Below, one piece after another: positions 1 to 64,000 of a stretch of 64,000 nucleotides of DNA. The stretch's first letter is position 1. Each line of letters opens with the position of its first letter. The stretch is from Microbacterium invictum (GTDB lineage Bacteria > Actinomycetota > Actinomycetes > Actinomycetales > Microbacteriaceae), in the NCBI RefSeq assembly GCF_014197265.1, contig NZ_JACIFH010000001.1:2914001-2978000 (forward strand), given 5' to 3'. The translations under genes and the position numbers were made by a program. The notes beneath the pieces are model-generated. The model searched no databases. It was given only the letters and a program-made list of their open reading frames with translations, and was not told the DNA's origin.

Positions 1-88
1 ACCCCATGAGGCCGTCGGAGTACGCGCTGACATTGCTGATGCCGATGTCGTCGCCCCAGATGATGAGGATGTTGGGCTTGTCGGTCAT
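1..88 (-). CDS. Arylsulfatase, N-terminal end only (cut by window edge)
   Basis: Only the first 29 codons are inside the window. They read [16 protein letters not shown] and onward, which is the first beta strand of the alkaline-phosphatase-type sulfatase fold; the paired aspartates at residues 13-14 are the usual start of the divalent metal site. The cysteine that becomes formylglycine lies beyond the edge, so activity cannot be judged. A purine-rich GAGGA lies just upstream of the ATG. It is divergent from the HAD gene at 270 and belongs to the same sulfatase island as the two complete sulfatases downstream. The assignment to the sulfatase family is firm; the substrate is unknown. Confidence 0.8.
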
Positions 89-269
89 GGCAGGATCCTC
101 GCTCGCAGAGTTGATGAGTCTGCGGGTATGCAAGCACGGCGCGTCGCGCTACGCCAGGGCCAGCGAACGACACTCGCCCCGCGTGGGTGAGCGTGACGTC
201 GTCGCGGAGGAAAGTGATGCGGCGGAGCGCACACGGCCCTACCGTCGGAGTCATGCAAGGAACACGCTC

Positions 270-1202
270 ATGACCGATCTGCTGCCCTCGTGGCGCGACA
301 CCGCCACCCGCGCCGCGATACTCGACTTCGTCGACGCGGTGACCGATTCGGACGGACCGCATTTCGTTCCCGCCGGTGACCGCGTCGCCGTCTTCGACAA
401 CGACGGCACCCTCTGGACCGAGAAGCCGTTCGTGACGCAGTTGGCGTATCTGCTCGAGCAGTGGAAGGCACAGGTGGCCGCCGACCCGTCGCTCGCCGAC
501 ACCCAGCCGTACCGGGCCGCGGCCACCGGCGACCTTGCCTGGCTCGGCACCGCGGTCGACAAGCATTACGCCGGCGACGACGCCGACCTCGGGCTGCTCA
601 TCAAGGCCGTGGCGGGCGCGACCGCGGGCACGAGCGTCGAGGACTACCAGGCCGCGGTGTCGGCGTTCTACCGCGATGCCCGGCACCTCACGCTGCAGAC
701 GTCGTATGCGCACACCGTCTACCAGCCCATGGTCGAGCTGATCCGTCTGCTGGACAGCCACGACTTCCGCACGTACATCGTGTCGGGCGGCGAACGCGAC
801 TTCATGCGCCCGATGGCCGAGGAGTACTACGGGATTCCCGTGCAGCGGGTCATCGGCACCGCGCTCGGTCTCGAGTACGACGCCGACGCCAACGTGGTGC
901 GGTATTCACCGTCGCTCGACTTCTTCGACGACGGAGGCGAGAAGCCGGTGCGCATCTGGGCGCGGACCGGCAAGCGACCGATCCTCGCGGCGGGCAACTC
1001 GAACGGCGACGTGCCCATGCTCCGGTACGCGCAGGGATCGCCTGCCAGCCTCGCGCTGCTCGTCCACCACGATGACGACGCCGGCCGTGACGTGGCCTAC
1101 GACAAAGGCGCCGAAGACGCGCTCGCTGCGGCCGACACACACCGCTTCACCGTGATCAGCGTGCGCGACGACTGGGAGACGGTGTTCCCCGCAGAGGGGT
1201 GA
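270..1202 (+). CDS. HAD-family hydrolase, phosphoserine-phosphatase-like
   Basis: A 310-residue haloacid-dehalogenase-superfamily phosphatase, probably cytoplasmic. HAD motif I is DNDGT at residues 43-47, giving the nucleophile Asp43 and the acid/base Asp45. A central helical cap follows, then the motif II region with IVSGGERDF, and a motif IV region with GNSNGDVPML near the C terminus. The ATG at 270 was chosen because AAGGAA sits 7 nt upstream; the open frame extends further upstream, but those codons look non-coding. It lies between sulfatase genes and could hydrolyse a phosphorylated intermediate of the same pathway, but nothing in the sequence names the substrate. It converges on the formylglycine-generating enzyme gene, with a hairpin between them. 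Confidence 0.8.
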   Translation: MTDLLPSWRDTATRAAILDFVDAVTDSDGPHFVPAGDRVAVFDNDGTLWTEKPFVTQLAYLLEQWKAQVAADPSLADTQPYRAAATGDLAWLGTAVDKHYAGDDADLGLLIKAVAGATAGTSVEDYQAAVSAFYRDARHLTLQTSYAHTVYQPMVELIRLLDSHDFRTYIVSGGERDFMRPMAEEYYGIPVQRVIGTALGLEYDADANVVRYSPSLDFFDDGGEKPVRIWARTGKRPILAAGNSNGDVPMLRYAQGSPASLALLVHHDDDAGRDVAYDKGAEDALAAADTHRFTVISVRDDWETVFPAEG

Positions 1203-1207
1203 GAGAC

Positions 1208-1236
1208 GAGTGGATGCCGGGTTCGGGCATCCACTC
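1208..1236. terminator. Bidirectional terminator hairpin between convergent genes
   Basis: A perfect 11-bp inverted repeat, GAGTGGATGCC paired with GGCATCCACTC, has a 7-nt loop and sits in the 45 bp between the stop codons of two convergent genes. The stem is built from the GGATGCC word that is abundant across this window. There is no long T tract, so termination may depend on the stem or on Rho. Confidence 0.65.
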
Positions 1237-1247
1237 TCCTGCAGTGC

Positions 1248-2153
1248 TCACGCGTCGCGGGCGCAGCGGAACCCGATGTGGCTCATGCCGGTGTCCTCCG
1301 CCTGCGGCGAGCGGGCCGCGGGACGGAATCGGAGGCAGTAGTCCGGCGAGCACAGCTGTGAGCCGCCCTTGAGCACGCGGCGCGGGATGTCGGGGAAGCC
1401 CTCCTGGGCGCTCGCGGCGGCCAGCAGGTTCTGGCGCTTGCCGGCATCGACCGGCTTGTCGCTCAGCCGCAGATGCCGCGGGGTGTAGAAGTCTGTCGTC
1501 CACTCCCACACGTTGCCGATCATGTCGAACAGGCCGTAGCCGTTCGCCGGGTACGACCCGACCGGCGCGGCATCGCCGACGCCCCGGTTGTCGTAGGGGA
1601 AGTGTCCCAGCCAGCTGTTCGCCTGCGGCACGCCGTCCGGGTAGGGGTCGTCGCCCCACGCGAAGCGCGCACCGTCGACCCCGCCGCGGGCGGCGTACTC
1701 GTGCTCGGCCTCGGTGGGCAGTCGTTTGCCGGCCCAGGCCGCGTATGCGACGGCATCCTCGTACGCGATGTGCACGACTGGATGCCGGGGCCGATCATCG
1801 ACGGACGAGCCCGGCCCGAACGGGCGCCGCCATGAGGCGCCCGGCTGCCAGCGCCACCAGTTGCGCCAGTTGCCGAGGTCGACGGGGCCGCTGGTGGGAG
1901 TGAACACCATGGATCCCGGGACGAGGTCGGCGGGGTCCGCGCCGGGGAAGGCCGCAGGATCGAGGTCGCGTTCGGCGACGGTCACGTAGCCGGTGTCGGC
2001 CACGAATCGCGCGTAGTCGGCATTGGTGACCTCGTGCCGATCGATCGAGAAGGCGGCGACGCTGCGCTCGTGCACGGGCCGCTCGTCGGGGTAGAAATCG
2101 GCTGACCCCATCTGGAACGTTCCCGCGGGGATCAGCACCATGTCGTCGGTCAC
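1248..2153 (-). CDS. Formylglycine-generating enzyme (sulfatase-modifying factor)
   Basis: Converts the cysteine of the C-x-P-x-R sulfatase motif to formylglycine, the catalytic aldehyde of type I sulfatases. The protein opens directly into the domain (MVLIPAGTFQMGS) and ends with a GGSQLCSPDYC segment followed by GFRCA. Cys268 and Cys273 have the same spacing as the two copper-binding catalytic cysteines of the human enzyme, so it should be active. I chose the GTG at 2153 (301 aa) because a TAGCGT -10 box lies 7 nt upstream, as in many leaderless genes here. An in-frame ATG at 2198 would add 15 residues but has no ribosome binding site. It is divergent from the sulfatase at 2269, and its likely clients are the sulfatases in this window. 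Confidence 0.93.
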   Translation of the reverse strand: MTDDMVLIPAGTFQMGSADFYPDERPVHERSVAAFSIDRHEVTNADYARFVADTGYVTVAERDLDPAAFPGADPADLVPGSMVFTPTSGPVDLGNWRNWWRWQPGASWRRPFGPGSSVDDRPRHPVVHIAYEDAVAYAAWAGKRLPTEAEHEYAARGGVDGARFAWGDDPYPDGVPQANSWLGHFPYDNRGVGDAAPVGSYPANGYGLFDMIGNVWEWTTDFYTPRHLRLSDKPVDAGKRQNLLAAASAQEGFPDIPRRVLKGGSQLCSPDYCLRFRPAARSPQAEDTGMSHIGFRCARDA

Positions 2154-2268
2154 GTCGTCCACGCTACTGCGCTGCGGGTGAGGTGCAGAAGCGACCATGG
2201 TCAGGCCCCGCCCGTTGCCCCTACATTTGGGCGTAGGCCGACGTCCGCTCGGTAGAAGGATGCGTGTG

Positions 2269-4623
2269 ATGAGCGACAACCTCCAGCGCGGCGCGCTGCC
2301 GATCCCCGACCTCGCCTACACGGGGACGGTCACCTACGACGCCACTGATCCGGACACGCATTACCCGCCCATTCAGCCCATCCGGCCGCCGGCCGGGGCC
2401 CCCAACGTGCTCGTGGTGCTGATCGATGACACCGGGTTCGGGGCATCCAGCGCCTTCGGCGGGCCGGTAGAGACCCCGAACTTCGAACGTGTCGCGGCGG
2501 CGGGCCTCAAATACACGCGCTTCCACACGACCGCGCTGTGCTCGCCCACCCGCGCTGCGCTGCTGAGCGGCCGCAACCATCACACCGTGGGCATGGGCGG
2601 CATCACCGAGATCGCCACATCGGCGCCCGGCTACAGCTCGGTGCGGCCCAACTCATGCGCCCCGCTGGCCGAGACGCTGAAGCTCAACGGCTACAACACC
2701 GCCCAGTTCGGCAAGTGCCACGAGGTGCCGGTCTGGCAGGCCAGCGCGATCGGGCCGTTCGACGCGTGGCCGAGCCCCGGCAACGGCTTCGAGTACTTCT
2801 ACGGCTTCATCGGCGGCGAGACCAACCAGTGGTATCCGGCGATCTACGAGAACACCACGCCGGTCGAGCCCTGGGGGACCCCCGACGAGGGCTACCACTT
2901 CATGGCGGACATGGCCGACAAAGCGATCGCCTGGACGCGCGAGCAGAAGACCCTCGCCCCCGAGGTCCCCTCGTTCACCTACTTCGCACCCGGCGCCACG
3001 CACGCGCCCCATCACGTGCCTGCCGAATGGGCTGACAAGTACAAGGGGAAGTTCGATCAGGGCTGGGACGAGGTGCGCAAGGAGACCTTCGCCCGGCAGC
3101 TCGAACTCGGCGTCGTCCCGGCCGATGCGGTCCTCACCGCGCGCAGCCCCGGCATCCCTTCGTGGGACGAGATGAGCGACCTCATCAAGCCCGCGCTCGC
3201 GCGGCAGATGGAGGTCTACGCGGGATTCCTCGCCTACACCGACCACCACGTCGGCCGCCTGCTCGACGCATACGAAGAGCTCGGCATCCTCGACGACACC
3301 CTCGTCTACGTCATCATCGGCGACAACGGCGCGAGCGCCGAGGGGTCGATGCACGGCACGACCAACGAGGGTTTCACGATCAACCACATGAACGAGATAG
3401 AGACAGAGCAGTACGTCGCCGACCACATCGACGAGCTGGGCACGCCCAGCTCGTACAACCACTATGCGGTCGGCTGGGCGCACGCCATGGACACCCCCTA
3501 TCAGTGGACCAAGCAGGTCGCTTCGCACTGGGGCGGGACGCGCAATGGCACGATCGTGAGCTGGCCCAACGGCGGCGTGGAGAAGGGCGGCATCCGCAAC
3601 CAGTTCTCGCACGTCATCGACGTCGCCCCGACCGTGCTCGAAGCGGCCGGCATCCCCGAGCCGTCGACCGTGCACGGCGTGACGCAGCGTCCGTACGAGG
3701 GCACGCCGATGAACTACACGTTCGCCGACGCGGAGGCCGAGGAACGCCACGTCACGCAGTACTTCGAGATGTTCGGCAACCGCGCGATCTTCCACAAGGA
3801 CTGGACCGCGGTGGCCAAGCACAAGGATCCGTGGCTGGCATCGAGCCACGGCCTCGACGACGACGTCTGGGAGCTGTACAACGTCGACGAGGACTGGACG
3901 CAGTCCACCGACCTCGCGGCTGCCGAGCCGGAACGGCTCGCGCACCTGCAGCAGCTCTTCCTCATCCAGGCGGCACGGTTCAACGTGCTCCCGCTCGACA
4001 CCCGCAGTGCCGAGCGCTTCAACCCCGACATAGCCGGCCGGCCCCAGCTCATCTCCGGCGACACGCAGACGTTCTACCCCGGCATGAAGCGGCTGAGCGA
4101 GAACTCGACCATCAACATCAAGAACAAGTCGTGGACGGTCACCGCGAAGGCGACGGTTCCGGATGCCGGTGCCGACGGTGTGCTGATCGCCCAGGGCGGC
4201 GCGTACGGCGGGTGGTCGTTCTACACGACCGGCGGCGCGCTCGCGTTCGCCTACAACCTGCTCGGCATTGCGGTCGACGTCGTGCGCTCCGATGGCGCCG
4301 TCGCAGCGGGCTCACACGAGCTGCGCGCGCACTTCGCCTACGACGGGGGCGGCCTCGGCAAGGGCGGCACGGTGACGCTGTTCGCCGGGGATGAGAAGAT
4401 CGGCGAGGGCCGTGTACAGCGGACGCTCCCGTTCCAGTTCACGTTCGACGAGACCGTCGACATCGGCTGCGACCTGGCGTCGCCGGTCTCACCCGATTAC
4501 GGCGCGACGGGCAACGCCTTCACCGGCACGCTCGACTGGGTGCGCATCGACCTCGGTGATGACGACCACTCGCATCTGATCGATGACGAGCACAAGCTGC
4601 AGGTGGCGATGCTCAAGCAGTAG
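2269..4623 (+). CDS. Arylsulfatase, type I (formylglycine-dependent)
   Basis: A 784-residue sulfatase of the long arylsulfatase group. The metal-binding pair is Asp53-Asp54 in VLIDDTGFG. The activation motif CSPTR is at residues 91-95, with Cys91 the formylglycine precursor, followed by the conserved LLSGR. A second metal segment, YVIIGDNGAS, lies near residue 350. The C-terminal 170 residues look like the extra beta-rich domain of this subgroup. No signal peptide or Tat motif is visible, so it should act in the cytoplasm on imported sulfate esters. ATG 2269 was preferred over an in-frame ATG at 2260 because GAAGGA lies 8 nt before 2269. It is a paralogue of the sulfatase at 4879-7209. Confidence 0.92.
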   Translation: MSDNLQRGALPIPDLAYTGTVTYDATDPDTHYPPIQPIRPPAGAPNVLVVLIDDTGFGASSAFGGPVETPNFERVAAAGLKYTRFHTTALCSPTRAALLSGRNHHTVGMGGITEIATSAPGYSSVRPNSCAPLAETLKLNGYNTAQFGKCHEVPVWQASAIGPFDAWPSPGNGFEYFYGFIGGETNQWYPAIYENTTPVEPWGTPDEGYHFMADMADKAIAWTREQKTLAPEVPSFTYFAPGATHAPHHVPAEWADKYKGKFDQGWDEVRKETFARQLELGVVPADAVLTARSPGIPSWDEMSDLIKPALARQMEVYAGFLAYTDHHVGRLLDAYEELGILDDTLVYVIIGDNGASAEGSMHGTTNEGFTINHMNEIETEQYVADHIDELGTPSSYNHYAVGWAHAMDTPYQWTKQVASHWGGTRNGTIVSWPNGGVEKGGIRNQFSHVIDVAPTVLEAAGIPEPSTVHGVTQRPYEGTPMNYTFADAEAEERHVTQYFEMFGNRAIFHKDWTAVAKHKDPWLASSHGLDDDVWELYNVDEDWTQSTDLAAAEPERLAHLQQLFLIQAARFNVLPLDTRSAERFNPDIAGRPQLISGDTQTFYPGMKRLSENSTINIKNKSWTVTAKATVPDAGADGVLIAQGGAYGGWSFYTTGGALAFAYNLLGIAVDVVRSDGAVAAGSHELRAHFAYDGGGLGKGGTVTLFAGDEKIGEGRVQRTLPFQFTFDETVDIGCDLASPVSPDYGATGNAFTGTLDWVRIDLGDDDHSHLIDDEHKLQVAMLKQ

Positions 4624-4636
4624 TTCAAGCAAGTGC

Positions 4637-4830
4637 ATGGCGTACGAGGGAGTCGCGGATGAACTGGCCGTCACCCTGGTCGACATGGGCGCCGACAACT
4701 TCGCCTACATCGGCACGCGCGCGACCGGCCCGGACGGGGTGCTTTCCTGCTCGTCGGGCCGAGTTGGAAAGGCGAGGTCCCCCGTGACGGATTCACCCGG
4801 GTGCTGCATCGGATGCCGCGGGCGAACGCC
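4637..4830 (+). pseudogene. Decayed fragment of a DUF1254-family protein, frameshifted
   Basis: Starting at ATG 4637, one frame reads VTLVDMGADNFAYIGTRATG, the hallmark N-terminal segment of DUF1254 proteins, in which the A-x-I-G-T-R-x-T-G core is conserved. At about 4744 the reading frame must shift, and it continues as FLLVGPSWKGEVPRDGF then TRVLH, the expected next block of the same domain. Upstream and downstream of these roughly 60 codons nothing of the family remains (full members have about 400-480 residues). The relic lies in the 255 bp between two convergent sulfatase genes. I am confident it is a relic of this family and not a coding gene; its former role is unknown. Confidence 0.7.
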
Positions 4831-4878
4831 TCAGCGGCGCCCAGCTCACTCGGTGGCGGTGACGTGCCGCCACCAGGC

Positions 4879-7209
4879 TCATTCCACGGACAGCAGCGCG
4901 GCCGCCTCCAGCTCGAGGTCGCGGTACTGCTCCTTGCCGACGTCGATCGCCACCCCCAGCAGCTTGCCGCCGGTGAAGGGGAACGGGTTGGTGTACTGCC
5001 GGCTCACCGTGTCGGCGCTGTCGTAGCCGACGCACAGGCCGTCGCCGCACAGCGTGAACTTGCCCACCTGCGCCCGCATCGGACCCTCGTCCACGAGCTC
5101 CTCGTCGACGTAGAGCCGGCACGTTCCCACCGACTCCTTGTGCTCGCCGGCGCTCTCGCGGATGAACTCCATCCCGAGCACGTGCGGTCCGGGTGTCAGC
5201 TCCTTCGAGACGAACGTCTGCTCGGGTGGGATGCCGAGGAAGTTGTACACGTAATGCAGCTTGTTGTCCTTGATGAACAGGGCGTGACCGCCGAACCGCG
5301 AGCCATGCGCGAAGAGCACACCTTCGGCATCCGCCTCGAGATCGACGTCCGCCAGGATCTTGAACGAGCGACCGCGCACGTTCACCGCGACGCCCTCGGG
5401 CACGGGGCTGGTGTCGGGGTAGTAGACGTAGCGGTCTCGCGTCGGCTCGGCCTGGGGGCGCTCGGTCGTGAGCATCTCCATCACAGAACGGTCGTCCATC
5501 GGCAGCGCGTAATTCTTGTGCGCCTCTTCGAACCACGCGTCGACGAGCTCCTTCACCTTCTCGGGGTACTGGCCGGCCAGGTCATTGGACTCCGAGCGGT
5601 CGACATCGGTGTGATAGAGCTCCCACGCATCCTTGTCGAAATTGCCCTTGCCGTTCATCGGCGCGTGCGTCGCCGCAGCCTTCCAGCCGTCCTGCCAGAT
5701 GCCCCGCGTCCCGCCGATCGTGTAGAACTGCCGCTTCTTCTGCGTCGGCGCATCGCCGTCGTCGAACGTGTAGCGCATCGAGACGCCGGGCAGCGGGATC
5801 TGCTTCACCCCCCGGTAGACGTCGGGCATCTCCAGCCCGATGATGTCGAGGATCGTCGGCACGATGTCGGTCACGTGGTGGTACTGGTGGCGGATCTCGC
5901 CCTTGGCCTGGATGCCCTTGGGCCAGTGGATCACCAGCGGGTCGCAGGTGCCACCGGCGTACTGTGCGTAGCGCTTGAACATCTGGTACGGGGTGCTGAA
6001 GGCGGCCGCCCAACCGGTCGGATAGTGGTTGTAGGTGTCGGGCGTGCCCAGCTTGTCGATCATCGTCATGTTCTCGGCGAGATCGTCAGGGTAGTTGTTG
6101 AAGTACTTGTTCTCGTTGACCGAGCCGCTCTCGGTGCCCTCTCCCGAGGCCCCGTTGTCGGCGCAGTAGAACACGATGGTGTTGTCGAGCTGACCGGTCT
6201 CCTCGAGATAATCGATGACCCGGCCGACCTGCGCGTCGGTGTACTCGCTGAACCCGGCGAACACCTCCGCCATCCGTGAGAACAGCCGCTTCTCGTCGTC
6301 GTTGAGCTCTTCCCACGGCTTCACGTGGTCGATCGGGTTCTGCTGCTCCTCGAGGATCGGATTGAACGGTGTCAATTGAGTGTCCTCGGGCAGGATGCCC
6401 TTGGAGATCATGCGCGTGAGCACCCACTCGCGGTAGGCGTCGTAGCCGTCGTCGAACATGCCCCGGTACTTTTCGGCGTAATCCTTGGGGCTGTGATGCG
6501 GCGCGTGGTTCGCGCCGGGGCAGAACCACATGTACCAGGGCTTCGACGGGTTCGACGCCTGCTGGTCGCGCAGCATGCGGATGGCCTGGTCGGCGAGGTC
6601 CTTGGAGAGGTGGTAGCCCTCTTCGGGGGTGTACGGCGCCTCGATGAAGTGGTTGTCCTCGACCAGGTCGGGGTACCAGTTGTTCGTCTCACCGCCCAGG
6701 AACCCGTAGAAGCGATCGAAGCCCATCTGCAGCGGCCACCGCGACCGGCTGCCACCCGCGGCGATGTCCTCTTCGGGGACGTCGTGGTCCTTGCCGATCC
6801 AGTACGTCGAGTAGCCGTTGTCCTGCAGGATATGGCCCATGCTCGCGCACTCGTCCGGGATCCGGCCCGAGTTACCCGGAAAGCCGTTGGTTGTCTCCAT
6901 GATCGACGCGATGCGGTTCGTGGTGTGGTCGCGGCCGGTGAGCAGACACGAGCGTGTCGGTGAGCACAGCGCGGTGGTGTGCCACTGTGTGTAGGTCAGG
7001 CCGTTCTCGGCGAGCCGGTCGAGCGTCGGCATGTTGATACGGCCGCCGTACGGCGACCACGCGGCCATGCCGGTGTCGTCGAAGAGGACGACGAGCACGT
7101 TGGGTGCGCCCTCGGGCGCCCGCGTGAGCTCGTACGGCTTCCAATCGGGGACCGAGTCCCGAACGTCGAGGTTGATGACACCGCTGAATTCGGGCTTGTC
7201 GCCGGCCAT
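4879..7209 (-). CDS. Arylsulfatase, type I (formylglycine-dependent)
   Basis: A 776-residue sulfatase. The metal pair is Asp44-Asp45 in VVLFDDTGM and the activation motif CSPTR is at 82-86 with Cys82 as the formylglycine site, followed by LLTGR. The second metal segment, FYCADNGASGEG, is near residue 350. A beta-rich C-terminal extension matches its paralogue at 2269, but the two are clearly diverged. No secretion signal is seen. A strong Shine-Dalgarno (GAAGGAGA) precedes the ATG. The gene follows the GAP/DUF6325/SHOCT/membrane gene run in the same direction with a 94-bp gap, so it may be the last gene of that transcript. The substrate is unknown. Confidence 0.92.
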   Translation of the reverse strand: MAGDKPEFSGVINLDVRDSVPDWKPYELTRAPEGAPNVLVVLFDDTGMAAWSPYGGRINMPTLDRLAENGLTYTQWHTTALCSPTRSCLLTGRDHTTNRIASIMETTNGFPGNSGRIPDECASMGHILQDNGYSTYWIGKDHDVPEEDIAAGGSRSRWPLQMGFDRFYGFLGGETNNWYPDLVEDNHFIEAPYTPEEGYHLSKDLADQAIRMLRDQQASNPSKPWYMWFCPGANHAPHHSPKDYAEKYRGMFDDGYDAYREWVLTRMISKGILPEDTQLTPFNPILEEQQNPIDHVKPWEELNDDEKRLFSRMAEVFAGFSEYTDAQVGRVIDYLEETGQLDNTIVFYCADNGASGEGTESGSVNENKYFNNYPDDLAENMTMIDKLGTPDTYNHYPTGWAAAFSTPYQMFKRYAQYAGGTCDPLVIHWPKGIQAKGEIRHQYHHVTDIVPTILDIIGLEMPDVYRGVKQIPLPGVSMRYTFDDGDAPTQKKRQFYTIGGTRGIWQDGWKAAATHAPMNGKGNFDKDAWELYHTDVDRSESNDLAGQYPEKVKELVDAWFEEAHKNYALPMDDRSVMEMLTTERPQAEPTRDRYVYYPDTSPVPEGVAVNVRGRSFKILADVDLEADAEGVLFAHGSRFGGHALFIKDNKLHYVYNFLGIPPEQTFVSKELTPGPHVLGMEFIRESAGEHKESVGTCRLYVDEELVDEGPMRAQVGKFTLCGDGLCVGYDSADTVSRQYTNPFPFTGGKLLGVAIDVGKEQYRDLELEAAALLSVE

Positions 7210-7303
7210 GGCAATCTCCTTCGTCGCGATCAGGGTCCGAGTCCCACGCTAGCGAGGCGCCACTCGCGGCGTCACCCGGTTCACCCCGGGGGGATGAGCG
7301 TGG

Positions 7304-7915
7304 TCAGATCTTGATCGGAAAGGTCAGCAGCATGACGATCAGCACCAGGTCGATCGCCACCGCCAGTCCCAGCAGGGTGCGACCCACCCACGGGGTGAAG
7401 TCGCGCTGCGACAGCGCGGTCAGGAACAGCACGAGAGCGAACATCACCGTCAGCAGCGAGTAGTTGTCGCCGCGCTGGTTGTTCTCCAGCGCCTCGTCGA
7501 ACTTGGCATCGGCGCGGGCGGACAGCTCAGCGGCCTCGACCGTTCCCGGCGGCACATACTCGGCCATCGCCATCGGTCCCCGCTCGATGCGTCCGCCCGC
7601 CTCCCACGCATCGAAGGCGACGCGGAACTCGGGAGTGAACCGCTCCTCGATGAACTCGACGAGCTCGGTGTCTTCGCCGCGCTCGGCGAGCACCCACTCG
7701 GTGTAGATCGTGAGGTCGTACTGCCGGGCGTCGCGCGCTTGACCGTCGGCCGCGGCGGCCTGGATGCGGGCACCCGAGGCCTGACTGAAGGAGATCGACA
7801 TCTCGCCGCCCCACTTCGACGCCTCGAATCCGCACCACGCCGTCAGTACCGCCGTGATCGACAGCGTGAACACCGTGATGATGTCGACGATTCGTTCGCG
7901 CGTGGCTTCCTTCAT
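7304..7915 (-). CDS. Hypothetical membrane protein with hairpin topology
   Basis: A 203-residue protein I do not recognise with certainty; it resembles DUF4337-type proteins in layout. One hydrophobic segment covers residues 10-35, a hydrophilic helical stretch of about 110 residues rich in Asp, Glu and Ala follows, and two more membrane segments lie at about 155-200. Both ends are therefore anchored, with a large loop between. The start has no clear ribosome binding site and lies 13 nt after the SHOCT gene, so translation is probably coupled. It sits between that gene and a sulfatase on the minus strand. No catalytic motif is visible. Confidence 0.7.
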   Translation of the reverse strand: MKEATRERIVDIITVFTLSITAVLTAWCGFEASKWGGEMSISFSQASGARIQAAAADGQARDARQYDLTIYTEWVLAERGEDTELVEFIEERFTPEFRVAFDAWEAGGRIERGPMAMAEYVPPGTVEAAELSARADAKFDEALENNQRGDNYSLLTVMFALVLFLTALSQRDFTPWVGRTLLGLAVAIDLVLIVMLLTFPIKI

Positions 7916-7928
7916 CGGTTCGCGGGCG

Positions 7929-8276
7929 TCAGCTCAGGAGCTTGGCCTTAGCGGCGGCGAACTCCTCGTCGGTGATTACGCCGGCCTGCTTCAGGGAGGC
8001 GAGCTTCTGGAGTTCGGCGACGACATCCGTGCCGGCTGCCGGTGCCGCCGGAACGGCGGGTGCGGCCTGCTGCTGCGCTACCGCCTGTTGCGCGGCCGCC
8101 TGCATCGCAGCTTGCTGCTGCGCGGCCTCATACTGCTCCTGCTCGTACTGCGCCTGCGCTTTGCGCTGCTGGCCACCGGCCACGGCACCCGAGACGGCGG
8201 TGGCGGTGCCGGCGACGACGGCCGTGCGGGCGGCCATGCCGATGAGGCCGGGGCGGCCGATTCGACGTAGGGGCAT
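7929..8276 (-). CDS. SHOCT-domain small protein
   Basis: A 115-residue protein. A hydrophobic N-terminal stretch (residues 8-33, rich in Ala, Val and Gly) is followed by a Gln/Ala-rich low-complexity segment (about 34-80). It ends in a classic C-terminal SHOCT module, VVAELQKLASLKQAGVIT and then DEEFAAAKAKLL. SHOCT modules occur at the ends of many membrane-associated bacterial proteins and their molecular role is unclear. I chose the ATG at 8276 because AAGGAG ends 7 nt upstream inside the preceding gene; the ATG at 8282, which overlaps the upstream stop codon, would leave almost no spacing. It lies in the run GAP-DUF6325-SHOCT-membrane protein. Confidence 0.8.
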   Translation of the reverse strand: MPLRRIGRPGLIGMAARTAVVAGTATAVSGAVAGGQQRKAQAQYEQEQYEAAQQQAAMQAAAQQAVAQQQAAPAVPAAPAAGTDVVAELQKLASLKQAGVITDEEFAAAKAKLLS

Positions 8277-8278
8277 GA

Positions 8279-8710
8279 TCATTCTCCTTCTTCGTTTTCG
8301 ATGACATCGACGATCGCGTTGACGACGGGTGCCGGGATCCGCTCCGAGCTGAGCACGACACCGCCGCTCGCGGCGAGCTTTGAGGCCAGTTCCCGGGCGA
8401 ACACGAGTTCGAGCGCGATCAGCGCCGCCGAGGCGCCGGGCTCGATCAGCTCGGCGAGTTCGTCGATGTCGTCCTCGCCGGCGATGCCGACGGCGCCGAG
8501 CTCGACGTCACCGAAGCCGTACTCGTCTTCGTCGATCTCGGTCACGGTGACTTCGCCGTCGGCCGAGCGCGCCACGATGACGAAGTCGAGCAGCCGGACG
8601 GTGCCGCTGTCGAGCTGGGCGGTCAGCGCATCCATGACCTCGGGTGCGGGACGATCGCCCTCGAAGCCGACGAGGTACAGCTCGACGGGACCGTAGCGGA
8701 AATCTGCCAT
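8279..8710 (-). CDS. DUF6325-family protein
   Basis: A 143-residue acidic soluble protein. It starts FRYGPVELYLVGFEGDRP, then has a strand-rich half ending in RLLDFVIVARSADGEVT and a helical C-terminal half with a long Ala/Leu-rich helix (ALIALELVFARELASKL). This matches my memory of the actinobacterial DUF6325/DUF1269-like family, which often neighbours SHOCT-domain genes as here. Function is unknown. AGGAAGGA precedes the ATG, and the stop codon lies next to the SHOCT gene start, which points to one transcript. Confidence 0.78.
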   Translation of the reverse strand: MADFRYGPVELYLVGFEGDRPAPEVMDALTAQLDSGTVRLLDFVIVARSADGEVTVTEIDEDEYGFGDVELGAVGIAGEDDIDELAELIEPGASAALIALELVFARELASKLAASGGVVLSSERIPAPVVNAIVDVIENEEGE

Positions 8711-8738
8711 GGTGATCCTTCCTGATTGATGGAGCGGC

Positions 8739-9410
8739 TCAGAAGCTGCCGATCCCCTTGCCGATCATCGACACGCCGATGACGAGCAGCAGGACGGCCA
8801 TGATGATCGCGTTCTCCCGGGCGAGCCAGCCGTGGAGCGCGTCGAGGGGACCACGCAGCTTGTCAGCGGCGAAGAGATAGCCGACCACGGGGACCAGCAC
8901 GGTCGACCCGGCTATCAGGGTGTAGACGACGATGACGAGCGTCGTCGATCCGGCGTCGAGATCGTGCGCGCCGATCGCGGTGCCGGCGCCCACCGCCATG
9001 ATGAGGTTCTTGGGATTGAGTGCCGACAGCAGGAAACCCAGACCCAGCGCGGTCGGGAACGACACCTTGTCGATAGCGGCCATCCATTTCGGCATGGCCG
9101 GCGCCACGCCGTCCCGGGGACGCTTGCGCCACTGGCCCAGCGCCATCACGATCAGCAGCACGCCCAGCACGAGCTGGATCACGCCCTTGATGGGCTGCGA
9201 GGCCGCGGCATCCTCTTCCGGCAGCACCGCCGACAGCAGCGTGAACACCGTCACCGCGACGACGATGCCCACGATCCAGCCCACGAGGAATCCGGTGCCG
9301 GTCACCTTCGCCTTGGGGGACAGGAGCATGAGGATCGCGGCGATGATCGGGATCGGGCTGATCGCGACACCGAGCGCGAGCGGCAGGATCTCACCTATGG
9401 CACCATTCAC
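8739..9410 (-). CDS. GAP-family (Sap-like) membrane protein
   Basis: A 223-residue integral membrane protein with about six hydrophobic segments. The opening LPLALGVAISPIPIIAAILM and the middle LGLGFLLSALNPKNLIMAV are the paired half-repeats typical of the GAP/Sap family, related to LysE-type exporters; the family is linked with export of glycolipid or small solutes in mycobacteria. The GTG start at 9410 has GAGGAG 7 nt upstream. It is the first gene of a minus-strand run that continues into DUF6325, SHOCT and the membrane protein. The substrate cannot be read from the sequence. Confidence 0.83.
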   Translation of the reverse strand: MNGAIGEILPLALGVAISPIPIIAAILMLLSPKAKVTGTGFLVGWIVGIVVAVTVFTLLSAVLPEEDAAASQPIKGVIQLVLGVLLIVMALGQWRKRPRDGVAPAMPKWMAAIDKVSFPTALGLGFLLSALNPKNLIMAVGAGTAIGAHDLDAGSTTLVIVVYTLIAGSTVLVPVVGYLFAADKLRGPLDALHGWLARENAIIMAVLLLVIGVSMIGKGIGSF

Positions 9411-9644
9411 GGATCACTCCTCGCTCGCATCGCCGGATGAGACGACGCTATCGGTCCGCCGGTCGTAGCGGCAGGGAGCGGCGGCCCGGTCGCCCCGTGC
9501 GGGTGATGGTCCGGTGGACTCCATCGCCCACTGCGGCCTCAGATGGCGGGCGAGGCTCCGGGCGCGGGGAATCGCCTCCGGTAGAGTGGGGGTGCGCCGG
9601 CACATCTGGCCGTCGCGCCGCAGAGATAGGCAGCCACCGATCCC

Positions 9645-10859
9645 GTGACTCCCCCCGCGACCCCCGAACCCGCCGAAGCCGCGGACGAGCGCCGCCCCCT
9701 GACGATCGTCATGGCCGCAGACACCTTCGCCCCCGATGTGAACGGGGCGGCGCGCTTCGCCGAACGCCTGTCCGCCGGCCTCGCCGCCCGCGGCCACGAT
9801 GTCCACGTCGTCACGCCCAGCGTCGGCCACTCCAAGCACGGCACCTTCACCGAGGTCATCGAGGGCCAGGACCTGACCGTGCACCGGCTGCCCGGATGGC
9901 GCTGGTACCCCCACGACTGGCTGCGATTCACCCTGCCTTGGATGAGCAAGCACTATGCCCGCCGGGTGCTGAGCCAGGTCAAGCCCGACGTCGTGCACAG
10001 CCAGTCGCACATCGTCATCGGTCGGGGACTCACCCGCATCGCGCACCAGCGGGGCATCCCCGTCGTCGCCACCAACCACGTGATGGCCGAGAACATCATC
10101 GACTTCACGACGCTGCCGCCGGTGCTCGACAAGATCGTCATCAAGCTCGCGTGGGACGATGCCAGGCGCACCTTCGACATGTCGCGCGCGGTCACGACGC
10201 CCACGCGCCGGGCAGCCGAGTTCCTCGAGCAGACCATCGACATCAGCGGCGTGGTCCCGATCAGCTGCGGCATCGACAAAGGCAACTACACCCCCGACCT
10301 CACGCCGCGCGAGCACACCCGCGTGCTGTTCGTCGGCCGGCTCACCACCGAGAAGCACGTCGAGGTCACGCTCGAGGCGATCGCAAAGCTCGTGCCCGAA
10401 CTCGACCTGCACTTCGACATCGTCGGCGGCGGCGACCAACGCCGCAATCTGGAGCAGGCGGCGCACCGTCTCGGCCTCGATGAGCGCGTCACCTTCCACG
10501 GCCGCACGTCCGAAGAGGACCTGAGGGCGGCCTACACGCGTGCCGACGTCTTCGTGATCGCGTCGATCGCCGAGCTGCAGTCCATCGCGACGATGGAAGC
10601 CATGGCATCCGGTCTTCCCGTCATCGCGGCGAACGCGGTCGCCCTGCCCCACCTCGTGCACGACGGTGAGAACGGCTACCTGTTCGAACCGGGTGACGCC
10701 GACGACCTCGCCGGCAAGCTGCGCCGCGTACTGACCGCCCCGCCCGAAGAGTACCTGCGCATGCAGGAGGCCTCACTGAAGGGCGTCGAGATCCACGACA
10801 TCGAGCGCACCCTCGACACGTTCGAGGCGCTCTACCGCGGCGAGCCGCTGCCGAGCTGA
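9645..10859 (+). CDS. Glycosyltransferase family 4 (GT-B fold)
   Basis: A 404-residue nucleotide-sugar glycosyltransferase. The N-terminal Rossmann half opens with VMAADTFAPDVNG and the sugar-acceptor loop; the C-terminal half has LFVGRLTTEKHV and the donor-binding signature around residues 300-330 (FVIASIAELQSIATMEAMA, where the E-x7-E pattern binds the nucleotide sugar). It resembles the enzymes that mannosylate or glucosylate membrane lipids such as PimB or Sqd2 types. The GTG at 9645 opens the frame; an internal ATG at 9711 would cut into the first beta strand. The next gene starts 2 nt after its stop, so the two act as an operon. Confidence 0.88.
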   Translation: MTPPATPEPAEAADERRPLTIVMAADTFAPDVNGAARFAERLSAGLAARGHDVHVVTPSVGHSKHGTFTEVIEGQDLTVHRLPGWRWYPHDWLRFTLPWMSKHYARRVLSQVKPDVVHSQSHIVIGRGLTRIAHQRGIPVVATNHVMAENIIDFTTLPPVLDKIVIKLAWDDARRTFDMSRAVTTPTRRAAEFLEQTIDISGVVPISCGIDKGNYTPDLTPREHTRVLFVGRLTTEKHVEVTLEAIAKLVPELDLHFDIVGGGDQRRNLEQAAHRLGLDERVTFHGRTSEEDLRAAYTRADVFVIASIAELQSIATMEAMASGLPVIAANAVALPHLVHDGENGYLFEPGDADDLAGKLRRVLTAPPEEYLRMQEASLKGVEIHDIERTLDTFEALYRGEPLPS

Positions 10860-10861
10860 CG

Positions 10862-11959
10862 ATGCGCCTGTTCTTCGACGCGCGCTACATCCGCACCGAC
10901 TTCCACGACGGGATCAGCCGCTACTCGGCAGAGCTCGCCGCTGCCGTGGCCGCGGAGGCCGCCGGCGACGTCGTCGAAGTGACGTTCCTGGTGTGGGACG
11001 ACGCGCAGATCCCACTGCTGCCGGACGGGGCCGCGACGCTGAAGATCCACGGCCCGACGTCCTGGCGCGAGCCCGTCACCCCCCTCATCCTCAACCGGCA
11101 CCGGCCCGATGTGGTCTTCTCGCCGATGCAGACGATCGGTGCGATCGGGCGGCGCTACCGCCTGATCCTCACGCTGCACGACACGATCTACTACCGGCAC
11201 CGCACGCCGCCGCGCGACCTGCCGTGGCCGGTGCGGGTGGGCTGGCGCCTGTTCCACCTCTCGTACGTGCCGCAGCGGATCACGCTGAACAGCGCCGACC
11301 TGGTGGTCACCGTCAGCGAGACCAGCAAGCAGCAGTTCGCCGACGTCAGGCTCACGAAGCGTCCGGTCATCGTCGTGCACAACGCGCCGCAGCGGCTCGA
11401 CCAGCAGCTGCCCGACGGGGTGACGGTGACCGGTGACGGCCCGGCGCGGAACCTCGTCTACATGGGCTCGTTCATGCCGTACAAGAACGTCGAGACGCTC
11501 GTGCGTGCCATGCCGCTGCTGCCCGGCCGCACGCTGCACCTGCTCTCGCGTATATCGCCGCAGCGCCGGCACGAGCTCGCCGCCCTCGCGCCGGACGCCG
11601 ACATCGTCTTCCATGATGGGGTGACGGATGCCGCGTACGCGGCCGCCCTGGCCGATCACGCCGTGCTGGTGTCGACCAGTCGTGACGAGGGCTACGGCCT
11701 GCCGCTGGCGGAGGCGCTCGAGATGGGCGTGCCGGCCGTCGTGACCGACATGCCGATCTTCCGCGAGGTGGCCGGCGGTGGCGCGCTCTACGTGGACCCG
11801 GACGACCCGTTCGCCGTCGCCTCGACGGTGCGGTCGTTGGACGACCCGAAGGTCCGGGCTCGGGTGGTGGATGCCGGTGCCGCCCACATCGCGCAGTTCA
11901 CCTGGCCGCGGTCGGCGCGCACGCTGCTCGACGCCGTCGCGTCGCTCGCGCGCCGCTGA
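10862..11959 (+). CDS. Glycosyltransferase family 4
   Basis: A 365-residue GT-B glycosyltransferase, likely cytoplasmic and acting at the membrane. It starts MRLFFDARYIRTDFHDGISRY, where the glycine-containing acceptor loop follows the first strand, and contains LVYMGSFMPYKNVETLV at the start of the donor domain and DEGYGLPLAEALEMG near residue 285, the E-x7-E donor motif. It is translationally linked to the preceding glycosyltransferase (2-nt gap), so both probably build one glycan or glycolipid. Immediately after the stop codon lies the tandem repeat array. Confidence 0.88.
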   Translation: MRLFFDARYIRTDFHDGISRYSAELAAAVAAEAAGDVVEVTFLVWDDAQIPLLPDGAATLKIHGPTSWREPVTPLILNRHRPDVVFSPMQTIGAIGRRYRLILTLHDTIYYRHRTPPRDLPWPVRVGWRLFHLSYVPQRITLNSADLVVTVSETSKQQFADVRLTKRPVIVVHNAPQRLDQQLPDGVTVTGDGPARNLVYMGSFMPYKNVETLVRAMPLLPGRTLHLLSRISPQRRHELAALAPDADIVFHDGVTDAAYAAALADHAVLVSTSRDEGYGLPLAEALEMGVPAVVTDMPIFREVAGGGALYVDPDDPFAVASTVRSLDDPKVRARVVDAGAAHIAQFTWPRSARTLLDAVASLARR

Positions 11960-11971
11960 GCCCGCGCCGCT

Positions 11972-12200
11972 GGTTCATCCGGCCGAAGATGTCGCCATGC
12001 CCTGGGTTGCCGACACTTCGCGACGGATGAGCAGGTTGCCGGTCCCCGCGCCCGGGTTCATCCGGCCGAAGGCGTCGCCATGCCGCGGGTTGCCGACACT
12101 TCGCGACGGATGAGCAGGTGCCCGTCCCCGCGCCCGGGTTCATCCGGCCGAAGGTGTCGCCATGCCCTGGGTTGCCGACACTTCGCGACGGATGAGTAGG
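11972..12200. repeat. Tandem array of about 83-bp hairpin repeats, three copies
   Basis: Three head-to-tail units begin at 11972, 12055 and 12137 (periods 83 and 82 bp; the last lacks the linker). Each starts GGTTCATCCGGCCGAAG and has CTTCGCGACGGATGAG about 45 nt later, so each unit folds as TTCATCCG...CGGATGA. Inside are a GTCGCCATG block and a GTTGCCGAC block. Copies differ only at a few positions. The array fills the space between the glycosyltransferase gene and a convergent small gene. It resembles REP-type intergenic repeats; a non-autonomous mobile origin is possible. Confidence 0.85.
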
Positions 12201-12222
12201 CCGCCCGGCGCGCGCAGCGGGC

Positions 12223-12339
12223 TCAGGGTAGGCGACGCGGGTCGGTGGGGACGGCACGGAAGCCGTCGTTCGTCAGCGCGCGTACGGTGGCGCCGACGGC
12301 GCCCGCGGCGAGGGCTGCGAGGATGATGAAAAGGAACAT
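12223..12339 (-). CDS. Small one-helix membrane protein, 38 residues
   Basis: A 38-codon gene reading MFLFIILAALAAGAVGATVR, then a short polar tail ending in VPTDPRRLP. The first 20 residues form one transmembrane helix; the tail with the PTDP ending is a form I associate with small conserved proteins of Microbacteriaceae, from memory. A TAGTGT -10 box lies 7 nt before the ATG, the leaderless arrangement used widely in this window, which supports a real gene. It is divergent from the GlxA-like regulator, and their promoters share a 16-bp palindrome. Function unknown. Confidence 0.6.
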   Translation of the reverse strand: MFLFIILAALAAGAVGATVRALTNDGFRAVPTDPRRLP

Positions 12340-12366
12340 GGCAGGAACACTACGCGCGGTGTGGGA

Positions 12367-12382
12367 CTGCCACTAGTGGCAG
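12367..12382. promoter_or_regulatory. 16-bp perfect palindrome between divergent promoters
   Basis: CTGCCACTAGTGGCAG is a perfect palindrome. It lies where the -35 boxes of both divergent leaderless promoters should be: 17 bp from TATGAT (12398-12403) of the GlxA-like gene and 17 bp from TAGTGT (12347-12352, minus strand) of the 38-residue gene. It is a good candidate operator for the neighbouring regulator. Confidence 0.6.
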
Positions 12383-12410
12383 GACTGCACATATGAGTAT
12401 GATTTCTGCC

Positions 12411-13376
12411 ATGCGTACCGTTGCCTGCATCGTCCTTCCCGGCTTCGCCCCGTTCGAGTTCGGTCTCGCCTGCGAAGCGTTCGGACTGGACCGTTCCGAC
12501 GACGGCATCCAGAACTTCGACTTCCGAGTCATCACCCCAGAGCCGGGCGTCGTGCCGTCGAAGATCGGCTTCTCGCTCAACGTCGAGCACGACCTGTCAT
12601 TCGCATACGAGGCAGATCTCGTCGTGGTGTCGCCGATCCCGCGCCCGTACTGGGGGAGCGTCGACGAGCGCGTCCTCGATGCGGTGCGCGCCGCCGCCGC
12701 CCGCGGCGCCTGGCTGCTGAGCGTGTGCAGTGGATCGTTCGTCCTCGGCGCGGCCGGGGTGCTCGACGGGCGTAAGGCGACCACGCACTGGATGTACGCC
12801 GACGTCATGGCCGAGATGTTCCCGGCGGTCGACATCGATCCGAATGTGCTCTACGTGCAGGACGGCCGCATCATCACCAGCGCCGGCACCGCCGCCGGCA
12901 TCGACGCCTGCCTGCACCTGCTCCGCCTCGAACTCGGCGCCGAGGCGGCGAACACGATCGCCCGCCGCATGGTCGTGCCGCCGCAGCGCGACGGCGGCCA
13001 GGCGCAGTTCATCGCCAAGCCGCTGCCCGAGACCCGATCGCAGTCGCTGGCGATTGTCACCGACTGGATGCTCGAGAACCTGCGGCTCGATCTCACGGTC
13101 GATCAGCTCGCGGCACGGGCGCACATGTCGCCTCGCACGTTCGCCCGGCGGTTCAGGGCAGACCTCGGCACGACACCGGCGGCGTGGCTCGGGCGGCAGC
13201 GTCTCATCCAGGCGCAGCGGCTGCTCGAGCAGACCGACCTGGGTCTGGATGCCATCGCCTACGAGTGCGGGTTCGGCTCGGCCGCGGTGCTCCGCCAGAA
13301 CTTCTCGCGCACCCTCGGCACGACGCCGACCGCGTACCGCGCGCGCTTCGCGTGCCCGGTCTCGATGGCATCCTGA
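12411..13376 (+). CDS. GlxA-family transcriptional regulator (DJ-1/PfpI-like domain + AraC HTH)
   Basis: A 321-residue regulator. Residues 1-185 form a class I glutamine amidotransferase-like (DJ-1/PfpI) domain with LLSVCSGSFVLGAAG around the nucleophile-elbow cysteine, as in GlxA/FtrA regulators. Residues 215-315 are a double helix-turn-helix AraC domain (LTVDQLAARAHMSPRTFARR, then LDAIAYECGFGSAAVLRQNF). I chose ATG 12411 because TATGAT lies 7 nt upstream (leaderless); an in-frame ATG at 12393 would place the start within that promoter. The ligand is unknown. A 16-bp palindrome in the promoter suggests autoregulation. Confidence 0.88.
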   Translation: MRTVACIVLPGFAPFEFGLACEAFGLDRSDDGIQNFDFRVITPEPGVVPSKIGFSLNVEHDLSFAYEADLVVVSPIPRPYWGSVDERVLDAVRAAAARGAWLLSVCSGSFVLGAAGVLDGRKATTHWMYADVMAEMFPAVDIDPNVLYVQDGRIITSAGTAAGIDACLHLLRLELGAEAANTIARRMVVPPQRDGGQAQFIAKPLPETRSQSLAIVTDWMLENLRLDLTVDQLAARAHMSPRTFARRFRADLGTTPAAWLGRQRLIQAQRLLEQTDLGLDAIAYECGFGSAAVLRQNFSRTLGTTPTAYRARFACPVSMAS

Positions 13377-13456
13377 CCCGTCAACGCTCGCTCAACCGCA
13401 TACATCTGACCGAGCCGGCTACCTATGGGCGGCCGGATCGTGTCGGGTCGAACGAG

Positions 13457-13484
13457 GCTATGCGGCTCGCGGTGATGCGAGCCG
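13457..13484. repeat. Hairpin carrying a dispersed GCTATGCGGCTCGCG repeat
   Basis: CGGCTCGC and GCGAGCCG form a perfect 8-bp stem with a 6-nt loop (13463-13484). The 15-mer at 13457-13471 reappears exactly in reverse complement at 54366-54380, in another intergenic hairpin cluster 41 kb away. This points to a dispersed, REP-like element. Confidence 0.6.
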
Positions 13485-13518
13485 TGCACGCCGGTCGGCA
13501 GACCGTTAGCGTTGACGC

Positions 13519-15183
13519 GTGCGCATCGATCCACGGCGGTGGTTCTCCCGCAAGACGCTCGGCAGCGACGTCAAAGCCGGACTGGTGCTGGGCGTCGAGA
13601 GTGTGCCGGATGGTCTCGCGTCTGGGCTGCTGGCCGGGGTGAACCCGCTCGCGGGCCTGTACGCCTATCTGTTCGGCATGGTCGGCGCCGCATTCTTCAC
13701 CAGCAGCACGTTCATGGCGGTACAGGCCACCGGCGCCATGGCACTGGTGGTCGCCGACGCCGACCTCGGCGCGCGACCCGACCCCGACCGGGCACTGTTC
13801 ACCCTCGCGGTGCTGTGCGGCGTCGTCATGATCGTGGCCGGCCTCCTGCGCGCGGGCCGGCTGGTCGCCTTCGTCCCCACGGCGGTGATGACGGGCTTCA
13901 TCACCGCCGTGGGCATCAACATCGTGCTCGGCCAGCTGTCGAATTTCACCGGCTACGCCGCAGTGGGGGCCAACCGCATCGTCAAGACCGTCGATCTGGC
14001 GTTCCATATCGCGCAGTGGAGCCTGCCGGCGGTGGTCGTCGGCGTCATCACGGGTCTGGTCATCGTCGTGCTCGAGCGCACGCCCGTCGGCAGTATGGGC
14101 CTGGTCATCGCGGTCTTCGTCGGCTCGGTGTGCGCACTGCTGCTCGACCTGTGGGTGCCTGATCCGGTGGTCCTGCTGCGCGACATCGTGACGGTGCCCG
14201 GCGGCCTGCCGGCCCCCGTCCTGCCCGACATCGGTGACATCGCGTACCTGATTGTCCCTGCCATCTCCCTCGCTTTCGTCGGGCTCGTGCAGGGGGCCGG
14301 GGTGTCGGCCGGCATCCCCACACCCGACGGCAAGCCCGCCGACGCGTCGCGCGACTTCATCGGTCAGGGTGCCGGCAACGTCGCCGCCGGGCTGTTCCAG
14401 GGCATGCCGGTGGGCGGCTCCATGTCGGCTTCGGCGCTGCTGGTCACCGCCGGCGCCAAGACGCGGCTGGCCCTGTTCGTCGCCGGGCTGGTCATGGTCC
14501 TCGTGATCCTCCTGGCATCCGGCCTGGTCGCCTATGTCGCGATGCCCGCGCTCGCCGCCCTGCTGATCGTCGTCGGTGTCGCCACGGTCAAGCCGAGTCG
14601 CGTGTACTCGGTGATCCGCAGCGGACCGCTGCAGACGGCGATCATGACCGTCACGTTCGTGCTCACCCTGCTGATTCCGCTGCAATTCGCGGTGCTGGCG
14701 GGGGTGGGGCTGGGCATCATCCTGTTCGTCGCGCAGCAGTCCAACCGGCTGCGGGTGCGGCGCGTGACACTGACCGCCGACGGCCGCATGCGCGAGGACG
14801 ACCCGCCGCCGGTGGTCGGCGCCGGCGAGGTCGTGATCCTGCAGCCGTACGGCAGTCTCTTCTTCGCGAGCGCGCCGACGATGGAGAAGCAGCTGCCCGT
14901 CGTCAGCCGCGCGTCGACCGGCTCCATCGTCATCATCCGGCTGCGCGGCACCGACCACCTGGGGCTCGCCCTCATCGAGGTGCTGCGCCGGTACGCGCAC
15001 GCGCTGCGCGACGCCGACGGCGCGCTCGTGCTCGTCGTCAGCGAGAAGCAGGTGCTCCGGCAGCTCGAAGTGGGGGGCATGGTGGCCGAACTCGGCGAGG
15101 AGAACGTGTACCACGGCAGCGAATGGGTCGGCGAAGCTCTGCGCCGCGCCTACGCCGACGCCCGCGAGCGCCTGGGTCGCTGA
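13519..15183 (+). CDS. SulP-family anion transporter with STAS domain
   Basis: A 554-residue inner-membrane transporter. Residues 15-420 contain 10 or more hydrophobic segments and the SulP signature near the N terminus (ESVPDGLASGLLAGVNPLAG). Residues 430-545 form a cytosolic STAS domain, which regulates SulP carriers. Members move sulfate, bicarbonate or dicarboxylates; nothing here decides which, though sulfate would fit the sulfatase island nearby. The GTG at 13519 has a TAGCGT -10 box 6 nt upstream and no Shine-Dalgarno, so the transcript is probably leaderless. Confidence 0.9.
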   Translation: MRIDPRRWFSRKTLGSDVKAGLVLGVESVPDGLASGLLAGVNPLAGLYAYLFGMVGAAFFTSSTFMAVQATGAMALVVADADLGARPDPDRALFTLAVLCGVVMIVAGLLRAGRLVAFVPTAVMTGFITAVGINIVLGQLSNFTGYAAVGANRIVKTVDLAFHIAQWSLPAVVVGVITGLVIVVLERTPVGSMGLVIAVFVGSVCALLLDLWVPDPVVLLRDIVTVPGGLPAPVLPDIGDIAYLIVPAISLAFVGLVQGAGVSAGIPTPDGKPADASRDFIGQGAGNVAAGLFQGMPVGGSMSASALLVTAGAKTRLALFVAGLVMVLVILLASGLVAYVAMPALAALLIVVGVATVKPSRVYSVIRSGPLQTAIMTVTFVLTLLIPLQFAVLAGVGLGIILFVAQQSNRLRVRRVTLTADGRMREDDPPPVVGAGEVVILQPYGSLFFASAPTMEKQLPVVSRASTGSIVIIRLRGTDHLGLALIEVLRRYAHALRDADGALVLVVSEKQVLRQLEVGGMVAELGEENVYHGSEWVGEALRRAYADARERLGR

Positions 15184-15215
15184 GGGCGCATTGCCCCGGC
15201 ATCCACACGGTGATA

Positions 15216-15240
15216 AAGTTGAGTCCACAAGGCTCAACTT
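15216..15240. promoter_or_regulatory. HAIR-type HspR operator upstream of clpB
   Basis: AAGTTGAG and CTCAACTT are perfect 8-bp arms separated by 9 nt. Within them TTGAGT-N7-GCTCAA matches the actinobacterial HAIR consensus CTTGAGT-N7-ACTCAAG at most positions, and a further TTGAGT half-site follows at 15240-15245. HspR binds such sites before dnaK and clpB operons and releases them on heat shock. Confidence 0.75.
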
Positions 15241-15267
15241 TGAGTCGGCATACTTTCGGGAGAACAC

Positions 15268-17484
<2,217 letters not shown>

Positions 17485-17491
17485 CGCCGGG

Positions 17492-18856
17492 TCACAGCTC
17501 CGGCCAGGCCGCCGGCCCGCCCGAGCCGGCCGGGTACTCGTCGAGGGGCACGTCGCCCCTCCGCCACGCGTCGAGCACCGGCTGCACGATGCGCCAGCTC
17601 TCCTCGGCGGCGTCGCCACGCACCGCCAGCGCGGCGTCGCCGTCGAGGATGCCGGACAGCACCTCGCCGTAGGCCAGCAGCTGCCCCTCGCCCAGGCGGG
17701 CGGTCAGCGCGGCACGATCCAGATGCAGCGGATCACCGGGGCCGTTGATGTTCAGCTCCAGCGACATCTCGTCGGGGCCCAGCGTGAACCGCAGCACCGA
17801 CCCGTCGGCCGAACCGGTGAACCCCGTGGGCAGGTGCCGCACCGGCTTGAACCGGACCACGATCTCGGTGTGGCGCGCCCCGATCGCCTTGCCCGACCGC
17901 AGGGTGAACGGCACGCCCGCCCAGCGCGCGGTGCGGATCTCGCACGTCATCTCGGCGAGCGTCTCGGTCTGGCGGGCCGGGTCCACGCCGGGCTCGTCCA
18001 CGTAATCCGGCACCGCGGTGCCCTGCACGGTCCCGGCCGCGTAGCGTGCCCGGCGCGAGCCGGCCACCGGGTCGTCGTGCCAGACGCGGGTGGCCCGCAG
18101 CACCGCGCACCGCGCGTCGCGCATGTCGCGCTCGCCCAGCGTCGACGGCGGCTCCATCGCGAGCACGGCCATGACCTGCAGCAGATGGCTCTGCAGCATG
18201 TCGACCAGCGCCCCGGCGCGGTCGTAGTAGCCGGCGCGGCCCTCCAGACCCAGGGTCTCGTCGTACCGGATCACGACCGACTCGACGTGATCGGCCGACC
18301 ACACCGGCTCGAGCACGCGGTTCGCGAACCGGGCACCGAGCAGGTTGAGCGTCGTCGACCGGCCCAGGAAGTGATCGATGCGGAACACCTGCTCCTCGGG
18401 CACGATCCCGGTCAGCACCCGGTTGAGGGCGCGGGCGCTGGCCTCGTCCGAGCCGAACGGCTTCTCCAGCGCCAGGACCGTCCCCGCGGGCACGTGGATG
18501 CCGGCCAGAGCGTCGCAGGCTCGCGTGGTAACGGCGGGCGGCACCGCGAAGTACAGGATCGGCCGGTCCCCGGCATCCATCAGCAGCGATCGCAGATCGT
18601 CCGGGTCGGTGATGTCGGCGCGTCGGTAGGTCGTCGCGGCCACGCGGTCGTAGGCGGACTCGGCGCCGACGGTGGCGAACGCCGTACGCACCACGTCGCG
18701 CCATCGATCGTCATCGCCGTCCTCGATGGCGGCGCCGAGCAGCCGGACACGGCGGGCGGGCTCCCGGATCAGCAGTTGGCCGAGAGCGGGCAGGAGCAGG
18801 CGCGAGGTGAGGTCGCCGGACGCGCCGAGGATCACGAGCGTGGTGTCGTCGGTCAT
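17492..18856 (-). CDS. zwf: Glucose-6-phosphate dehydrogenase homologue with altered lysines
   Basis: A 454-residue member of the G6PDH family. GASGDLT (11-17) is the dinucleotide-binding turn, EKPFG lies near 131 and RIDHFLG at 159-165. The segment RAGYYDRAGALVDMLQSHLL contains the catalytic histidine region. Two lysines that are nearly invariant in G6PDH are replaced: the lysine a few residues after GDL is Leu here, and RIDHYLGKE reads RIDHFLGRS. It is not next to tal, tkt or opcA, so it may be a second paralogue. TAGGTT lies 6 nt before the ATG (leaderless). It converges on clpB with 7 nt between stop codons. Confidence 0.82.
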   Translation of the reverse strand: MTDDTTLVILGASGDLTSRLLLPALGQLLIREPARRVRLLGAAIEDGDDDRWRDVVRTAFATVGAESAYDRVAATTYRRADITDPDDLRSLLMDAGDRPILYFAVPPAVTTRACDALAGIHVPAGTVLALEKPFGSDEASARALNRVLTGIVPEEQVFRIDHFLGRSTTLNLLGARFANRVLEPVWSADHVESVVIRYDETLGLEGRAGYYDRAGALVDMLQSHLLQVMAVLAMEPPSTLGERDMRDARCAVLRATRVWHDDPVAGSRRARYAAGTVQGTAVPDYVDEPGVDPARQTETLAEMTCEIRTARWAGVPFTLRSGKAIGARHTEIVVRFKPVRHLPTGFTGSADGSVLRFTLGPDEMSLELNINGPGDPLHLDRAALTARLGEGQLLAYGEVLSGILDGDAALAVRGDAAEESWRIVQPVLDAWRRGDVPLDEYPAGSGGPAAWPEL

Positions 18857-18912
18857 TCCCTCAACCTAACGCTGCGGTTCACATCGCACAGGGGGTTTGC
18901 GACCATGGGGGA

Positions 18913-20706
18913 ATGCCCGCGCCGATTGAGGATTATGCCCTGCTCAGCAACCGCCGGACGGTCGCGCTCGTGTCGCGGCAGGGGAGCATCGACTGGCTGT
19001 GCCTGCCCCGATACGACTCGCCCTCCGTGTTCGGCGCGCTGCTGGGCGATGAGGAGCACGGCTGCTGGAGCCTGCACCCCGTCGACCGGGATGCCGATGT
19101 CACGCGGCAGTACGACGGTGACTCGTTCGTGCTCGTCACGCGGTGGGAGAGCGACGGCGGGGTGGCCGAAGTCCACGACTTCATGCCGCTGGACGGAGAG
19201 CGCGCCGACGTCGTGCGACGTATCGTCGGCATCTCGGGCACGGTCTCGTTCGAGACGCGCCTGTGGCTGCGCTTCGACTACGCGCGTGGCATGCCCTGGG
19301 TGCGGCAGGTGCCCGAGCCCGAGGGGCCCGCTCTGCTGGCCGTCGTCGGGCCGGGTGCCGTCGTCGTCCGCGGCGCGGAGCTGACCGCCGACGCGCACAG
19401 CCACCGCGGCATCCTCACCGCCGAGGCCGGCACCACGATCGACCTGACGATGACCTGGTTCCCGTCGCACCTGGCCGTGCCGGCGCGCGTCGACGTCGAC
19501 GTCGTCTGCGAAGCCACGCGCACCTGGTGGCAGGAGTGGGCGGGCCGGATCGACCACACGGGCCCGCACCATGACAAGGTGGTGCGCTCGCTGCTGGTGC
19601 TGAACGCCCTCAGCCACGCCGACACCGGTGGCATCGTCGCGGCGGCGACCACGTCGCTGCCCGAGGAGTTCGGCGGCGAACGCAACTGGGATTATCGCTA
19701 CGTGTGGCTGCGGGATGCCGCGATGACGCTCGAGGCGTTGATCGGGCACGGGTTCCTCGGCGAAGCCGAACGGTGGCGGGGCTGGCTGCTGCGCGCTGTC
19801 GCCGGCGACCCCGCAGACGTTCAGATCATGTACGGCATCGCCGGCGAGCGCGACCTGCCCGAGCGGACGCTGACGAGCCTGCCGGGGTACGCCGGCTCAC
19901 GACCCGTGCGCATCGGCAACGGGGCGGTGTCGCAGTTTCAGGGCGACGTCATCGGCGAGGTGCTGCTGGCGTTGGAGGCGGCCCGTGCTGCGGGGCTGGA
20001 GGAGACGAGCTTCTCGTGGCCGCTGCAACGCGCGCTCGTCGAACGCGTCGTGGCGACGATCGACCGGCCGGACAACGGCATGTGGGAGATCCGCGGCGAA
20101 CCGCAGAAGTTCACGCACTCACGCGCCATGATGTGGGCGGCGCTGGACTGCGGGGTGCGCGCGGTGATCGAGTCGGGCCTGGACGGCGATGGCGAGACAT
20201 GGGCGCGGTGGCGCGACCGGCTGCGCGCCGAGATCGACGAGCAGGGCGTGCATCCGACCGGCGGTCACTTCGTGCAGTACTACGGGTCGGAGCAGCTCGA
20301 CGCGTCGCTGCTGTTGCTGCCCGAGGTCGGGTTCTGCGCGCACGACGATCCGCGCATGCTCGCCACCGTCGACGCCATTGAGCGCGATCTCATGCGCGAC
20401 GGCCTGCTGCTGCGTTACCGCACCGACACCGGGGTCGACGGGCTCGCCGGCGACGAGCACCCCTTCCTCGCGTGCTCGTTCTGGCTGGTCGAGCAGTACG
20501 CGGCGACGGGGCGCGACGCCGATGCGGCGGCGCTCATGGAGCGGCTGTGTGCGCTGACCAATGACGTCGGACTGCTGTCGGAGGAGTACGACGTCGACCA
20601 TCGCCGGCATGTCGGGAACACCCCGCAGGCCTTCTCCCACCTCGCGCTCGTCCGCGCCGCTGACGCGCTCGCCGGGCGTCCCGAGGGCACCTCGCGCCGC
20701 CGGTGA
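18913..20706 (+). CDS. Glycoside hydrolase family 15 (glucoamylase/trehalase-like)
   Basis: A 597-residue cytoplasmic protein in the actinobacterial GH15 group that includes trehalases and glucoamylase-like enzymes. Residues 1-230 form the N-terminal beta-sandwich (IEDYALLSNRRTVALVSRQG, then IDWLCLPRYDSPS). The (alpha/alpha)6 barrel follows, with RNWDYRYVWLRDAAMT around residue 260 as the substrate-binding signature, and a catalytic glutamate region near 360-400 (GMWEIRGEPQKFTHSRAMMW). It is divergent from the G6PDH-like gene (56 bp between starts), so glucose released here could feed that pathway. No signal peptide is seen. Confidence 0.9.
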   Translation: MPAPIEDYALLSNRRTVALVSRQGSIDWLCLPRYDSPSVFGALLGDEEHGCWSLHPVDRDADVTRQYDGDSFVLVTRWESDGGVAEVHDFMPLDGERADVVRRIVGISGTVSFETRLWLRFDYARGMPWVRQVPEPEGPALLAVVGPGAVVVRGAELTADAHSHRGILTAEAGTTIDLTMTWFPSHLAVPARVDVDVVCEATRTWWQEWAGRIDHTGPHHDKVVRSLLVLNALSHADTGGIVAAATTSLPEEFGGERNWDYRYVWLRDAAMTLEALIGHGFLGEAERWRGWLLRAVAGDPADVQIMYGIAGERDLPERTLTSLPGYAGSRPVRIGNGAVSQFQGDVIGEVLLALEAARAAGLEETSFSWPLQRALVERVVATIDRPDNGMWEIRGEPQKFTHSRAMMWAALDCGVRAVIESGLDGDGETWARWRDRLRAEIDEQGVHPTGGHFVQYYGSEQLDASLLLLPEVGFCAHDDPRMLATVDAIERDLMRDGLLLRYRTDTGVDGLAGDEHPFLACSFWLVEQYAATGRDADAAALMERLCALTNDVGLLSEEYDVDHRRHVGNTPQAFSHLALVRAADALAGRPEGTSRRR

Positions 20707-20908
20707 ACCGGGAACAGCTCAGTGGCCGTCGGGCGCCCGCGGCGACCCCGCGCGGGTCGGCCGTGGCGCCCACTCCGGCGGGCACGCGACGCTCGACCGT
20801 CGGACGATGCGGATCGACGCCTGCTGGCGGAACCGTTCGCGGTCGTATCGTCGACACCGGCCCCCGGTCGAAGATGCCGCCGGAGTGAACAGCGGTGATC
20901 CCTCCCGA

Positions 20909-22198
20909 TCAGGCGCCGGGATCGGGCAGCGACCGGGTGGTCCAGAACGGGCCGGTCACGACGAACAGCGCGGAGGCCACTGATCCGACGGCGCCGATCC
21001 ACATGGTGGCGGTCGTGCCGAGCCACGTGCCCAGGCCGCCGGCGGTCAGCGCCGCGAGGGGCATGACGCCCCACACGCAGAACCGGATCGAGGCGTTCAT
21101 GCGGCCCAGCAGGCGCGGCGGCGTGATGCGCTGCCGGAAGGTGACCTGCGTGATGTTGTAGAGCAGAACGCTGAACATGGCGACGAAACCCTGCACGAGC
21201 ACGATCGGGAAGGCGACGTCGGGGAATGTCGCCGCCAGTGGCAGCAGCAGCGCGATCGACGAGAACGCGATGGCGCCGATCGGGATCGCCGGGCCTTCAC
21301 CCAGCCGCCGGACGATGTGCGGTGTCGCCATCGCACCGGCGACGCCGCCCAGCGAGCTGACCGCGAAGACGAGGCCCAGGCCTTCGGGCGTGATGCCGAG
21401 GGTCCGCAGCAGGAAGATCGGCATCAGCGTGAACGTCACCGTCGAGAAGAAGTTCGACACGGCCGTCGTGCCCACGATGCGTCGCAGGTACCGATTGCCG
21501 AACACCCAGCGCAGTCCCTCGCCGATCGAGCGGGCGAGCGGATCGTGCTCGGCGGCCGGCGCCACCCGCTCGTGATCGCGTGTGAACGCGAGCGCGAGCA
21601 TCGAGGCGACGTAGGTGCCGGCGGTGACCAGGATCGCAAGCGGCGCGGTGATCACGCCGATGAGCCAGCCGCCCGCGGCAGGACCGGCGATGCCGGCGAG
21701 CTGCGCGGTCGTCTCGAACTTGCCGTTGGCCTCGGCGATCTGGCCGGGTCGCACGAGCGACGGGATGACGCTCTGGTACGAGACGTCGAAGAACACGGTC
21801 GCGATGCCCATCACGAGGGCGACGGCCACCATGTGCCAGATCTGCAGGGCGCCGAGCACCCAGAGCAGGGGGAGGGATGCCAGGGCGAGCGCCCGCACGA
21901 GGTCCGCGACGATCATGACGTGGCGTTTGCGCATGCGGTCGATCCACGCGCCGGCGGGGAGTCCCACCACGAGGAACGCGGCAGTGCCGGCGGCGTTCAG
22001 CACTCCGATCTCGAACTCCGTCGCGTGCAGGAGCAGCACGGCGAGAACCGGCAGGGCGAGCTCGGTGATCTGCGCCCCGAACTGACTGAGCGCCTGACCG
22101 CTCCACATCGTGAGGAAGTTGCGGTCGCGCCACAGTGACCCGAGCGAGACGTCGGCGGGAGCCGTGGTGAGGTCTTCCGGCTGAACCGATTGAGACAT
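20909..22198 (-). CDS. MFS transporter (multidrug-efflux-like, DHA3 type)
   Basis: A 429-residue membrane protein with 12 predicted helices. The opening LWRDRNFLTMWSGQALSQFG and the cytoplasmic loop GAWIDRMRKRHVMIVADLVR are typical of the EntS/DHA3 efflux group. The ATG at 22198 was chosen over one 12 codons upstream because a promoter TTGACT-N17-CAGACT ends 7 nt before it. That promoter overlaps a GTGATTG-N8-CAATCAC dyad shared with the divergent ArsR-like regulator gene, so efflux is probably repressed by that protein. The substrate is unknown. Confidence 0.88.
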   Translation of the reverse strand: MSQSVQPEDLTTAPADVSLGSLWRDRNFLTMWSGQALSQFGAQITELALPVLAVLLLHATEFEIGVLNAAGTAAFLVVGLPAGAWIDRMRKRHVMIVADLVRALALASLPLLWVLGALQIWHMVAVALVMGIATVFFDVSYQSVIPSLVRPGQIAEANGKFETTAQLAGIAGPAAGGWLIGVITAPLAILVTAGTYVASMLALAFTRDHERVAPAAEHDPLARSIGEGLRWVFGNRYLRRIVGTTAVSNFFSTVTFTLMPIFLLRTLGITPEGLGLVFAVSSLGGVAGAMATPHIVRRLGEGPAIPIGAIAFSSIALLLPLAATFPDVAFPIVLVQGFVAMFSVLLYNITQVTFRQRITPPRLLGRMNASIRFCVWGVMPLAALTAGGLGTWLGTTATMWIGAVGSVASALFVVTGPFWTTRSLPDPGA

Positions 22199-22216
22199 GT
22201 CGATCAGTCTGCGAGA

Positions 22217-22238
22217 GTGATTGGGAAAAGTCAATCAC
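22217..22238. promoter_or_regulatory. Operator overlapping both divergent promoters of MFS and ArsR-like genes
   Basis: GTGATTG (22217-22223) and CAATCAC (22232-22238) are perfect 7-bp inverted arms with an 8-nt spacer. The dyad covers the minus-strand -35 TTGACT (22229-22234) of the MFS gene and the plus-strand -35-like TTGGGA (22221-22226), 17 bp before TAGGAT (22244-22249) of the regulator. Binding here would block both promoters. Confidence 0.72.
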
Positions 22239-22255
22239 GGGAGTAGGATCAGTGC

Positions 22256-22762
22256 ATGGACGATGACGAGGCGCGTGCCGCAGGCCGTGCGCTGAGTTCG
22301 CCGCTGCGGCTGCGCATTCTGCGACTGTGCCGCTTCGACGCGCGGACGAACAAGGAGCTCGCCGACCTGCTCGAGCTGAACCCCGGCACGATGCTCCATC
22401 ACGTGCGCACACTCGTGGACACCGGCTTCCTCGCGCCGCAGCCCGAGCGCAGCGGGGCGCAGGGCGCCCGTGAGGTGCCGTATCTGGCGACCGGCCGGTC
22501 ATGGAACGCGCCGATGGAGAACGCCCCGGCGCTGATCATGGAGACCGTGCGCCAGCAGGTCGCCCTCGCTGACCCTGACCGCATCTACTTCGGATGGCTC
22601 GGCCTTCGGCTGTCCGAGGCGCACAGGGACGAGCTCCATGGGCGGCTCAACGCCCTGTTCGCGGAGTACAAAGACCGGGAACCCGACGCCGACGGCGCAG
22701 ACTACTCCCTCGCGGTGTTCCTGCACCCCGAAGGCACGCCCCCGGCATCCACCAGCCCCTGA
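22256..22762 (+). CDS. ArsR-type winged-helix transcriptional regulator
   Basis: A 168-residue DNA-binding protein. Residues 5-75 form a winged helix (ALSSPLRLRILRLCRFD, then TNKELADLLELNPGTMLHHV as the recognition region), with a GFLAPQ wing. The C-terminal half is helical, without the metal-binding cysteines of ArsR/SmtB sensors, so it probably senses an organic ligand. TAGGAT lies 6 nt before the ATG, so the transcript looks leaderless. It is divergent from an MFS efflux gene, and both promoters overlap one dyad, the usual layout of a drug-responsive repressor and its pump. Confidence 0.85.
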   Translation: MDDDEARAAGRALSSPLRLRILRLCRFDARTNKELADLLELNPGTMLHHVRTLVDTGFLAPQPERSGAQGAREVPYLATGRSWNAPMENAPALIMETVRQQVALADPDRIYFGWLGLRLSEAHRDELHGRLNALFAEYKDREPDADGADYSLAVFLHPEGTPPASTSP

Positions 22763-22772
22763 GCGAGCAGCC

Positions 22773-23354
22773 CTACGCGTCGACGAGGAGTGAGTCGGCG
22801 GCCGAACGCCGGACGCGCGGCGCGGCCTCGCGCTCGCGCAGTGCCTCGGATGCCGATGCCGCATCGCCCAGCGTGCCGACGGCCATCACGGTCACGGCGG
22901 CGAGGCCGTCACCGAAGCCGAACGCCTCGGCGATCGCGTCGCGGTCGAATCCGCCCATCTGGTGCGTGTGCAGGCCCGAGGCGTGCGCCTGCACGGTGAA
23001 GTACGCGGCGGCCTGGCCGGTGTCGTAGACGGCCCAGCCCAGCGGCTTGTCGTCGAGCGTGGCGACGGCGGCGAACACGACCAGCACGGCGGCATCGCCG
23101 GCCCAGGTCTGGTTGAAGCCGATGAGGGACCCGACGATCGCCGCGTGCGCCTCAGTGCCGCGGCGCGCGACGACGAACCGCCACGGCTGGGTGTTGCTGG
23201 CCGACGGCGCCCACCGTGCCGCTTCGAGGGCGCTGGCCAGTGCAGCCTCGTCGATGGGCGTCTCGGCGTCGAAGATCCGCGTGCTCCAGCGCTCGGCGAG
23301 GACGTCGAGAATGGGGGCGTCGACGGTGGCGGTGCGGGTGAGGGTGGTGTGCAT
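22773..23354 (-). CDS. Nitroreductase-family flavoprotein
   Basis: A 193-residue FMN-dependent reductase. The N-terminal RWSTRIFDAETPID and the AARWAPSASNTQPWRFVV block (FMN-phosphate and Asn-Thr-Gln-Pro contact) are classic for the family; AVYDTGQAAAYFTVQAHASG is the dimer/FMN helix and MGGFDRDAI the substrate-side loop. The ATG at 23354 has AGGAG 5 nt upstream; an upstream in-frame ATG lacks one. It stands alone, divergent from rraA and convergent with the ArsR-like regulator. Its natural substrate, quinone or nitro compound, is not evident. Confidence 0.88.
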   Translation of the reverse strand: MHTTLTRTATVDAPILDVLAERWSTRIFDAETPIDEAALASALEAARWAPSASNTQPWRFVVARRGTEAHAAIVGSLIGFNQTWAGDAAVLVVFAAVATLDDKPLGWAVYDTGQAAAYFTVQAHASGLHTHQMGGFDRDAIAEAFGFGDGLAAVTVMAVGTLGDAASASEALREREAAPRVRRSAADSLLVDA

Positions 23355-23518
23355 GGGGTCTCCTGGGGGTGTCGGAAAGAGACGCCATCGGCTCACCTGC
23401 AACTGTATGCGCCCCGCCTCGGTGCCAGCTGACCGTGTCTTCCCGAAGACGGAAGTCCCGTCGATCTTTCCGAATGGATGCCGGAGGTGACCCTCCCCGC
23501 GCGCGTAGCGTGGCAGCC

Positions 23519-23986
23519 ATGACGATCGCGACGGCAGACCTCTACGACGAGCGCGGCGACGATCTGGACTCCCTCCCGCTGCAGCTGCAGGACATCGGCG
23601 GCCACCCAGCCTTCGACGGCCCGATCCGCACCATCCGCTGCCACCGCGACAACGCCCTGGTGAAGGCGACGCTCGCGACGCCCGGCGACGGCGCGGTGCT
23701 CGTGGTCGACGGCGGCGGTTCGCTCGAGTCGGCGCTGGTGGGGGATCTCATCGCGGCATCCGCCGTGGAGAACGGGTGGGCCGGGATCATCGTGCACGGG
23801 GCGATCCGCGACCGCACGGCGATCGGCGAGCTGCCGCTGGGGGTCAAGGCGCTGGGCTCGAACCCGCGCAAGAGCGCAAAGGACGGCGTCGGTGAGGTGG
23901 ACGTGCCCGTGACCATCGCCGGGGTGATATTCGCGCCCGGCAACCGCGTGTGGGCCGACGCCGACGGCGTGCTCGTGGAGCGCTGA
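23519..23986 (+). CDS. rraA: RraA-family protein (RNase E activity regulator type)
   Basis: A 155-residue protein of the RraA fold. It contains GDGAVLVVDGGGSLESALVG, VENGWAGIIVHGAIRDRTAI and LGSNPRKSAKDGVGE, which are the anionic-pocket and trimer segments of RraA. In enterobacteria RraA inhibits RNase E; many actinobacterial members may instead be 4-hydroxy-4-methyl-2-oxoglutarate aldolase-like, since the R-D pair of the active site is present (AIRDR). The distant relative at 56617 (ligK) shares this fold. TAGCGT lies 7 nt before the ATG, a leaderless start. Confidence 0.85.
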   Translation: MTIATADLYDERGDDLDSLPLQLQDIGGHPAFDGPIRTIRCHRDNALVKATLATPGDGAVLVVDGGGSLESALVGDLIAASAVENGWAGIIVHGAIRDRTAIGELPLGVKALGSNPRKSAKDGVGEVDVPVTIAGVIFAPGNRVWADADGVLVER

Positions 23987-24104
23987 GACGCGTCGCAGTT
24001 CTTCATACGTGGGAATAGACCTTGCCCTGCCCGTGTTGGGGCGGGAGTACGTCCATGGCGGCCGCTGGAGCGGGCGCCCTTCTTCTGTCAGGAGCACACA
24101 CAAC

Positions 24105-24680
24105 ATGACCGACCGGACCATCGGCTACATCGTCGGCAGCATCTCGTCGACCTCGATCAACCGTCGCCTCGCGACGGCGCTCGAGCGTCTCGCCCCCGAG
24201 GGCACCACGCTGGTAGAGATCCCGATCGCGGATCTCCCGTTCTACTCGCCCGATCACGACGCCGACTACCCGCAGGTCGCGCGCGACTTCAAGCAGGCCA
24301 TCGCCGACGTCGACGGTGTCATCATCGTCACGCCCGAGTACAGCCGCTCGATTCCCGGTGTGCTCAAGAACGCCCTCGACTGGTCGGCCCGTCCGTGGGG
24401 TCAGGCCTCGTTCGACGGCAAGCCCACCGCCGTCATCGGCACCTCGGGCGGCGGTATCGCCACCGCAGCGGCCCAGCAGCATCTGAAGGCCATCCTCAGC
24501 CACTACAACGCCCCCACCCTCGGCCAGCCCGAGGGCTACATCCAGTCGCTGCCCGGTCTGATCACCGAGGACGGCGAGGTCACCGACCAGCAGACCGCCG
24601 AGTTCCTCGCAGCCTACCTCACCGCGTTCAACGGTCTCGTCGAGCGCGTGCTCTCGTCGCGCGAGGTCGTCGCGGCCTGA
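24105..24680 (+). CDS. NADPH-dependent FMN reductase
   Basis: A 191-residue flavodoxin-like oxidoreductase. The phosphate-binding loop GSISSTSINRRLA (11-23) and the flavin loop TPEYSRSIPGVLKNALDW (about 85-103) are the two marks of the SsuE/ArsH/YieF-type family. It would reduce FMN, quinones or azo compounds at the expense of NADPH in the cytoplasm. CAGGAG precedes the ATG at a spacing of about 10 nt; the frame is open further upstream without other support. A strong terminator follows the stop codon. Confidence 0.9.
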   Translation: MTDRTIGYIVGSISSTSINRRLATALERLAPEGTTLVEIPIADLPFYSPDHDADYPQVARDFKQAIADVDGVIIVTPEYSRSIPGVLKNALDWSARPWGQASFDGKPTAVIGTSGGGIATAAAQQHLKAILSHYNAPTLGQPEGYIQSLPGLITEDGEVTDQQTAEFLAAYLTAFNGLVERVLSSREVVAA

Positions 24681-24694
24681 GTCTTGCGCACCGG

Positions 24695-24732
24695 GAACGC
24701 CCCGGCCGTCCTTTCGGACAGCCGGGGCGTTC
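24695..24732. terminator. Strong bidirectional terminator
   Basis: GAACGCCCCGGC (24695-24706) and GCCGGGGCGTTC (24721-24732) form a perfect 12-bp stem that continues, after one mismatch, into GTCC/GGAC with a TTTC tetraloop. TCGTT follows. It lies between the convergent FMN reductase and ABC permease genes. Confidence 0.85.
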
Positions 24733-24740
24733 TCGTTCAG

Positions 24741-24765
24741 TGGATGCCGGGGTCTCCGGCATCCA
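24741..24765. terminator. Second hairpin made of paired GGATGCC words
   Basis: TGGATGCCGG and CCGGCATCCA form a perfect 10-bp stem with a 5-nt loop directly before the end of the minus-strand permease gene. It probably ends that transcript and uses the same word as the hairpin at 1208-1236. Confidence 0.6.
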
Positions 24766-24769
24766 TCGA

Positions 24770-25885
24770 TCAGGACTTCAGCGCCTCGGAGAGCTTCACC
24801 CGCGCACCCATCCGCAGCAGCGAGTTCTGGTAGATCTTCGCGCCGACGAGGATCGCCACGACGCACGTTGCGAGCAGGATCAGCAGTGACAGGATCGGTT
24901 CCCACCACTGCGCTTCGCCGAGGAAGACGCGCACGGGCATCCCGACCGGAGCCGAGAAGGGCACGTACGACATGATCGTCAGCACGAGCGGGTTGTCGTT
25001 GAAGAAGATCACCAGGAAGTACGGGGCCATCACCAGGAACATCAGCGGCGTCGTGGTCGAGCCGATGTCCTCCTGGCGCGACACCATCGCGGCGGCGGCG
25101 GCGAACAGCGACGCCAGCAGGATGAAGCCGAACAGGAAGAAGATCGCGAACCAGACCAGCGGCGCGCCGAGTCCGGTGAGCAGCTCTCCCTGGCCGGTGA
25201 CGGTCAGCCCGACGATCGCGATGACGCCGATGCCGACGACCTGACCCATCGCGAGGATCGTGTTGCCGATCACCTTTCCGGCCAGCAGCGCCCGCACCGG
25301 GATGGCCGAGATCAGCAGCTCGACCACGCGGGTCTGCTTCTCTTCGACGACCGACTGGGCGATGGTCGCGCCGAAGGACAGCGCCGCCATGAAGAAGATG
25401 ATCCCGAATCCGAACGACACGATATAGCGGAGGAAGTCGTCGGTGGCACCCGGGTTGAGCAGCTCCACCTCCGGCGAGACGCTGAGCGCGCTGACGAGGG
25501 AGGACGGAACGCTGTCGTCGCCGATGAGCGTGAAGCCGAACGGCTCGGCGCCGCCGGGAACGAGCGCGGCGTCGACTTCGCCGTCGGCGACCAGGTCGCG
25601 GGCCTCGTCTGCCGAGGCGACTTCGGTGACCTCGACGAGGTCATCGAGTCCGGCGACGGCGGAGACCGTCTGGGAGGTGACCGCGACCGGAGTGCGCTCA
25701 GGGCTCTGCGCGGCGAAGCCGGCCCAGACGATGCCCACCAGGAAGATCGCGAAGGTGATCGCCGTCGAGATGAGGAACGCCTTGCTGCGCAGTTTCGAGG
25801 CGACTTCGCGCTCGGTGACGAGCCAGACGCTCTGCGCGAACGAGGGCGAGAGGGTGCCGGCCGGGGTGCGGGTGGCGGTGCTCAC
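24770..25885 (-). CDS. ABC-2 type exporter permease (NatB-like)
   Basis: A 371-residue membrane protein. One N-terminal helix (about 38-60) is followed by an extracytoplasmic domain of roughly 110 residues (60-170), then five or six helices in the C-terminal half with TIAQSVVEEKQTRVVELLIS, the EK-x-x-R-x-x-E coupling helix region of NatB/YhaP permeases. The GTG start overlaps the TGA of the ATPase gene by 4 nt (GTGA), so the two are translationally coupled. Relatives export sodium or antimicrobial compounds; the substrate here is unknown. Confidence 0.87.
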   Translation of the reverse strand: MSTATRTPAGTLSPSFAQSVWLVTEREVASKLRSKAFLISTAITFAIFLVGIVWAGFAAQSPERTPVAVTSQTVSAVAGLDDLVEVTEVASADEARDLVADGEVDAALVPGGAEPFGFTLIGDDSVPSSLVSALSVSPEVELLNPGATDDFLRYIVSFGFGIIFFMAALSFGATIAQSVVEEKQTRVVELLISAIPVRALLAGKVIGNTILAMGQVVGIGVIAIVGLTVTGQGELLTGLGAPLVWFAIFFLFGFILLASLFAAAAAMVSRQEDIGSTTTPLMFLVMAPYFLVIFFNDNPLVLTIMSYVPFSAPVGMPVRVFLGEAQWWEPILSLLILLATCVVAILVGAKIYQNSLLRMGARVKLSEALKS

Positions 25886-26766
25886 TGGATGACCTCCTTG
25901 AAGATCTGGGCGAGGGATGGATGCCGGGGGGCGAAGCTCGCGACGTCTCCGGTCTCGACGGCACGACGCAGCACCCGCTGCGCGGTCTCGTCGCTGTCGG
26001 CGTCGAACACGGCGTAGCCGCCGTCGAACTCGAGCACGTCGACGCCCGGCTCGGAGCGCAGCCAGCCGGCATCGCCGGACGAGACGAGCTCGAAGCGGTT
26101 CAGCGCATGCTCGGCGCGGAGGCCGTCACGACTGCCTGCCGCGCGGATCGTGCCGTCGGCGATGATCACGAGGTCGTCGCACAGGCGCTCGACGACGTCG
26201 AGCTGGTGTGAGGAGAACAGCACGGAGGCGCCGTCACCGGCACGTGACTGCAGCACGCCGGCAACGACGTCGACGGCGAGGGGGTCGAGGCCGCTGAACG
26301 GCTCATCGAGGATCAGCACCTCCGGGTCGTGGACGAGCGCGGCGGCGATCTGCGCGCGCTGCTGGTTGCCCAGCGACAGCGTCTCGACGTTGTCGTTCAG
26401 GCGCTCGCCGAGACCCAGCTCTTCGAGCAGGGCCTTCGCGCGGGTCGTCGCATCCGCTCTGCTGAAGCCGTGGAGGCGGGCGAGGTAGACGATGTGCTCG
26501 AGCACACGCATCTTCGGGTACAGGCCACGCTCTTCGGGCATGTAGCCGAAGCGGCGGCGGTCCGCCGCGGTCACCGGCGTGCCGTTCAGGGTGACGTCAC
26601 CGCCGTCTCGGGCGAGCACCCCGAGGATGATCCGCATCGTCGTGGTCTTGCCGGCGCCGTTGCCGCCGACGAAGCCGGTGAGCCGGCGGTCGGCGACGGT
26701 GAAGGCCACGTCGTCGAGCACGCGGCGTGTGCCGTAGCTCTTGGTGATCCCGTTCAGTTCGAGCAT
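25882..26766 (-). CDS. ABC transporter ATP-binding protein (NatA-like)
   Basis: A 294-residue ATPase. Walker A is GGNGAGKTT near residue 35, the Q-loop region follows (MPEERGLYPKM), the signature is LSLGNQQRAQIAAAL and Walker B is LILDEPFSGLD. A roughly 80-residue C-terminal extension is typical of the NatA/CcmA exporters. GAGGAGGAG lies directly before the ATG. It forms one unit with the permease gene downstream, and the two-component system at 26986-28988 on the same strand upstream is the likely regulator. Confidence 0.92.
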   Translation of the reverse strand: MLELNGITKSYGTRRVLDDVAFTVADRRLTGFVGGNGAGKTTTMRIILGVLARDGGDVTLNGTPVTAADRRRFGYMPEERGLYPKMRVLEHIVYLARLHGFSRADATTRAKALLEELGLGERLNDNVETLSLGNQQRAQIAAALVHDPEVLILDEPFSGLDPLAVDVVAGVLQSRAGDGASVLFSSHQLDVVERLCDDLVIIADGTIRAAGSRDGLRAEHALNRFELVSSGDAGWLRSEPGVDVLEFDGGYAVFDADSDETAQRVLRRAVETGDVASFAPRHPSLAQIFKEVIQ

Positions 26767-26883
26767 CCGCTCCTCCTCAGGTCGATACCTCGACGCTACG
26801 GAGCTGCGCTCGCGGTGACCTCCCCCCTGGGGCGGATCCTGCCGGCTCCCCCCTGGGCGCCGACGGGCGGTGGATGGCGGGGC

Positions 26884-26976
26884 GCGACGTACGCAACTCC
26901 TCCAAAATCGGCCGCCAGAGACCGAAATCGCGCGTTGAAACGTTTTTCCGCGCCGGATCGAAGGAGTTACGTGCGC
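26884..26976. repeat. Intergenic inverted repeat with AACTCCT/AGGAGTT arms
   Basis: In the 219 bp between the response-regulator gene and the ABC ATPase gene, AACTCCT (26895-26901) and AGGAGTT (26962-26968) face each other, each flanked outside by a CGTACG/ACGTGCG-like word. The interior is noticeably more A/T-rich than the surroundings. It may be a REP-like element or a processing site; no promoter motif is clear. Confidence 0.35.
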
Positions 26977-26985
26977 GCGGCCGGA

Positions 26986-27681
26986 TCAGGTGAGGCCGTG
27001 GCGGTGGGCGTAGACCACGGCGGCGACGCGGTCGCGGGCGCCGAGCTTCTGCAGCACGTTCGAGACGTGGGTCTTCACGGTCGCCTCGCCGATGTAGAGG
27101 CGCGCGGCGATCTCGGCGTTGCTCAGCGCCTGTGCGAGCAGGCGCAGCACCTCGTTCTCACGCTCGGTCAGCTCGACCGGGATGGCTCCGGGTGCGGGTT
27201 CGCTGACGGCCACGCGAGGCTTGCCGGCCATTGCACCCGCATCCACCCCGCTGCCGTTTCCCGCCGCGAACCGCTCGATCACCCTCCGCGTCACGGCCGG
27301 GGCCAGGAGTGCGTCGCCCGCGGCCGCGACCCGCACGGCGCCGATGAGTTCCTCGGGCCCGGCGTTCTTGAGGAGGAATCCGCTGGCTCCGGCGGCCAGG
27401 GCCTGGAACAGGTAGTCGTCGCGGTCGAACGTCGTCACGATGATGACGGCCGAGGCCACCTCCGGGTCGGTGACGATCTGCGCCGTCGCCTCAAGCCCGT
27501 CCATGTCGGGCATCTGCACGTCCATGCAGATCACGTCCGGATGGAGAGTGGATGCCAGGACGATCGCCTCGCGCCCGTTCGCGGCCTCGCCCACGACCTC
27601 GATGTCGCCGGCGGCCTCGAGGATCATGCGGAAGCCCGCGCGCATGACGGCGTGGTCGTCGACCAGCAGCACCCGGATCAC
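26986..27681 (-). CDS. NarL/LuxR-family response regulator
   Basis: A 231-residue response regulator. The receiver domain (1-120) has the acidic pair DD at 8-9, phospho-acceptor Asp54 (CMDVQMPD), the conserved Thr in VTTFD and Lys in LLKNAG. An unusually long linker (about 130-165) leads to a LuxR helix-turn-helix (LTEREVLRLLAQ type, then EIAARLYIGEATVKTHVSNV). The GTG start overlaps the kinase stop codon by 4 nt (GTGA). Together with the kinase it probably controls the adjacent NatAB-like exporter. Confidence 0.92.
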   Translation of the reverse strand: MIRVLLVDDHAVMRAGFRMILEAAGDIEVVGEAANGREAIVLASTLHPDVICMDVQMPDMDGLEATAQIVTDPEVASAVIIVTTFDRDDYLFQALAAGASGFLLKNAGPEELIGAVRVAAAGDALLAPAVTRRVIERFAAGNGSGVDAGAMAGKPRVAVSEPAPGAIPVELTERENEVLRLLAQALSNAEIAARLYIGEATVKTHVSNVLQKLGARDRVAAVVYAHRHGLT

Positions 27682-28988
27682 GCGGTCGCCCCCGTGCCGG
27701 CCGCGGCGCCGGCGCGCCGCGACCCGGTCCTCGGAGCACCGGCGGCGGCGCCGGCCAGCAACGGCAGCCGCACGCGCACGAGGAATCCGCCGCGCTCACG
27801 GGACCCGACCTCGATCGTGCCGCCCGACGCCGCAGCGCGCTCTCGCATGCCGACCAGTCCGAGCCCTGCCCGCCCGGCGATCGGTACGCGCCCGGTGTTG
27901 GTGATCTCGAGCTCGATCGCTTCGTCCGTGTAGCGCAGTCGCACATCGGCGGTAGCGCCCGGGCCGCCGTGCCGGCGGGCGTTCGTGAGCGACTCCTGCG
28001 CGATGCGGTAGAGATTCGCCTGCACCAGCTCGGTCACCGGGACGGGTTCGCCTACGACGGTCAGTGTCGTGGGCAGACCGTTCTCGCCGGCGTGCGCGAC
28101 GAGCTCGGGCAGTGCGGACAGGTGCAGGGTGGAGCCGCCCGGCGCGTCTGCGTCAGGAGTGCGCAGGGTCTCGAGCAGCTGGCGCAGCTCGGTGAGCGCC
28201 GAGCGCGCCGACTCCTCTACGACGGTCAGCGCCGCCTTCGCCGCCACCGGATCACGATCGACCACGGTGCGCGCCGCTCCGGCCTGCACACCCATCGCCG
28301 AGACGTGATGGGCGACGACATCGTGCAGTTCGCGCGCGATGCGCACGCGGTCGAGTGCGACGGCCTGCGCGGCGGTGAGCTCGCGCTCGCGCTCGAGCTC
28401 GGCGGTGCGCTCCTCGAGGGCCATCCGCTCCTGCGCCTGTGCGTAGGCGCGCTCGCCGAAGAAGTATGCGCCGCCGAAGAACGCCGCGTTGATGAGGAAC
28501 TGGATCAGGACGAACGCCGCGAAGGGCGAGAACAGTCCGGCGTGCGAGAACGTGCTCTCGTCCGGGGTGGTCGCCGCCTGGAACGTGGTCACGAGCAGCC
28601 AGCCGAACATGCCGGCGATCACGGCCACGCGCACGATGGTAGCCCGGCGCCGGTCGTCGACCCATGCGCCGACGGTGTACATCGCGATGAACACCACGAC
28701 GTTGCAGACGTAGAGGTCGGGGATCCGCAAAGTCACGGCGGCGAAGAACACCACCGAGACCACCACGAGCACGATCTCGGGGTAGCGACGCCTGACGGCG
28801 ATGGGCGCCGCAAGGGCGACGCTGTAGACGAGGCCCCAGGCGAGGTCGGCCGACTCTTCGCCGTAGACCCCGGCGATGCTGCCCAGCGTGGTGCTGAGGA
28901 TCGCCGCGACGCACAGGGCCGCGGCGAGCACGTAGTCGCGGCGCAGCGCGGCCGCGGACGGACGGCGACGCGGGATCGGCATACTCAT
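27678..28988 (-). CDS. Sensor histidine kinase (NarX/DesK-type HisKA_3)
   Basis: A 436-residue membrane kinase. Five or six N-terminal hydrophobic segments (about 18-185) carry hardly any periplasmic loop, so it may sense a membrane state or membrane-bound ligand. A coiled coil (185-210) leads to the HisKA_3 dimerisation box RIARELHDVVAHHVS with His222 as phospho-acceptor. The ATPase domain ends with the G-x-G segment AGLGLVGMRERAAASGG. TAGCGT lies 6 nt before the ATG. It is translated just ahead of its response regulator, with a GTGA overlap. Confidence 0.92.
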   Translation of the reverse strand: MSMPIPRRRPSAAALRRDYVLAAALCVAAILSTTLGSIAGVYGEESADLAWGLVYSVALAAPIAVRRRYPEIVLVVVSVVFFAAVTLRIPDLYVCNVVVFIAMYTVGAWVDDRRRATIVRVAVIAGMFGWLLVTTFQAATTPDESTFSHAGLFSPFAAFVLIQFLINAAFFGGAYFFGERAYAQAQERMALEERTAELERERELTAAQAVALDRVRIARELHDVVAHHVSAMGVQAGAARTVVDRDPVAAKAALTVVEESARSALTELRQLLETLRTPDADAPGGSTLHLSALPELVAHAGENGLPTTLTVVGEPVPVTELVQANLYRIAQESLTNARRHGGPGATADVRLRYTDEAIELEITNTGRVPIAGRAGLGLVGMRERAAASGGTIEVGSRERGGFLVRVRLPLLAGAAAGAPRTGSRRAGAAAGTGATA

Positions 28989-29077
28989 GTCTCAACGCTA
29001 GGCCGCCGGTGGGAGGGGCGGCATCCATCGCGCGGGGGAGTTCCGCCACAGAGCGATCGGATACTCACGCCTGAGTA

Positions 29078-29112
29078 CTTGCTATTGACAAGCACGCTTG
29101 CTTTTTGCAAGC
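29078..29112 (+). promoter_or_regulatory. Promoter with two overlapping CTTGC/GCAAG dyads
   Basis: CTTG-N7-CAAG (29078-29092) is followed by GCTTGC-TTTTT-GCAAGC (29096-29112, perfect 6-bp arms). TTGACA at 29085-29090 is a good -35 box and lies between the arms of the first dyad. Both dyads share the same half-site, so a dimeric regulator, probably the HxlR protein encoded downstream, could occupy the promoter. Confidence 0.6.
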
Positions 29113-29157
29113 TGGACGTACCGGGATGATCCCGCGATCCATGCGAAGGAGCATGAC

Positions 29158-29589
29158 ATGACGCACATCTTCGTGAACGTGCCCACCAGCGACCTCGAGC
29201 GCAGCAAGGCGTTTTACACGGCCCTCGGGTGCGACATCAATCCGCTGTTCACAGACGAGAACGCGGCCTGCATCGTCTGGGACGAGAACATCTTCTTCAT
29301 GGTGCTCACCAAGGAGTACTTCGCCACCTTCACCGACAAGCAGATCGTCGACCCCACCACCCACGCCCAGGTGCTCATCGCGATCGGCCGAGACTCACGC
29401 GAGCACGTCGACAGCACGATCGCCGCGGGCCTGGCCGCCGGCGGCAGCGAGCCCACTGAACCGCAGGACCTCGGGTTCATGTACTCCCGTGACCTCGACG
29501 ACCCCGACGGCAACGGCATCGAGTTCGTCTACATGGAGCCGCAGGCAGCCGAAGAGGGGCCGGAGGCCTATCTGACCGGCCTGGCCTAG
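29158..29589 (+). CDS. VOC-family protein (glyoxalase/bleomycin-resistance fold)
   Basis: A 143-residue protein of the vicinal-oxygen-chelate fold. The first half has FVNVPTSDLERSKAFYTALG, the betaalphabetabetabeta entry, and the second half ends DLDDPDGNGIEFVYM, where the glutamate is the usual C-terminal metal ligand. The first metal ligand, often His near residue 3, is also present (MTHIFV), so a metal site is possible. AAGGAG lies 6 nt before the ATG. It is the first gene of a VOC-HxlR pair with 2 nt between genes. The role is unknown; VOC genes beside HxlR regulators are common in electrophile or redox responses. Confidence 0.85.
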   Translation: MTHIFVNVPTSDLERSKAFYTALGCDINPLFTDENAACIVWDENIFFMVLTKEYFATFTDKQIVDPTTHAQVLIAIGRDSREHVDSTIAAGLAAGGSEPTEPQDLGFMYSRDLDDPDGNGIEFVYMEPQAAEEGPEAYLTGLA

Positions 29590-29591
29590 CG

Positions 29592-30296
29592 GTGGCGGCG
29601 CGCAGCTACGGCCAATACTGCGGTGTCACCACCGCCGTCGAGCTGATCGGCGAACGGTGGGCGCTGCTCATCGTCCGCGATCTGCTCGTCGGGCCGCGAC
29701 GGTACACCGACCTCAAGCAGGGCCTGCCGAGAATCCCGACGAACATCCTGTCGACGCGTCTCAAGGAGCTGCAGGCCGGCGGAGTGGTGCGACGCGTGCC
29801 GCGGCGCAACTGCGGACTGGTGTACGAGCTGACCGCCTACGGCCGCGAGCTCGAGCCGATCGTCCTCGCGGTCGGCCGCTGGGGCTTCCGGTCGATGGGC
29901 GAGCCCGCCGCAGACGACGTCGTGACCGGCGACTCGCTGACCATGGCGCTGCGCACGGCTTTTCAGATGGATGCCGCGGCCGCGCACCCCGAGACCGTCT
30001 ACGACGTGCACGTGGGAGACGTGGCATTGCGTGCCTTCGCGGGACCGCAGGGCCTGCGTGTCGTGCAGCTCGCTCCGCCCGCCCCACCGGTCGGGGGCGT
30101 GCTGCCCACCGGTGAGCCCGATCTGTCCATCGCGGCAGGCCCCGGCATCCGGCACCTCATCTCGGGCGAGCTCGCACCGCAGGCAGCCGTCGACGACGGC
30201 GTCGTGCACGTCATCGCCGGTGACACGACACTGCTCGAGCGGTTCGCGGCCACCTTCCACATCGATGCGGCGGCCACCTCGACGCTCGCCGTCTGA
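29592..30296 (+). CDS. HxlR-family regulator with C-terminal sterol-carrier-like domain
   Basis: A 234-residue regulator. Residues 8-100 are an HxlR winged helix (LIGERWALLIVRDLLVGPRR, then FxDLKxGLPRIPTNILSTRL type recognition helix). The remaining 130 residues form a small alpha/beta domain resembling the SCP2-like extension seen in some actinobacterial HxlR proteins; it may bind a hydrophobic ligand. The single cysteine near residue 10 (GQYCGV) is a candidate redox switch, as in related sensors. The GTG start lies 2 nt after the VOC gene stop. It probably controls its own operon through the CTTGC/GCAAG dyads. Confidence 0.87.
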   Translation: MAARSYGQYCGVTTAVELIGERWALLIVRDLLVGPRRYTDLKQGLPRIPTNILSTRLKELQAGGVVRRVPRRNCGLVYELTAYGRELEPIVLAVGRWGFRSMGEPAADDVVTGDSLTMALRTAFQMDAAAAHPETVYDVHVGDVALRAFAGPQGLRVVQLAPPAPPVGGVLPTGEPDLSIAAGPGIRHLISGELAPQAAVDDGVVHVIAGDTTLLERFAATFHIDAAATSTLAV

Positions 30297-30346
30297 TCCG
30301 GACCCGCGGATGCCACGGCATCCACATCCACGAAACGGAGACGATC

Positions 30347-30961
30347 ATGACCGGTCGCATCATCATCGACCTGTTCACCACCGTCGACGGCGTCGCCCAG
30401 GCGCCCGGTGGCGCCGACGAAGACCGCGAAGGCGGCTTCGAGTTCGGCGGCTGGCAGGCGCCGTTCGCCGACCGGACCAGCAGCGACCTGATCAGCGGAG
30501 GCATCGCCCGGATGGACGCCCTGCTGCTCGGGCGCCGCACCTACGACAACTTCGCGGGCTATTGGCCGCACCAGAGGGGCACGATCGCCGAGGTGCTCAA
30601 CCGGGTGCCCAAATACGTCGCCACGCGCGGCACGCTGTCGCCCGAGTGGACCGGCACCACGCAGCTGGGGCTGGACCTGGCCGCCGAGATCGCCGCGCTG
30701 CGCGAGCGACACGGCGAGACCCACGTCATCGGCAGCGTCGACTTGGTGCAGTCGCTGCTGGCCGATGACCTGTACGACGAGCTGAAACTCTGGATCTATC
30801 CGGTCGTGCTCGGTCAGGGCAAGAAGGTGTTCCCCGACGGGGCGGCGCCCACCACGTTGCGGCTGGTGGCACCGGCGGTCACGACCGAGAACGGGCTGAT
30901 CCTGCTCCGCTACGCGCCGGCCGGGCCGGTCGTGGCGGGGAAGATGGCGCCCGAGGGCTGA
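30347..30961 (+). CDS. RibD C-terminal/dihydrofolate-reductase-like protein
   Basis: A 204-residue NADPH-dependent reductase-fold protein. It opens with IIIDLFTTVDGVAQAPGG, has LLLGRRTYDNFAGYWP, and ends with the VIGSVDLVQSLLADDLYDEL and PVVLGQGKKVF blocks that define the family. Most homologues are of unknown substrate and are not part of riboflavin synthesis; the deaminase domain of RibD is absent. CGGAGA precedes the ATG. It follows the HxlR gene by 50 nt and is likely in the same regulon. Confidence 0.88.
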   Translation: MTGRIIIDLFTTVDGVAQAPGGADEDREGGFEFGGWQAPFADRTSSDLISGGIARMDALLLGRRTYDNFAGYWPHQRGTIAEVLNRVPKYVATRGTLSPEWTGTTQLGLDLAAEIAALRERHGETHVIGSVDLVQSLLADDLYDELKLWIYPVVLGQGKKVFPDGAAPTTLRLVAPAVTTENGLILLRYAPAGPVVAGKMAPEG

Positions 30962-30985
30962 GGGGCGCCCCGCTTGCAATGTACG

Positions 30986-31053
30986 TGCGCAGTATTGCGC
31001 GATCTTCGCATCGAGAACGCCTGATCGATGCGAAGATGGCGCGATTCTGCGGA
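30986..31053. repeat. Large near-perfect hairpin between convergent genes
   Basis: Two 29-nt arms (30986-31014 and 31025-31053) are inverted repeats with only a few mismatches and a 10-nt loop. The inner 12 bp, ATCTTCGCATCGA against TCGATGCGAAGAT, is perfect. It lies between the RibD-like gene and xthA, which converge. It could end transcription from both sides, but no T tract follows, so a REP-like intergenic element is equally possible. Confidence 0.7.
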
Positions 31054-31076
31054 CTTGGTGACCCGGCCGTGCTCGG

Positions 31077-31919
31077 CTAGCCGAAGATCATGGGCAGGTC
31101 GTCCTCGTCGGCGCTGCCGAGGTCGAGGTCGACGACGATGGGAACGTGGTCGCTGGGCGCCTCGCCCTTGCGCTCGTTGCGGTGGATCGCGGCGCCGGTG
31201 ACCGCGTCGGCGAACGCCTGCGAGCCGAGGATGAAGTCGATGCGCATGCCCTCGTTGCGGGGGAAGCGCAGCTGCTTGTAGTCCCAGTATGTGAAGCCCG
31301 TGGGAATGAGCGGGCGGACGGTGTCGGACAGGCCGGCATCCAGCAGCGCCTGGAACGCGGCCCGCTCGGGCGGCGACACGTGCGTCGAGACGCCTTCGAC
31401 GACCGCCGGGTCGCCGTTGTCGGCGTCGGTGGGCGCGATGTTGAAGTCGCCGGTCAGCGACAGCGGCAGCCCGGGATCGCGCGTCAGAGTGTCACGGGTG
31501 TACTGGCGGAGGGCGTCGAGCCAGTGCAGCTTGTAGGCGTAGTGCGGGTCGCCGAGCGCCCGGCCGTTGGGCACATACAAGCTCCACGCGCGCACCCCGC
31601 CCACGGTCGCGCCGATCGCGCGCGCCTCCTGCGGTGCGTCGGGGCCCTCGTGTCCCTTGAGGAACCCGGGCATGCCGGGAAAGCCGACCTCGAGGTCTTC
31701 GATCGGCTCACGGCTGGCGATCGCGACGCCGTTCCACTGGTTCAGGCCGTGCGCCTCGACGTGGTAGCCGGCCTCCTCGAACTGGGCGTACGGAAACTGT
31801 TCGGGCTTGCACTTGATCTCCTGCATCAGCAGCACGTCGACGCTCTCGCGCACGGCGAATTCGACGGTGCGCACGACGCGCGCGCGGATCGAGTTGACGT
31901 TCCAAGTGGCAAGACGCAT
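31077..31919 (-). CDS. xthA: Exodeoxyribonuclease III
   Basis: A 280-residue Mg-dependent AP endonuclease and 3'-5' exonuclease for base-excision repair. Motifs in order are RLATWNVNSIRAR (N-terminal Asn), LLMQEIKC (metal-binding Glu), YVPNGRALGDPHYAYK (catalytic Tyr region), LTGDFNIAP (Asp and Asn), RIDFILGS, and SDHVPIVVDL (the catalytic Asp-His pair). The ATG at 31919 is preceded 7 nt upstream by TAGGCT, so it is leaderless; upstream in-frame codons lack support. It is divergent from the toxin-antitoxin pair. Confidence 0.95.
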   Translation of the reverse strand: MRLATWNVNSIRARVVRTVEFAVRESVDVLLMQEIKCKPEQFPYAQFEEAGYHVEAHGLNQWNGVAIASREPIEDLEVGFPGMPGFLKGHEGPDAPQEARAIGATVGGVRAWSLYVPNGRALGDPHYAYKLHWLDALRQYTRDTLTRDPGLPLSLTGDFNIAPTDADNGDPAVVEGVSTHVSPPERAAFQALLDAGLSDTVRPLIPTGFTYWDYKQLRFPRNEGMRIDFILGSQAFADAVTGAAIHRNERKGEAPSDHVPIVVDLDLGSADEDDLPMIFG

Positions 31920-31975
31920 GGCATCCAGCCTAGAACCGGCACCCGACACCGCTGCGCTGCCGGTGCCCCGGAGTT

Positions 31976-32007
31976 CGGTAGCATTCATGTTGCTACCGGA
32001 GTAGCAT
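31976..32007 (+). promoter_or_regulatory. Toxin-antitoxin operator overlapping the promoter
   Basis: CGGTAGCA (31976-31983) and TGCTACCG (31991-31998) are perfect arms with a 7-nt spacer. A third half-site, GTAGCA, follows at 32001-32006 and overlaps the -10 box TAGCAT (32002-32007), 6 nt before the antitoxin start. Ribbon-helix-helix antitoxins bind such repeated half-sites and repress their own operon. Confidence 0.72.
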
Positions 32008-32013
32008 AACCGT

Positions 32014-32241
32014 ATGGCCTACACGAAAGTCAGCCTCAGCCTCAGCGAGAAGGACGTCGCGTTCCTCGACGGCGAGGCGCTCGAGGGTCGCTTCCCGACG
32101 CGCTCGGCTGCGGTACAGGAGGCGGTGCGACTGCTGCGCGAGAGCCGACTGGCCGACGCCTACGCCGAGGCGTACGGCGAGTGGAACGACGACGCCGACG
32201 TGACGGCGTGGGATGCCACTGCGGCGGACGGCATAGCGTGA
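32014..32241 (+). CDS. Ribbon-helix-helix antitoxin
   Basis: A 75-residue antitoxin. Residues 1-45 form a ribbon-helix-helix DNA-binding domain (YTKVSLSLSEKDVAFLDGEA as strand and first helix, then RSAAVQEAVRLL). The acidic C-terminal tail (AYGEWNDDADVTAWD) is the part expected to wrap and block the toxin. The TAGCAT -10 box lies 6 nt before the ATG (leaderless), overlapping the operator. The stop codon overlaps the toxin GTG start by 4 nt, as usual in type II modules. Confidence 0.9.
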   Translation: MAYTKVSLSLSEKDVAFLDGEALEGRFPTRSAAVQEAVRLLRESRLADAYAEAYGEWNDDADVTAWDATAADGIA

Positions 32242-32603
32242 CCGCGGCGATCGCGTTGCTTCGCCGGGGCCAGATCGTGCTGGCCGACCTCGATCCGGCC
32301 GCAGGGCGCGAAGCGGCCAAGACGCGCCCGGTCGTGATCGTGAGCAACAACACCGCCAACGCCGCCGCGATCCGTTCGGGCGGGGTGGTCACCGTCGTGC
32401 CCGTGACCTCGAACACGTCGCGGGTCTTCGACTTCCAGGTGCTGCTGCCCGCCGGCGAGAGCGGGCTGCCCCGCGACGCCAAGGCGCAGGCCGAACAGGT
32501 GCGGGCGATCTCGGTCTCGCGGATCAGTGCGATCGCCGGATGGGTGCCCGCCGAGCAGCTCGGCGCGCTCGACGAAGCGCTCCGCCTTCACCTCGCACTC
32601 TGA
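32238..32603 (+). CDS. mazF: MazF/PemK-type mRNA interferase toxin
   Basis: A 121-residue endoribonuclease toxin. LRRGQIVLADLDPAAGREAA, then KTRPVVIVSNN is the family signature: the arginine after the first strand and the R-P-V-V-I-V strand. VVTVVPVTSNT carries the conserved threonine, and QVRAISVSRI lies near the C terminus. It should cleave RNA at a short sequence when freed from the antitoxin. The GTG at 32238 overlaps the antitoxin stop (GTGA), fixing the start and coupling translation. It converges on pntB. Confidence 0.93.
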   Translation: MTAAIALLRRGQIVLADLDPAAGREAAKTRPVVIVSNNTANAAAIRSGGVVTVVPVTSNTSRVFDFQVLLPAGESGLPRDAKAQAEQVRAISVSRISAIAGWVPAEQLGALDEALRLHLAL

Positions 32604-32621
32604 GCCGCGCGGTGCCGCCGG

Positions 32622-34025
32622 TCACAGCTCCCGCAGGATGTCCTCCACCCGCTCCTTCGCGTCGCCGAACAGCATGTGCGCGTTGTCGCGGAAGAACAGC
32701 GGGTTCTGCACGCCCGCGTACCCTGAGGCCATCGACCGCTTGAAGACGATGACGCTCTCGGCCTCCCACACGCGCAGCACCGGCATCCCCGCGATCGGCG
32801 AGCCCGGGTCCTCCGCCGCGGCGGGATTGACGGTGTCGTTCGCGCCGATCACGAGCACGACCGACGTGCGGGCGAAGTCGTCGTTGATCTCGTCGAGCTC
32901 GAGCACGATGTCGTACGGCACCTTGGCCTCGGCCAGCAGCACGTTCATGTGACCGGGCAGGCGCCCGGCGACGGGGTGGATGCCGAAGCGCACCTCGACG
33001 CCCTTCGCCCGCAGCTTCTCGGTGAGCTCGGCCACCGGGTACTGCGCCTGGGCGACGGCCATGCCGTACCCGGGGGTGATGATCACCGATGAGGCGGATG
33101 CCAGCATGTCGGCCACGCTGGCCGCGTCGATCTCGTGGTGCTCGCCGTGGTCGGTGTCGTCGCCCTTGGGCGCCTCGATGCCGAACCCGCCTGCGATGAC
33201 GGAGATGAACGACCGGTTCATGGCCTTGCACATGATGTACGACAGATACGCACCGGACGATCCGACGAGCGCGCCCGTGACGATCAGCAGATCGTTGTTC
33301 AGCAGGAAGCCCGCGGCGGCTGCCGCCCAGCCGGAGTAGCTGTTGAGCATCGAGACGACGACGGGCATGTCGCCGCCGCCGATCGAGGCGACCAGGTGCC
33401 AGCCCAGCGCGAGGGCCAGCACGGTCACGGCGATCAGCAGAGGCAGTACCGGAGTGATCACGTACCAGACCGTCAGCGCGACGAACACGACGAGGGCCCC
33501 GAGGTTGAGCAGGTTCTTGCCGGGCAGCATGAGCGGCTTCGAGCTGACGCGACCCGACAGCTTCAGGAACGCGACGATGGACCCCGTGAAGGTGACGCCG
33601 CCGATGAACACCCCGATGAAGACCTCGGCGTGGTGGATGTCGGCCAGCGCACCGGTCAGGCCGGTGTCGTAGAGCGCGCCGTTCCAGCCGACGAGCACGG
33701 CCGCGAGCCCGACGAACGAGTGGAGCAGGGCGATCAGCTCCGGCATCCCGGTCATCTCGACGACCCGTGCCCGCCACAGCCCGATGGTCGCGCCGATGAC
33801 GACGGCGACGACCAGCAGGATCAGCCCGAGCGTGCCGGCGGGCTCGCCCCAGGCGCCGGCGGCGGTGAGCGCGACGGTGGCGACGAGGGCGATGGTCATG
33901 CCGGCGATGCCGTAGGCGACGCCCCGACGGGAGGTCTCGTGCTTGCTGAGCCCGGCGAGACTCAGGACGAAGAGAAGGGCGGCGACGATATATGCCGCTC
34001 CGGCGATGGATGCCGCGACGCTCAC
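32622..34025 (-). CDS. pntB: NAD(P) transhydrogenase beta subunit
   Basis: A 467-residue inner-membrane protein. About nine transmembrane helices (10-260) make the proton channel half (dII), with [16 protein letters not shown] typical of PntB. The C-terminal 190 residues form the NADP(H)-binding dIII domain ([18 protein letters not shown], then [20 protein letters not shown], and the [16 protein letters not shown] block). With PntA it couples hydride transfer from NADH to NADP with proton flow. The GTG start overlaps the pntA stop codon by 4 nt. Confidence 0.95.
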
Positions 34026-35566
34026 TTGTCGGCCCCCTTCTGGAACATGGCGAGCATGCGCCGGGTGACGGCGAACCCTCCGAAGACGTTGATGCTGGCG
34101 ACGAGCACCGCGACGGCGGCGAGCACCTGGACGACGAGGTTGTCGACGGTGATCTGCACCATCGCCCCGACGACGATGATGCCGCTGATGGCATTGGTCA
34201 CGCTCATGAGCGGCGTGTGCAGGGCGTGGGCGACCTTGCCGATGACGTAGAACCCGATGATGACCGACAGGGTCAGCACGAGGAAGTGCTGCGGCAGCGG
34301 CGCCGGGGCCACCGCGCACACCGCGAACAGCACGGCGATGCCCGCGACGATCAGTGCGGTCTTGCGTCCGGACGACATGGCCGGCTTCGGCTTGGGCGGT
34401 TCGGGCGGTGGCGCGGCGACCCGCGGCGCGGCCGACACCTGCACCGGCGGAGGCGGCCAGGTGACCGCGCCGGTCTGCACGACGGTGACCGCACGCTGCA
34501 CGACGTCGTCGAAGTCGACGGTGAGCTGCCCGTCCTTGCCGGGGGTCAGCAGGGTGAGCAGGCTCAGCAGGTTCGTGCCGTACAGCTGCGATGCCTGCTG
34601 GGGAAGGCGGCCGGCGAGGTCCGAGTACCCGAGGATCACGACACCGCCGTCCGTGACGATGCGCTGACCGTTGACCGACCCCTCGACGTTGCCGCCCTGG
34701 CTCGCGGCCATGTCGACGATGACGCTGCCCGGCTTCATGGCGGCGATGTCGGTCGCGGTGATCAGGCGCGGGGCAGCGCGCCCCGGGATCAGCGCGGTCG
34801 TGATGATGATGTCGACGTCGGCCGCCTGCTCGGAGTACAGCTCGGCGGCGCGGCGGTCGTATGCCTCGCTCGTGGCCTTCGCGTAGCCGTCGGCCGAGAC
34901 CTCCTTCTGCTCGTCCGGGACGATGACCTCGAGATACTCGCCGCCGATGGAGCGCACCTGGTCGGCGACCTCGGGGCGCGGGTCGGTGGCGCGCACGATC
35001 GCGCCGAGGCTCGATGCTGCGCCGATCGCGGCGAGCCCGGCCACACCGGCGCCGGCGACGAGCACCTTGGCGGGCGGCACCTTGCCGGCGGCGGTGACCT
35101 GCCCGGTGAAGAAGCGGCCGAACTCGTGGGCGGCCTCGACGACGGCGCGATACCCCGAGATGTTCGCCATCGAGCTGAGCACGTCCATCGACTGAGCCCG
35201 CGATATGCGCGGGACGGCATCCATCGCCAGGGCGGTGACCCCGCGGGCGGCCAGTGCCTCGAGCAGGTCGGGGCGCAGCGCGGGGCTGAGCAGGGCGATG
35301 AGCGTGGTCCCCGGCTGCAGGAGGGCGATCTCGCCGGGCTCGGGCGCGTTGATCTTGAGCACGACGGGGGCGGCCCACGCCTTCTCCCGATCCGTGATCG
35401 TCGCGCCGGCGGTGACATACGCGGCATCCGGGAACGACGATGCGTCACCCGCGCCGGACTCGACCACGACCTCGTAGCCGAGGGCGCGGATCTTGGCGAC
35501 GGTGACGGGGGATGCCGCGACCCGGCGCTCGCCGGGACGTTCGGCGACGATGCCGATCTGGGACAT
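34022..35566 (-). CDS. pntA: NAD(P) transhydrogenase alpha subunit, fused form
   Basis: A 514-residue protein. Residues 1-370 form the NAD(H)-binding dI domain, with the alanine-dehydrogenase-like N terminus ([18 protein letters not shown]) and the dinucleotide fold [21 protein letters not shown] Pro/Ala-rich linker (about 375-410) joins it to four C-terminal transmembrane helices (dII alpha part). Some bacteria split these as PntAA and PntAB; here they are one chain, as in E. coli. GAGGAG lies 5 nt before the ATG at 35566. Confidence 0.95.
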
Positions 35567-35753
35567 GGGGCTCCTCGGGGTCGTGCGGCGGGCTGGCTCG
35601 GGTGAAGCCATGATGGACCGACTTCCGACTCTAGGAAGCCAGTCAAGGCCCTGTCACGATGATTGCGCGACAAGAATCGCCAGACTTTCGAATTCGAGAC
35701 GATGTGGACCGATGCCGGGGTCGCGACATCGGCGACGTCCGTAGACTCGAGGC

Positions 35754-36332
35754 ATGACCGTCGCCTCCACGCCCGCACTCGAAGCCGACCGCCAGAACCT
35801 CATCGCGCTGATCGGCGACGAAGCGGTGTTCCACGGCGATTTCACGCTCTCCTCCGGTGCGCAGGCGACCTACTACGTCGACATGCGCAAGCTGACGCTC
35901 GACCACCGGGCAGCACCGGCGATCGGCCGGATCATGCTCGACCTGATCGACGGCATCGACGGCATCGTGGCCGTCGGCGGCCTGACGCTGGGCGCCGACC
36001 CGATCGCGAACGCCGTCATGCACGAGTCGGCCCGCACCGACCGGCCCCTCGACGCGTTCGTCGTGCGCAAGGAGCCGAAGGACCACGGTCGCGGCCGGCA
36101 GATCGAGGGCGCCGACATCGTGGGCAAGCGCGTCATCGTGGTCGAAGACACCTCGACGACCGGGCAGTCGGCGCTGAAGGCGGTCGAGGCGCTGCGCCGC
36201 GAGGGCGCCGAGCCGGTCGCCGTCGCCGTGATCGTCGACCGCAAGACCGGCGCCCAGGCTGCGGTCGAAGCCGCCGGCCTGCAGTGGCTGGCCGCGATCG
36301 ACCTCGACGACCTGGGCCTGTCGCCCCAGTAG
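35754..36332 (+). CDS. pyrE: Orotate phosphoribosyltransferase
   Basis: A 192-residue enzyme that makes orotidine 5'-phosphate from orotate and PRPP in pyrimidine synthesis. LSSGAQATYYVDMRKLTLD is the orotate-side segment, VAVGGLTLGADPIANAV the central sheet, FVVRKEPKDHGRGRQIEG the flexible loop and VIVVEDTSTTGQSALKAV the PRPP-binding motif. The TAGACT -10 box lies 6 nt before the ATG, which fixes the start. It is not beside other pyr genes, as is common in actinobacteria. Confidence 0.95.
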   Translation: MTVASTPALEADRQNLIALIGDEAVFHGDFTLSSGAQATYYVDMRKLTLDHRAAPAIGRIMLDLIDGIDGIVAVGGLTLGADPIANAVMHESARTDRPLDAFVVRKEPKDHGRGRQIEGADIVGKRVIVVEDTSTTGQSALKAVEALRREGAEPVAVAVIVDRKTGAQAAVEAAGLQWLAAIDLDDLGLSPQ

Positions 36333-36483
36333 GCACGACTGCCGTCGAGCGCGTACCGCACGCGTCGAGCGCGTATCGACCTCCGGCGTGATGTCGTGGG
36401 CATGGGAACCATGGCCGTGAGCTACTTCGGCGGACTTGCGTTCTTCTGACGCGGGCCTGGCACGACTGCCGCGACCTTGCGGT

Positions 36484-36497
36484 CGGGAACGTTTTCA
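36484..36497 (+). promoter_or_regulatory. LacI-type operator before the lacI-family gene
   Basis: CGGGAACGTTTTCA fits the LacI-family operator pattern with a central AACGTT. The same 13-mer GGGAACGTTTTCA occurs before the transporter operon at 37609-37621. It lies about 17 nt before the probable start codon, within the promoter, so the regulator should repress itself. Confidence 0.75.
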
Positions 36498-36513
36498 TGT
36501 CATGCTCCCCCCG

Positions 36514-37557
36514 ATGGACGATGACGCTGACCCGACGCCGTCGCCGGACGGCCGTCGCGGGCGCGCGACGATGAAGGACGTCGCCCGGCGCGCGGGTGTC
36601 GGACTGTCGACCGTGTCGCGCGTCGTATCCGGCGGAGGAGGGGTGAGCCGCGACAAGGTGCGCGCCGTGGAGCGCGCCGTGCGCGAGCTCGAGTTCAGCC
36701 GCAACGAGTTCGCGCGCACGCTGCGCACCGGCACTGCCGCAACGATCGGGATGCTGGTGACCAACATCTCGGACCCGTTCTTCGCCGCTGTCATCGATGC
36801 CGTCGAAGAGCAGGTGCGTGCGCGCGATCAGCTGCTCCTGGTCGCGAGCAGCTCGGACGACGCCGACGAGGGCATCCGGGTGCTGCGACGGCTCACACGC
36901 AGCCGTGTCGACGGGCTCATCGTGGTCGTCCCCGAGACCGCCGACCTGTCGTTCCTGCAGCGCCAGCAGGACGCGGGGATGCCGGTGGTGTTCGTCGACC
37001 AGCCGTCTGGCGGCGTGTCGGGCGACCTCGTCCTGTCCGACAACGAGGGCGGGATGGCCGAAGCCGTGCGGCATCTGGCCGCGGCGGGGCACCGGCGCAT
37101 CGCCTGCATCGCACATGTCGGCGGTCGCTACACGTCTGAGCGTCGCCAAGACGGATACTTCCAGGGGCTGACCGCAGCCGGGCTCGCACACGACGCGGCG
37201 CTCGTCGTCGAGGTCGAAGACAGCGTGTCCGCGTGCGCAGCGGCCCTGGCGGAGCTGACCGGACAGCCGGATCCTGCCACGGCCGTGGTGACGACCAACA
37301 GCCGCACCACCAAGGCGGTGCTCGAGGCCCTGCGGCTGACGCGGCAGCGACTCTCGCTGGTCTCGTTCGACGACTTCGACCTGGCCGTGCTCATGGACCC
37401 GCCCGTCACGGCGATCGCGCAGGACCCGGTCGCGATCGGCCATGCCGCAGCCGACCTGCTGTTCGATCGCATCGCCGGGCTCGGCGGCGCGGTGCGGCGC
37501 ATCGTGATCGGCACACGGCTCATCGAGCGCGGGTCGGGCGAGCAGCCACCCCGCTGA
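36514..37557 (+). CDS. LacI-family transcriptional regulator of the sugar importer
   Basis: A 347-residue repressor. The helix-turn-helix ATMKDVARRAGVGLSTVSRV lies at about residues 19-38 and the hinge helix follows; the periplasmic-binding-like sensor domain runs from IGMLVTNISDPFFAAVIDAV to the end. The start is uncertain: ATG 36514 has CATGCT 6 nt upstream, the leaderless pattern seen elsewhere, and ATG 36502 is also in frame; neither has a ribosome binding site. Identical 13-bp operators lie before this gene and before the substrate-binding protein, so it controls both. Its inducer is probably the imported sugar. Confidence 0.93.
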   Translation: MDDDADPTPSPDGRRGRATMKDVARRAGVGLSTVSRVVSGGGGVSRDKVRAVERAVRELEFSRNEFARTLRTGTAATIGMLVTNISDPFFAAVIDAVEEQVRARDQLLLVASSSDDADEGIRVLRRLTRSRVDGLIVVVPETADLSFLQRQQDAGMPVVFVDQPSGGVSGDLVLSDNEGGMAEAVRHLAAAGHRRIACIAHVGGRYTSERRQDGYFQGLTAAGLAHDAALVVEVEDSVSACAAALAELTGQPDPATAVVTTNSRTTKAVLEALRLTRQRLSLVSFDDFDLAVLMDPPVTAIAQDPVAIGHAAADLLFDRIAGLGGAVRRIVIGTRLIERGSGEQPPR

Positions 37558-37607
37558 GTCACGATCCGGTCACGAAGCCGCGAGACCGAAACTCTCCCGC
37601 TTGTGGT

Positions 37608-37621
37608 TGGGAACGTTTTCA
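37608..37621 (+). promoter_or_regulatory. LacI-type operator before the sugar ABC operon
   Basis: TGGGAACGTTTTCA matches the LacI-family form TG-N2-AACG-N-T-N2-CA exactly and shares 13 of 14 bases with the site before the regulator gene. It lies about 60 nt before the start of the substrate-binding protein. Confidence 0.78.
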
Positions 37622-37679
37622 GATTTCATGGCCAGTGTCCGCACCGTTGCGGGCACATCGCACATCCAGGGAGGATCAC

Positions 37680-38963
37680 ATGCGCAAGTCAGTGGCAGCG
37701 ATCGCTGGTCTCGCCGTAGCCGGGCTCGCGCTCGCCGGTTGCTCGGGCGACACCGGCGACAACGACGCGAACGGTGGCAGCTCGGCCGACGAGGTGGAGG
37801 TGTTCACCTGGTGGGCATCCGGCTCGGAGAAGGTCGGACTCGACGCCCTCGTCGGCGTCTTCAACACCCAGTTCCCCGACATCGAGTTCATCAACGCGGC
37901 GGTCGCCGGCGGTGCCGGCTCGAACGCCAAGGCCGCTCTGGCCTCCCGCCTCGAGGCGAACGACCCGCCGGATTCGTTCCAGGCCCACGCCGGAGCCGAG
38001 CTGACCGACTACATCGAGGCCGAGCAGCTGCAGGACCTCAGCTCGTTCTACACCGAGCAGGGGCTCACCGACGTCTTCCCCTCGTCGCTGATCGACCTGC
38101 TCACCGTCGACGGCAAGATCTACTCGGTGCCCAGCAACATCCACCGTGCCAACGTCACGTGGGTCAACACCGAGGTGCTCGAGAGCGCCGGCATCGACCC
38201 GACGGCCGCTCCCGCCGACCTGGATGCCTGGATCGAGGACCTTGAGACGCTGAAGAGCTCCGGCGTCGAAAGCCCGCTGGCACTGGGAACCGAGTGGACC
38301 CAGATGCAGCTGTTCGAGACGGTGCTGATCGCCGACCTCGGCGCTGAAGGCTACACCGGGCTGTGGGACGGCTCGACCGCGTGGGACGACGCAGGCGTCA
38401 CGACGGCGATCGACCACTACGACACCCTGCTCGACTACGTCAACTCGGACTTCGCCGGCCTGGACTGGGATGCCGCAACGCAGATCCTCATCGACGGCGC
38501 CGCCGGGTACAACGTCATGGGCGACTGGGCCGAGGCCGCGTTCGCGCAGGCCGGCTGGACCTTCGGCCAGGAGTACACGACGTGGGCGTCGGCCGGCACC
38601 GAGGGCGTCTTCGACTTCCTCGCCGACTCGTTCACACTGCCCGTCGGTGCGCCGCACGAGCAGCCCGCCAAGAGCTGGCTGACCACCGTGGCCTCCGCCG
38701 ACGGTCAGAAGGCCTTCAACCAGGCGAAGGGATCGATCCCGGCTCGTACCGACGCCGACGCGGCCGACTACGGTCCCTACCAGCAGACGGCCATCGAGTC
38801 GTGGGCCAACGACACGGTCGTGAGCTCGCTCGCGCACGGCGCCGCCGCCAAGATCTCCTGGTCGAGCGACATCTCGTCGGCGATCGGCAAGTTCGCCACC
38901 GATCGCGACACGGCAGCACTGCAGACGGCGCTCGTCGCCGCCGCCGACAAGGCGCTGGGCTGA
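37680..38963 (+). CDS. Sugar ABC transporter substrate-binding lipoprotein
   Basis: A 427-residue cluster B (MalE/UgpB-like) binding protein. The N terminus MRKSVAAIAGLAVAGLALAG ends in a lipobox with Cys21 as the lipidated residue, so it is anchored outside the membrane. VEVFTWWASGSEKVGLDALV is the typical first strand and helix, and LIDGAAGYNVMGDWAEAAF a conserved family block. AGGGAGG precedes the ATG. It is the first gene of a four-gene operon with two permeases and a ROK protein and lies under a LacI-type operator. The sugar is not identifiable. Confidence 0.93.
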   Translation: MRKSVAAIAGLAVAGLALAGCSGDTGDNDANGGSSADEVEVFTWWASGSEKVGLDALVGVFNTQFPDIEFINAAVAGGAGSNAKAALASRLEANDPPDSFQAHAGAELTDYIEAEQLQDLSSFYTEQGLTDVFPSSLIDLLTVDGKIYSVPSNIHRANVTWVNTEVLESAGIDPTAAPADLDAWIEDLETLKSSGVESPLALGTEWTQMQLFETVLIADLGAEGYTGLWDGSTAWDDAGVTTAIDHYDTLLDYVNSDFAGLDWDAATQILIDGAAGYNVMGDWAEAAFAQAGWTFGQEYTTWASAGTEGVFDFLADSFTLPVGAPHEQPAKSWLTTVASADGQKAFNQAKGSIPARTDADAADYGPYQQTAIESWANDTVVSSLAHGAAAKISWSSDISSAIGKFATDRDTAALQTALVAAADKALG

Positions 38964-39050
38964 CCCACCGCCGACGGTGCGGGGCGGCGTGAACCCGCCG
39001 CCCTGCACTCCCTGCGACCGGCCGAGGACCGCCCGGCAGAGAGGACGATC

Positions 39051-39941
39051 ATGCACAAGGGCATCCGCAACTGGGGTCCGCCACTCCTGCTGATCTCACC
39101 GACGATCATCATCCTCGGCATCTTCGTGTACGGACTCATCGGTGCGAACGTCTCGGTCGCGATGAGCAACCGGCACTCGCTGCAACCGGCGACCGAGTTC
39201 GTCTGGTTCGACAACTTCATCGAGCTGCTCACCGAGGATCGCTTCCTGCATTCGCTGCTGAACCTGCTCGTGTTCACGGTCATCTTCATGGTCGGGACGA
39301 TGTTCTTCGGCTTCCTCTGGGCCTGGATGCTCGACAAGGGCGTCACCGCCGAAGGCGGGTTCCGCAGCATCTACCTGTTTCCGATGGCGGTGTCGTTCGT
39401 CGCCTCCGGCGTGGTCTGGCGCTGGCTGCTCAACTCCGCCGAGGGCGATCGCGCCTCGGGCCTGAATCGCATGCTCGAGACGATTGGGCTCGGATTCCTG
39501 CAGAACTCGTGGTGGAACACCCCGATCTGGGGCATGGCGGCCATCGCGATGCCCGCGATCTGGCAGCTTTCCGGATACGTGATGGCACTGTTCCTCTCGG
39601 GCTTCCGCGGCATCCCCGAAGAGCTCCGTGAGGCTGCGCGGATGGACGGCGCGACCGAGTGGCAGCTGTATCGGCACGTGATCTTCCCGCAGCTCAATCC
39701 CGTCATGCTGTCGGCGCTGGTCATCGTCGCGCACATGTCGCTGAAGGTCTTCGACCTCATCATGTCGATCACCGGAGCCATCTATCAGACCGAGGTCCCG
39801 CACACGTACATGTGGATCGCGCTCACCTCGAACGACTATGCGAAGTCGGCGGCCATCGCCACCGTGCTGCTCGCGCTGGTGTGCGTGTTCATCATCCCCT
39901 ACCTCGTTCACCTGGCCCGTTCCGAGAAGAGGACCCGATGA
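39051..39941 (+). CDS. Sugar ABC transporter permease, MalF/UgpA type
   Basis: A 296-residue inner-membrane protein with six transmembrane helices. The cytoplasmic EAA loop, ELREAARMDGATEWQLYRHV, then IFPQLNP, lies at about 188-214 and contacts the ATPase. GAGAGG lies 7 nt before the ATG. It overlaps the next permease gene by 4 nt. No ATP-binding subunit is encoded in this operon, so it probably shares a general MsmK/MalK-type ATPase encoded elsewhere. Confidence 0.93.
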   Translation: MHKGIRNWGPPLLLISPTIIILGIFVYGLIGANVSVAMSNRHSLQPATEFVWFDNFIELLTEDRFLHSLLNLLVFTVIFMVGTMFFGFLWAWMLDKGVTAEGGFRSIYLFPMAVSFVASGVVWRWLLNSAEGDRASGLNRMLETIGLGFLQNSWWNTPIWGMAAIAMPAIWQLSGYVMALFLSGFRGIPEELREAARMDGATEWQLYRHVIFPQLNPVMLSALVIVAHMSLKVFDLIMSITGAIYQTEVPHTYMWIALTSNDYAKSAAIATVLLALVCVFIIPYLVHLARSEKRTR

Positions 39942-40864
39942 GCGTCCAGACCGGGCTCGAGCGTGCCGCCTCCCCGCGCGACATCGCCGTGGCCCCCACC
40001 GCGGGCAAGGCGAAGCGCCGCCTCGGCCGCACCGCGAAGTACGTCATCCTCATCGGGTTCGTCATCGTCGTGCTGATGCCGGTATACGTGCTGATCGTCA
40101 CGAGCCTCAAACCGCCCTCGGACGTCAACCCGGCCACCTCGTGGGGATTGCCCGTGCGCTGGCCGTGGGAGCCCGCGGTCGACGGCGGCCCGACCGGGTT
40201 CGACAACTGGACGACGGCGTGGAGCACACTGGCCGCTCCCATCGGCCGCACCTTCCTGCTCGCGATCCCGGCATCGCTCATCTCGGCGTTGCTCGGATCG
40301 ATGAACGGCTTCGTGCTCTCACGCTGGCGCTTCCCGCATGCCGACATCGTGTTCACGCTCATCCTGTTCGGCATGTTCATTCCGTACCAGGCGATCATGA
40401 CCCCGCTCGTGCAGATGAAGACGTCGCTGGGTATGCCCAGCGACATCTCGACGCTGATCATCGTGCACATCATCTTCGGTCTGCCGATCTGCACGCTGAT
40501 CTTCCGCAACTACTACGTCAGCATCCCGAACGAGCTCATGGAGGCGGCGCGGGTCGACGGCGCGGGCATGCTGACCGCGTACTGGCGCATCGTGCTGCCG
40601 CTGTCGCTGCCCGGGTTCGTCGTGACGATCATCTGGCAGTTCACCTCGGCGTGGAATGACTACCTGTTCGCGCTGTTCCTGACCAATGTGCAGGGCGGCC
40701 CGGTCTCGCTCGCGCTGGTGAACCTGTCGCAGGGTGCGCAGCTGGCGAACTACGGCGCGGCCATGGCGGGAGCGCTGATCGCATCGGTGCCGACGCTGCT
40801 GGTCTACATCCTGCTCGGCAAGTACTTCATCGGCGGCCTCATGAGCGGCTCCGTGAAGTCGTGA
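39938..40864 (+). CDS. Sugar ABC transporter permease, MalG type
   Basis: A 308-residue protein with six transmembrane helices after a 35-residue cytoplasmic N terminus. The EAA loop is ELMEAARVDGAGMLTAYWRI, then VLPLSLPG near residue 205. The start is fixed by the ATGA overlap with the preceding permease, and the stop codon overlaps the ROK gene GTG in turn. It pairs with the MalF-type protein to form the channel of the importer. Confidence 0.93.
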   Translation: MSVQTGLERAASPRDIAVAPTAGKAKRRLGRTAKYVILIGFVIVVLMPVYVLIVTSLKPPSDVNPATSWGLPVRWPWEPAVDGGPTGFDNWTTAWSTLAAPIGRTFLLAIPASLISALLGSMNGFVLSRWRFPHADIVFTLILFGMFIPYQAIMTPLVQMKTSLGMPSDISTLIIVHIIFGLPICTLIFRNYYVSIPNELMEAARVDGAGMLTAYWRIVLPLSLPGFVVTIIWQFTSAWNDYLFALFLTNVQGGPVSLALVNLSQGAQLANYGAAMAGALIASVPTLLVYILLGKYFIGGLMSGSVKS

Positions 40865-41766
40865 GCCTGCTCGCCCTCGCCCTCGACCTCGGGGGCACCA
40901 AGCTCGACGGCGCTCTCGTGACAGATGCGGGGGCGATCGTCGCGGACTCTCGCGTCCGCCGTGCGACGGGACGCGACATCACCCCCGAACGCCTGCGGGC
41001 CGTGCTCGCCGAGGTGGTGGCGGAGGTGATCGCGCGGGTGCCCGAAGACGCCGTCGTGGCGGGCGCAGGTGTGGGCACCGCCGGGCCCGTGGATCTGCCC
41101 GGCGGTCGCATCGAGCCGGTGAACATGCCCGAGCTCGCAGGCTTCCCGCTGGTGGATGCCGCGGTGGAGGCGCTGCGCGCAGCCGGCGTGGCGGCACCCG
41201 TCGTGGTCGGTCACGACGGCGGCTGCCTCGCACTGGCAGAAGAGTGGATCGGCGCGGCGGTGGCGGCCGCGGCATCCCTCTCGATCGTCGTGTCGACCGG
41301 CATCGGGGGTGGGTTCGTCGTCAACGGGGCGCTGCTGACCGGGGCGACCGGCAACGCCGGACACCTCGGGCAGACGCACGTGGGCGAGTCGACGCTCGAA
41401 GAGATCGCCTCGGGGCCGGCCAGCGTGGCCTGGGCCCGCGCAGCGGGGTGGAAGGGAACGACGGGCCTCGAGCTGGGGGCTGCTGCCGCAGGCGGCGACC
41501 GGCTCGCACGGGCGGCCGTGGAACGGTCTGCCGGCGCCGTCGGCGTAGGTCTCGCCGACGCCGCCACGCTGCTCGACCTCGATGTCATCTCGATCGGCGG
41601 CGGATTCTCTCGCGTATCCGACGACTACGTCGACCTCGTGTCGACGGCGCTGCGCAGCGCCGCCGAGCTCGACTTCGCGCGCCGCGTCACGATCGTGCGC
41701 AGCGGGCTCGGCGACGACGGTCCGCTGATCGGCGCTGCCGCACTGGTCCTGCGCGGCGCACGCTGA
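40861..41766 (+). CDS. ROK-family sugar kinase homologue without the zinc motif
   Basis: A 301-residue cytoplasmic protein. LALDLGGTKLDGALV (6-20) is the phosphate-1 loop of sugar kinases, Asp119 in VVGHDGGCLA is the expected catalytic base, and VSTGIGGGFVVNG is the phosphate-2 loop. ROK proteins normally carry a C-x-C-G-x-x-G-C-x-E zinc motif after the G-H; here Gly167-His168 is followed by LGQTHVGESTLEEIASGPA, so the cysteines are gone and the loop is shorter. The GTG start overlaps the MalG-type gene (GTGA). It probably phosphorylates the imported sugar or a sugar amide, if it is active. Confidence 0.87.
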   Translation: MSLLALALDLGGTKLDGALVTDAGAIVADSRVRRATGRDITPERLRAVLAEVVAEVIARVPEDAVVAGAGVGTAGPVDLPGGRIEPVNMPELAGFPLVDAAVEALRAAGVAAPVVVGHDGGCLALAEEWIGAAVAAAASLSIVVSTGIGGGFVVNGALLTGATGNAGHLGQTHVGESTLEEIASGPASVAWARAAGWKGTTGLELGAAAAGGDRLARAAVERSAGAVGVGLADAATLLDLDVISIGGGFSRVSDDYVDLVSTALRSAAELDFARRVTIVRSGLGDDGPLIGAAALVLRGAR

Positions 41767-41805
41767 TCGCCGGCACGCGATGGCCGGTGCCGGATCCGGC
41801 GCGGG

Positions 41806-41985
41806 TCAACGGAAGATCGGCAGCTGCGAGGCCAGGGCGAGCACCAGGCCGAGCAGCGTCAGGATCATGATCGTGCGCCGGTTCGTGGTCGCGCCGCCGG
41901 CGCCGGGCTCCTTCGATGTGCGCAGGAACATCACCAGCGCCACCAGCAGCACGGCCAGGCCGCTGACCGCCAGGACGATCGCCAT
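41806..41985 (-). CDS. Small two-helix membrane protein, 59 residues
   Basis: A 59-codon gene reading MAIVLAVSGLAVLLVALVMF for the first transmembrane helix, a polar Gly/Thr/Arg linker, then IMILTLLGLVLALASQLPIF for the second helix and a terminal Arg. Its ATG overlaps the stop codon of the 42-residue gene before it (TGATG), and that gene lies 2 nt after a HAD phosphatase gene, so all three are one translation-coupled unit. No family is recognised. The tight coupling and clean membrane helices make chance unlikely. Confidence 0.6.
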   Translation of the reverse strand: MAIVLAVSGLAVLLVALVMFLRTSKEPGAGGATTNRRTIMILTLLGLVLALASQLPIFR

Positions 41986-42113
41986 CAGCTGCCGTCCCGG
42001 TCATCGTCGTCGTGGCGGCGATTGCGGATGAAGCCGACCGCGAACGCCACGAGCGTTCCGGCCAGGATGAGCGTGGTCACCCCATACAGCAGGTTCTGCT
42101 CGAAGTCCGACAC
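41985..42113 (-). CDS. Small single-helix membrane protein, 42 residues
   Basis: A 42-codon GTG-started gene: MSDFEQNLLYGVTTLILAGT opens the protein, one hydrophobic helix covers about residues 8-30, and the tail RNRRHDDDDRDGS is highly charged, suggesting a cytosolic end with alternating basic and acidic stretches. It starts 2 nt after the HAD-IIA stop codon and ends in a 1-nt overlap with the 59-residue gene. I do not recognise it. Confidence 0.55.
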   Translation of the reverse strand: MSDFEQNLLYGVTTLILAGTLVAFAVGFIRNRRHDDDDRDGS

Positions 42114-42115
42114 GG

Positions 42116-42925
42116 TCACAGCACTTCGGGCAGCTCGGTCTCGAACGGTTCGACGGCGATCAGGTCGGCCACCGAGTCCACGATCTCATCGGGGCGGAAC
42201 GGGTAGCGCTCCACTTCGGCGCGGTCGGAGATGCCGGTCATCACCAGGATCGTGTGCAGGCCGGCCTCGATGCCGGCGACCACATCGGTGTCCATCCGGT
42301 CGCCGATCATCCCCGTCGACTCCGAGTGCGCGCCGATCCGGTTCAGCGCCGACCGGAACATCATCGGGTTCGGCTTGCCGACCACGTACGGTGACTTGCC
42401 CGTCGCGTGGGTGATCAGGGCGGCGAACGAGCCCGTCGCCGGCACCACGCCCGAGGCGGTCGGGCCCGTGGCATCCGGATTCGTCACGATGAACCGCGCC
42501 CCCGCGTTGATGAAGCGGATCGCCAGCGTGATCGCCTCGAAGGAGTACTGCCGCGTCTCGCCGACCACGACATAGTCGGGCTGGGTCTCGGTCATGACGA
42601 AACCGGCCTCGTGCAGCGCGGTGGTGAGTCCGGCCTCGCCGATGACGAACGCCGTGCCGCCCGGATGCTGCGACCGCAGGAAGTCCGCCGTCGCCAGCGC
42701 CGAGGTCCAGATGCGGTCCTCGGGCACGTCCAGCCCCGACCGGGCGAGCCGGGCGCTGAGGTCGCGCGGCGTGAAGATCGGGTTGTTGGTGAGCACCAGG
42801 AACGGCGTTCCGGCGTCCCGCCATTGGGCGAGCAGCTCGGCCGCCCCGGGGATGGGACGGTTCTCGTGCACGAGAACGCCGTCCATGTCGGTCAGCCAGC
42901 AGTCGATATCGGCGCGCGTCCGCAT
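42116..42925 (-). CDS. HAD-IIA family hydrolase (NagD-like phosphatase)
   Basis: A 269-residue HAD phosphatase with a C2-type cap. Motif I is TDMDGVL with Asp13 as nucleophile and Asp15 as acid/base; VLTNNP is motif II; KPNPMMFRSAL is motif III with its Lys; and MIGDRMDTDVVAGIEAG is motif IV. NagD-like enzymes dephosphorylate sugar phosphates or nucleotides. TAGGCT lies 6 nt before the ATG (leaderless). It leads a unit with two very small membrane proteins, which is unusual for this family. Confidence 0.9.
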   Translation of the reverse strand: MRTRADIDCWLTDMDGVLVHENRPIPGAAELLAQWRDAGTPFLVLTNNPIFTPRDLSARLARSGLDVPEDRIWTSALATADFLRSQHPGGTAFVIGEAGLTTALHEAGFVMTETQPDYVVVGETRQYSFEAITLAIRFINAGARFIVTNPDATGPTASGVVPATGSFAALITHATGKSPYVVGKPNPMMFRSALNRIGAHSESTGMIGDRMDTDVVAGIEAGLHTILVMTGISDRAEVERYPFRPDEIVDSVADLIAVEPFETELPEVL

Positions 42926-42967
42926 GGGGCCAGCCTATCCGGGCGGCGGGGACGTAGTGTCGGGGCT

Positions 42968-43921
42968 GTGGCACGCGACACCTGGGACCCGACCCACCTT
43001 CCCGATCTGCACGGACGGCGGTATCTGGTGACCGGGTCCAACGCGGGCCTGGGTTTCTTCGCGTCGCTGCAGCTGGCCGGTGCGGGCGCGCGCGTGATCA
43101 TGACCGGGCGCAATCCGAATCGGCTCGCCGCGGCACGGGCGGCGCTCCTGCGGCAGGTTCCGGATGCCGATCTGGAGAGCCTCATGCTCGATACGAGCAA
43201 TCTGGGGTCGATCCGCGCCGCCGCAGCGACGGCGCGGGGCCGTACCGGGCTCGATGGTGTGCTGCTGAACGCGGGCATCGTCCACCCGCCGGCGCAGCGG
43301 CAGACGACCTCGGACCGGCATGAGCTGGTGTTCGCGACGAACGTTCTCGGCCACTATGCGCTGGCCGGTGAGATGCTCCCGCCCCTCGCGGCGGCGCGCG
43401 GACGCATGGTGTGGCTCGGTTCGATGTCGACGTCGATGTGGCAATACGATCCGCTCGACCCCGAGCTGGAGAACGGCTACACCCCGTGGCGCGCGTATGT
43501 GCAGTCCAAGGTCGCGGCGACCGCGCTGGGCTTCGAAGCCGACCGGAGGCTGCGCAGTGAGAAGGTGCCGGTCGCGAGCCTCGTCGCACACCCCGGTTAC
43601 TCCATCGGCGGCCGCACGCGGGGCATCGCCGGGGTCAATGAACCCAACCGCGCCAAGAGGTTCCGCGACAACCTGCAGGCGCCGATCGCCCAGTCCAAAG
43701 AGCGCGGCGCCTGGGTGCTCGTTCGGGCGCTGGTAGACCCCGCCGCCGAGGGCGGTCAGTTCTGGGGCCCCTCCCGCGGCATGCGCGGGGCGCCGCGCCC
43801 GGCGTCGGCCTCGAAGGTCACCCGCGATCTCGACGTGGCCGCCCGCATGTGGCACTACTGCGAGCACGCCACCCGCGTGCCGTGGCCGTTCGAGAAGGCG
43901 CGCAAAGCCAAGCGACGCTGA
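42968..43921 (+). CDS. Short-chain dehydrogenase/reductase
   Basis: A 317-residue Rossmann-fold oxidoreductase related to the retinol/protochlorophyllide reductase group. YLVTGSNAGLGFFASLQLAG carries the TG-x3-GxG cofactor loop, LLNAGIVHPP is the NAG strand, and the active site has Ser in WLGSMST with YVQSK as the Y-x-x-x-K motif. GRNPNR after the second strand favours NADP. The GTG at 42968 follows a TAGTGT -10 box by 7 nt. It is divergent from the HAD gene; the substrate is unknown. Confidence 0.88.
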   Translation: MARDTWDPTHLPDLHGRRYLVTGSNAGLGFFASLQLAGAGARVIMTGRNPNRLAAARAALLRQVPDADLESLMLDTSNLGSIRAAAATARGRTGLDGVLLNAGIVHPPAQRQTTSDRHELVFATNVLGHYALAGEMLPPLAAARGRMVWLGSMSTSMWQYDPLDPELENGYTPWRAYVQSKVAATALGFEADRRLRSEKVPVASLVAHPGYSIGGRTRGIAGVNEPNRAKRFRDNLQAPIAQSKERGAWVLVRALVDPAAEGGQFWGPSRGMRGAPRPASASKVTRDLDVAARMWHYCEHATRVPWPFEKARKAKRR

Positions 43922-43926
43922 CCGGC

Positions 43927-44562
43927 TCAGGCAGTCAGCCAGATCGCTTCGGCCGCTCCGGCCGGCAGCGCGACCGGGTCGCCGTCCAATCGCACCGCGT
44001 CGCGCCCCGCGGCCGTGAGTGAGCGCCCGACGACGACCCCGGCCGCGTCGAGCGCGCGCAGCAGCGCCGGATCGCGGTCGGACACCCGCAGCACCCGGCC
44101 GGTATGCCCGACGTGCGCCTGCCCCAGCAGGACGAATGCTTCCCGGTCGACCACCCCCGCGGCATCCGGAATCGCATCGCCGTGCGGATCGAACCGGGGG
44201 TGGCCGAGGCGCTCGTCGATGCCCGCCAGCAGCCGGTCGCTGATGGTGTGCTCGAGCACTTCGGCCTCGTCGTGCACCTCATCCCACGCATAGCCGAACT
44301 CGCGGACGAGCCAGGTCTCGATGAGCCGGTGGCGCCGGATGATGGCCGCCGCACGCGCCTCGCCGTCGGCGGTCAGCGAGACCGGTCCGTACGGCCGATG
44401 CGTGACGAGCCCCTGGGCTGCGAGTTTCTGCACCATCTCGGTGATCGACGACGGCGCGAGGCCGAGTTCGGCCGCCAGCTGCGACGGCGTGATCGGCGCG
44501 GTCTGCCACTCGGTGTGGTGGTAGATCGTCTTGAGGTAGTCGTCGATCGCGGCGGAAGGCAC
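43927..44562 (-). CDS. mntR: MntR/DtxR-family metal-dependent repressor
   Basis: A 211-residue regulator. Residues 1-65 form the winged helix (AIDDYLKTIYHHTEW, then SQLAAELGLAPSSITEMVQKL as recognition). The dimer and metal domain follows with HRLIETWLVREFGYAWDEVHDEAEVLEHTIS, which contains the expected His, Glu and Asp ligands. A C-terminal SH3-like FeoA domain runs from about 140 to the end. The GTG start has TAGCCT 6 nt upstream. It lies directly downstream of mntH, and a 30-bp palindrome before mntH is the probable operator; Mn would be the corepressor. Confidence 0.9.
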   Translation of the reverse strand: MPSAAIDDYLKTIYHHTEWQTAPITPSQLAAELGLAPSSITEMVQKLAAQGLVTHRPYGPVSLTADGEARAAAIIRRHRLIETWLVREFGYAWDEVHDEAEVLEHTISDRLLAGIDERLGHPRFDPHGDAIPDAAGVVDREAFVLLGQAHVGHTGRVLRVSDRDPALLRALDAAGVVVGRSLTAAGRDAVRLDGDPVALPAGAAEAIWLTA

Positions 44563-44571
44563 GGTGCCAGG

Positions 44572-45855
44572 CTATCCGCCGGTGAACACCAGCCACAGCA
44601 GCAGGGCGTTCAGCGCGATGAGGAACACGGATGCCAGGACCCCGGCCGCCGTCGTCACGACGCGGTTGCGGTGGGCGCCGAGCAGGTCGCCTCTTGCGGT
44701 GAGGGCGACCAGCGGGATCAGCGCGAACGGGATGCCGAAAGAAAGCACGACCTGGCTGAGGATGAGCGCGAAGGTCGGGTCCACGCCGATGGCGAGGATG
44801 GCCAGCGCGGGGATCAGCGTGACCAGCCGGCGGGCGAGCATGGGCACCCGGACCATGAGCAGTCCATGCATGATCTCGGCCCCGGCATATGCGCCGACCG
44901 AGGTGCTGGCCAGTCCGCTGGCGAGCAGGCCGACTGCGAACAGCGTCGCGACGACGGGGCCGAGCCCGGACTTGAGGGCTTCGTAGGCGCCCTCGAGGCT
45001 GTCGGTGCCGGGCACTCCGGCGAGATTCGCCGCCGCGAGCAGCAGGATGCAGAGGTTCACGGTTCCCGCGATCGCCATCGCGATGGTGACATCCCATCTG
45101 GTGGCGCGCAGCAGTCGCGTCGTGGAGAACCGCTCTGTCTCCCTTGCCGGAGCCGACCGCGGACGGAACCGGTCGCGCGCCAGCGCACTGTGCGCGTAGA
45201 TCGCGTGCGGCATGATCGTCGCGCCGAGGATGGATGCCGCCAGCAGTACCGAGTCGGCTCCCTCGAAGCGGGGGACGAGCCCGCCGATCACCCCCGCCGG
45301 GTCGGGCGGCGCGAGGAAGACGCCGTACGTGAACCCGATCGCAATGATGGCGACGAGCCCCATGATCACGAACTCGAAGCTGCGTGCCCCGCGCCGCGAC
45401 TGGATCATCAGCAGCACGATCGACACCGCGCCGGTGATCACGCCGCCCCACAGCAGCGGCACGCCGAACAGCAGCCACAGTGCGACCGCGCCGCCGATGA
45501 CCTCGGCCACATCGGTCGCCATCGCGACCAGCTCTGCCTGCACCCAGTACGCGCGCCGCGTCCACCGGTGCTGGAAGCGGCGGCCGAGCGCTTCGGGCAG
45601 GCTCAGCCCGGTGACGATGCCGAGCTTCGCCGACAGGTACTGGATGAGCCATGCCATCACGTTGCCGATGACGACCACCCAGACCAGCAGGTACCCGTAG
45701 CGGGCGCCGGCGGTCATGTTGCTGGCGACGTTGCCGGGGTCGAGATAGGCGACGCCGGCGACGAGGGCAGGGCCGAGCAGCCACGCGATGCGCTTCGCGG
45801 GTGCCGGCGGCGCCGCGCGACCCGGTCCCGCGCCGTCGACAACGGTTTTAGGCAT
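44572..45855 (-). CDS. mntH: Nramp-family divalent metal transporter
   Basis: A 427-residue proton-coupled Mn/Fe importer with 11 hydrophobic segments. The first helix has YLDPGNVASNMTAGARYGY, the D-P-G-N metal-binding motif, and ATIMPHAIYAHSALARDR in helix 6 carries the M-P-H motif. Both motifs are intact, so manganese transport is expected. The ATG at 45855 was preferred to one 6 codons upstream because the latter lies inside the 30-bp operator. mntR follows 9 nt downstream with its own leaderless promoter. Confidence 0.93.
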   Translation of the reverse strand: MPKTVVDGAGPGRAAPPAPAKRIAWLLGPALVAGVAYLDPGNVASNMTAGARYGYLLVWVVVIGNVMAWLIQYLSAKLGIVTGLSLPEALGRRFQHRWTRRAYWVQAELVAMATDVAEVIGGAVALWLLFGVPLLWGGVITGAVSIVLLMIQSRRGARSFEFVIMGLVAIIAIGFTYGVFLAPPDPAGVIGGLVPRFEGADSVLLAASILGATIMPHAIYAHSALARDRFRPRSAPARETERFSTTRLLRATRWDVTIAMAIAGTVNLCILLLAAANLAGVPGTDSLEGAYEALKSGLGPVVATLFAVGLLASGLASTSVGAYAGAEIMHGLLMVRVPMLARRLVTLIPALAILAIGVDPTFALILSQVVLSFGIPFALIPLVALTARGDLLGAHRNRVVTTAAGVLASVFLIALNALLLWLVFTGG

Positions 45856-45870
45856 GTCGAAACCATAGCG

Positions 45871-45900
45871 CACAATATTTCGGTATGCCGAAATATTGTG
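45871..45900. promoter_or_regulatory. 30-bp perfect palindrome, probable MntR operator
   Basis: Two perfect 13-bp arms (CACAATATTTCGG and CCGAAATATTGTG) flank a TATG centre. The A/T-rich dyad stands out from its GC-rich surroundings and ends 15 bp before the mntH start codon. DtxR/MntR repressors bind dyads of this kind with the core TTTCGG-N4-CCGAAA. Confidence 0.8.
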
Positions 45901-46067
45901 TCTGAGTCGAATCGTTGTCGCGTGTTGCCGCCTCCGACGTCGTAAGGCGACCAGAAGCGACCCTCATTCGTGAGACGCGGTCCTTGGGGCGCGCGATTGC
46001 CCAGGACTGCAGGTCACCCGCGATGACGTCAGCCCGAGGGTGATGGGTACCGGGGTAGCCTGTCCCG

Positions 46068-46724
46068 GTGACCGACACCGCGCCCGAGAGCCCCGAGGTG
46101 ATCACCGAGCGCGAACCCGAACTCCCCGTCGGCGTCGGCCCGTGGCCCGGCGGCGCCGACGAGTGGCCCGCCGACTCCCGCTACGACCCCGAACTGCTCG
46201 CGCACGGCGACCGCCGCAATGTCATCGACCGCTACCGGTACTGGACCATGGCCGCGATCGTGGCCGACCTCGATGAGCACCGGCATCCGTTCCATGTCGC
46301 GATCGAGAACTGGCAGCACGACATGAACATCGGCTCGATCGTCCGCAGCGCGAACGCGTTCGGCGCAGCCGAGGTGCACATCATCGGCAAGCGCCGCTGG
46401 AACCGCCGTGGCGCGATGGTCACCGACCGCTACCAGCACGTCCGCCACCACGAAGACGTCGCGGCGTTCACCGCATGGGCGATGGATGCCGGCATCCCCG
46501 TCCTCGCGATCGACAACGTCGACGGGTCGGTGCCGGTCGACCGTGCCGACCTGCCTCAGCGCTGCGTGCTGCTGTTCGGCCAGGAGGGTCCGGGGCTGTC
46601 CCCCGAGGCGGTGGCGGCAGCGGATGCCGTGGTCGAGATCACCCAGTACGGCTCGACCCGCTCGATCAACGCGAGCGCCGCCGCGGCGGTCGTCATGTAC
46701 GAGTGGTGCCGCCGCTGGGCGTAG
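46068..46724 (+). CDS. SpoU-family RNA 2'-O-methyltransferase
   Basis: A 218-residue SPOUT methyltransferase. The N-terminal 60 residues are polar; the SPOUT domain has NWQHDMNIGSIVRSANAFGA (motif 1 with N-I-G-S-I-x-R), VLLFGQEGPGLS (motif 2) and ITQYGSTRSINASAAAAVVM (motif 3, the knot that binds S-adenosylmethionine). It methylates rRNA or tRNA ribose. The GTG at 46068 follows a TAGCCT -10 box by 6 nt (leaderless). The exact nucleotide target is not evident. Confidence 0.9.
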   Translation: MTDTAPESPEVITEREPELPVGVGPWPGGADEWPADSRYDPELLAHGDRRNVIDRYRYWTMAAIVADLDEHRHPFHVAIENWQHDMNIGSIVRSANAFGAAEVHIIGKRRWNRRGAMVTDRYQHVRHHEDVAAFTAWAMDAGIPVLAIDNVDGSVPVDRADLPQRCVLLFGQEGPGLSPEAVAAADAVVEITQYGSTRSINASAAAAVVMYEWCRRWA

Positions 46725-46828
46725 CCCGTCCGGCCGTGCCGCGCAACGACCGACGGTCCTCGGCGCACGATGCGCGCTCAGCCGCGGTCGATGCCGAATG
46801 TGTGCTCGACCAGCGCCTGGGAGGCTGC

Positions 46829-48148
46829 CTACACCCCGACGCGCAGCCACTGCGGCCGGCGCACCCGCCAGCCCAGGGTCGCCAGGCGCGCGAGCATGTA
46901 CACGCCGAAGAAGCAGACCGCCAGCCACGCCAGCCCCGCCGCACCCGTCGGTGCGACCGCCGCCAGGATCAGCAGTGCCGGAATGTACGGCACGAGGTTG
47001 AGCACGCCGGCGATCGCGAGAAACTTCGCGTCGCCCGCGCCGATCAGCACGCCGTCGAGCACGAACACGATGCCGCACACCGGCTGCGCCACCGCCAGGA
47101 CGATCAGGGCCGGCTGGATGAGCGCCGCCAGTTCGGCATCGCCGGTGAACAGCAGCCCGATCAGGCCCGAGAACCCGCCGATCAGCACGCCGATGATCAC
47201 CCCGAACCACACGCCCCACGCCATCGTGCGCCCCACCACCCGCCGCACGAACGGCTCGTCGCCGGCGCCGAGCCCGCGCCCGATGAGCGCCTGCGCCGCG
47301 ATCGCCAGCGCGTCGAGAGCGAACGCGGCGGTCGAGAACATGGTGAAGGCGACCTGCCAGCCGGCCAGCTCGGCGGTGCCGAGGCCGGTGGCGACCCCGA
47401 CGGTGGCCAGCAGCGCCGCGCGCAGCGACAGCGTCCGCAGGAACAGCCAGCCCCCGGCCCGGGCAGACCCGCGCATGCCCGCCCGCTGCGGGCGGATGGA
47501 TGCCGTGTGCCGGCGCGCCAGACGTGCCACCACCAGTGCGTAGGCGCCGACCATGCCCCACTGGGCGATGATCGTGCCGGCGGCCGAGCCCGCGATGCCC
47601 CACCCGAACCCGTAGATGAACAGCCAGTTCAGCAGCGCATTCGCGCCGAAACCGAGCCCCGCGATCCACAGCGGGGTCACCGTGTCCTGCATGCCGCGCA
47701 GCAGCCCGGTCGCGGCGAACACGATGAGCATCGCGGGCAGACCCCACATCGACAGCCCGAGATAGATCTCCGCCTGCTCGGCGACCGCGGCATCCGCGCC
47801 GAACATGCCCACCAGCACCGGGGTGGCGAACCATCCGGCGACGGCGAGCACCGCGCCGAGCCCGAGCGCCAGCCACAGCCCGTCGATGCCCGCGCTGACC
47901 GCATCGCCGTGGTGGCCCGCGCCGAACCGGCGCGCGACGGCGGGCGTGGTCGAGTACGCCAGGAACACCATCAGCCCGACGATCGTCTGCAGCACGGCCG
48001 AGGCGATGCCGAGGCCGGCAAGCGGCACGACGCCGAGGTGGCCGACCAGCGCGGCGTCGACGATGAGGAACATCGGCTCGGCGATCAGCGCGCCCAGCGC
48101 CGGGACGGCCAGCCGCAGGATCTCGCGGTTGAGGGTCGACACGGGCAT
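46829..48148 (-). CDS. MATE-family efflux transporter (DinF type)
   Basis: A 439-residue membrane protein with 12 helices in two similar halves. ILRLAVPALGALIAEPMFLIVDAALVG is the family opening, and ATGLLRGMQDTVTPLWIAG is the conserved loop before the second half of the first bundle. It should exchange organic cations or drugs for protons or sodium. TAGGCT lies 6 nt before the ATG, a leaderless start. It is divergent from the lipase gene. Confidence 0.93.
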   Translation of the reverse strand: MPVSTLNREILRLAVPALGALIAEPMFLIVDAALVGHLGVVPLAGLGIASAVLQTIVGLMVFLAYSTTPAVARRFGAGHHGDAVSAGIDGLWLALGLGAVLAVAGWFATPVLVGMFGADAAVAEQAEIYLGLSMWGLPAMLIVFAATGLLRGMQDTVTPLWIAGLGFGANALLNWLFIYGFGWGIAGSAAGTIIAQWGMVGAYALVVARLARRHTASIRPQRAGMRGSARAGGWLFLRTLSLRAALLATVGVATGLGTAELAGWQVAFTMFSTAAFALDALAIAAQALIGRGLGAGDEPFVRRVVGRTMAWGVWFGVIIGVLIGGFSGLIGLLFTGDAELAALIQPALIVLAVAQPVCGIVFVLDGVLIGAGDAKFLAIAGVLNLVPYIPALLILAAVAPTGAAGLAWLAVCFFGVYMLARLATLGWRVRRPQWLRVGV

Positions 48149-48263
48149 CCCCCGAGCCTACGGCGCACCGGGGACCGCAGACGGGTGGGACCCCCGCCGC
48201 GGGTGGAGCGCGGTGCACCCGGCACGTACTGTGGTTCGGGCGCAGAGCAGGGAGGTGGCACGG

Positions 48264-50051
48264 ATGCGGGTACTCGAACGGCTGCCGCTGTGGCGCCTGC
48301 ACTCGCGCATGCCGCTGTGGCTGCGCATCGCCATCGCCGCCGTGTCGATCGGCCTCGGCGCGGTCATCATCATCCGGCCGACCACCGCGCTGGATGTCCT
48401 GGCCCTGCTGCTGGGCGGGGGCATGGTGCTCACCGGCATCCTGGAGCTCACCGGCCGCACCGACGACGACGAGCGGCCGCGCTGGCGCTCGGCGATCGGC
48501 GTCGCGTGGCTCGTCGCGGGTGCCTTCATCCTGTTCTGGCCCGGACTGACCGTGCGCCTGGTCGCCGTCCTGGTCGGGCTGCTGCTCATGTTCAACGGCG
48601 GCGTGGGAGTCGTCTCCGCCTTCCGGCGGGGGCGCACGTGGGACCAGCGGGTGTCGGATGCCGCGTTCGGCGCCTCCGGCATCCTGTTCGGCATCTTCGC
48701 TCTGGGCTGGCCCGACATCACCCTGCTGGTGGTCGCGGTCGTCTTCGGTGCGTGGCTGATCATGCGCGGTTCCGCGGGCCTGTGGAACGCGCTGCGTCGG
48801 CGCCGCGCACACACCCCCGAAGATGCACCCGATCCGCCGTGGCGCCGGTGGGGGCGCACCGCCCTCGCGATCGGGGCGGTCGCGCTGGCGGTCGCGACGG
48901 TGCTCGTCACCTCGCCGCTGCGCGAGGCGTCGACGGTCATCGACGCGTTCTACGCCGCACCCCGTGACACGCCGTCCGAGCCCGGCAGGCTCGTGCGGGC
49001 CGAGCCGTTCACCCGCGACATCCCCGCCAACGCGCAGGGGTGGCGGATCCTCTACACGACCACCGGCGTCGACGGGGAGAACCGTGTGGCCAGCGCACTC
49101 GTGGTCGTGCCGCTCGAGGGCGACGGACGCTGGCCCGTGATCGACTGGAACCACGGCACCACCGGATACGCCCAGCACTGCGCGCCCTCTCTCCAGGAGC
49201 GGCCGCTGTGGTCGGGCGCGATGTACCTCACGCGCCAGGTCATCAACGAGGGCTGGGCGATCGTCGCCACCGACTACATCGGCCTCGGCACCGCGGGCCC
49301 GCACCCCTACCTGATCGGCCCCCCGAGCGCCTCGGCGTCGCTGGACGCCGTGCGCGCCGCGCGCGAGCTCGACGACGCCGACCTCGGCGCGAGCACCGTG
49401 GTGTGGGGCCATTCGCAGGGCGGGGGAGCGGCCCTGTGGACCGGATCCATGGCGCGGTCCTACGCCGCTGAGGTCTGGGTGCGCGGCGTCGCGGCCCTCG
49501 CACCGGCCAGCGACCCCCTCACTCTGGTCGACGGGGTCTCGGCCATCACCGGCGGCAGCATCTTCGCCTCGTTCGCCTTCGAATCGTTCGAGTCGATCTA
49601 CCCCGATGTGACCGCACGACGCTACATCCGCCCCGGCGCGCAGCCGATCGTCGAGGCGATGGCCGCGCGCTGTCTGTCCGACCCGGGCACCGTGGTCTCG
49701 GTCCTTGCCGCCCTCGGGATGAGCCGCGACCCGGTGATCTTCGCCGCCGACCCCACCGTCGGCACCCTCGCACGGCACCTGCGCACCAACATCGCCCCGC
49801 TGACGACGACCGCCCCACTGCTGATCGCGCAGGGCACCTCCGACAGCATCATCGACCCGGCCAGCCAGGACGCGTTCGTCGCGCGACTCTGCGACGCGGG
49901 CACACCCGTCGACTACCGCACCTACGCCGGCATGGAGCACACCGCGCTGGTCGAACGACCCTCGCCCTTGACCGAGGAGCTGTTCGAGTGGACGCGCGCC
50001 CGGTTCGCCGGGGAGCCGTACCCGACCGAGTGCACCAGGTCCGACCGGTGA
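48264..50051 (+). CDS. DUF308 membrane domain fused to a secretory-lipase-type hydrolase
   Basis: A 595-residue fusion. Residues 20-175 hold six short transmembrane helices of the HdeD/DUF308 type (IAIAAVSIGLGAVIIIRPTT, then GLTVRLVAVLVGLLLMFNGG). After a polar Arg-rich stretch, one more helix (about 195-213) leads into an alpha/beta-hydrolase of the LIP (PF03583) lipase family, with GHSQGG and nucleophile Ser384, and a late His in YAGMEHTAL. The enzyme domain is probably outside the membrane, tethered. GGAGGTGG lies about 9 nt before the ATG. The natural ester is unknown; the domain pairing is uncommon. Confidence 0.88.
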   Translation: MRVLERLPLWRLHSRMPLWLRIAIAAVSIGLGAVIIIRPTTALDVLALLLGGGMVLTGILELTGRTDDDERPRWRSAIGVAWLVAGAFILFWPGLTVRLVAVLVGLLLMFNGGVGVVSAFRRGRTWDQRVSDAAFGASGILFGIFALGWPDITLLVVAVVFGAWLIMRGSAGLWNALRRRRAHTPEDAPDPPWRRWGRTALAIGAVALAVATVLVTSPLREASTVIDAFYAAPRDTPSEPGRLVRAEPFTRDIPANAQGWRILYTTTGVDGENRVASALVVVPLEGDGRWPVIDWNHGTTGYAQHCAPSLQERPLWSGAMYLTRQVINEGWAIVATDYIGLGTAGPHPYLIGPPSASASLDAVRAARELDDADLGASTVVWGHSQGGGAALWTGSMARSYAAEVWVRGVAALAPASDPLTLVDGVSAITGGSIFASFAFESFESIYPDVTARRYIRPGAQPIVEAMAARCLSDPGTVVSVLAALGMSRDPVIFAADPTVGTLARHLRTNIAPLTTTAPLLIAQGTSDSIIDPASQDAFVARLCDAGTPVDYRTYAGMEHTALVERPSPLTEELFEWTRARFAGEPYPTECTRSDR

Positions 50052-50080
50052 CCCCGCCCGGACGCCATATCCTTGAGGGC

Positions 50081-52060
50081 ATGACCGAGAACCCCCTCCG
50101 CTCGGGTATCGCGATCGACGAGCTCAGCGAGACGATCCGCCCCCAGGACGACCTGTTCCGCTACGTCAACGGCGCGTGGCTGGACCGCACCGACATCCCC
50201 GAGGACAAGGCCCGCTGGGGATCGTTCCACCTCATCGCCGAGCGGGCGGAGAAAGACGTCCACGGCATCATCGAGGAGGCGACGACGGCCGAGCCCGGCA
50301 CCGAGGCCCGCAAGATCGGCGACCTGTTCGCCGGCTTCATGGACATCGAGCGCATCGACGGGCTCGGCGCCGAGCCCATCCGGGCCCAGCTCGACCGGGT
50401 CGGCGAGATCACCGGCATCCCGGACCTGCTTCGCGCGGTCGGAGAACTCGAACGCGAAGGGGTCGGCGGGTTCGTCGGCCTGTTCATCGAGCCGGATCCG
50501 GGCAATCCGCAGCGCTACGTCGTGTTCTTCGAGCAGAGCGGCCTGTCGCTGCCCGACGAGAGCTACTACCGGCTCGAGAACTTCGAGCAGACCCGCACCG
50601 CCTTCCGCGGCTACGTGCGGACGATGTTCGAACTCGCCGGGTTCGACGACGCCGAGGCCCAGGCCGACCTCGTCGCCGCGCTCGAGACCGAGCTCGCCAC
50701 GCACCACTGGGACAACGTGCGCAGCCGCGACGCGGTCGCCACCTACAACCTGACGTCCTGGGATGCCGTGGTCGAGGCAGTCGGCGTCGATCTGGCCGAC
50801 TGGCGTGAAGCGGTCGCCCCGGGGCACACCGACGCGCTCGCCGAGATCAACGTGCGTCAGCCGAGCTTCCTGACCGGCCTCGGAACCCTGCTGACAGAAG
50901 ACCGGCTCGACCAGTGGCGGGCCTGGCTGCGGCTGAAGGTCATCCGCGCGTCCGCGCCGTTCCTGTCGAGCGACTTCGTCGACGCGAACTTCGCCTTCTA
51001 CGGCACCGAGCTGACCGGCGTCCCGGTCAACCGCGAGCGCTGGAAGCGCGGCGTGAGCCTGGTCGAAGCCGCGATGGGCGAGGCCGTGGGCCACGTCTAC
51101 GTCGAGCGTCACTTCCCGCCGCAGGCGAAGGAGGAGATGGACGAGCTGGTCGCGAACCTCATCGAGGCGTACCGGCAGTCGATCTCGCAGCTCGAGTGGA
51201 TGACGCCGGCCACCCGCGAGCGGGCCCTCGCCAAGCTCGAGGCGTTCACCCCCAAGGTCGGCTACCCGGTGAAATGGAAGGACTACTCGGCGCTCGAGAT
51301 CGACGGCGACGACCTCATCGGCAACGTGCGCCGCGCGAACGCGTGGGAGCACGACCGACAGCTTGCCAAGCTCGGCCAGCCGATCGACCGCGACGAGTGG
51401 TACATGACGCCGCAGACCGTCAACGCCTACTACAACCCGCTCATGAACGAGATCGTGTTCCCGGCCGCGATCCTGCAGTTCCCCTTCTTCGAGTTGGATC
51501 GGGATGCCGCGGCCAACTACGGCGGCATCGGCGCGGTCATCGGGCACGAGATCGGGCACGGCTTCGACGACCAGGGCAGTGCGTACGACGGCACCGGCGC
51601 CCTCAACGACTGGTGGACCGACGACGACCGTGAGGCGTTCTCGTCCCGCACGGCGGCGCTCATCGCGCAGTACGACGAGCTCAGCCCGCGCGAGCTGGGC
51701 GACGAGCACACCGTCAACGGCGCACTCACGATCGGCGAGAACATCGGCGACCTCGGCGGCCTCGGCATCGCGATCAAGGCGTACCGCCTCCATCTGGAGG
51801 CCAACGGCGAGACCGGTGACGGGCCCGTGATCGACGGGCACTCCGGCATCCAGCGCCTGCTGCTGAGCTGGGCGCAGATCTGGCAGCAGAAGGGGCGGGA
51901 TGCCGAGACCATCCGTCTGCTGACCATCGACCCGCACGCGCCGAACGAGTTCCGCTGCAACCAGATCGTGCGCAACGTCGACGAGTTCTACCGGGCTTTC
52001 GATGTCACCGCGGGCGACGAGCTCTGGCTCGACGCCGAACAGCGCGTCACGATCTGGTGA
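50081..52060 (+). CDS. M13-family zinc metallopeptidase (neprilysin/PepO-like)
   Basis: A 659-residue endopeptidase. The zinc motif HEIGH is at 489-493 (His489, catalytic Glu490, His493) and the third ligand is Glu553 in GENIGDLGG. The N-terminal RPQDDLFRYVNGAWL block and the C-terminal half with FRCNQIVRNVDEFYRAFDV and then W as final residue are typical. No signal peptide is present, so it acts inside the cell on oligopeptides. TATCCT lies 7 nt before the ATG. The next gene starts within its stop codon. Confidence 0.94.
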   Translation: MTENPLRSGIAIDELSETIRPQDDLFRYVNGAWLDRTDIPEDKARWGSFHLIAERAEKDVHGIIEEATTAEPGTEARKIGDLFAGFMDIERIDGLGAEPIRAQLDRVGEITGIPDLLRAVGELEREGVGGFVGLFIEPDPGNPQRYVVFFEQSGLSLPDESYYRLENFEQTRTAFRGYVRTMFELAGFDDAEAQADLVAALETELATHHWDNVRSRDAVATYNLTSWDAVVEAVGVDLADWREAVAPGHTDALAEINVRQPSFLTGLGTLLTEDRLDQWRAWLRLKVIRASAPFLSSDFVDANFAFYGTELTGVPVNRERWKRGVSLVEAAMGEAVGHVYVERHFPPQAKEEMDELVANLIEAYRQSISQLEWMTPATRERALAKLEAFTPKVGYPVKWKDYSALEIDGDDLIGNVRRANAWEHDRQLAKLGQPIDRDEWYMTPQTVNAYYNPLMNEIVFPAAILQFPFFELDRDAAANYGGIGAVIGHEIGHGFDDQGSAYDGTGALNDWWTDDDREAFSSRTAALIAQYDELSPRELGDEHTVNGALTIGENIGDLGGLGIAIKAYRLHLEANGETGDGPVIDGHSGIQRLLLSWAQIWQQKGRDAETIRLLTIDPHAPNEFRCNQIVRNVDEFYRAFDVTAGDELWLDAEQRVTIW

Positions 52061-53094
52061 CCGAGGGCGGAGCGGCCGATCCCGGCGCGCGGCGCCGCAG
52101 TTCGGCGCGCGCCGCGGATGGGGCTGCGCCCGCCAGCACCTCGGGGACCGATGCCGACGGGATGGCTGTCAGCACCCGCCGCGCCCCCGTCCGGGACGCC
52201 GACATGCAGAGGCTGCGCGGCAACACGAGGTCGAGCCTGCGTCGCCCGCGCGGACCGGCGGCATCGGGCCGGTCGTTCGACGCGACCCTGCACGCGCTGC
52301 ACGAGCTGGCGACCTCGGGCGCGAAGGTGTCGGTGCGGGTCACCGATCTCGACCGCGACACCGTGGTGTTCTCGGGCGACGAGCACCAGCTGCTGCCGGT
52401 GGGCGGCATCGGCCTGGTCCCGCTGCTGATCGAGGTCGCGGCGGCGTTCGAGTCCGGCACCGTCGATCCGTTCGAGATCGTGGAGCGGACCAGGGTCGAG
52501 CCGGTGGGCATCGCCGGAGTCTGGCAGCACCTCAAAGCACCCGCGCTGCCGCTGTGTGATCTCGCGGTCCTCGTCGCCGCCACCGGCGACGCGCTCGCGG
52601 CCAACCTGCTGCTGGAGCGAGTCGGGCTCGAGGCGGTGCGACGCCGGATCGAGTCGCTCGGCTTCGCGCACGTCGCCCTGCTCGACGGCTTCCGCGACAC
52701 GCGTGGGCCCGATGACGCACCTCAGGTCGCGCTCGGCTCGGCCGGCGAGCTGGCGGCCGTGTTCGCGGCCCTCGTCAATTCGAAGCTGGTGTCGCCCGCG
52801 GTCAGCGCCCAGGTCGCCGAGTGGCTGAGCCTCAACCACGACCTTTCGCTCGTGGCATCCGTCACCGGACTCGATCCCTTCTCCCACGACGACGACCGCC
52901 ACGACCTGCTGTTCATCAACAAGACCGGGCGCGCCGACGGGGTGCGGGCCGAAGCAGGGGTGCTCGCAGGGCCCCGCGCGGGCGTCGCCTACGCACTGCT
53001 GGTCGGGTTCGACGACCTGTCGATCGCGCACCGGCTGCGCGTGCACGAGGCGTTCCGCACGTTCGGCGTCGACCTCATGGACCACGTGTTCTGA
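52057..53094 (+). CDS. Beta-lactamase-fold protein with a lost S-x-x-K motif
   Basis: A 345-residue protein of the class A beta-lactamase fold (PF13354-like). The first 65 residues are low-complexity Arg/Ala/Ser. Where the fold should carry S-x-x-K, it reads P-V-G-G-I-G-L-V-P: the serine position is Gly117 and the lysine Leu120. The SDN-like region reads ATGDALAANLLL, while the KTG box is kept (Lys289-Gly291). It therefore cannot act as a serine hydrolase by the usual mechanism; a binding role is possible. The GTG start overlaps the M13 peptidase stop by 4 nt, so both are made together. Confidence 0.8.
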   Translation: MTEGGAADPGARRRSSARAADGAAPASTSGTDADGMAVSTRRAPVRDADMQRLRGNTRSSLRRPRGPAASGRSFDATLHALHELATSGAKVSVRVTDLDRDTVVFSGDEHQLLPVGGIGLVPLLIEVAAAFESGTVDPFEIVERTRVEPVGIAGVWQHLKAPALPLCDLAVLVAATGDALAANLLLERVGLEAVRRRIESLGFAHVALLDGFRDTRGPDDAPQVALGSAGELAAVFAALVNSKLVSPAVSAQVAEWLSLNHDLSLVASVTGLDPFSHDDDRHDLLFINKTGRADGVRAEAGVLAGPRAGVAYALLVGFDDLSIAHRLRVHEAFRTFGVDLMDHVF

Positions 53095-53219
53095 CGTGGC
53101 GTGCGCGCACAGCGCGCGGCCGACGGAGCCGGTTCACGACAGCCGCCTCGCGACAGCCGATCGTGTCGCCTGGTGACATCGAGCCGGGGCCTGCCGGTGT
53201 GCGGGCGTAGGCTCGACGC

Positions 53220-54329
53220 ATGTCTGTTCCGCCGTACCGCGCCGACATCGTCGGCAGCTTCCTCCGTCCCTCCGTCCTCGCCGACATCCGTCGCCGTCAT
53301 GCTGCCGGTGAGGTGGATGCCGATGCGCTGCGCATCGCGGAGGACACCGCCATCGCGGAACTCCTGCAGCAGGAGGCCGACGCGGGCCTGAAGCTCGCCA
53401 CCGACGGAGAGTTCCGCCGGTCGTGGTGGCATTTCGACTTCTTCGGCTTTCTCGACGGAGTCGACATCGTCGAGCTCGACCACGGCATCCAGTTCACCGG
53501 CGTGCAGACCAAGCCGCGCGGCGTCGAGGTCAGCGGCAAGATCGGCTTCAGCGACACCCACCCGTTCCTCGAGCACTTCCGCTCGCTCAAGGACCTGCTC
53601 GCCCGCTCGACCGGAGCGACCCCGAAGTTCACGATCCCGGCCCCGACCGTGCTGGACTTCCGGCTCGAGCCCGGCCACATCGGCGGCGGCTACAGCGGTC
53701 GCGACGACATCGTCGACGACCTCGTGCAGGCCTACCGCGACGCCGTCGCCGCGTTCTACGACGCCGGCGCGCGCTACCTGCAGTTCGACGACACCGCCTG
53801 GGCGTACCTGTGCAGCGAGGCCGAGCTGGCCAAGGCGCGCGAGCGCGGCATCCACACCGACGGCATCGCCGAGCGATACGCGGGGATCCTCAACCGCATC
53901 CTCGACGGCAAGCCCGACGACCTGACGGTCACCACCCACGTGTGTCGCGGCAACTTCCGTTCGACCTGGATCTCCTCGGGCGGCTACGAGCCGGTCGCCG
54001 AGCAGCTGCTCGGCAATACGGCGTACGACGGCTACTTCCTCGAGTACGACACCGAGCGTGCGGGCGGGTTCGAGCCGCTGCGGTTCCTCCCCGAAGGCGA
54101 CAAGACCGTCGTGCTCGGCCTCATCACCACGAAGTCCGGTGAACTCGAAGACGTCCCCGCGATCAAGGCGCGCATCGACGAGGCCGCCACGTTCGCGCCG
54201 CTGGGCCAGCTCGCGCTGAGCCCGCAGTGCGGCTTCGCGTCGACCGAAGAGGGCAACGAACTCACCGAGGACGAGCAGTGGGGGAAGGTGCGCGAGGTCG
54301 TCGCCATCGCCGACGACGTCTGGCGCTGA
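53220..54329 (+). CDS. MetE-like cobalamin-independent methyltransferase (C-terminal domain type)
   Basis: A 369-residue stand-alone homologue of the MetE C-terminal barrel. The zinc site is kept: His240 and Cys242 in THVCRGN, a glutamate in FLEYDTER (Glu275) and Cys337 in LSPQCGFAS. Full MetE has about 750 residues with an N-terminal half; this short form resembles YxjG/YxjH-type enzymes that use a methyl-folate or other methyl donor with homocysteine or another thiol. TAGGCT lies 6 nt before the ATG. It ends beside a cluster with two folate-dependent O-demethylases, so it could recycle the methyl-tetrahydrofolate they make. Confidence 0.88.
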   Translation: MSVPPYRADIVGSFLRPSVLADIRRRHAAGEVDADALRIAEDTAIAELLQQEADAGLKLATDGEFRRSWWHFDFFGFLDGVDIVELDHGIQFTGVQTKPRGVEVSGKIGFSDTHPFLEHFRSLKDLLARSTGATPKFTIPAPTVLDFRLEPGHIGGGYSGRDDIVDDLVQAYRDAVAAFYDAGARYLQFDDTAWAYLCSEAELAKARERGIHTDGIAERYAGILNRILDGKPDDLTVTTHVCRGNFRSTWISSGGYEPVAEQLLGNTAYDGYFLEYDTERAGGFEPLRFLPEGDKTVVLGLITTKSGELEDVPAIKARIDEAATFAPLGQLALSPQCGFASTEEGNELTEDEQWGKVREVVAIADDVWR

Positions 54330-54365
54330 ACCGGCCGGTCACCGCCTACCTTCACACGCCCCTCT

Positions 54366-54447
54366 CGCGAGCCGCATAGCTACGCGCGAGCCGCATATGT
54401 ATGGACTGTCCAAAGATATGCGGCTCACCCAAAGGTATGCGGCTCGG
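54366..54447. repeat. Nested inverted repeats of CGAGCCGCATA between convergent genes
   Basis: CGCGAGCCGCATA occurs twice in direct orientation (54366-54378, 54385-54397), followed by two inverted copies of the core TATGCGGCTC (54417-54426, 54436-54445). They can fold as two nested stems. The 15-mer at 54366-54380 is an exact reverse complement of 13457-13471. It separates the MetE-like gene and the dioxygenase gene and may end both transcripts. Confidence 0.75.
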
Positions 54448-54484
54448 CGAGTCGGGGCGGGGCGGGGCGGGTCGGCGGGGCGGG

Positions 54485-55477
54485 TCAGTGCCCCTCGAGG
54501 GCCTTGCGGTCGATCTCCTCCTGGTTCGCCACGAACGGCGTGCCGTGCGTGTGGAACGTCGCGACCGTCTTCATCCCCCAGGCCTGACCCTTCGCGCGCT
54601 CGGCCTGGCTCCACTCGACGACCGGCCAGTCGGGGTCCAGCAGCAGCCGCGCCTGTGCGTTCGCGAACTCGATGCGGTTGCCGCCCGGCTCCCACACGTA
54701 CAGGAAGAACGTCTGGTTGATGGCGTGCTTGTAGGGCCCGTACTCGATGTAGATGCCGTTCTCGAGGCAGATGTCGGCGGCTTTGAGGATGTCCTCTCGC
54801 GAGTCGGGCGCGAACGCGAAGTGGTGGAAGCGCCCGCGCTCGCCGGTCCAGTCGTCGGAGTACACGACGTCGTACGACTTCTGGTGGAACCGGAACCACC
54901 ACGCGCCGTAACGGCCGTCATCGAGCCGCACGCGCTCGGACTCGCGGGCGAACATCACATCGCGCCAGAACTCACCGGCTTTGTTCACGTCTGAGGCCAG
55001 GTAGTTGATGTGGTCCATGCGGCGCGCGTTGATGCCGCGGCCGGGGTAGGCCGAGGCCTGGTTCTTCAGGGCCGGGCGGTCGTCGTCGTCGGGCACGTAG
55101 TGCTCGGTGTCGTAGTAGATGCCCATGAGGTGCCCGTCCGGGTCCTCGAACTCGTACGACCGGCCGACCCCGACCTCGGGGTCGCGCCAGCCGTGGCCGA
55201 GTCCGGCGGCCTCGATCGCGGCGACGCGCCGCTGCAGCGCGTCCTCGCTGGTCGCCCGGAAGAGCGTGCGGCCGACGCCGTTGGTGTGGGATGCCGTGAG
55301 TTTGAGCGTGTAGAGCTGATACTCGTCCCAGCAGCGCAGATACGAGGAGTCGCCGATGCGCGCCACTTCGCGCATCGCGCAGATGTCGCGGAAGAAGTGG
55401 AGGCTCTCGTCGAACTTCGGGGTGAACAGCTCGACGCCGCCGATGTGGGCGAGATCGAAGTTCTCGGTTACGGCCAT
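54485..55477 (-). CDS. Type I (VOC) extradiol ring-cleavage dioxygenase
   Basis: A 330-residue two-domain dioxygenase of the catechol 2,3-dioxygenase type. The N-terminal domain starts DLAHIGGVELFTP; the C-terminal domain carries the Fe(II) ligands His156 (MDHINYL), His218 or His219 (FHHFAFAPD) and Glu270 (GGNRIEFAN). Tyr244-246 region (IYIEYGP) holds the second-shell residues. GAGAGGA precedes the ATG at 55477. It is the last gene of the galB-ligK-galD unit, so the expected substrate is the catechol feeding that route, gallate or protocatechuate. Known gallate and protocatechuate 4,5-dioxygenases are mostly of the unrelated LigAB type, which makes this notable. Confidence 0.88.
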   Translation of the reverse strand: MAVTENFDLAHIGGVELFTPKFDESLHFFRDICAMREVARIGDSSYLRCWDEYQLYTLKLTASHTNGVGRTLFRATSEDALQRRVAAIEAAGLGHGWRDPEVGVGRSYEFEDPDGHLMGIYYDTEHYVPDDDDRPALKNQASAYPGRGINARRMDHINYLASDVNKAGEFWRDVMFARESERVRLDDGRYGAWWFRFHQKSYDVVYSDDWTGERGRFHHFAFAPDSREDILKAADICLENGIYIEYGPYKHAINQTFFLYVWEPGGNRIEFANAQARLLLDPDWPVVEWSQAERAKGQAWGMKTVATFHTHGTPFVANQEEIDRKALEGH

Positions 55478-55505
55478 GGTGGTGTCCTCTCTGACATGGT
55501 GGATG

Positions 55506-56624
55506 CTACAGCCGGGGCCGGGGGAAGACCCGGCCGTCGAAGATCTTGCGGGCGGTGCGCAGCGACAGGGACGCCGCTCGCCAGGCGCCGTCGGCACCGC
55601 GCCAGACGCGGACATCGGCGGGGAACACGCCGCTCGGGTGCTCGATGAGGGTCGGTCCGTCGTCTTCGCCGCCGGTCGTGTCGTCTTCGCCGCGCGGCCG
55701 GCCGCCGTCGGACAGCCGGGCGAGATCAGCGCCGACGGCGCCGGGAATGCGGATCCCGGCTGCGACCGATGCGGCCATGAGCACGCCGATCGAGGTGTGA
55801 ACCCGATGCGGGATGAACCCGCGGGCCGCGATCGCGCCGCCGCCGCGAGGCGGGGCGAGCAGGAACATCTTCGGAACCGTCTGGGCGCTCACATCGCCCA
55901 GTCCCATCAGCGGGCCGGCCGCGAGGCGCACCCGTTCGACCTGTGCGACGAGATCGGCGCGCTCCTCGAGCTCGGTGGGAGTCTCGGTGCCGTCGACGCC
56001 GAACTCACCGGCATCCATCAGCACCACCGGCATGCCGTTGTCGATGAGCGTGACACGGTGGCCGGCGACCTCGTCGGTGACGTTGCCGGTCGGCAGCAGC
56101 GACTTGCCGGGCGCGGCCGCGAGCTCGAGGTCGATGGGGCAGGCCCGCCCGGGCACCCCGTCGATGAGTGCTTCGCCGTCGTAGTCGACGCGGCCGCCGG
56201 GCGTGGCGAAGGTCGCCGTGGCGATGTCGCCGGTGTTCACAAGGCGGATGCGGAGAGTCGTGGTCGTTCCGGATGCCGCGACCAGTCCGCGCTCGACGGC
56301 GAACGGTCCGACGCCGGCGAGCAGATTGCCGCAGGTCTGCGCCGTGCTCACAACCGGCGCGTCCACGACGACCTGCAGGAACAGGTAATCTACGTCGATG
56401 CCCGGCTCGCCCGAGCGGCTCACGATCGCGACCTTGCTGGTCAGCGGGTGCGCGCCGCCGAGCCCGTCGATCTGCGTCGGATCGGGGCTGCCCATGACCC
56501 GCAGCAGCAGGTCGTCGCGCTCGGCCGGGTCCTCCGGCACGTCCTCGGCGAGGAAGTACGCGCCCTTCGACGTGCCGCCGCGCGTGAGCATGCACGCAAT
56601 GCCGTCGCGGACTGGATCAGCCAC
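55506..56624 (-). CDS. galD: 4-oxalomesaconate tautomerase (PrpF family)
   Basis: A 372-residue PrpF-fold isomerase. MLTRGGTSKGAYF near the N terminus, with the catalytic lysine in G-T-S-K-G, AQTCGNLLAGVGPFA around the active-site Cys, and PHRVHTSIGVLMAAS near 275 are the family blocks. GalD interconverts keto and enol 4-oxalomesaconate so that the hydratase can use it. The GTG start lies inside the end of ligK (8-nt overlap). Aconitate isomerase is the alternative within PrpF, but the two neighbouring genes decide for GalD. Confidence 0.9.
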   Translation of the reverse strand: MADPVRDGIACMLTRGGTSKGAYFLAEDVPEDPAERDDLLLRVMGSPDPTQIDGLGGAHPLTSKVAIVSRSGEPGIDVDYLFLQVVVDAPVVSTAQTCGNLLAGVGPFAVERGLVAASGTTTTLRIRLVNTGDIATATFATPGGRVDYDGEALIDGVPGRACPIDLELAAAPGKSLLPTGNVTDEVAGHRVTLIDNGMPVVLMDAGEFGVDGTETPTELEERADLVAQVERVRLAAGPLMGLGDVSAQTVPKMFLLAPPRGGGAIAARGFIPHRVHTSIGVLMAASVAAGIRIPGAVGADLARLSDGGRPRGEDDTTGGEDDGPTLIEHPSGVFPADVRVWRGADGAWRAASLSLRTARKIFDGRVFPRPRL

Positions 56625-57318
56625 GGTCGTACTCGGCCTGAGTGATGTAGCGCACCCCGAGCTCCTCGAGCAACGGACGCAGGCCCTTGCGGTCGAGGCT
56701 CAGCTGCTGCCCGCTGCCGTACGCGGCCCGGTCGGCGTCTTCCTTCGCGACGCGGGCGTCGGCGCCGGCGAGGGCCGCGTCGACCTGCAGCCGGGGAACG
56801 ATGACGACGCCGTCGTCGTCGGCGATGACGACGTCACCGGGGCGCACGCGCGCGCCGTCGATGACGACGGGGACGTTCACCGATCCGCCGGTGGCCTTCA
56901 CCGAGCCCTGGGCGAACACGGCTGCCGACCAGGCCGGGAAGCCCATCTCGCGCAGGTCGGCGATGTCGCGCACGCCGGTCGTGGTCACGATGCCGCGCAC
57001 GCCGCGCGCCTTCAGCGCGCTGGCGAACAGGTCGCCGAACAGGCCGTCGCGGTTGGGGGAGGTCGTGGTGACCACCAGCACATCGCCCGCCTGACACTGC
57101 TCGATCGCCGCGTGGATCATGAGGTTGTCGCCCGGCCAGTTGAGCACCGTCACGGCCGATCCGGCGATGCGCGCCCCGTCCTGGATCGGCCGGATCGACG
57201 GCCCCACCAGTCCGGTGCGGCCCATGGCCTCATGCACCGTCGCGACGCCGTGCCCGGCCAGCCGGTCGATCACCCCGGCATCGGCCCGCACGATGTCGGT
57301 GACGATGACGCCGCTCAT
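56617..57318 (-). CDS. ligK: 4-carboxy-4-hydroxy-2-oxoadipate aldolase/oxaloacetate decarboxylase
   Basis: A 233-residue RraA-fold aldolase (LigK/GalC) that splits 4-carboxy-4-hydroxy-2-oxoadipate to pyruvate and oxaloacetate. GVATVHEAMGRTGLVGPSIRP opens the fold; NLMIHAAIEQCQAGDVLVV and VRGIVTTTGVRDIADLREMG hold the Arg-Asp metal and substrate pair, and PGDVVIADDDGVVIVPR is the conserved C-terminal strand. The ATG overlaps the galB stop codon by 4 nt, and galD starts within its 3' end, so three genes are translationally coupled. Confidence 0.92.
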   Translation of the reverse strand: MSGVIVTDIVRADAGVIDRLAGHGVATVHEAMGRTGLVGPSIRPIQDGARIAGSAVTVLNWPGDNLMIHAAIEQCQAGDVLVVTTTSPNRDGLFGDLFASALKARGVRGIVTTTGVRDIADLREMGFPAWSAAVFAQGSVKATGGSVNVPVVIDGARVRPGDVVIADDDGVVIVPRLQVDAALAGADARVAKEDADRAAYGSGQQLSLDRKGLRPLLEELGVRYITQAEYDRG

Positions 57319-58070
57319 CTCAGGACGTCCGTCACCTGCGGGTAGTACCGCATGTATGCCTCGCCCATCGTCTCGTGCGCGAGGCCCAGGTTGGCGGCCG
57401 CATTGCGCTTGACCTGCACGCCGCGCCGCACGGCGAGGTCGGTGTAGTAAGTCCACATGTGCTTCTGGGCCGGCAGGCATTCCATCGCGGCGCGCTTGGC
57501 GGGGAACGCCGCGGTGATGTCGAGCAGCACGTTGGGCTTGAAGTCGCATTGCTCGCTCTGGTGCGGTTCGAAGAAGAACACCGGCGGCGCGCCGATGATG
57601 TCCTCCTTCGACGGGAAGGAACCGTCGGAGTTCGCGACCCCGATCGCCTGCGCCAGGACGCGGGCTTGCAGCGCCATGCGCGCGGCGGCCGGGTGGTCGC
57701 CGTTGTACGGATCGAGGAGCGGATGCGTCAGCACGACGTCGGGCTGGGTACGGCGGAACACGTCGACGAGTTTCGCGACCGCTTCCGGCGATTCGATCAG
57801 CGGGTAGTCGCCGAGGTCGAGGAATTCGATCTCGGCCCCCAGGGCGGATGCCGCGGCCTCGGCCTCGCCGCGCCGGATCGCCTTGATCTCGTCGAGCCCC
57901 TTGCCGGCGAGCCACTGACTGGCCGACTCGCCCCGCTCGCCGTATGACAGGCACGCGATCACGGCGCGCTCACCGCGCTGCGTCGCGGCGGCGATGGCGC
58001 CGCCCGCGCGCCACACGAAGTCGCCCGCATGGGCGCTGACGACCAGCAGGGTAGGCACAGAGCTCGACAT
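57315..58070 (-). CDS. galB: 4-oxalomesaconate hydratase (PIG-L fold)
   Basis: A 251-residue protein of the PIG-L deacetylase fold. The usual AHPDDE zinc motif reads AHAGDFVWRAGG, as in GalB hydratases, with the later zinc histidine in TYPE H-P-L-L-D-P-Y-N-G-D-H-P. GalB adds water to 4-oxalomesaconate to give 4-carboxy-4-hydroxy-2-oxoadipate. A GGAGGA sits immediately before ATG 58070, closer than ideal; an in-frame GTG 12 nt further on is an alternative. It is the first gene of the galB-ligK-galD-dioxygenase unit and is divergent from the LigM-like gene. Confidence 0.9.
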   Translation of the reverse strand: MSSSVPTLLVVSAHAGDFVWRAGGAIAAATQRGERAVIACLSYGERGESASQWLAGKGLDEIKAIRRGEAEAAASALGAEIEFLDLGDYPLIESPEAVAKLVDVFRRTQPDVVLTHPLLDPYNGDHPAAARMALQARVLAQAIGVANSDGSFPSKEDIIGAPPVFFFEPHQSEQCDFKPNVLLDITAAFPAKRAAMECLPAQKHMWTYYTDLAVRRGVQVKRNAAANLGLAHETMGEAYMRYYPQVTDVLR

Positions 58071-58103
58071 TCCTCCAGCGAACCACACCGCGCCGGAAAT
58101 GGT

Positions 58104-58125
58104 CAAGATTTTGTCAACAATCTTG
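58104..58125. promoter_or_regulatory. Operator-like dyad between galB and ligM
   Basis: CAAGATT and AATCTTG are perfect 7-bp arms with an 8-nt spacer that itself contains most of TTGTCAACAA, an inner dyad. A GGAAAT/ATTTCC pair (58095-58100, 58136-58141) flanks it on both sides. The position in the middle of the 142-bp divergent region suggests control of both transcripts, by the IclR protein or another regulator. Confidence 0.6.
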
Positions 58126-58144
58126 GTGGAATCACATTTCCCTC

Positions 58145-58173
58145 TGGACATAGTGAAATTGCGGCTCTACCAT
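58145..58173 (+). promoter_or_regulatory. Predicted promoter of the LigM-like gene
   Basis: TGGACA (58145-58150), 17 bp, TACCAT (58168-58173) resembles a vegetative promoter. It ends 39 nt before the start codon, so this transcript has a leader, unlike many genes in the window. Confidence 0.5.
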
Positions 58174-58191
58174 CGGCAATGAACCCACTGA

Positions 58192-59619
<1,428 letters not shown>

Positions 59620-59660
59620 TCTGCCCGGGCTGCGCCCTCGCGGTCGCTGGTGCGCGATAC

Positions 59661-59771
59661 GCGCCAGTTCCCGGCATCCGCTACGCATATAAGTGGCGCG
59701 GATGCCGGGATGTGGCGCGGCGGGTGACGTGGGGCTCCGGGAAGTGGCGCGGATGCCGGGATGTGGCGCGG
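59661..59771. repeat. Repeat cluster: 30-bp direct repeat plus inverted copy
   Basis: An exact 30-bp sequence occurs at 59691-59720 and again at 59742-59771 (starts AAGTGGCGCGGATGCCGG). A third, inverted and slightly diverged copy lies at about 59661-59680 (CGCCAGTTCCCGGCATCCG). The inverted and first direct copies form a hairpin after the end of the LigM-like gene, before the convergent DUF1932 gene. The core again contains GGATGCCGGGA. Confidence 0.75.
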
Positions 59772-59793
59772 GCGGGTCGTGGGCGCTCCGCGC

Positions 59794-60570
59794 TCAGGCG
59801 TCCCGAGGCGTGGCGAGCCGTTCGAGCCACTCGAGCGTCGCCCGCGACATATCCGCGGGTGTCCCGAGTGCCTCGAGCGCGGCGACCGCGGCGCGCACCT
59901 CGTGGGCGCGGCGCACGGCGTGCTGTCCGGACCCGTCGACCAGGCGCTCGAGCAGGGCGTCGCCGTCGGGTCCGAGCTCGGCGGCGATCTGCCCGCGCAG
60001 CCAGTCCTCGGCGCCGATCGCCTGGGCGGCGGTGAGCCCCTCGAGGGTCAGCGCGGCGAGTCCCTTCATGAAGACGCTGCGCAGCAGCCGCAGGCGCGAG
60101 GCGTCCCCGGCTGGGCCCTCGAGCACGTCGACCGGCACGCCGAACGGTGCCAGGGCGTCGGCGAGCGTCGTCGCCCCGTCGCCGCTGGCCAGCAGCGGAG
60201 TGCGGTGCCCGGCGCGCACGACCGGAGCGAGCACCGCGACGTCGGCCATCAGCACGCCGCGCACGGCGGCCGCGGAGGCGATCCGCTGTTTGACTTCGGG
60301 TGCGCCCGAATTGAGGTCCGCGTACACGGCGCCCGCCCGCACGTGCGGCAATGCGTCGTCGGCGATGGATGCCGCGATGTGGCCGGCCACGAGACTGACC
60401 ACGACGTCGGCTCCGGCCAGAGCCTCCTCGAGCGTCGGCGTCTGGGTCACGGCCGGGTCACCGAGCTCATGGGCCGGATCGTAGCCGCGCACCTCGGCGC
60501 CGGCACCCGCCAGACCGCGTGCATAGCGGCTGCCTGCCTCGCCGAGCCCCAGGATCGTGATCGTCGTCAT
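59794..60570 (-). CDS. NAD(P)-binding dehydrogenase, DUF1932 type
   Basis: A 258-residue protein of the beta-hydroxyacid/6-phosphogluconate dehydrogenase superfamily. ITILGLGEAGSRYARGLAGAG is the dinucleotide fold, ADLNSGAPEVKQRI contains the substrate-side Ser/Asn segment, and the C-terminal 100 residues are the all-helical DUF1932 domain (LRSVFMKGLAALTLEGLTAA, with the catalytic Lys region). The start may instead be the GTG at 60582, which overlaps the IclR stop codon. It is co-transcribed with the IclR and DesA-like genes. Its step in the aromatic pathway is not known. Confidence 0.82.
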   Translation of the reverse strand: MTTITILGLGEAGSRYARGLAGAGAEVRGYDPAHELGDPAVTQTPTLEEALAGADVVVSLVAGHIAASIADDALPHVRAGAVYADLNSGAPEVKQRIASAAAVRGVLMADVAVLAPVVRAGHRTPLLASGDGATTLADALAPFGVPVDVLEGPAGDASRLRLLRSVFMKGLAALTLEGLTAAQAIGAEDWLRGQIAAELGPDGDALLERLVDGSGQHAVRRAHEVRAAVAALEALGTPADMSRATLEWLERLATPRDA

Positions 60571-60578
60571 CGCGGCAC

Positions 60579-61448
60579 TCACGATAGTCCCGGGTCGGCC
60601 GGGTCGTGCTCGAGGCTCTCGAGGTAGGCGAGCGAGCGTGTCGACCCGCGCATGAGGCGGCGGATGCCGTGGGGCCGCTCGTCGACGTCGGCGCGGTACG
60701 CCTCGGCCAGGTCGCGGGTGATGCCGCGCGCGGCGCGGTGCAGCAGTTCCACATACGGCGCCGGCGACGAACCGTCGGTGGGCACGACCACGCCGGCCGC
60801 CGCGTACACCGAGCCGTCGGGACCGTGCACCGGCACCGCGATGCCGCGCGACTCGGGATGGATGTGCCCCTCGGTCACCGCCCACCCCTCCGCCCGCACG
60901 CGGCGCAGCACGGCCGACAGCTCCGTGCCGGTGCGGATCGTGTGGTCGGTGTAGACGCGGAGGTCGCTCTCGGCGACCGCCGCAATCACCGACGGGTCGG
61001 CGTGGGCGAGCAGCACCAGCCCGCTCGACGAGGCGTGCAACGGGATGCGGCCGCCGATCAGGGTGGCATTGACCACGGCATCCGGTGTCGACATGCGCTC
61101 GATGAAGAGAACATCGCGCCCGCTGAGCACGCCCAGCTGCACGTGCTGGCGCACGCGCTCGTGCACCGCGCCGAGCCAAGGCCGGGCGATCTCGCGCAGC
61201 CCGACCGCGCCGGGCGTGCGGCTGGCGTACTCCCACAGCCGCACCCCGAGCCGGTAGGTGCGATCGGGGAGGCGCTCGAGAAGACCCTCGCGCTCCAGCT
61301 CAGCAACCAGGCGGTGCGCCGACGACCTGGCCAGTCCCGCCGACTCGGCGATCTCGCTGAGTGTCAGGAATGGATGCCAGGCGTCGAAGCAGTCGAGCAC
61401 GCGCAGATGCTTGTGCAGCACCGACTCGCCGGCTGAGCTTCGCGCCAC
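60579..61448 (-). CDS. IclR-family transcriptional regulator
   Basis: A 289-residue regulator. The winged helix is at about 10-75 (FLTLSEIAESAGLARSSAHR, then LVAELEREGLLER); the ligand-binding GAF-like IclR domain runs from about 85 to 260. This family controls protocatechuate, homogentisate and gallate genes in many bacteria. The GTG start has GGAGGA 6 nt upstream. It lies between the DesA-like gene and the DUF1932 gene on one strand and is the obvious regulator for the dyads at 62923-62943 and possibly 58104-58125. Confidence 0.92.
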   Translation of the reverse strand: MARSSAGESVLHKHLRVLDCFDAWHPFLTLSEIAESAGLARSSAHRLVAELEREGLLERLPDRTYRLGVRLWEYASRTPGAVGLREIARPWLGAVHERVRQHVQLGVLSGRDVLFIERMSTPDAVVNATLIGGRIPLHASSSGLVLLAHADPSVIAAVAESDLRVYTDHTIRTGTELSAVLRRVRAEGWAVTEGHIHPESRGIAVPVHGPDGSVYAAAGVVVPTDGSSPAPYVELLHRAARGITRDLAEAYRADVDERPHGIRRLMRGSTRSLAYLESLEHDPADPGLS

Positions 61449-61489
61449 GGCATCCTCCAGGGTGTCGCCGTCATGCTAACGCGACCGTC

Positions 61490-62860
61490 TCAGCCGTTCG
61501 CGCGATACACCGTCCGGGCGAAGTCGTGGTACGGCGCCGGGGCGACAGTGGCACGGATGCGCACCTGCCGGTGCGCGGCGTCGACCGAGCCCTTGCGCGA
61601 GATCGGATCCTCGCCCCACACGACCTCGACCTGTTCGCCGTCGGCGATGCCGACGTCGAGCGTCGCCAGCGACATGTAGAGCTGGTCGAACGCGACATAG
61701 CCGGCATCCGTCGAGATCCCGACGAGCTCGTCACCCTTGCGGATCTCGTCCATCTGGTAGAGCCCGTACCGCGCCTTCGGGAAGTCGAGGTACTTCGCGG
61801 GGATGCCCGGCTCGATCTGGGAGCGGACCACCGCCGCAACGTCGTCGGCGTGCCAGATGAGGGTCACCTTGCGCCGGCGCTGATTCTCGGCGTGCCTCTC
61901 GAGCGCAGCGCGGCCGTGGAAGTCGTGGTCGAAACGCACCGATCGGCCGAGGCCCAGGTCGTACGGGGTCATGTAGTAGTCGTGGATGTCGGGCGAGGCC
62001 AGCGACCCGCCGATCGACCCGGCGCGGGCGGCGGGCAGCCATTGGCGGTACTCGGCGAAGTCGTCGTCGAAGATCGCCGGGAACGGGGTGGGCACCCAGC
62101 CGGACTCGAGTGGCGATGACGAGTACGCCTTCGCCCCCACGCGGCGGATGCCGAACTCGGCACCGGCGGCCATGAGAGCGTCGAGCACGATCTCGTTGTC
62201 CTCCCACGGGCCGTAGAACTCGAAGCCGGGCTGCCCCGCCATGCCGTGCCGCAGCGCCTTGACCGGGCGGCCCGCGATCGTGACGTCGCCGATGTGGAAG
62301 AACTTGATCTCGGGCGGCGGGCCGCCGAACACCTTGGTCATGACCTCGTTCGCCTGCGGGCCCTGGAGCTCGTACCGGTAGAAGGTCGGCGGACCCTGGC
62401 GCATGTGCGAGTTCGCCTCGAGCCGGTGGTGCACGTCCTTGCCGGCCGCTTCGGCTTTCTCGGCGTTGAACCGCACCCAGTCGATCAGGAGGTGGTGCCC
62501 GATCAGCACGCGCCCGTCGGGTCCTTCGTCGTTGTAGAACAGGATGCCGTCGCCGATCAGGTAGCCGTCCTTGTTCACCGAGATGAGTTGCTTGGCCACG
62601 CCGCGCCGGAAGGTGGCGAACGTGTTCGGCGAGATCGACTCGAGCATCGGGGTCAGGTCATCACCGTGCAGGAACAGCTGCGTCATGTGGTGCGACTGGT
62701 CCATGAGCGCAACCGTGGTGTTCCACGCTCGCTGCTCGTCACGCCAGTTCGTGAACTCCGGCGCCACCGGGAAGGTGAAGGCCGGCCAGTTCTGATTGCG
62801 CAGCAGCTCGACGGGGCTGCCGGCGCGGGTGATCGCCTCGGCGAGGGACTCGGATGTCAT
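61490..62860 (-). CDS. desA: DesA-like O-demethylase, divergent LigM paralogue
   Basis: A 456-residue GcvT-fold O-demethylase clearly paralogous to the protein at 58213 (shared EFTNWR, AYSS then LESGW, RHGMAG). His58 (QSHHMT) and the late Tyr (KAYSS) are kept, but the Arg120 position reads His in VLIGHH and the Tyr29 position is Phe (AFTFPV). A different methoxy substrate is therefore likely; in SYK-6 the pair is DesA for syringate and LigM for 3-O-methylgallate. Two adjacent ATGs exist; 62860 has better spacing from AGGAAGG. It heads the unit DesA-IclR-DUF1932. Confidence 0.85.
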   Translation of the reverse strand: MTSESLAEAITRAGSPVELLRNQNWPAFTFPVAPEFTNWRDEQRAWNTTVALMDQSHHMTQLFLHGDDLTPMLESISPNTFATFRRGVAKQLISVNKDGYLIGDGILFYNDEGPDGRVLIGHHLLIDWVRFNAEKAEAAGKDVHHRLEANSHMRQGPPTFYRYELQGPQANEVMTKVFGGPPPEIKFFHIGDVTIAGRPVKALRHGMAGQPGFEFYGPWEDNEIVLDALMAAGAEFGIRRVGAKAYSSSPLESGWVPTPFPAIFDDDFAEYRQWLPAARAGSIGGSLASPDIHDYYMTPYDLGLGRSVRFDHDFHGRAALERHAENQRRRKVTLIWHADDVAAVVRSQIEPGIPAKYLDFPKARYGLYQMDEIRKGDELVGISTDAGYVAFDQLYMSLATLDVGIADGEQVEVVWGEDPISRKGSVDAAHRQVRIRATVAPAPYHDFARTVYRANG

Positions 62861-62922
62861 CATCGACCTTCCTATGGTTCGGTTGCGGCCAGCGTAGGAC
62901 CGGCGACAGCGTGAGGCGCGGA

Positions 62923-62943
62923 AAATTCCGTTGAACAGAATTT
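62923..62943. promoter_or_regulatory. 21-bp IclR-like operator between desA-like gene and livG
   Basis: The dyad is centred on TTCCGTTGAACAGAA (62926-62940) and extends to AAATTC...GAATTT, with a single mismatched pair. TTCCGTT/AACNGAA half-sites are of the kind used by IclR-family regulators, and an IclR gene lies 1.5 kb away. Confidence 0.62.
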
Positions 62944-62975
62944 CGGCATCCATCTCGCGATAAAGGAGCCAGGCT

Positions 62976-62993
62976 GTAACCGGCGCCGGTCAC
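62976..62993. promoter_or_regulatory. Second palindrome in the desA-livG divergent region
   Basis: ACCGGCGCCGGT is a perfect 12-bp palindrome (62979-62990), extending to 18 bp with one mismatch pair (GT...AC ends). It lies 38 bp before the -35 of the livG promoter and could bind a second regulator. Confidence 0.45.
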
Positions 62994-63030
62994 GATCCGG
63001 CCACGGCTCGGATGACTCGCACCAAAATCG

Positions 63031-63059
63031 TTGACAATCCGGCGGGGATTCCGTAACTT
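63031..63059 (+). promoter_or_regulatory. Promoter of the Liv-type importer operon
   Basis: TTGACA (63031-63036), 17 bp, TAACTT (63054-63059) is one of the best vegetative promoters in the window. The start codon follows 57 nt later with AAAGG as ribosome binding site. Confidence 0.68.
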
Positions 63060-63116
63060 CCTGAACACGAGGACGACCCGATTCCTCCATCCACGCGACG
63101 ACGCGAAAGGTGAGCG

Positions 63117-63899
63117 ATGGCTGCTGAGCTGACCTTGCACGACGTGAGCCTGCACTTCGGTGGCATCAAAGTGCTCCAGGAGGTCGGCTTCACCGTCGAA
63201 CCCGGCCAGATCTTCGGGCTCGTAGGGCCCAACGGCGCCGGCAAGACGTCGCTGTTCAACTGCATCAGCGGGCACTACCGGCCCTCGAGCGGCAGCATCC
63301 GCATCGACGACGTCGAGGTCACCGCCAAGCCCGCGTGGCGCATGTCGCGCCTGGGGCTGGCCCGCACCTTCCAGCACGCGGCGCTGCAGTTGGACAAGAC
63401 CGTGCTCGAGAACGTCATGCTCGGCGCCCATCCGCGGTTGCGCGGCGGACCCGTGGAATGGTCGCTGCGGCTTCCGTTCACCCGCAACGACGAACGCACG
63501 CTGCGCGCGGAAGCGCTCGACCTGCTCGAACGCCTCGACCTCGGCTGGGCCGCACACCGCACGCCCGACGAGCTGTCGCACGGGCTGCACAAGGGCATCG
63601 AACTGTCGCGGGCGCTGCTGCTGCGCCCCCGCCTGCTCATGCTCGACGAGCCGGCAGCCGGGCTGCCGCACTCGGAGGTCGACCGGCTCATCGAGCTGAT
63701 CCGCGGCGTCCGCGACGACTTCGACGTGACCATCGTCGTCGTCGAGCACCACATGGGTCTCATCGCCGCGCTCACCGAGCGTGTCGTCGTGCTCGACCAC
63801 GGCCGCAAGCTCATGGAGGGGACGGCCGCCGAAGCGCAGTCCGATCCCCGCGTCATCGAGGCGTATATCGGGAAGGACGCGGCTGATGACGCTGCTTGA
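63117..63899 (+). CDS. livG: Branched-chain-amino-acid-type ABC transporter ATPase, LivG-like
   Basis: A 260-residue ATPase. Walker A is GPNGAGKTS (about 37-45), GLARTFQHAAL follows the Q-loop region, the signature motif reads ELSHGLHKGIELSRALLLRP (degenerate, with SHG in place of SGG), and Walker B is LLMLDEPAAGL. LivG-type importers in aromatic clusters commonly carry benzoate-like acids. AAAGGTGAG precedes the ATG. livF starts 14 nt before its stop codon. The permease and binding-protein genes are expected beyond the right edge. Confidence 0.9.
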   Translation: MAAELTLHDVSLHFGGIKVLQEVGFTVEPGQIFGLVGPNGAGKTSLFNCISGHYRPSSGSIRIDDVEVTAKPAWRMSRLGLARTFQHAALQLDKTVLENVMLGAHPRLRGGPVEWSLRLPFTRNDERTLRAEALDLLERLDLGWAAHRTPDELSHGLHKGIELSRALLLRPRLLMLDEPAAGLPHSEVDRLIELIRGVRDDFDVTIVVVEHHMGLIAALTERVVVLDHGRKLMEGTAAEAQSDPRVIEAYIGKDAADDAA

Positions 63900-64000
63900 A
63901 CTGGAGGACGTCACCGCCTGGTACGGCCCGGTGCAGGTGCTCGACGCGGTCTCGCTGACCGTGCCCGACAACGGTGCGGTGGGCATCCTCGGCGCGAACG
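63886..64000 (+). CDS. livF: LivF-like ABC transporter ATPase, N-terminal end only
   Basis: The first 38 codons are visible (LLELEDVTAWYGPVQVLDAV, then VGILGAN just before Walker A). LivF proteins start with this Y-G-x-x-x-x-L-x-x-V pattern. The gene overlaps the end of livG by 14 nt in another frame, so the two ATPases are translated together. The rest lies outside the window. Confidence 0.85.
   Translation, partial: MTLLELEDVTAWYGPVQVLDAVSLTVPDNGAVGILGAN

What the first reader, a model, noticed from the sequence alone, without database searches (positions are those of the whole stretch)
54485..64000. Compact cluster for methoxylated aromatic acids, probably syringate to gallate to central metabolism
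Seen: two LigM/DesA-type O-demethylase homologues, a VOC extradiol dioxygenase, galB, ligK/galC and galD translationally coupled, an IclR regulator, a DUF1932 dehydrogenase and a Liv-type importer, all within 9.5 kb. Known: in Sphingobium SYK-6, DesA and LigM demethylate syringate and 3-O-methylgallate, and GalB/LigK/GalD process the gallate cleavage product. Inference: with two demethylases and no LigC or LigI in view, the path is syringate, 3-O-methylgallate, gallate, 4-oxalomesaconate, pyruvate plus oxaloacetate. A whole route of this kind in a Gram-positive actinobacterium, with a different ring-cleavage enzyme, may be undescribed.
Basis: partly seen in the sequence, partly recalled or inferred. 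Interest (0 to 1): 0.85.

Follow-up and report, generated by a model that had tools for sequence, protein, structure and literature searches.

The report
Gallate pathway with swapped ring-opening enzyme
An actinobacterium carries a gene cluster that probably strips methyl groups from lignin-derived acids and breaks down the resulting gallate, with a ring-opening enzyme from a different protein family than the known gallate dioxygenases.

Summary
The reported genes are there, and the cluster extends past the window. On the minus strand galB-galC-galD-VOC form an overlapping operon, facing a true LigM across a shared 142-base promoter region. Beyond the right edge lie the rest of a Liv importer, a GntR regulator, an aldehyde dehydrogenase, a third LigM-type gene, purU and a metF-like gene. 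Searches of the complete genome found no LigB-fold dioxygenase (so no GalA, DesB, DesZ or LigAB), no LigI, no LigJ and no VanA. The VOC protein is therefore the best candidate to feed GalD/GalB/GalC, which points to gallate cleavage to 4-oxalomesaconate. Comparison supports this: in 80 related loci the partner hydratase is either GalB (46) or the unrelated LigJ (19), never both, with seven switches on the best tree; of 15 loci with neither nearby, 7 genomes were searched and 7 have LigJ elsewhere. All 87 orthologous rows have a tyrosine where type I extradiol enzymes have their catalytic histidine. A conserved palindrome, ATTGTnnACAAT, marks the divergent promoters and points to the GntR regulator. 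Syringate as the entry substrate is plausible but unproven. New variant of a known pathway; no activity was tested.

The parts
53220..54329 (+). MetE-like methyltransferase (PRK06520 subfamily), possible outlet for methyl-tetrahydrofolate
   Evidence: NCBIfam NF005085 532.9 bits, cut-off 313; a homologue lies in 25 of 80 VOC loci. Role inferred.
54485..55477 (-). VOC-fold (type I extradiol) dioxygenase, proposed gallate dioxygenase with Tyr in place of the catalytic His
55506..56624 (-). galD, 4-oxalomesaconate tautomerase (PrpF fold)
   Evidence: NF033377 440.2 bits, cut-off 440; 6p3j 369 bits
56617..57324 (-). galC/ligK, 4-carboxy-4-hydroxy-2-oxoadipate aldolase
   Evidence: NF006731 308.6 bits, cut-off 179; TIGR02798 278.5, cut-off 304.5 not met; 3noj 229 bits
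57315..58070 (-). galB, hydratase of the oxalomesaconate step (PIG-L fold)
   Evidence: PF02585; 5cgz 246 bits
58110..58121 (.). palindromic operator-like site (ATTGTnnACAAT type) in the galB/ligM divergent promoter region
   Evidence: 9 of 10 fixed positions; 42 of 43 homologous intergenic regions reach 8 or more, against 4.7% of dinucleotide shuffles
58213..59619 (+). ligM, folate-dependent vanillate/3-O-methylgallate O-demethylase
   Evidence: NF047885 897.9 bits, cut-off 580; 5tl4 LigM 703 bits
59794..60576 (-). DUF1932 / 6-phosphogluconate-dehydrogenase-like oxidoreductase, role unknown
   Evidence: PF09130 and PF03446; homologues recur in VOC loci
60579..61448 (-). IclR-family regulator
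   Evidence: PF01614, PF09339; TIGR02431 135.9 bits, below cut-off 284.75
61490..62863 (-). second LigM/DesA-type folate O-demethylase, substrate unassigned
   Evidence: NF047633 479.4 (cut-off 800) and NF047885 424.4 (cut-off 580), neither met; 43% identical to the cluster's LigM
63027..63038 (.). second operator-like palindrome, between the second demethylase gene and livG
   Evidence: 9 of 10 fixed positions; with 58110 one of only two such sites in the 91 kb scanned, shuffled mean 0.25
63117..63899 (+). livG, first gene of a complete Liv-type importer that continues past the window
   Evidence: PF00005 and PF12399; livF, livH, livM and a binding protein follow (named by eye and by position)

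Best explanation
The cluster takes up and degrades gallate-type acids, free or methoxylated. LigM-type enzymes move the O-methyl group of 3-O-methylgallate (and perhaps syringate) to tetrahydrofolate; MetE-like, MetF-like and PurU enzymes recycle that methyl group. The VOC-fold enzyme opens gallate between carbons 4 and 5 to give 4-oxalomesaconate, and GalD, GalB and GalC convert this to pyruvate and oxaloacetate. The VOC enzyme has the His-His-Glu metal site (His157, His220, Glu271) but a tyrosine (Tyr203) where other type I extradiol enzymes have a catalytic histidine. A GntR regulator probably controls the divergent promoters through an ATTGTnnACAAT operator. Shown here: gene content, results of the genome searches, conserved linkage, the residue change, the conserved palindrome. 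Inferred: every reaction, the substrate, the role of the tyrosine, and the pairing of regulator and operator.
For: No LigB-fold protein, LigI, LigJ or VanA found in the complete genome (the LigB and VanA models ring in control genomes; the LigI and LigJ queries had no control in their own calls, but the LigJ query finds homologues in other genomes, and the LigI query in other loci). Of 80 related loci, 46 carry galB and 19 ligJ, none both; the LigJ call is backed by 2gwg, 586 bits. Seven galB/ligJ switches on the best quick tree of the VOC protein; well-supported branches force five changes of the ligJ label. Of 15 loci without a local hydratase, 7 genomes were searched and 7 have LigJ with the aldolase beside it; 2 are not held and 6 were not tested. 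Of 120 genomes of the family, 8 carry a VOC orthologue of 55% identity or more; all 8 have GalB (7, within about 3 kb) or LigJ (1, another contig), against 12 of the 112 others, Fisher p 1.5e-7, relatedness not corrected. Tyr203 in 87 of 87 orthologous rows against His in 4 of 4 paralogues.
Against: No activity was tested. 16 of 80 VOC loci show no LigM-type gene in the stretch held. LigI lies in 3 of 80 loci, which would suit cleavage of 3-O-methylgallate at least there. In 4 of 9 VOC-bearing genomes searched no GalD was found. The closest solved relative, 9wgj, is named catechol 1,2-dioxygenase. One orthologue (L019) has Arg at metal position 220. A third intradiol-family gene (genome 2497697) was not characterised, and cupin-type ring-cleaving enzymes were not searched, so another source of 4-oxalomesaconate is not fully excluded. 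The 80 loci were found from a VOC gene that lies beside galB.
Confidence: 0.72

Rival explanations
1. The VOC enzyme mainly cleaves 3-O-methylgallate (a functional counterpart of DesZ), giving PDC or CHMOD, and gallate is a side substrate.
For: LigI, which hydrolyses PDC, lies in 3 of 80 VOC loci (identity backed by 4d8l, 299 bits). Known 3-O-methylgallate routes include such branches (PMC12314914, passages).
Against: No LigI homologue found in this genome. None of the cluster genes scanned looks like a CHMOD methylesterase, though the genome was not searched for one. LigM, which would make gallate, faces galB across a short shared region in 43 loci.
Confidence: 0.15
2. The VOC enzyme acts on a catechol or another dihydroxy compound, and GalBCD are fed by an enzyme not recognised here.
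For: The best curated model is catechol 2,3-dioxygenase (277.2 bits, cut-off 320.2); 9wgj is named catechol 1,2-dioxygenase; an uncharacterised intradiol-family gene exists at genome 2497697.
Against: The catechol 2,3-dioxygenase cut-off is missed, the catalytic His is replaced, and the VOC gene keeps company with an oxalomesaconate-step hydratase through repeated enzyme swaps.
Confidence: 0.1

Closest known systems
Gallate pathway of Pseudomonas putida KT2440 (GalA, GalD, GalB, GalC)
   Same: The three lower steps are homologous to solved enzymes of that route: GalD 369 bits to 6p3j, GalB 246 bits to 5cgz, GalC 229 bits to 3noj (source organisms of these entries recalled).
   Different: GalA is of the LigB superfamily (PMC4250580, passages); this genome has no LigB-fold protein, and a VOC-fold protein lies in the operon instead.
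Syringate/vanillate system of Sphingobium SYK-6 (DesA, LigM, DesB, DesZ, LigI, LigJ, LigK)
   Same: A LigM homologue far above the curated cut-off, with C1-folate genes in the neighbourhood.
   Different: No DesA above its cut-off among the five demethylases scanned with the model, no LigB-fold dioxygenase, LigI or LigJ found; purU and a metF-like gene lie beside the third LigM-type gene.
AphC and catechol 2,3-dioxygenases (type I extradiol, VOC superfamily)
   Different: Tyr at the position of the catalytic His; genomic company of gallate-pathway genes.
Solved structure 9wgj, named catechol 1,2-dioxygenase
   Same: Closest solved relative by sequence (361.5 bits) and shares the tyrosine (alignment).
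   Different: Organism, substrate evidence and paper not known here; no held paper mentions 9WGJ and it is absent from the fold results shown.

Membership tests
LigM vanillate/3-O-methylgallate O-demethylase (58213-59619) | Score above the NCBIfam NF047885 cut-off | tested here: met
   897.9 bits against 580
DesA syringate O-demethylase (61490-62863) | Score above the NCBIfam NF047633 cut-off | tested here: not met
   479.4 bits against 800
GalD 4-oxalomesaconate tautomerase | Score above the NCBIfam NF033377 cut-off | tested here: met
   440.2 bits against 440, a bare pass
GalC/LigK aldolase | Score above curated cut-offs | tested here: inconclusive
   NF006731 met (308.6 of 179), TIGR02798 not met (278.5 of 304.5)
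GalB hydratase | PIG-L fold family and close match to solved GalB | tested here: met
   PF02585; 5cgz 246 bits, next solved relative 39 bits
Known gallate dioxygenases (GalA, DesB; LigB superfamily) | LigB-fold catalytic domain PF02900 | tested here: not met
   The VOC protein matches PF00903 only; 0 matches to PF02900 in the genome
Type I extradiol dioxygenase | VOC fold with His-His-Glu metal site | tested here: met
   Fold matches; the three positions are kept in 86 of 87 orthologous rows, L019 has Arg at 220
Type I extradiol dioxygenase | Second-sphere catalytic His (His200 of homoprotocatechuate 2,3-dioxygenase) | tested here: not met
   Tyr in 87 of 87 orthologous rows, His in 4 of 4 paralogues; alignment to solved enzymes
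Catechol 2,3-dioxygenase | Score above the TIGR03211 cut-off | tested here: not met
   277.2 bits against 320.2
Gallate dioxygenase (by activity) | Converts gallate to 4-oxalomesaconate | not testable with these tools
   Needs purified enzyme

The most novel reading that the evidence does not exclude
A second, independently evolved kind of gallate dioxygenase exists: a type I (VOC-fold) enzyme in which the catalytic histidine is fixed as tyrosine, fitting it to cut the bond between two hydroxyl-bearing carbons of a trihydroxylated ring, and it is widespread in Microbacterium, Arthrobacter and their relatives.
Probability: 0.6. Interest if true: 0.72.

Novelty: new variant of a known kind. Interest (0 to 1): 0.6.

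Why it matters
Gallate and syringate come from tannin and lignin breakdown. A review of the field places gallate dioxygenases in the LigB superfamily (PMC4250580, passages), so annotation that looks for GalA would miss this route. If true, many genes now called 'VOC family protein' or 'catechol 2,3-dioxygenase' in actinobacteria gain a function, Tyr203 with the neighbouring gal genes can mark them, and a natural His-to-Tyr replacement lets one test how this residue steers ring cleavage, a question otherwise studied on engineered variants of homoprotocatechuate dioxygenase (H200 variants among the solved structures).

Tried and rejected
Considered and rejected: GalA, DesB, DesZ or LigAB elsewhere in the genome (0 PF02900 matches); a PDC route through LigI; VanAB-type demethylation (0 VanA_C matches); IclR as the sole regulator (the palindrome lies within 200 bases of gntR in 17 of 17 loci with a reverse-strand gntR, and reaches 9 of 10 in 12 of 14 loci with a forward-strand gntR). 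Against this last point, the best site at this genome's own gntR promoter is only 8 of 10, and the consensus was read from the same loci on which it was then counted. Not searched: LigC, CHMOD methylesterase, cupin-type dioxygenases. 9wgj does not appear in the fold results shown (library up to April 2026), so its title stays unknown. In one search the third LigM query was out of frame and gave nothing usable; it was dropped. Groce and Lipscomb 2003 (turning homoprotocatechuate dioxygenase into an intradiol enzyme) was seen only as a title in a reference list; that it concerns His200 is recalled. Paper searches without a description of a VOC-type gallate dioxygenase in their listings: (20 of 500 listed), and more loosely 9, 10, 16; only open-licence papers are held.
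Full report
What is there. The window is bases 2914001-2978000 of a complete 3.58 Mb genome. Relatives found by the VOC search are mostly Microbacterium, with Arthrobacter, Sinomonas, Brevibacterium, Kocuria and others. The reported genes are confirmed. By coordinates galB, galC and galD overlap by 10 and 8 bases and the VOC gene follows galD by about 28, so the four fit one minus-strand operon. LigM is transcribed the other way across a 142-base region. Past the window edge come livF, livH, livM and a binding protein, a GntR regulator, an aldehyde dehydrogenase, a third LigM-type gene, purU and a metF-like gene. By window numbering the third LigM-type gene is at 71374-72780 and is 70% identical to LigM. 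PurU is above its cut-off (349.1 of 285.95); the metF-like gene is a weak match (35.0 bits, cut-off 310), so that name is tentative.

What the genome lacks. Whole-genome searches found no LigB-superfamily protein (4 of 14 control genomes ring) and no VanA (4 of 14 ring). LigI and LigJ queries taken from related loci found nothing; those two calls had no control, but the LigJ query found homologues in 7 of 7 other genomes and in 19 of 80 loci, and the LigI query in 3 of 80 loci. The genome has two adjacent intradiol-family genes at 3004758-3005683, presumably pcaHG, and one further PF00775 match at 2497697. If so, protocatechuate can go down the 3,4-cleavage route and GalBCD need another source of 4-oxalomesaconate. 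The VOC protein is the only candidate found in the searches made; cupin-type enzymes were not searched.

Comparative evidence. A scan of GTDB genomes gave 146 relatives, of which the best 80 loci were kept. Of these 80, 65 have galC, 69 galD, 64 a LigM-type gene and 25 the MetE-like gene in the stretch held. Forty-six have galB and 19 ligJ, none both, 15 neither. LigJ is unrelated to GalB in fold family but serves the same step: the L091 protein matches 4-oxalomesaconate hydratase 2gwg with 586 bits, and PMC12314914 names LigJ and GalB together as the hydratase acting after the tautomerase (passages). In L023, L027, L030 and L059 the same galC-galD-VOC set has ligJ in place of galB. On the best quick tree seven changes between galB and ligJ are needed; the tree has many weak forks, long outgroup branches and one genome present twice (L037 and L132), and starred branches force five changes of the ligJ label and six of the galB label, each counted against all other rows. 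Of the 15 loci with neither gene nearby, seven genomes were searched and all seven have LigJ and the aldolase side by side elsewhere. L022 and L068 are not held; L017, L028, L065, L067, L076 and L082 were not tested for LigJ. In L121 the LigJ neighbourhood looks by eye like a protocatechuate 4,5-cleavage cluster.

Genome-level test. In 120 genomes drawn from the family, nine matched the VOC query at 1e-60. One (G051, 40% identity) has His at the key position and was dropped as a paralogue. The other eight (55% identity or more) have GalB (7) or LigJ (1); 12 of the remaining 112 genomes do. Fisher's exact test gives 1.5e-7; with the paralogue kept, 9 of 9 against 11 of 111, it gives 1.6e-8. The cut-offs were mine and shared ancestry is not corrected for.

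The residue change. The phmmer alignments place Tyr203 on the histidine before the conserved acidic residue in LapB (3hpv), AphC (3lm4) and homoprotocatechuate dioxygenase (1f1r), while 9wgj has tyrosine too; that this histidine is His200 of the B. fuscum enzyme is recalled. All 87 orthologous rows (80 loci plus 7 fetched stretches) have tyrosine; four paralogues at 40% identity or less have histidine. The three metal positions are kept in 86 of 87; L019 has Arg at 220. The AlphaFold model is decent (mean pLDDT 81.6) but poor at 249-256 and 302-316, so no pocket was read from it. A paper passage says that mutants lacking this histidine bind catechol and oxygen at wild-type-like rates but are slower catalysts (PMC13383722). 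How the tyrosine works here is inference.

Regulation. ATTGTnnACAAT is matched at 8 or more of 10 fixed positions in 42 of 43 galB/ligM intergenic regions, against 4.7% of dinucleotide shuffles. It reaches 9 or 10 within 200 bases of gntR in 17 of 17 loci with a reverse-strand gntR (shuffled 3.2%, over 1.5 kb), and 9 or 10 in 12 of 14 loci with a forward-strand gntR, 8 in the other two. In the 91 kb around the window two sites reach 9, shuffled mean 0.25: 58110 and 63027, both in divergent promoter regions of this cluster. The genome's own gntR promoter has only an 8 of 10 site. The consensus was read from these data, so the counts are not an independent test. The pattern suggests a GntR regulon covering the gal operon, ligM, the second demethylase and the importer.

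Methyl-group handling. With no VanA found and six LigM/DesA-like genes, O-demethylation probably runs through tetrahydrofolate. purU and the metF-like gene beside the third LigM-type gene, and the MetE-like gene next to the VOC gene, are plausible outlets; this is inference.

Syringate. LigM is solid, but the syringate step needs a DesA-like activity that no model confirms. The second demethylase differs from LigM in several motifs, for example Phe where LigM has Tyr29. Syringate is a fair guess, not a result. Field labelling has put Microbacterium and other Microbacteriaceae among degraders of veratric acid, another methoxylated benzoate (PMC10602745, passages).

Literature. PMC4250580 places gallate dioxygenases in the LigB superfamily (passages). 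A LigB-type actinobacterial enzyme, PcaA, also cleaves gallate to 4-oxalomesaconate (PMC8431788, passages). A Rhodococcus VanAB stops at 3-O-methylgallate (PMC9867520, passages). PMC12314914 predicts complete syringate routes in some Actinomycetes from known enzyme types (passages). The searches made list no VOC-type gallate dioxygenase. The open point is 9wgj, a solved relative for which no paper was found.

Verdict. The pathway is known; the ring-cleavage enzyme appears to be a new variant, with the substrate still to be shown.

Noticed in passing
L011 9707-18046 (genome 2472706-2481045): A second group of three LigM/DesA-like genes beside a sulfatase-like gene; two are 67% identical to each other and none reaches a curated LigM or DesA cut-off.
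   Followed up: partly
window 59794-60576 and related loci: The DUF1932 dehydrogenase recurs in many VOC loci, with no step in the gallate route that I can name for it.
   Followed up: no
L033 4752-5702, L034, L092: LigI (PDC hydrolase) and an MFS transporter lie beside VOC, galD, ligJ and galC in three loci, hinting at PDC uptake or 3-O-methylgallate cleavage there.
   Followed up: partly
L022, L029, L091, L092: VOC loci with no LigM-type gene in reach carry a gntR and an ABC importer whose binding protein resembles the sulfonate/nitrate type by eye; they look like gallate-only versions.
   Followed up: partly
genome about 3001500-3005700 (L010, L093, L094): A gene that looks by eye like 4-hydroxybenzoate hydroxylase, two IclR-type regulators and two intradiol-family genes lie about 30 kb right of the cluster, making a wider aromatic-degradation region.
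   Followed up: no
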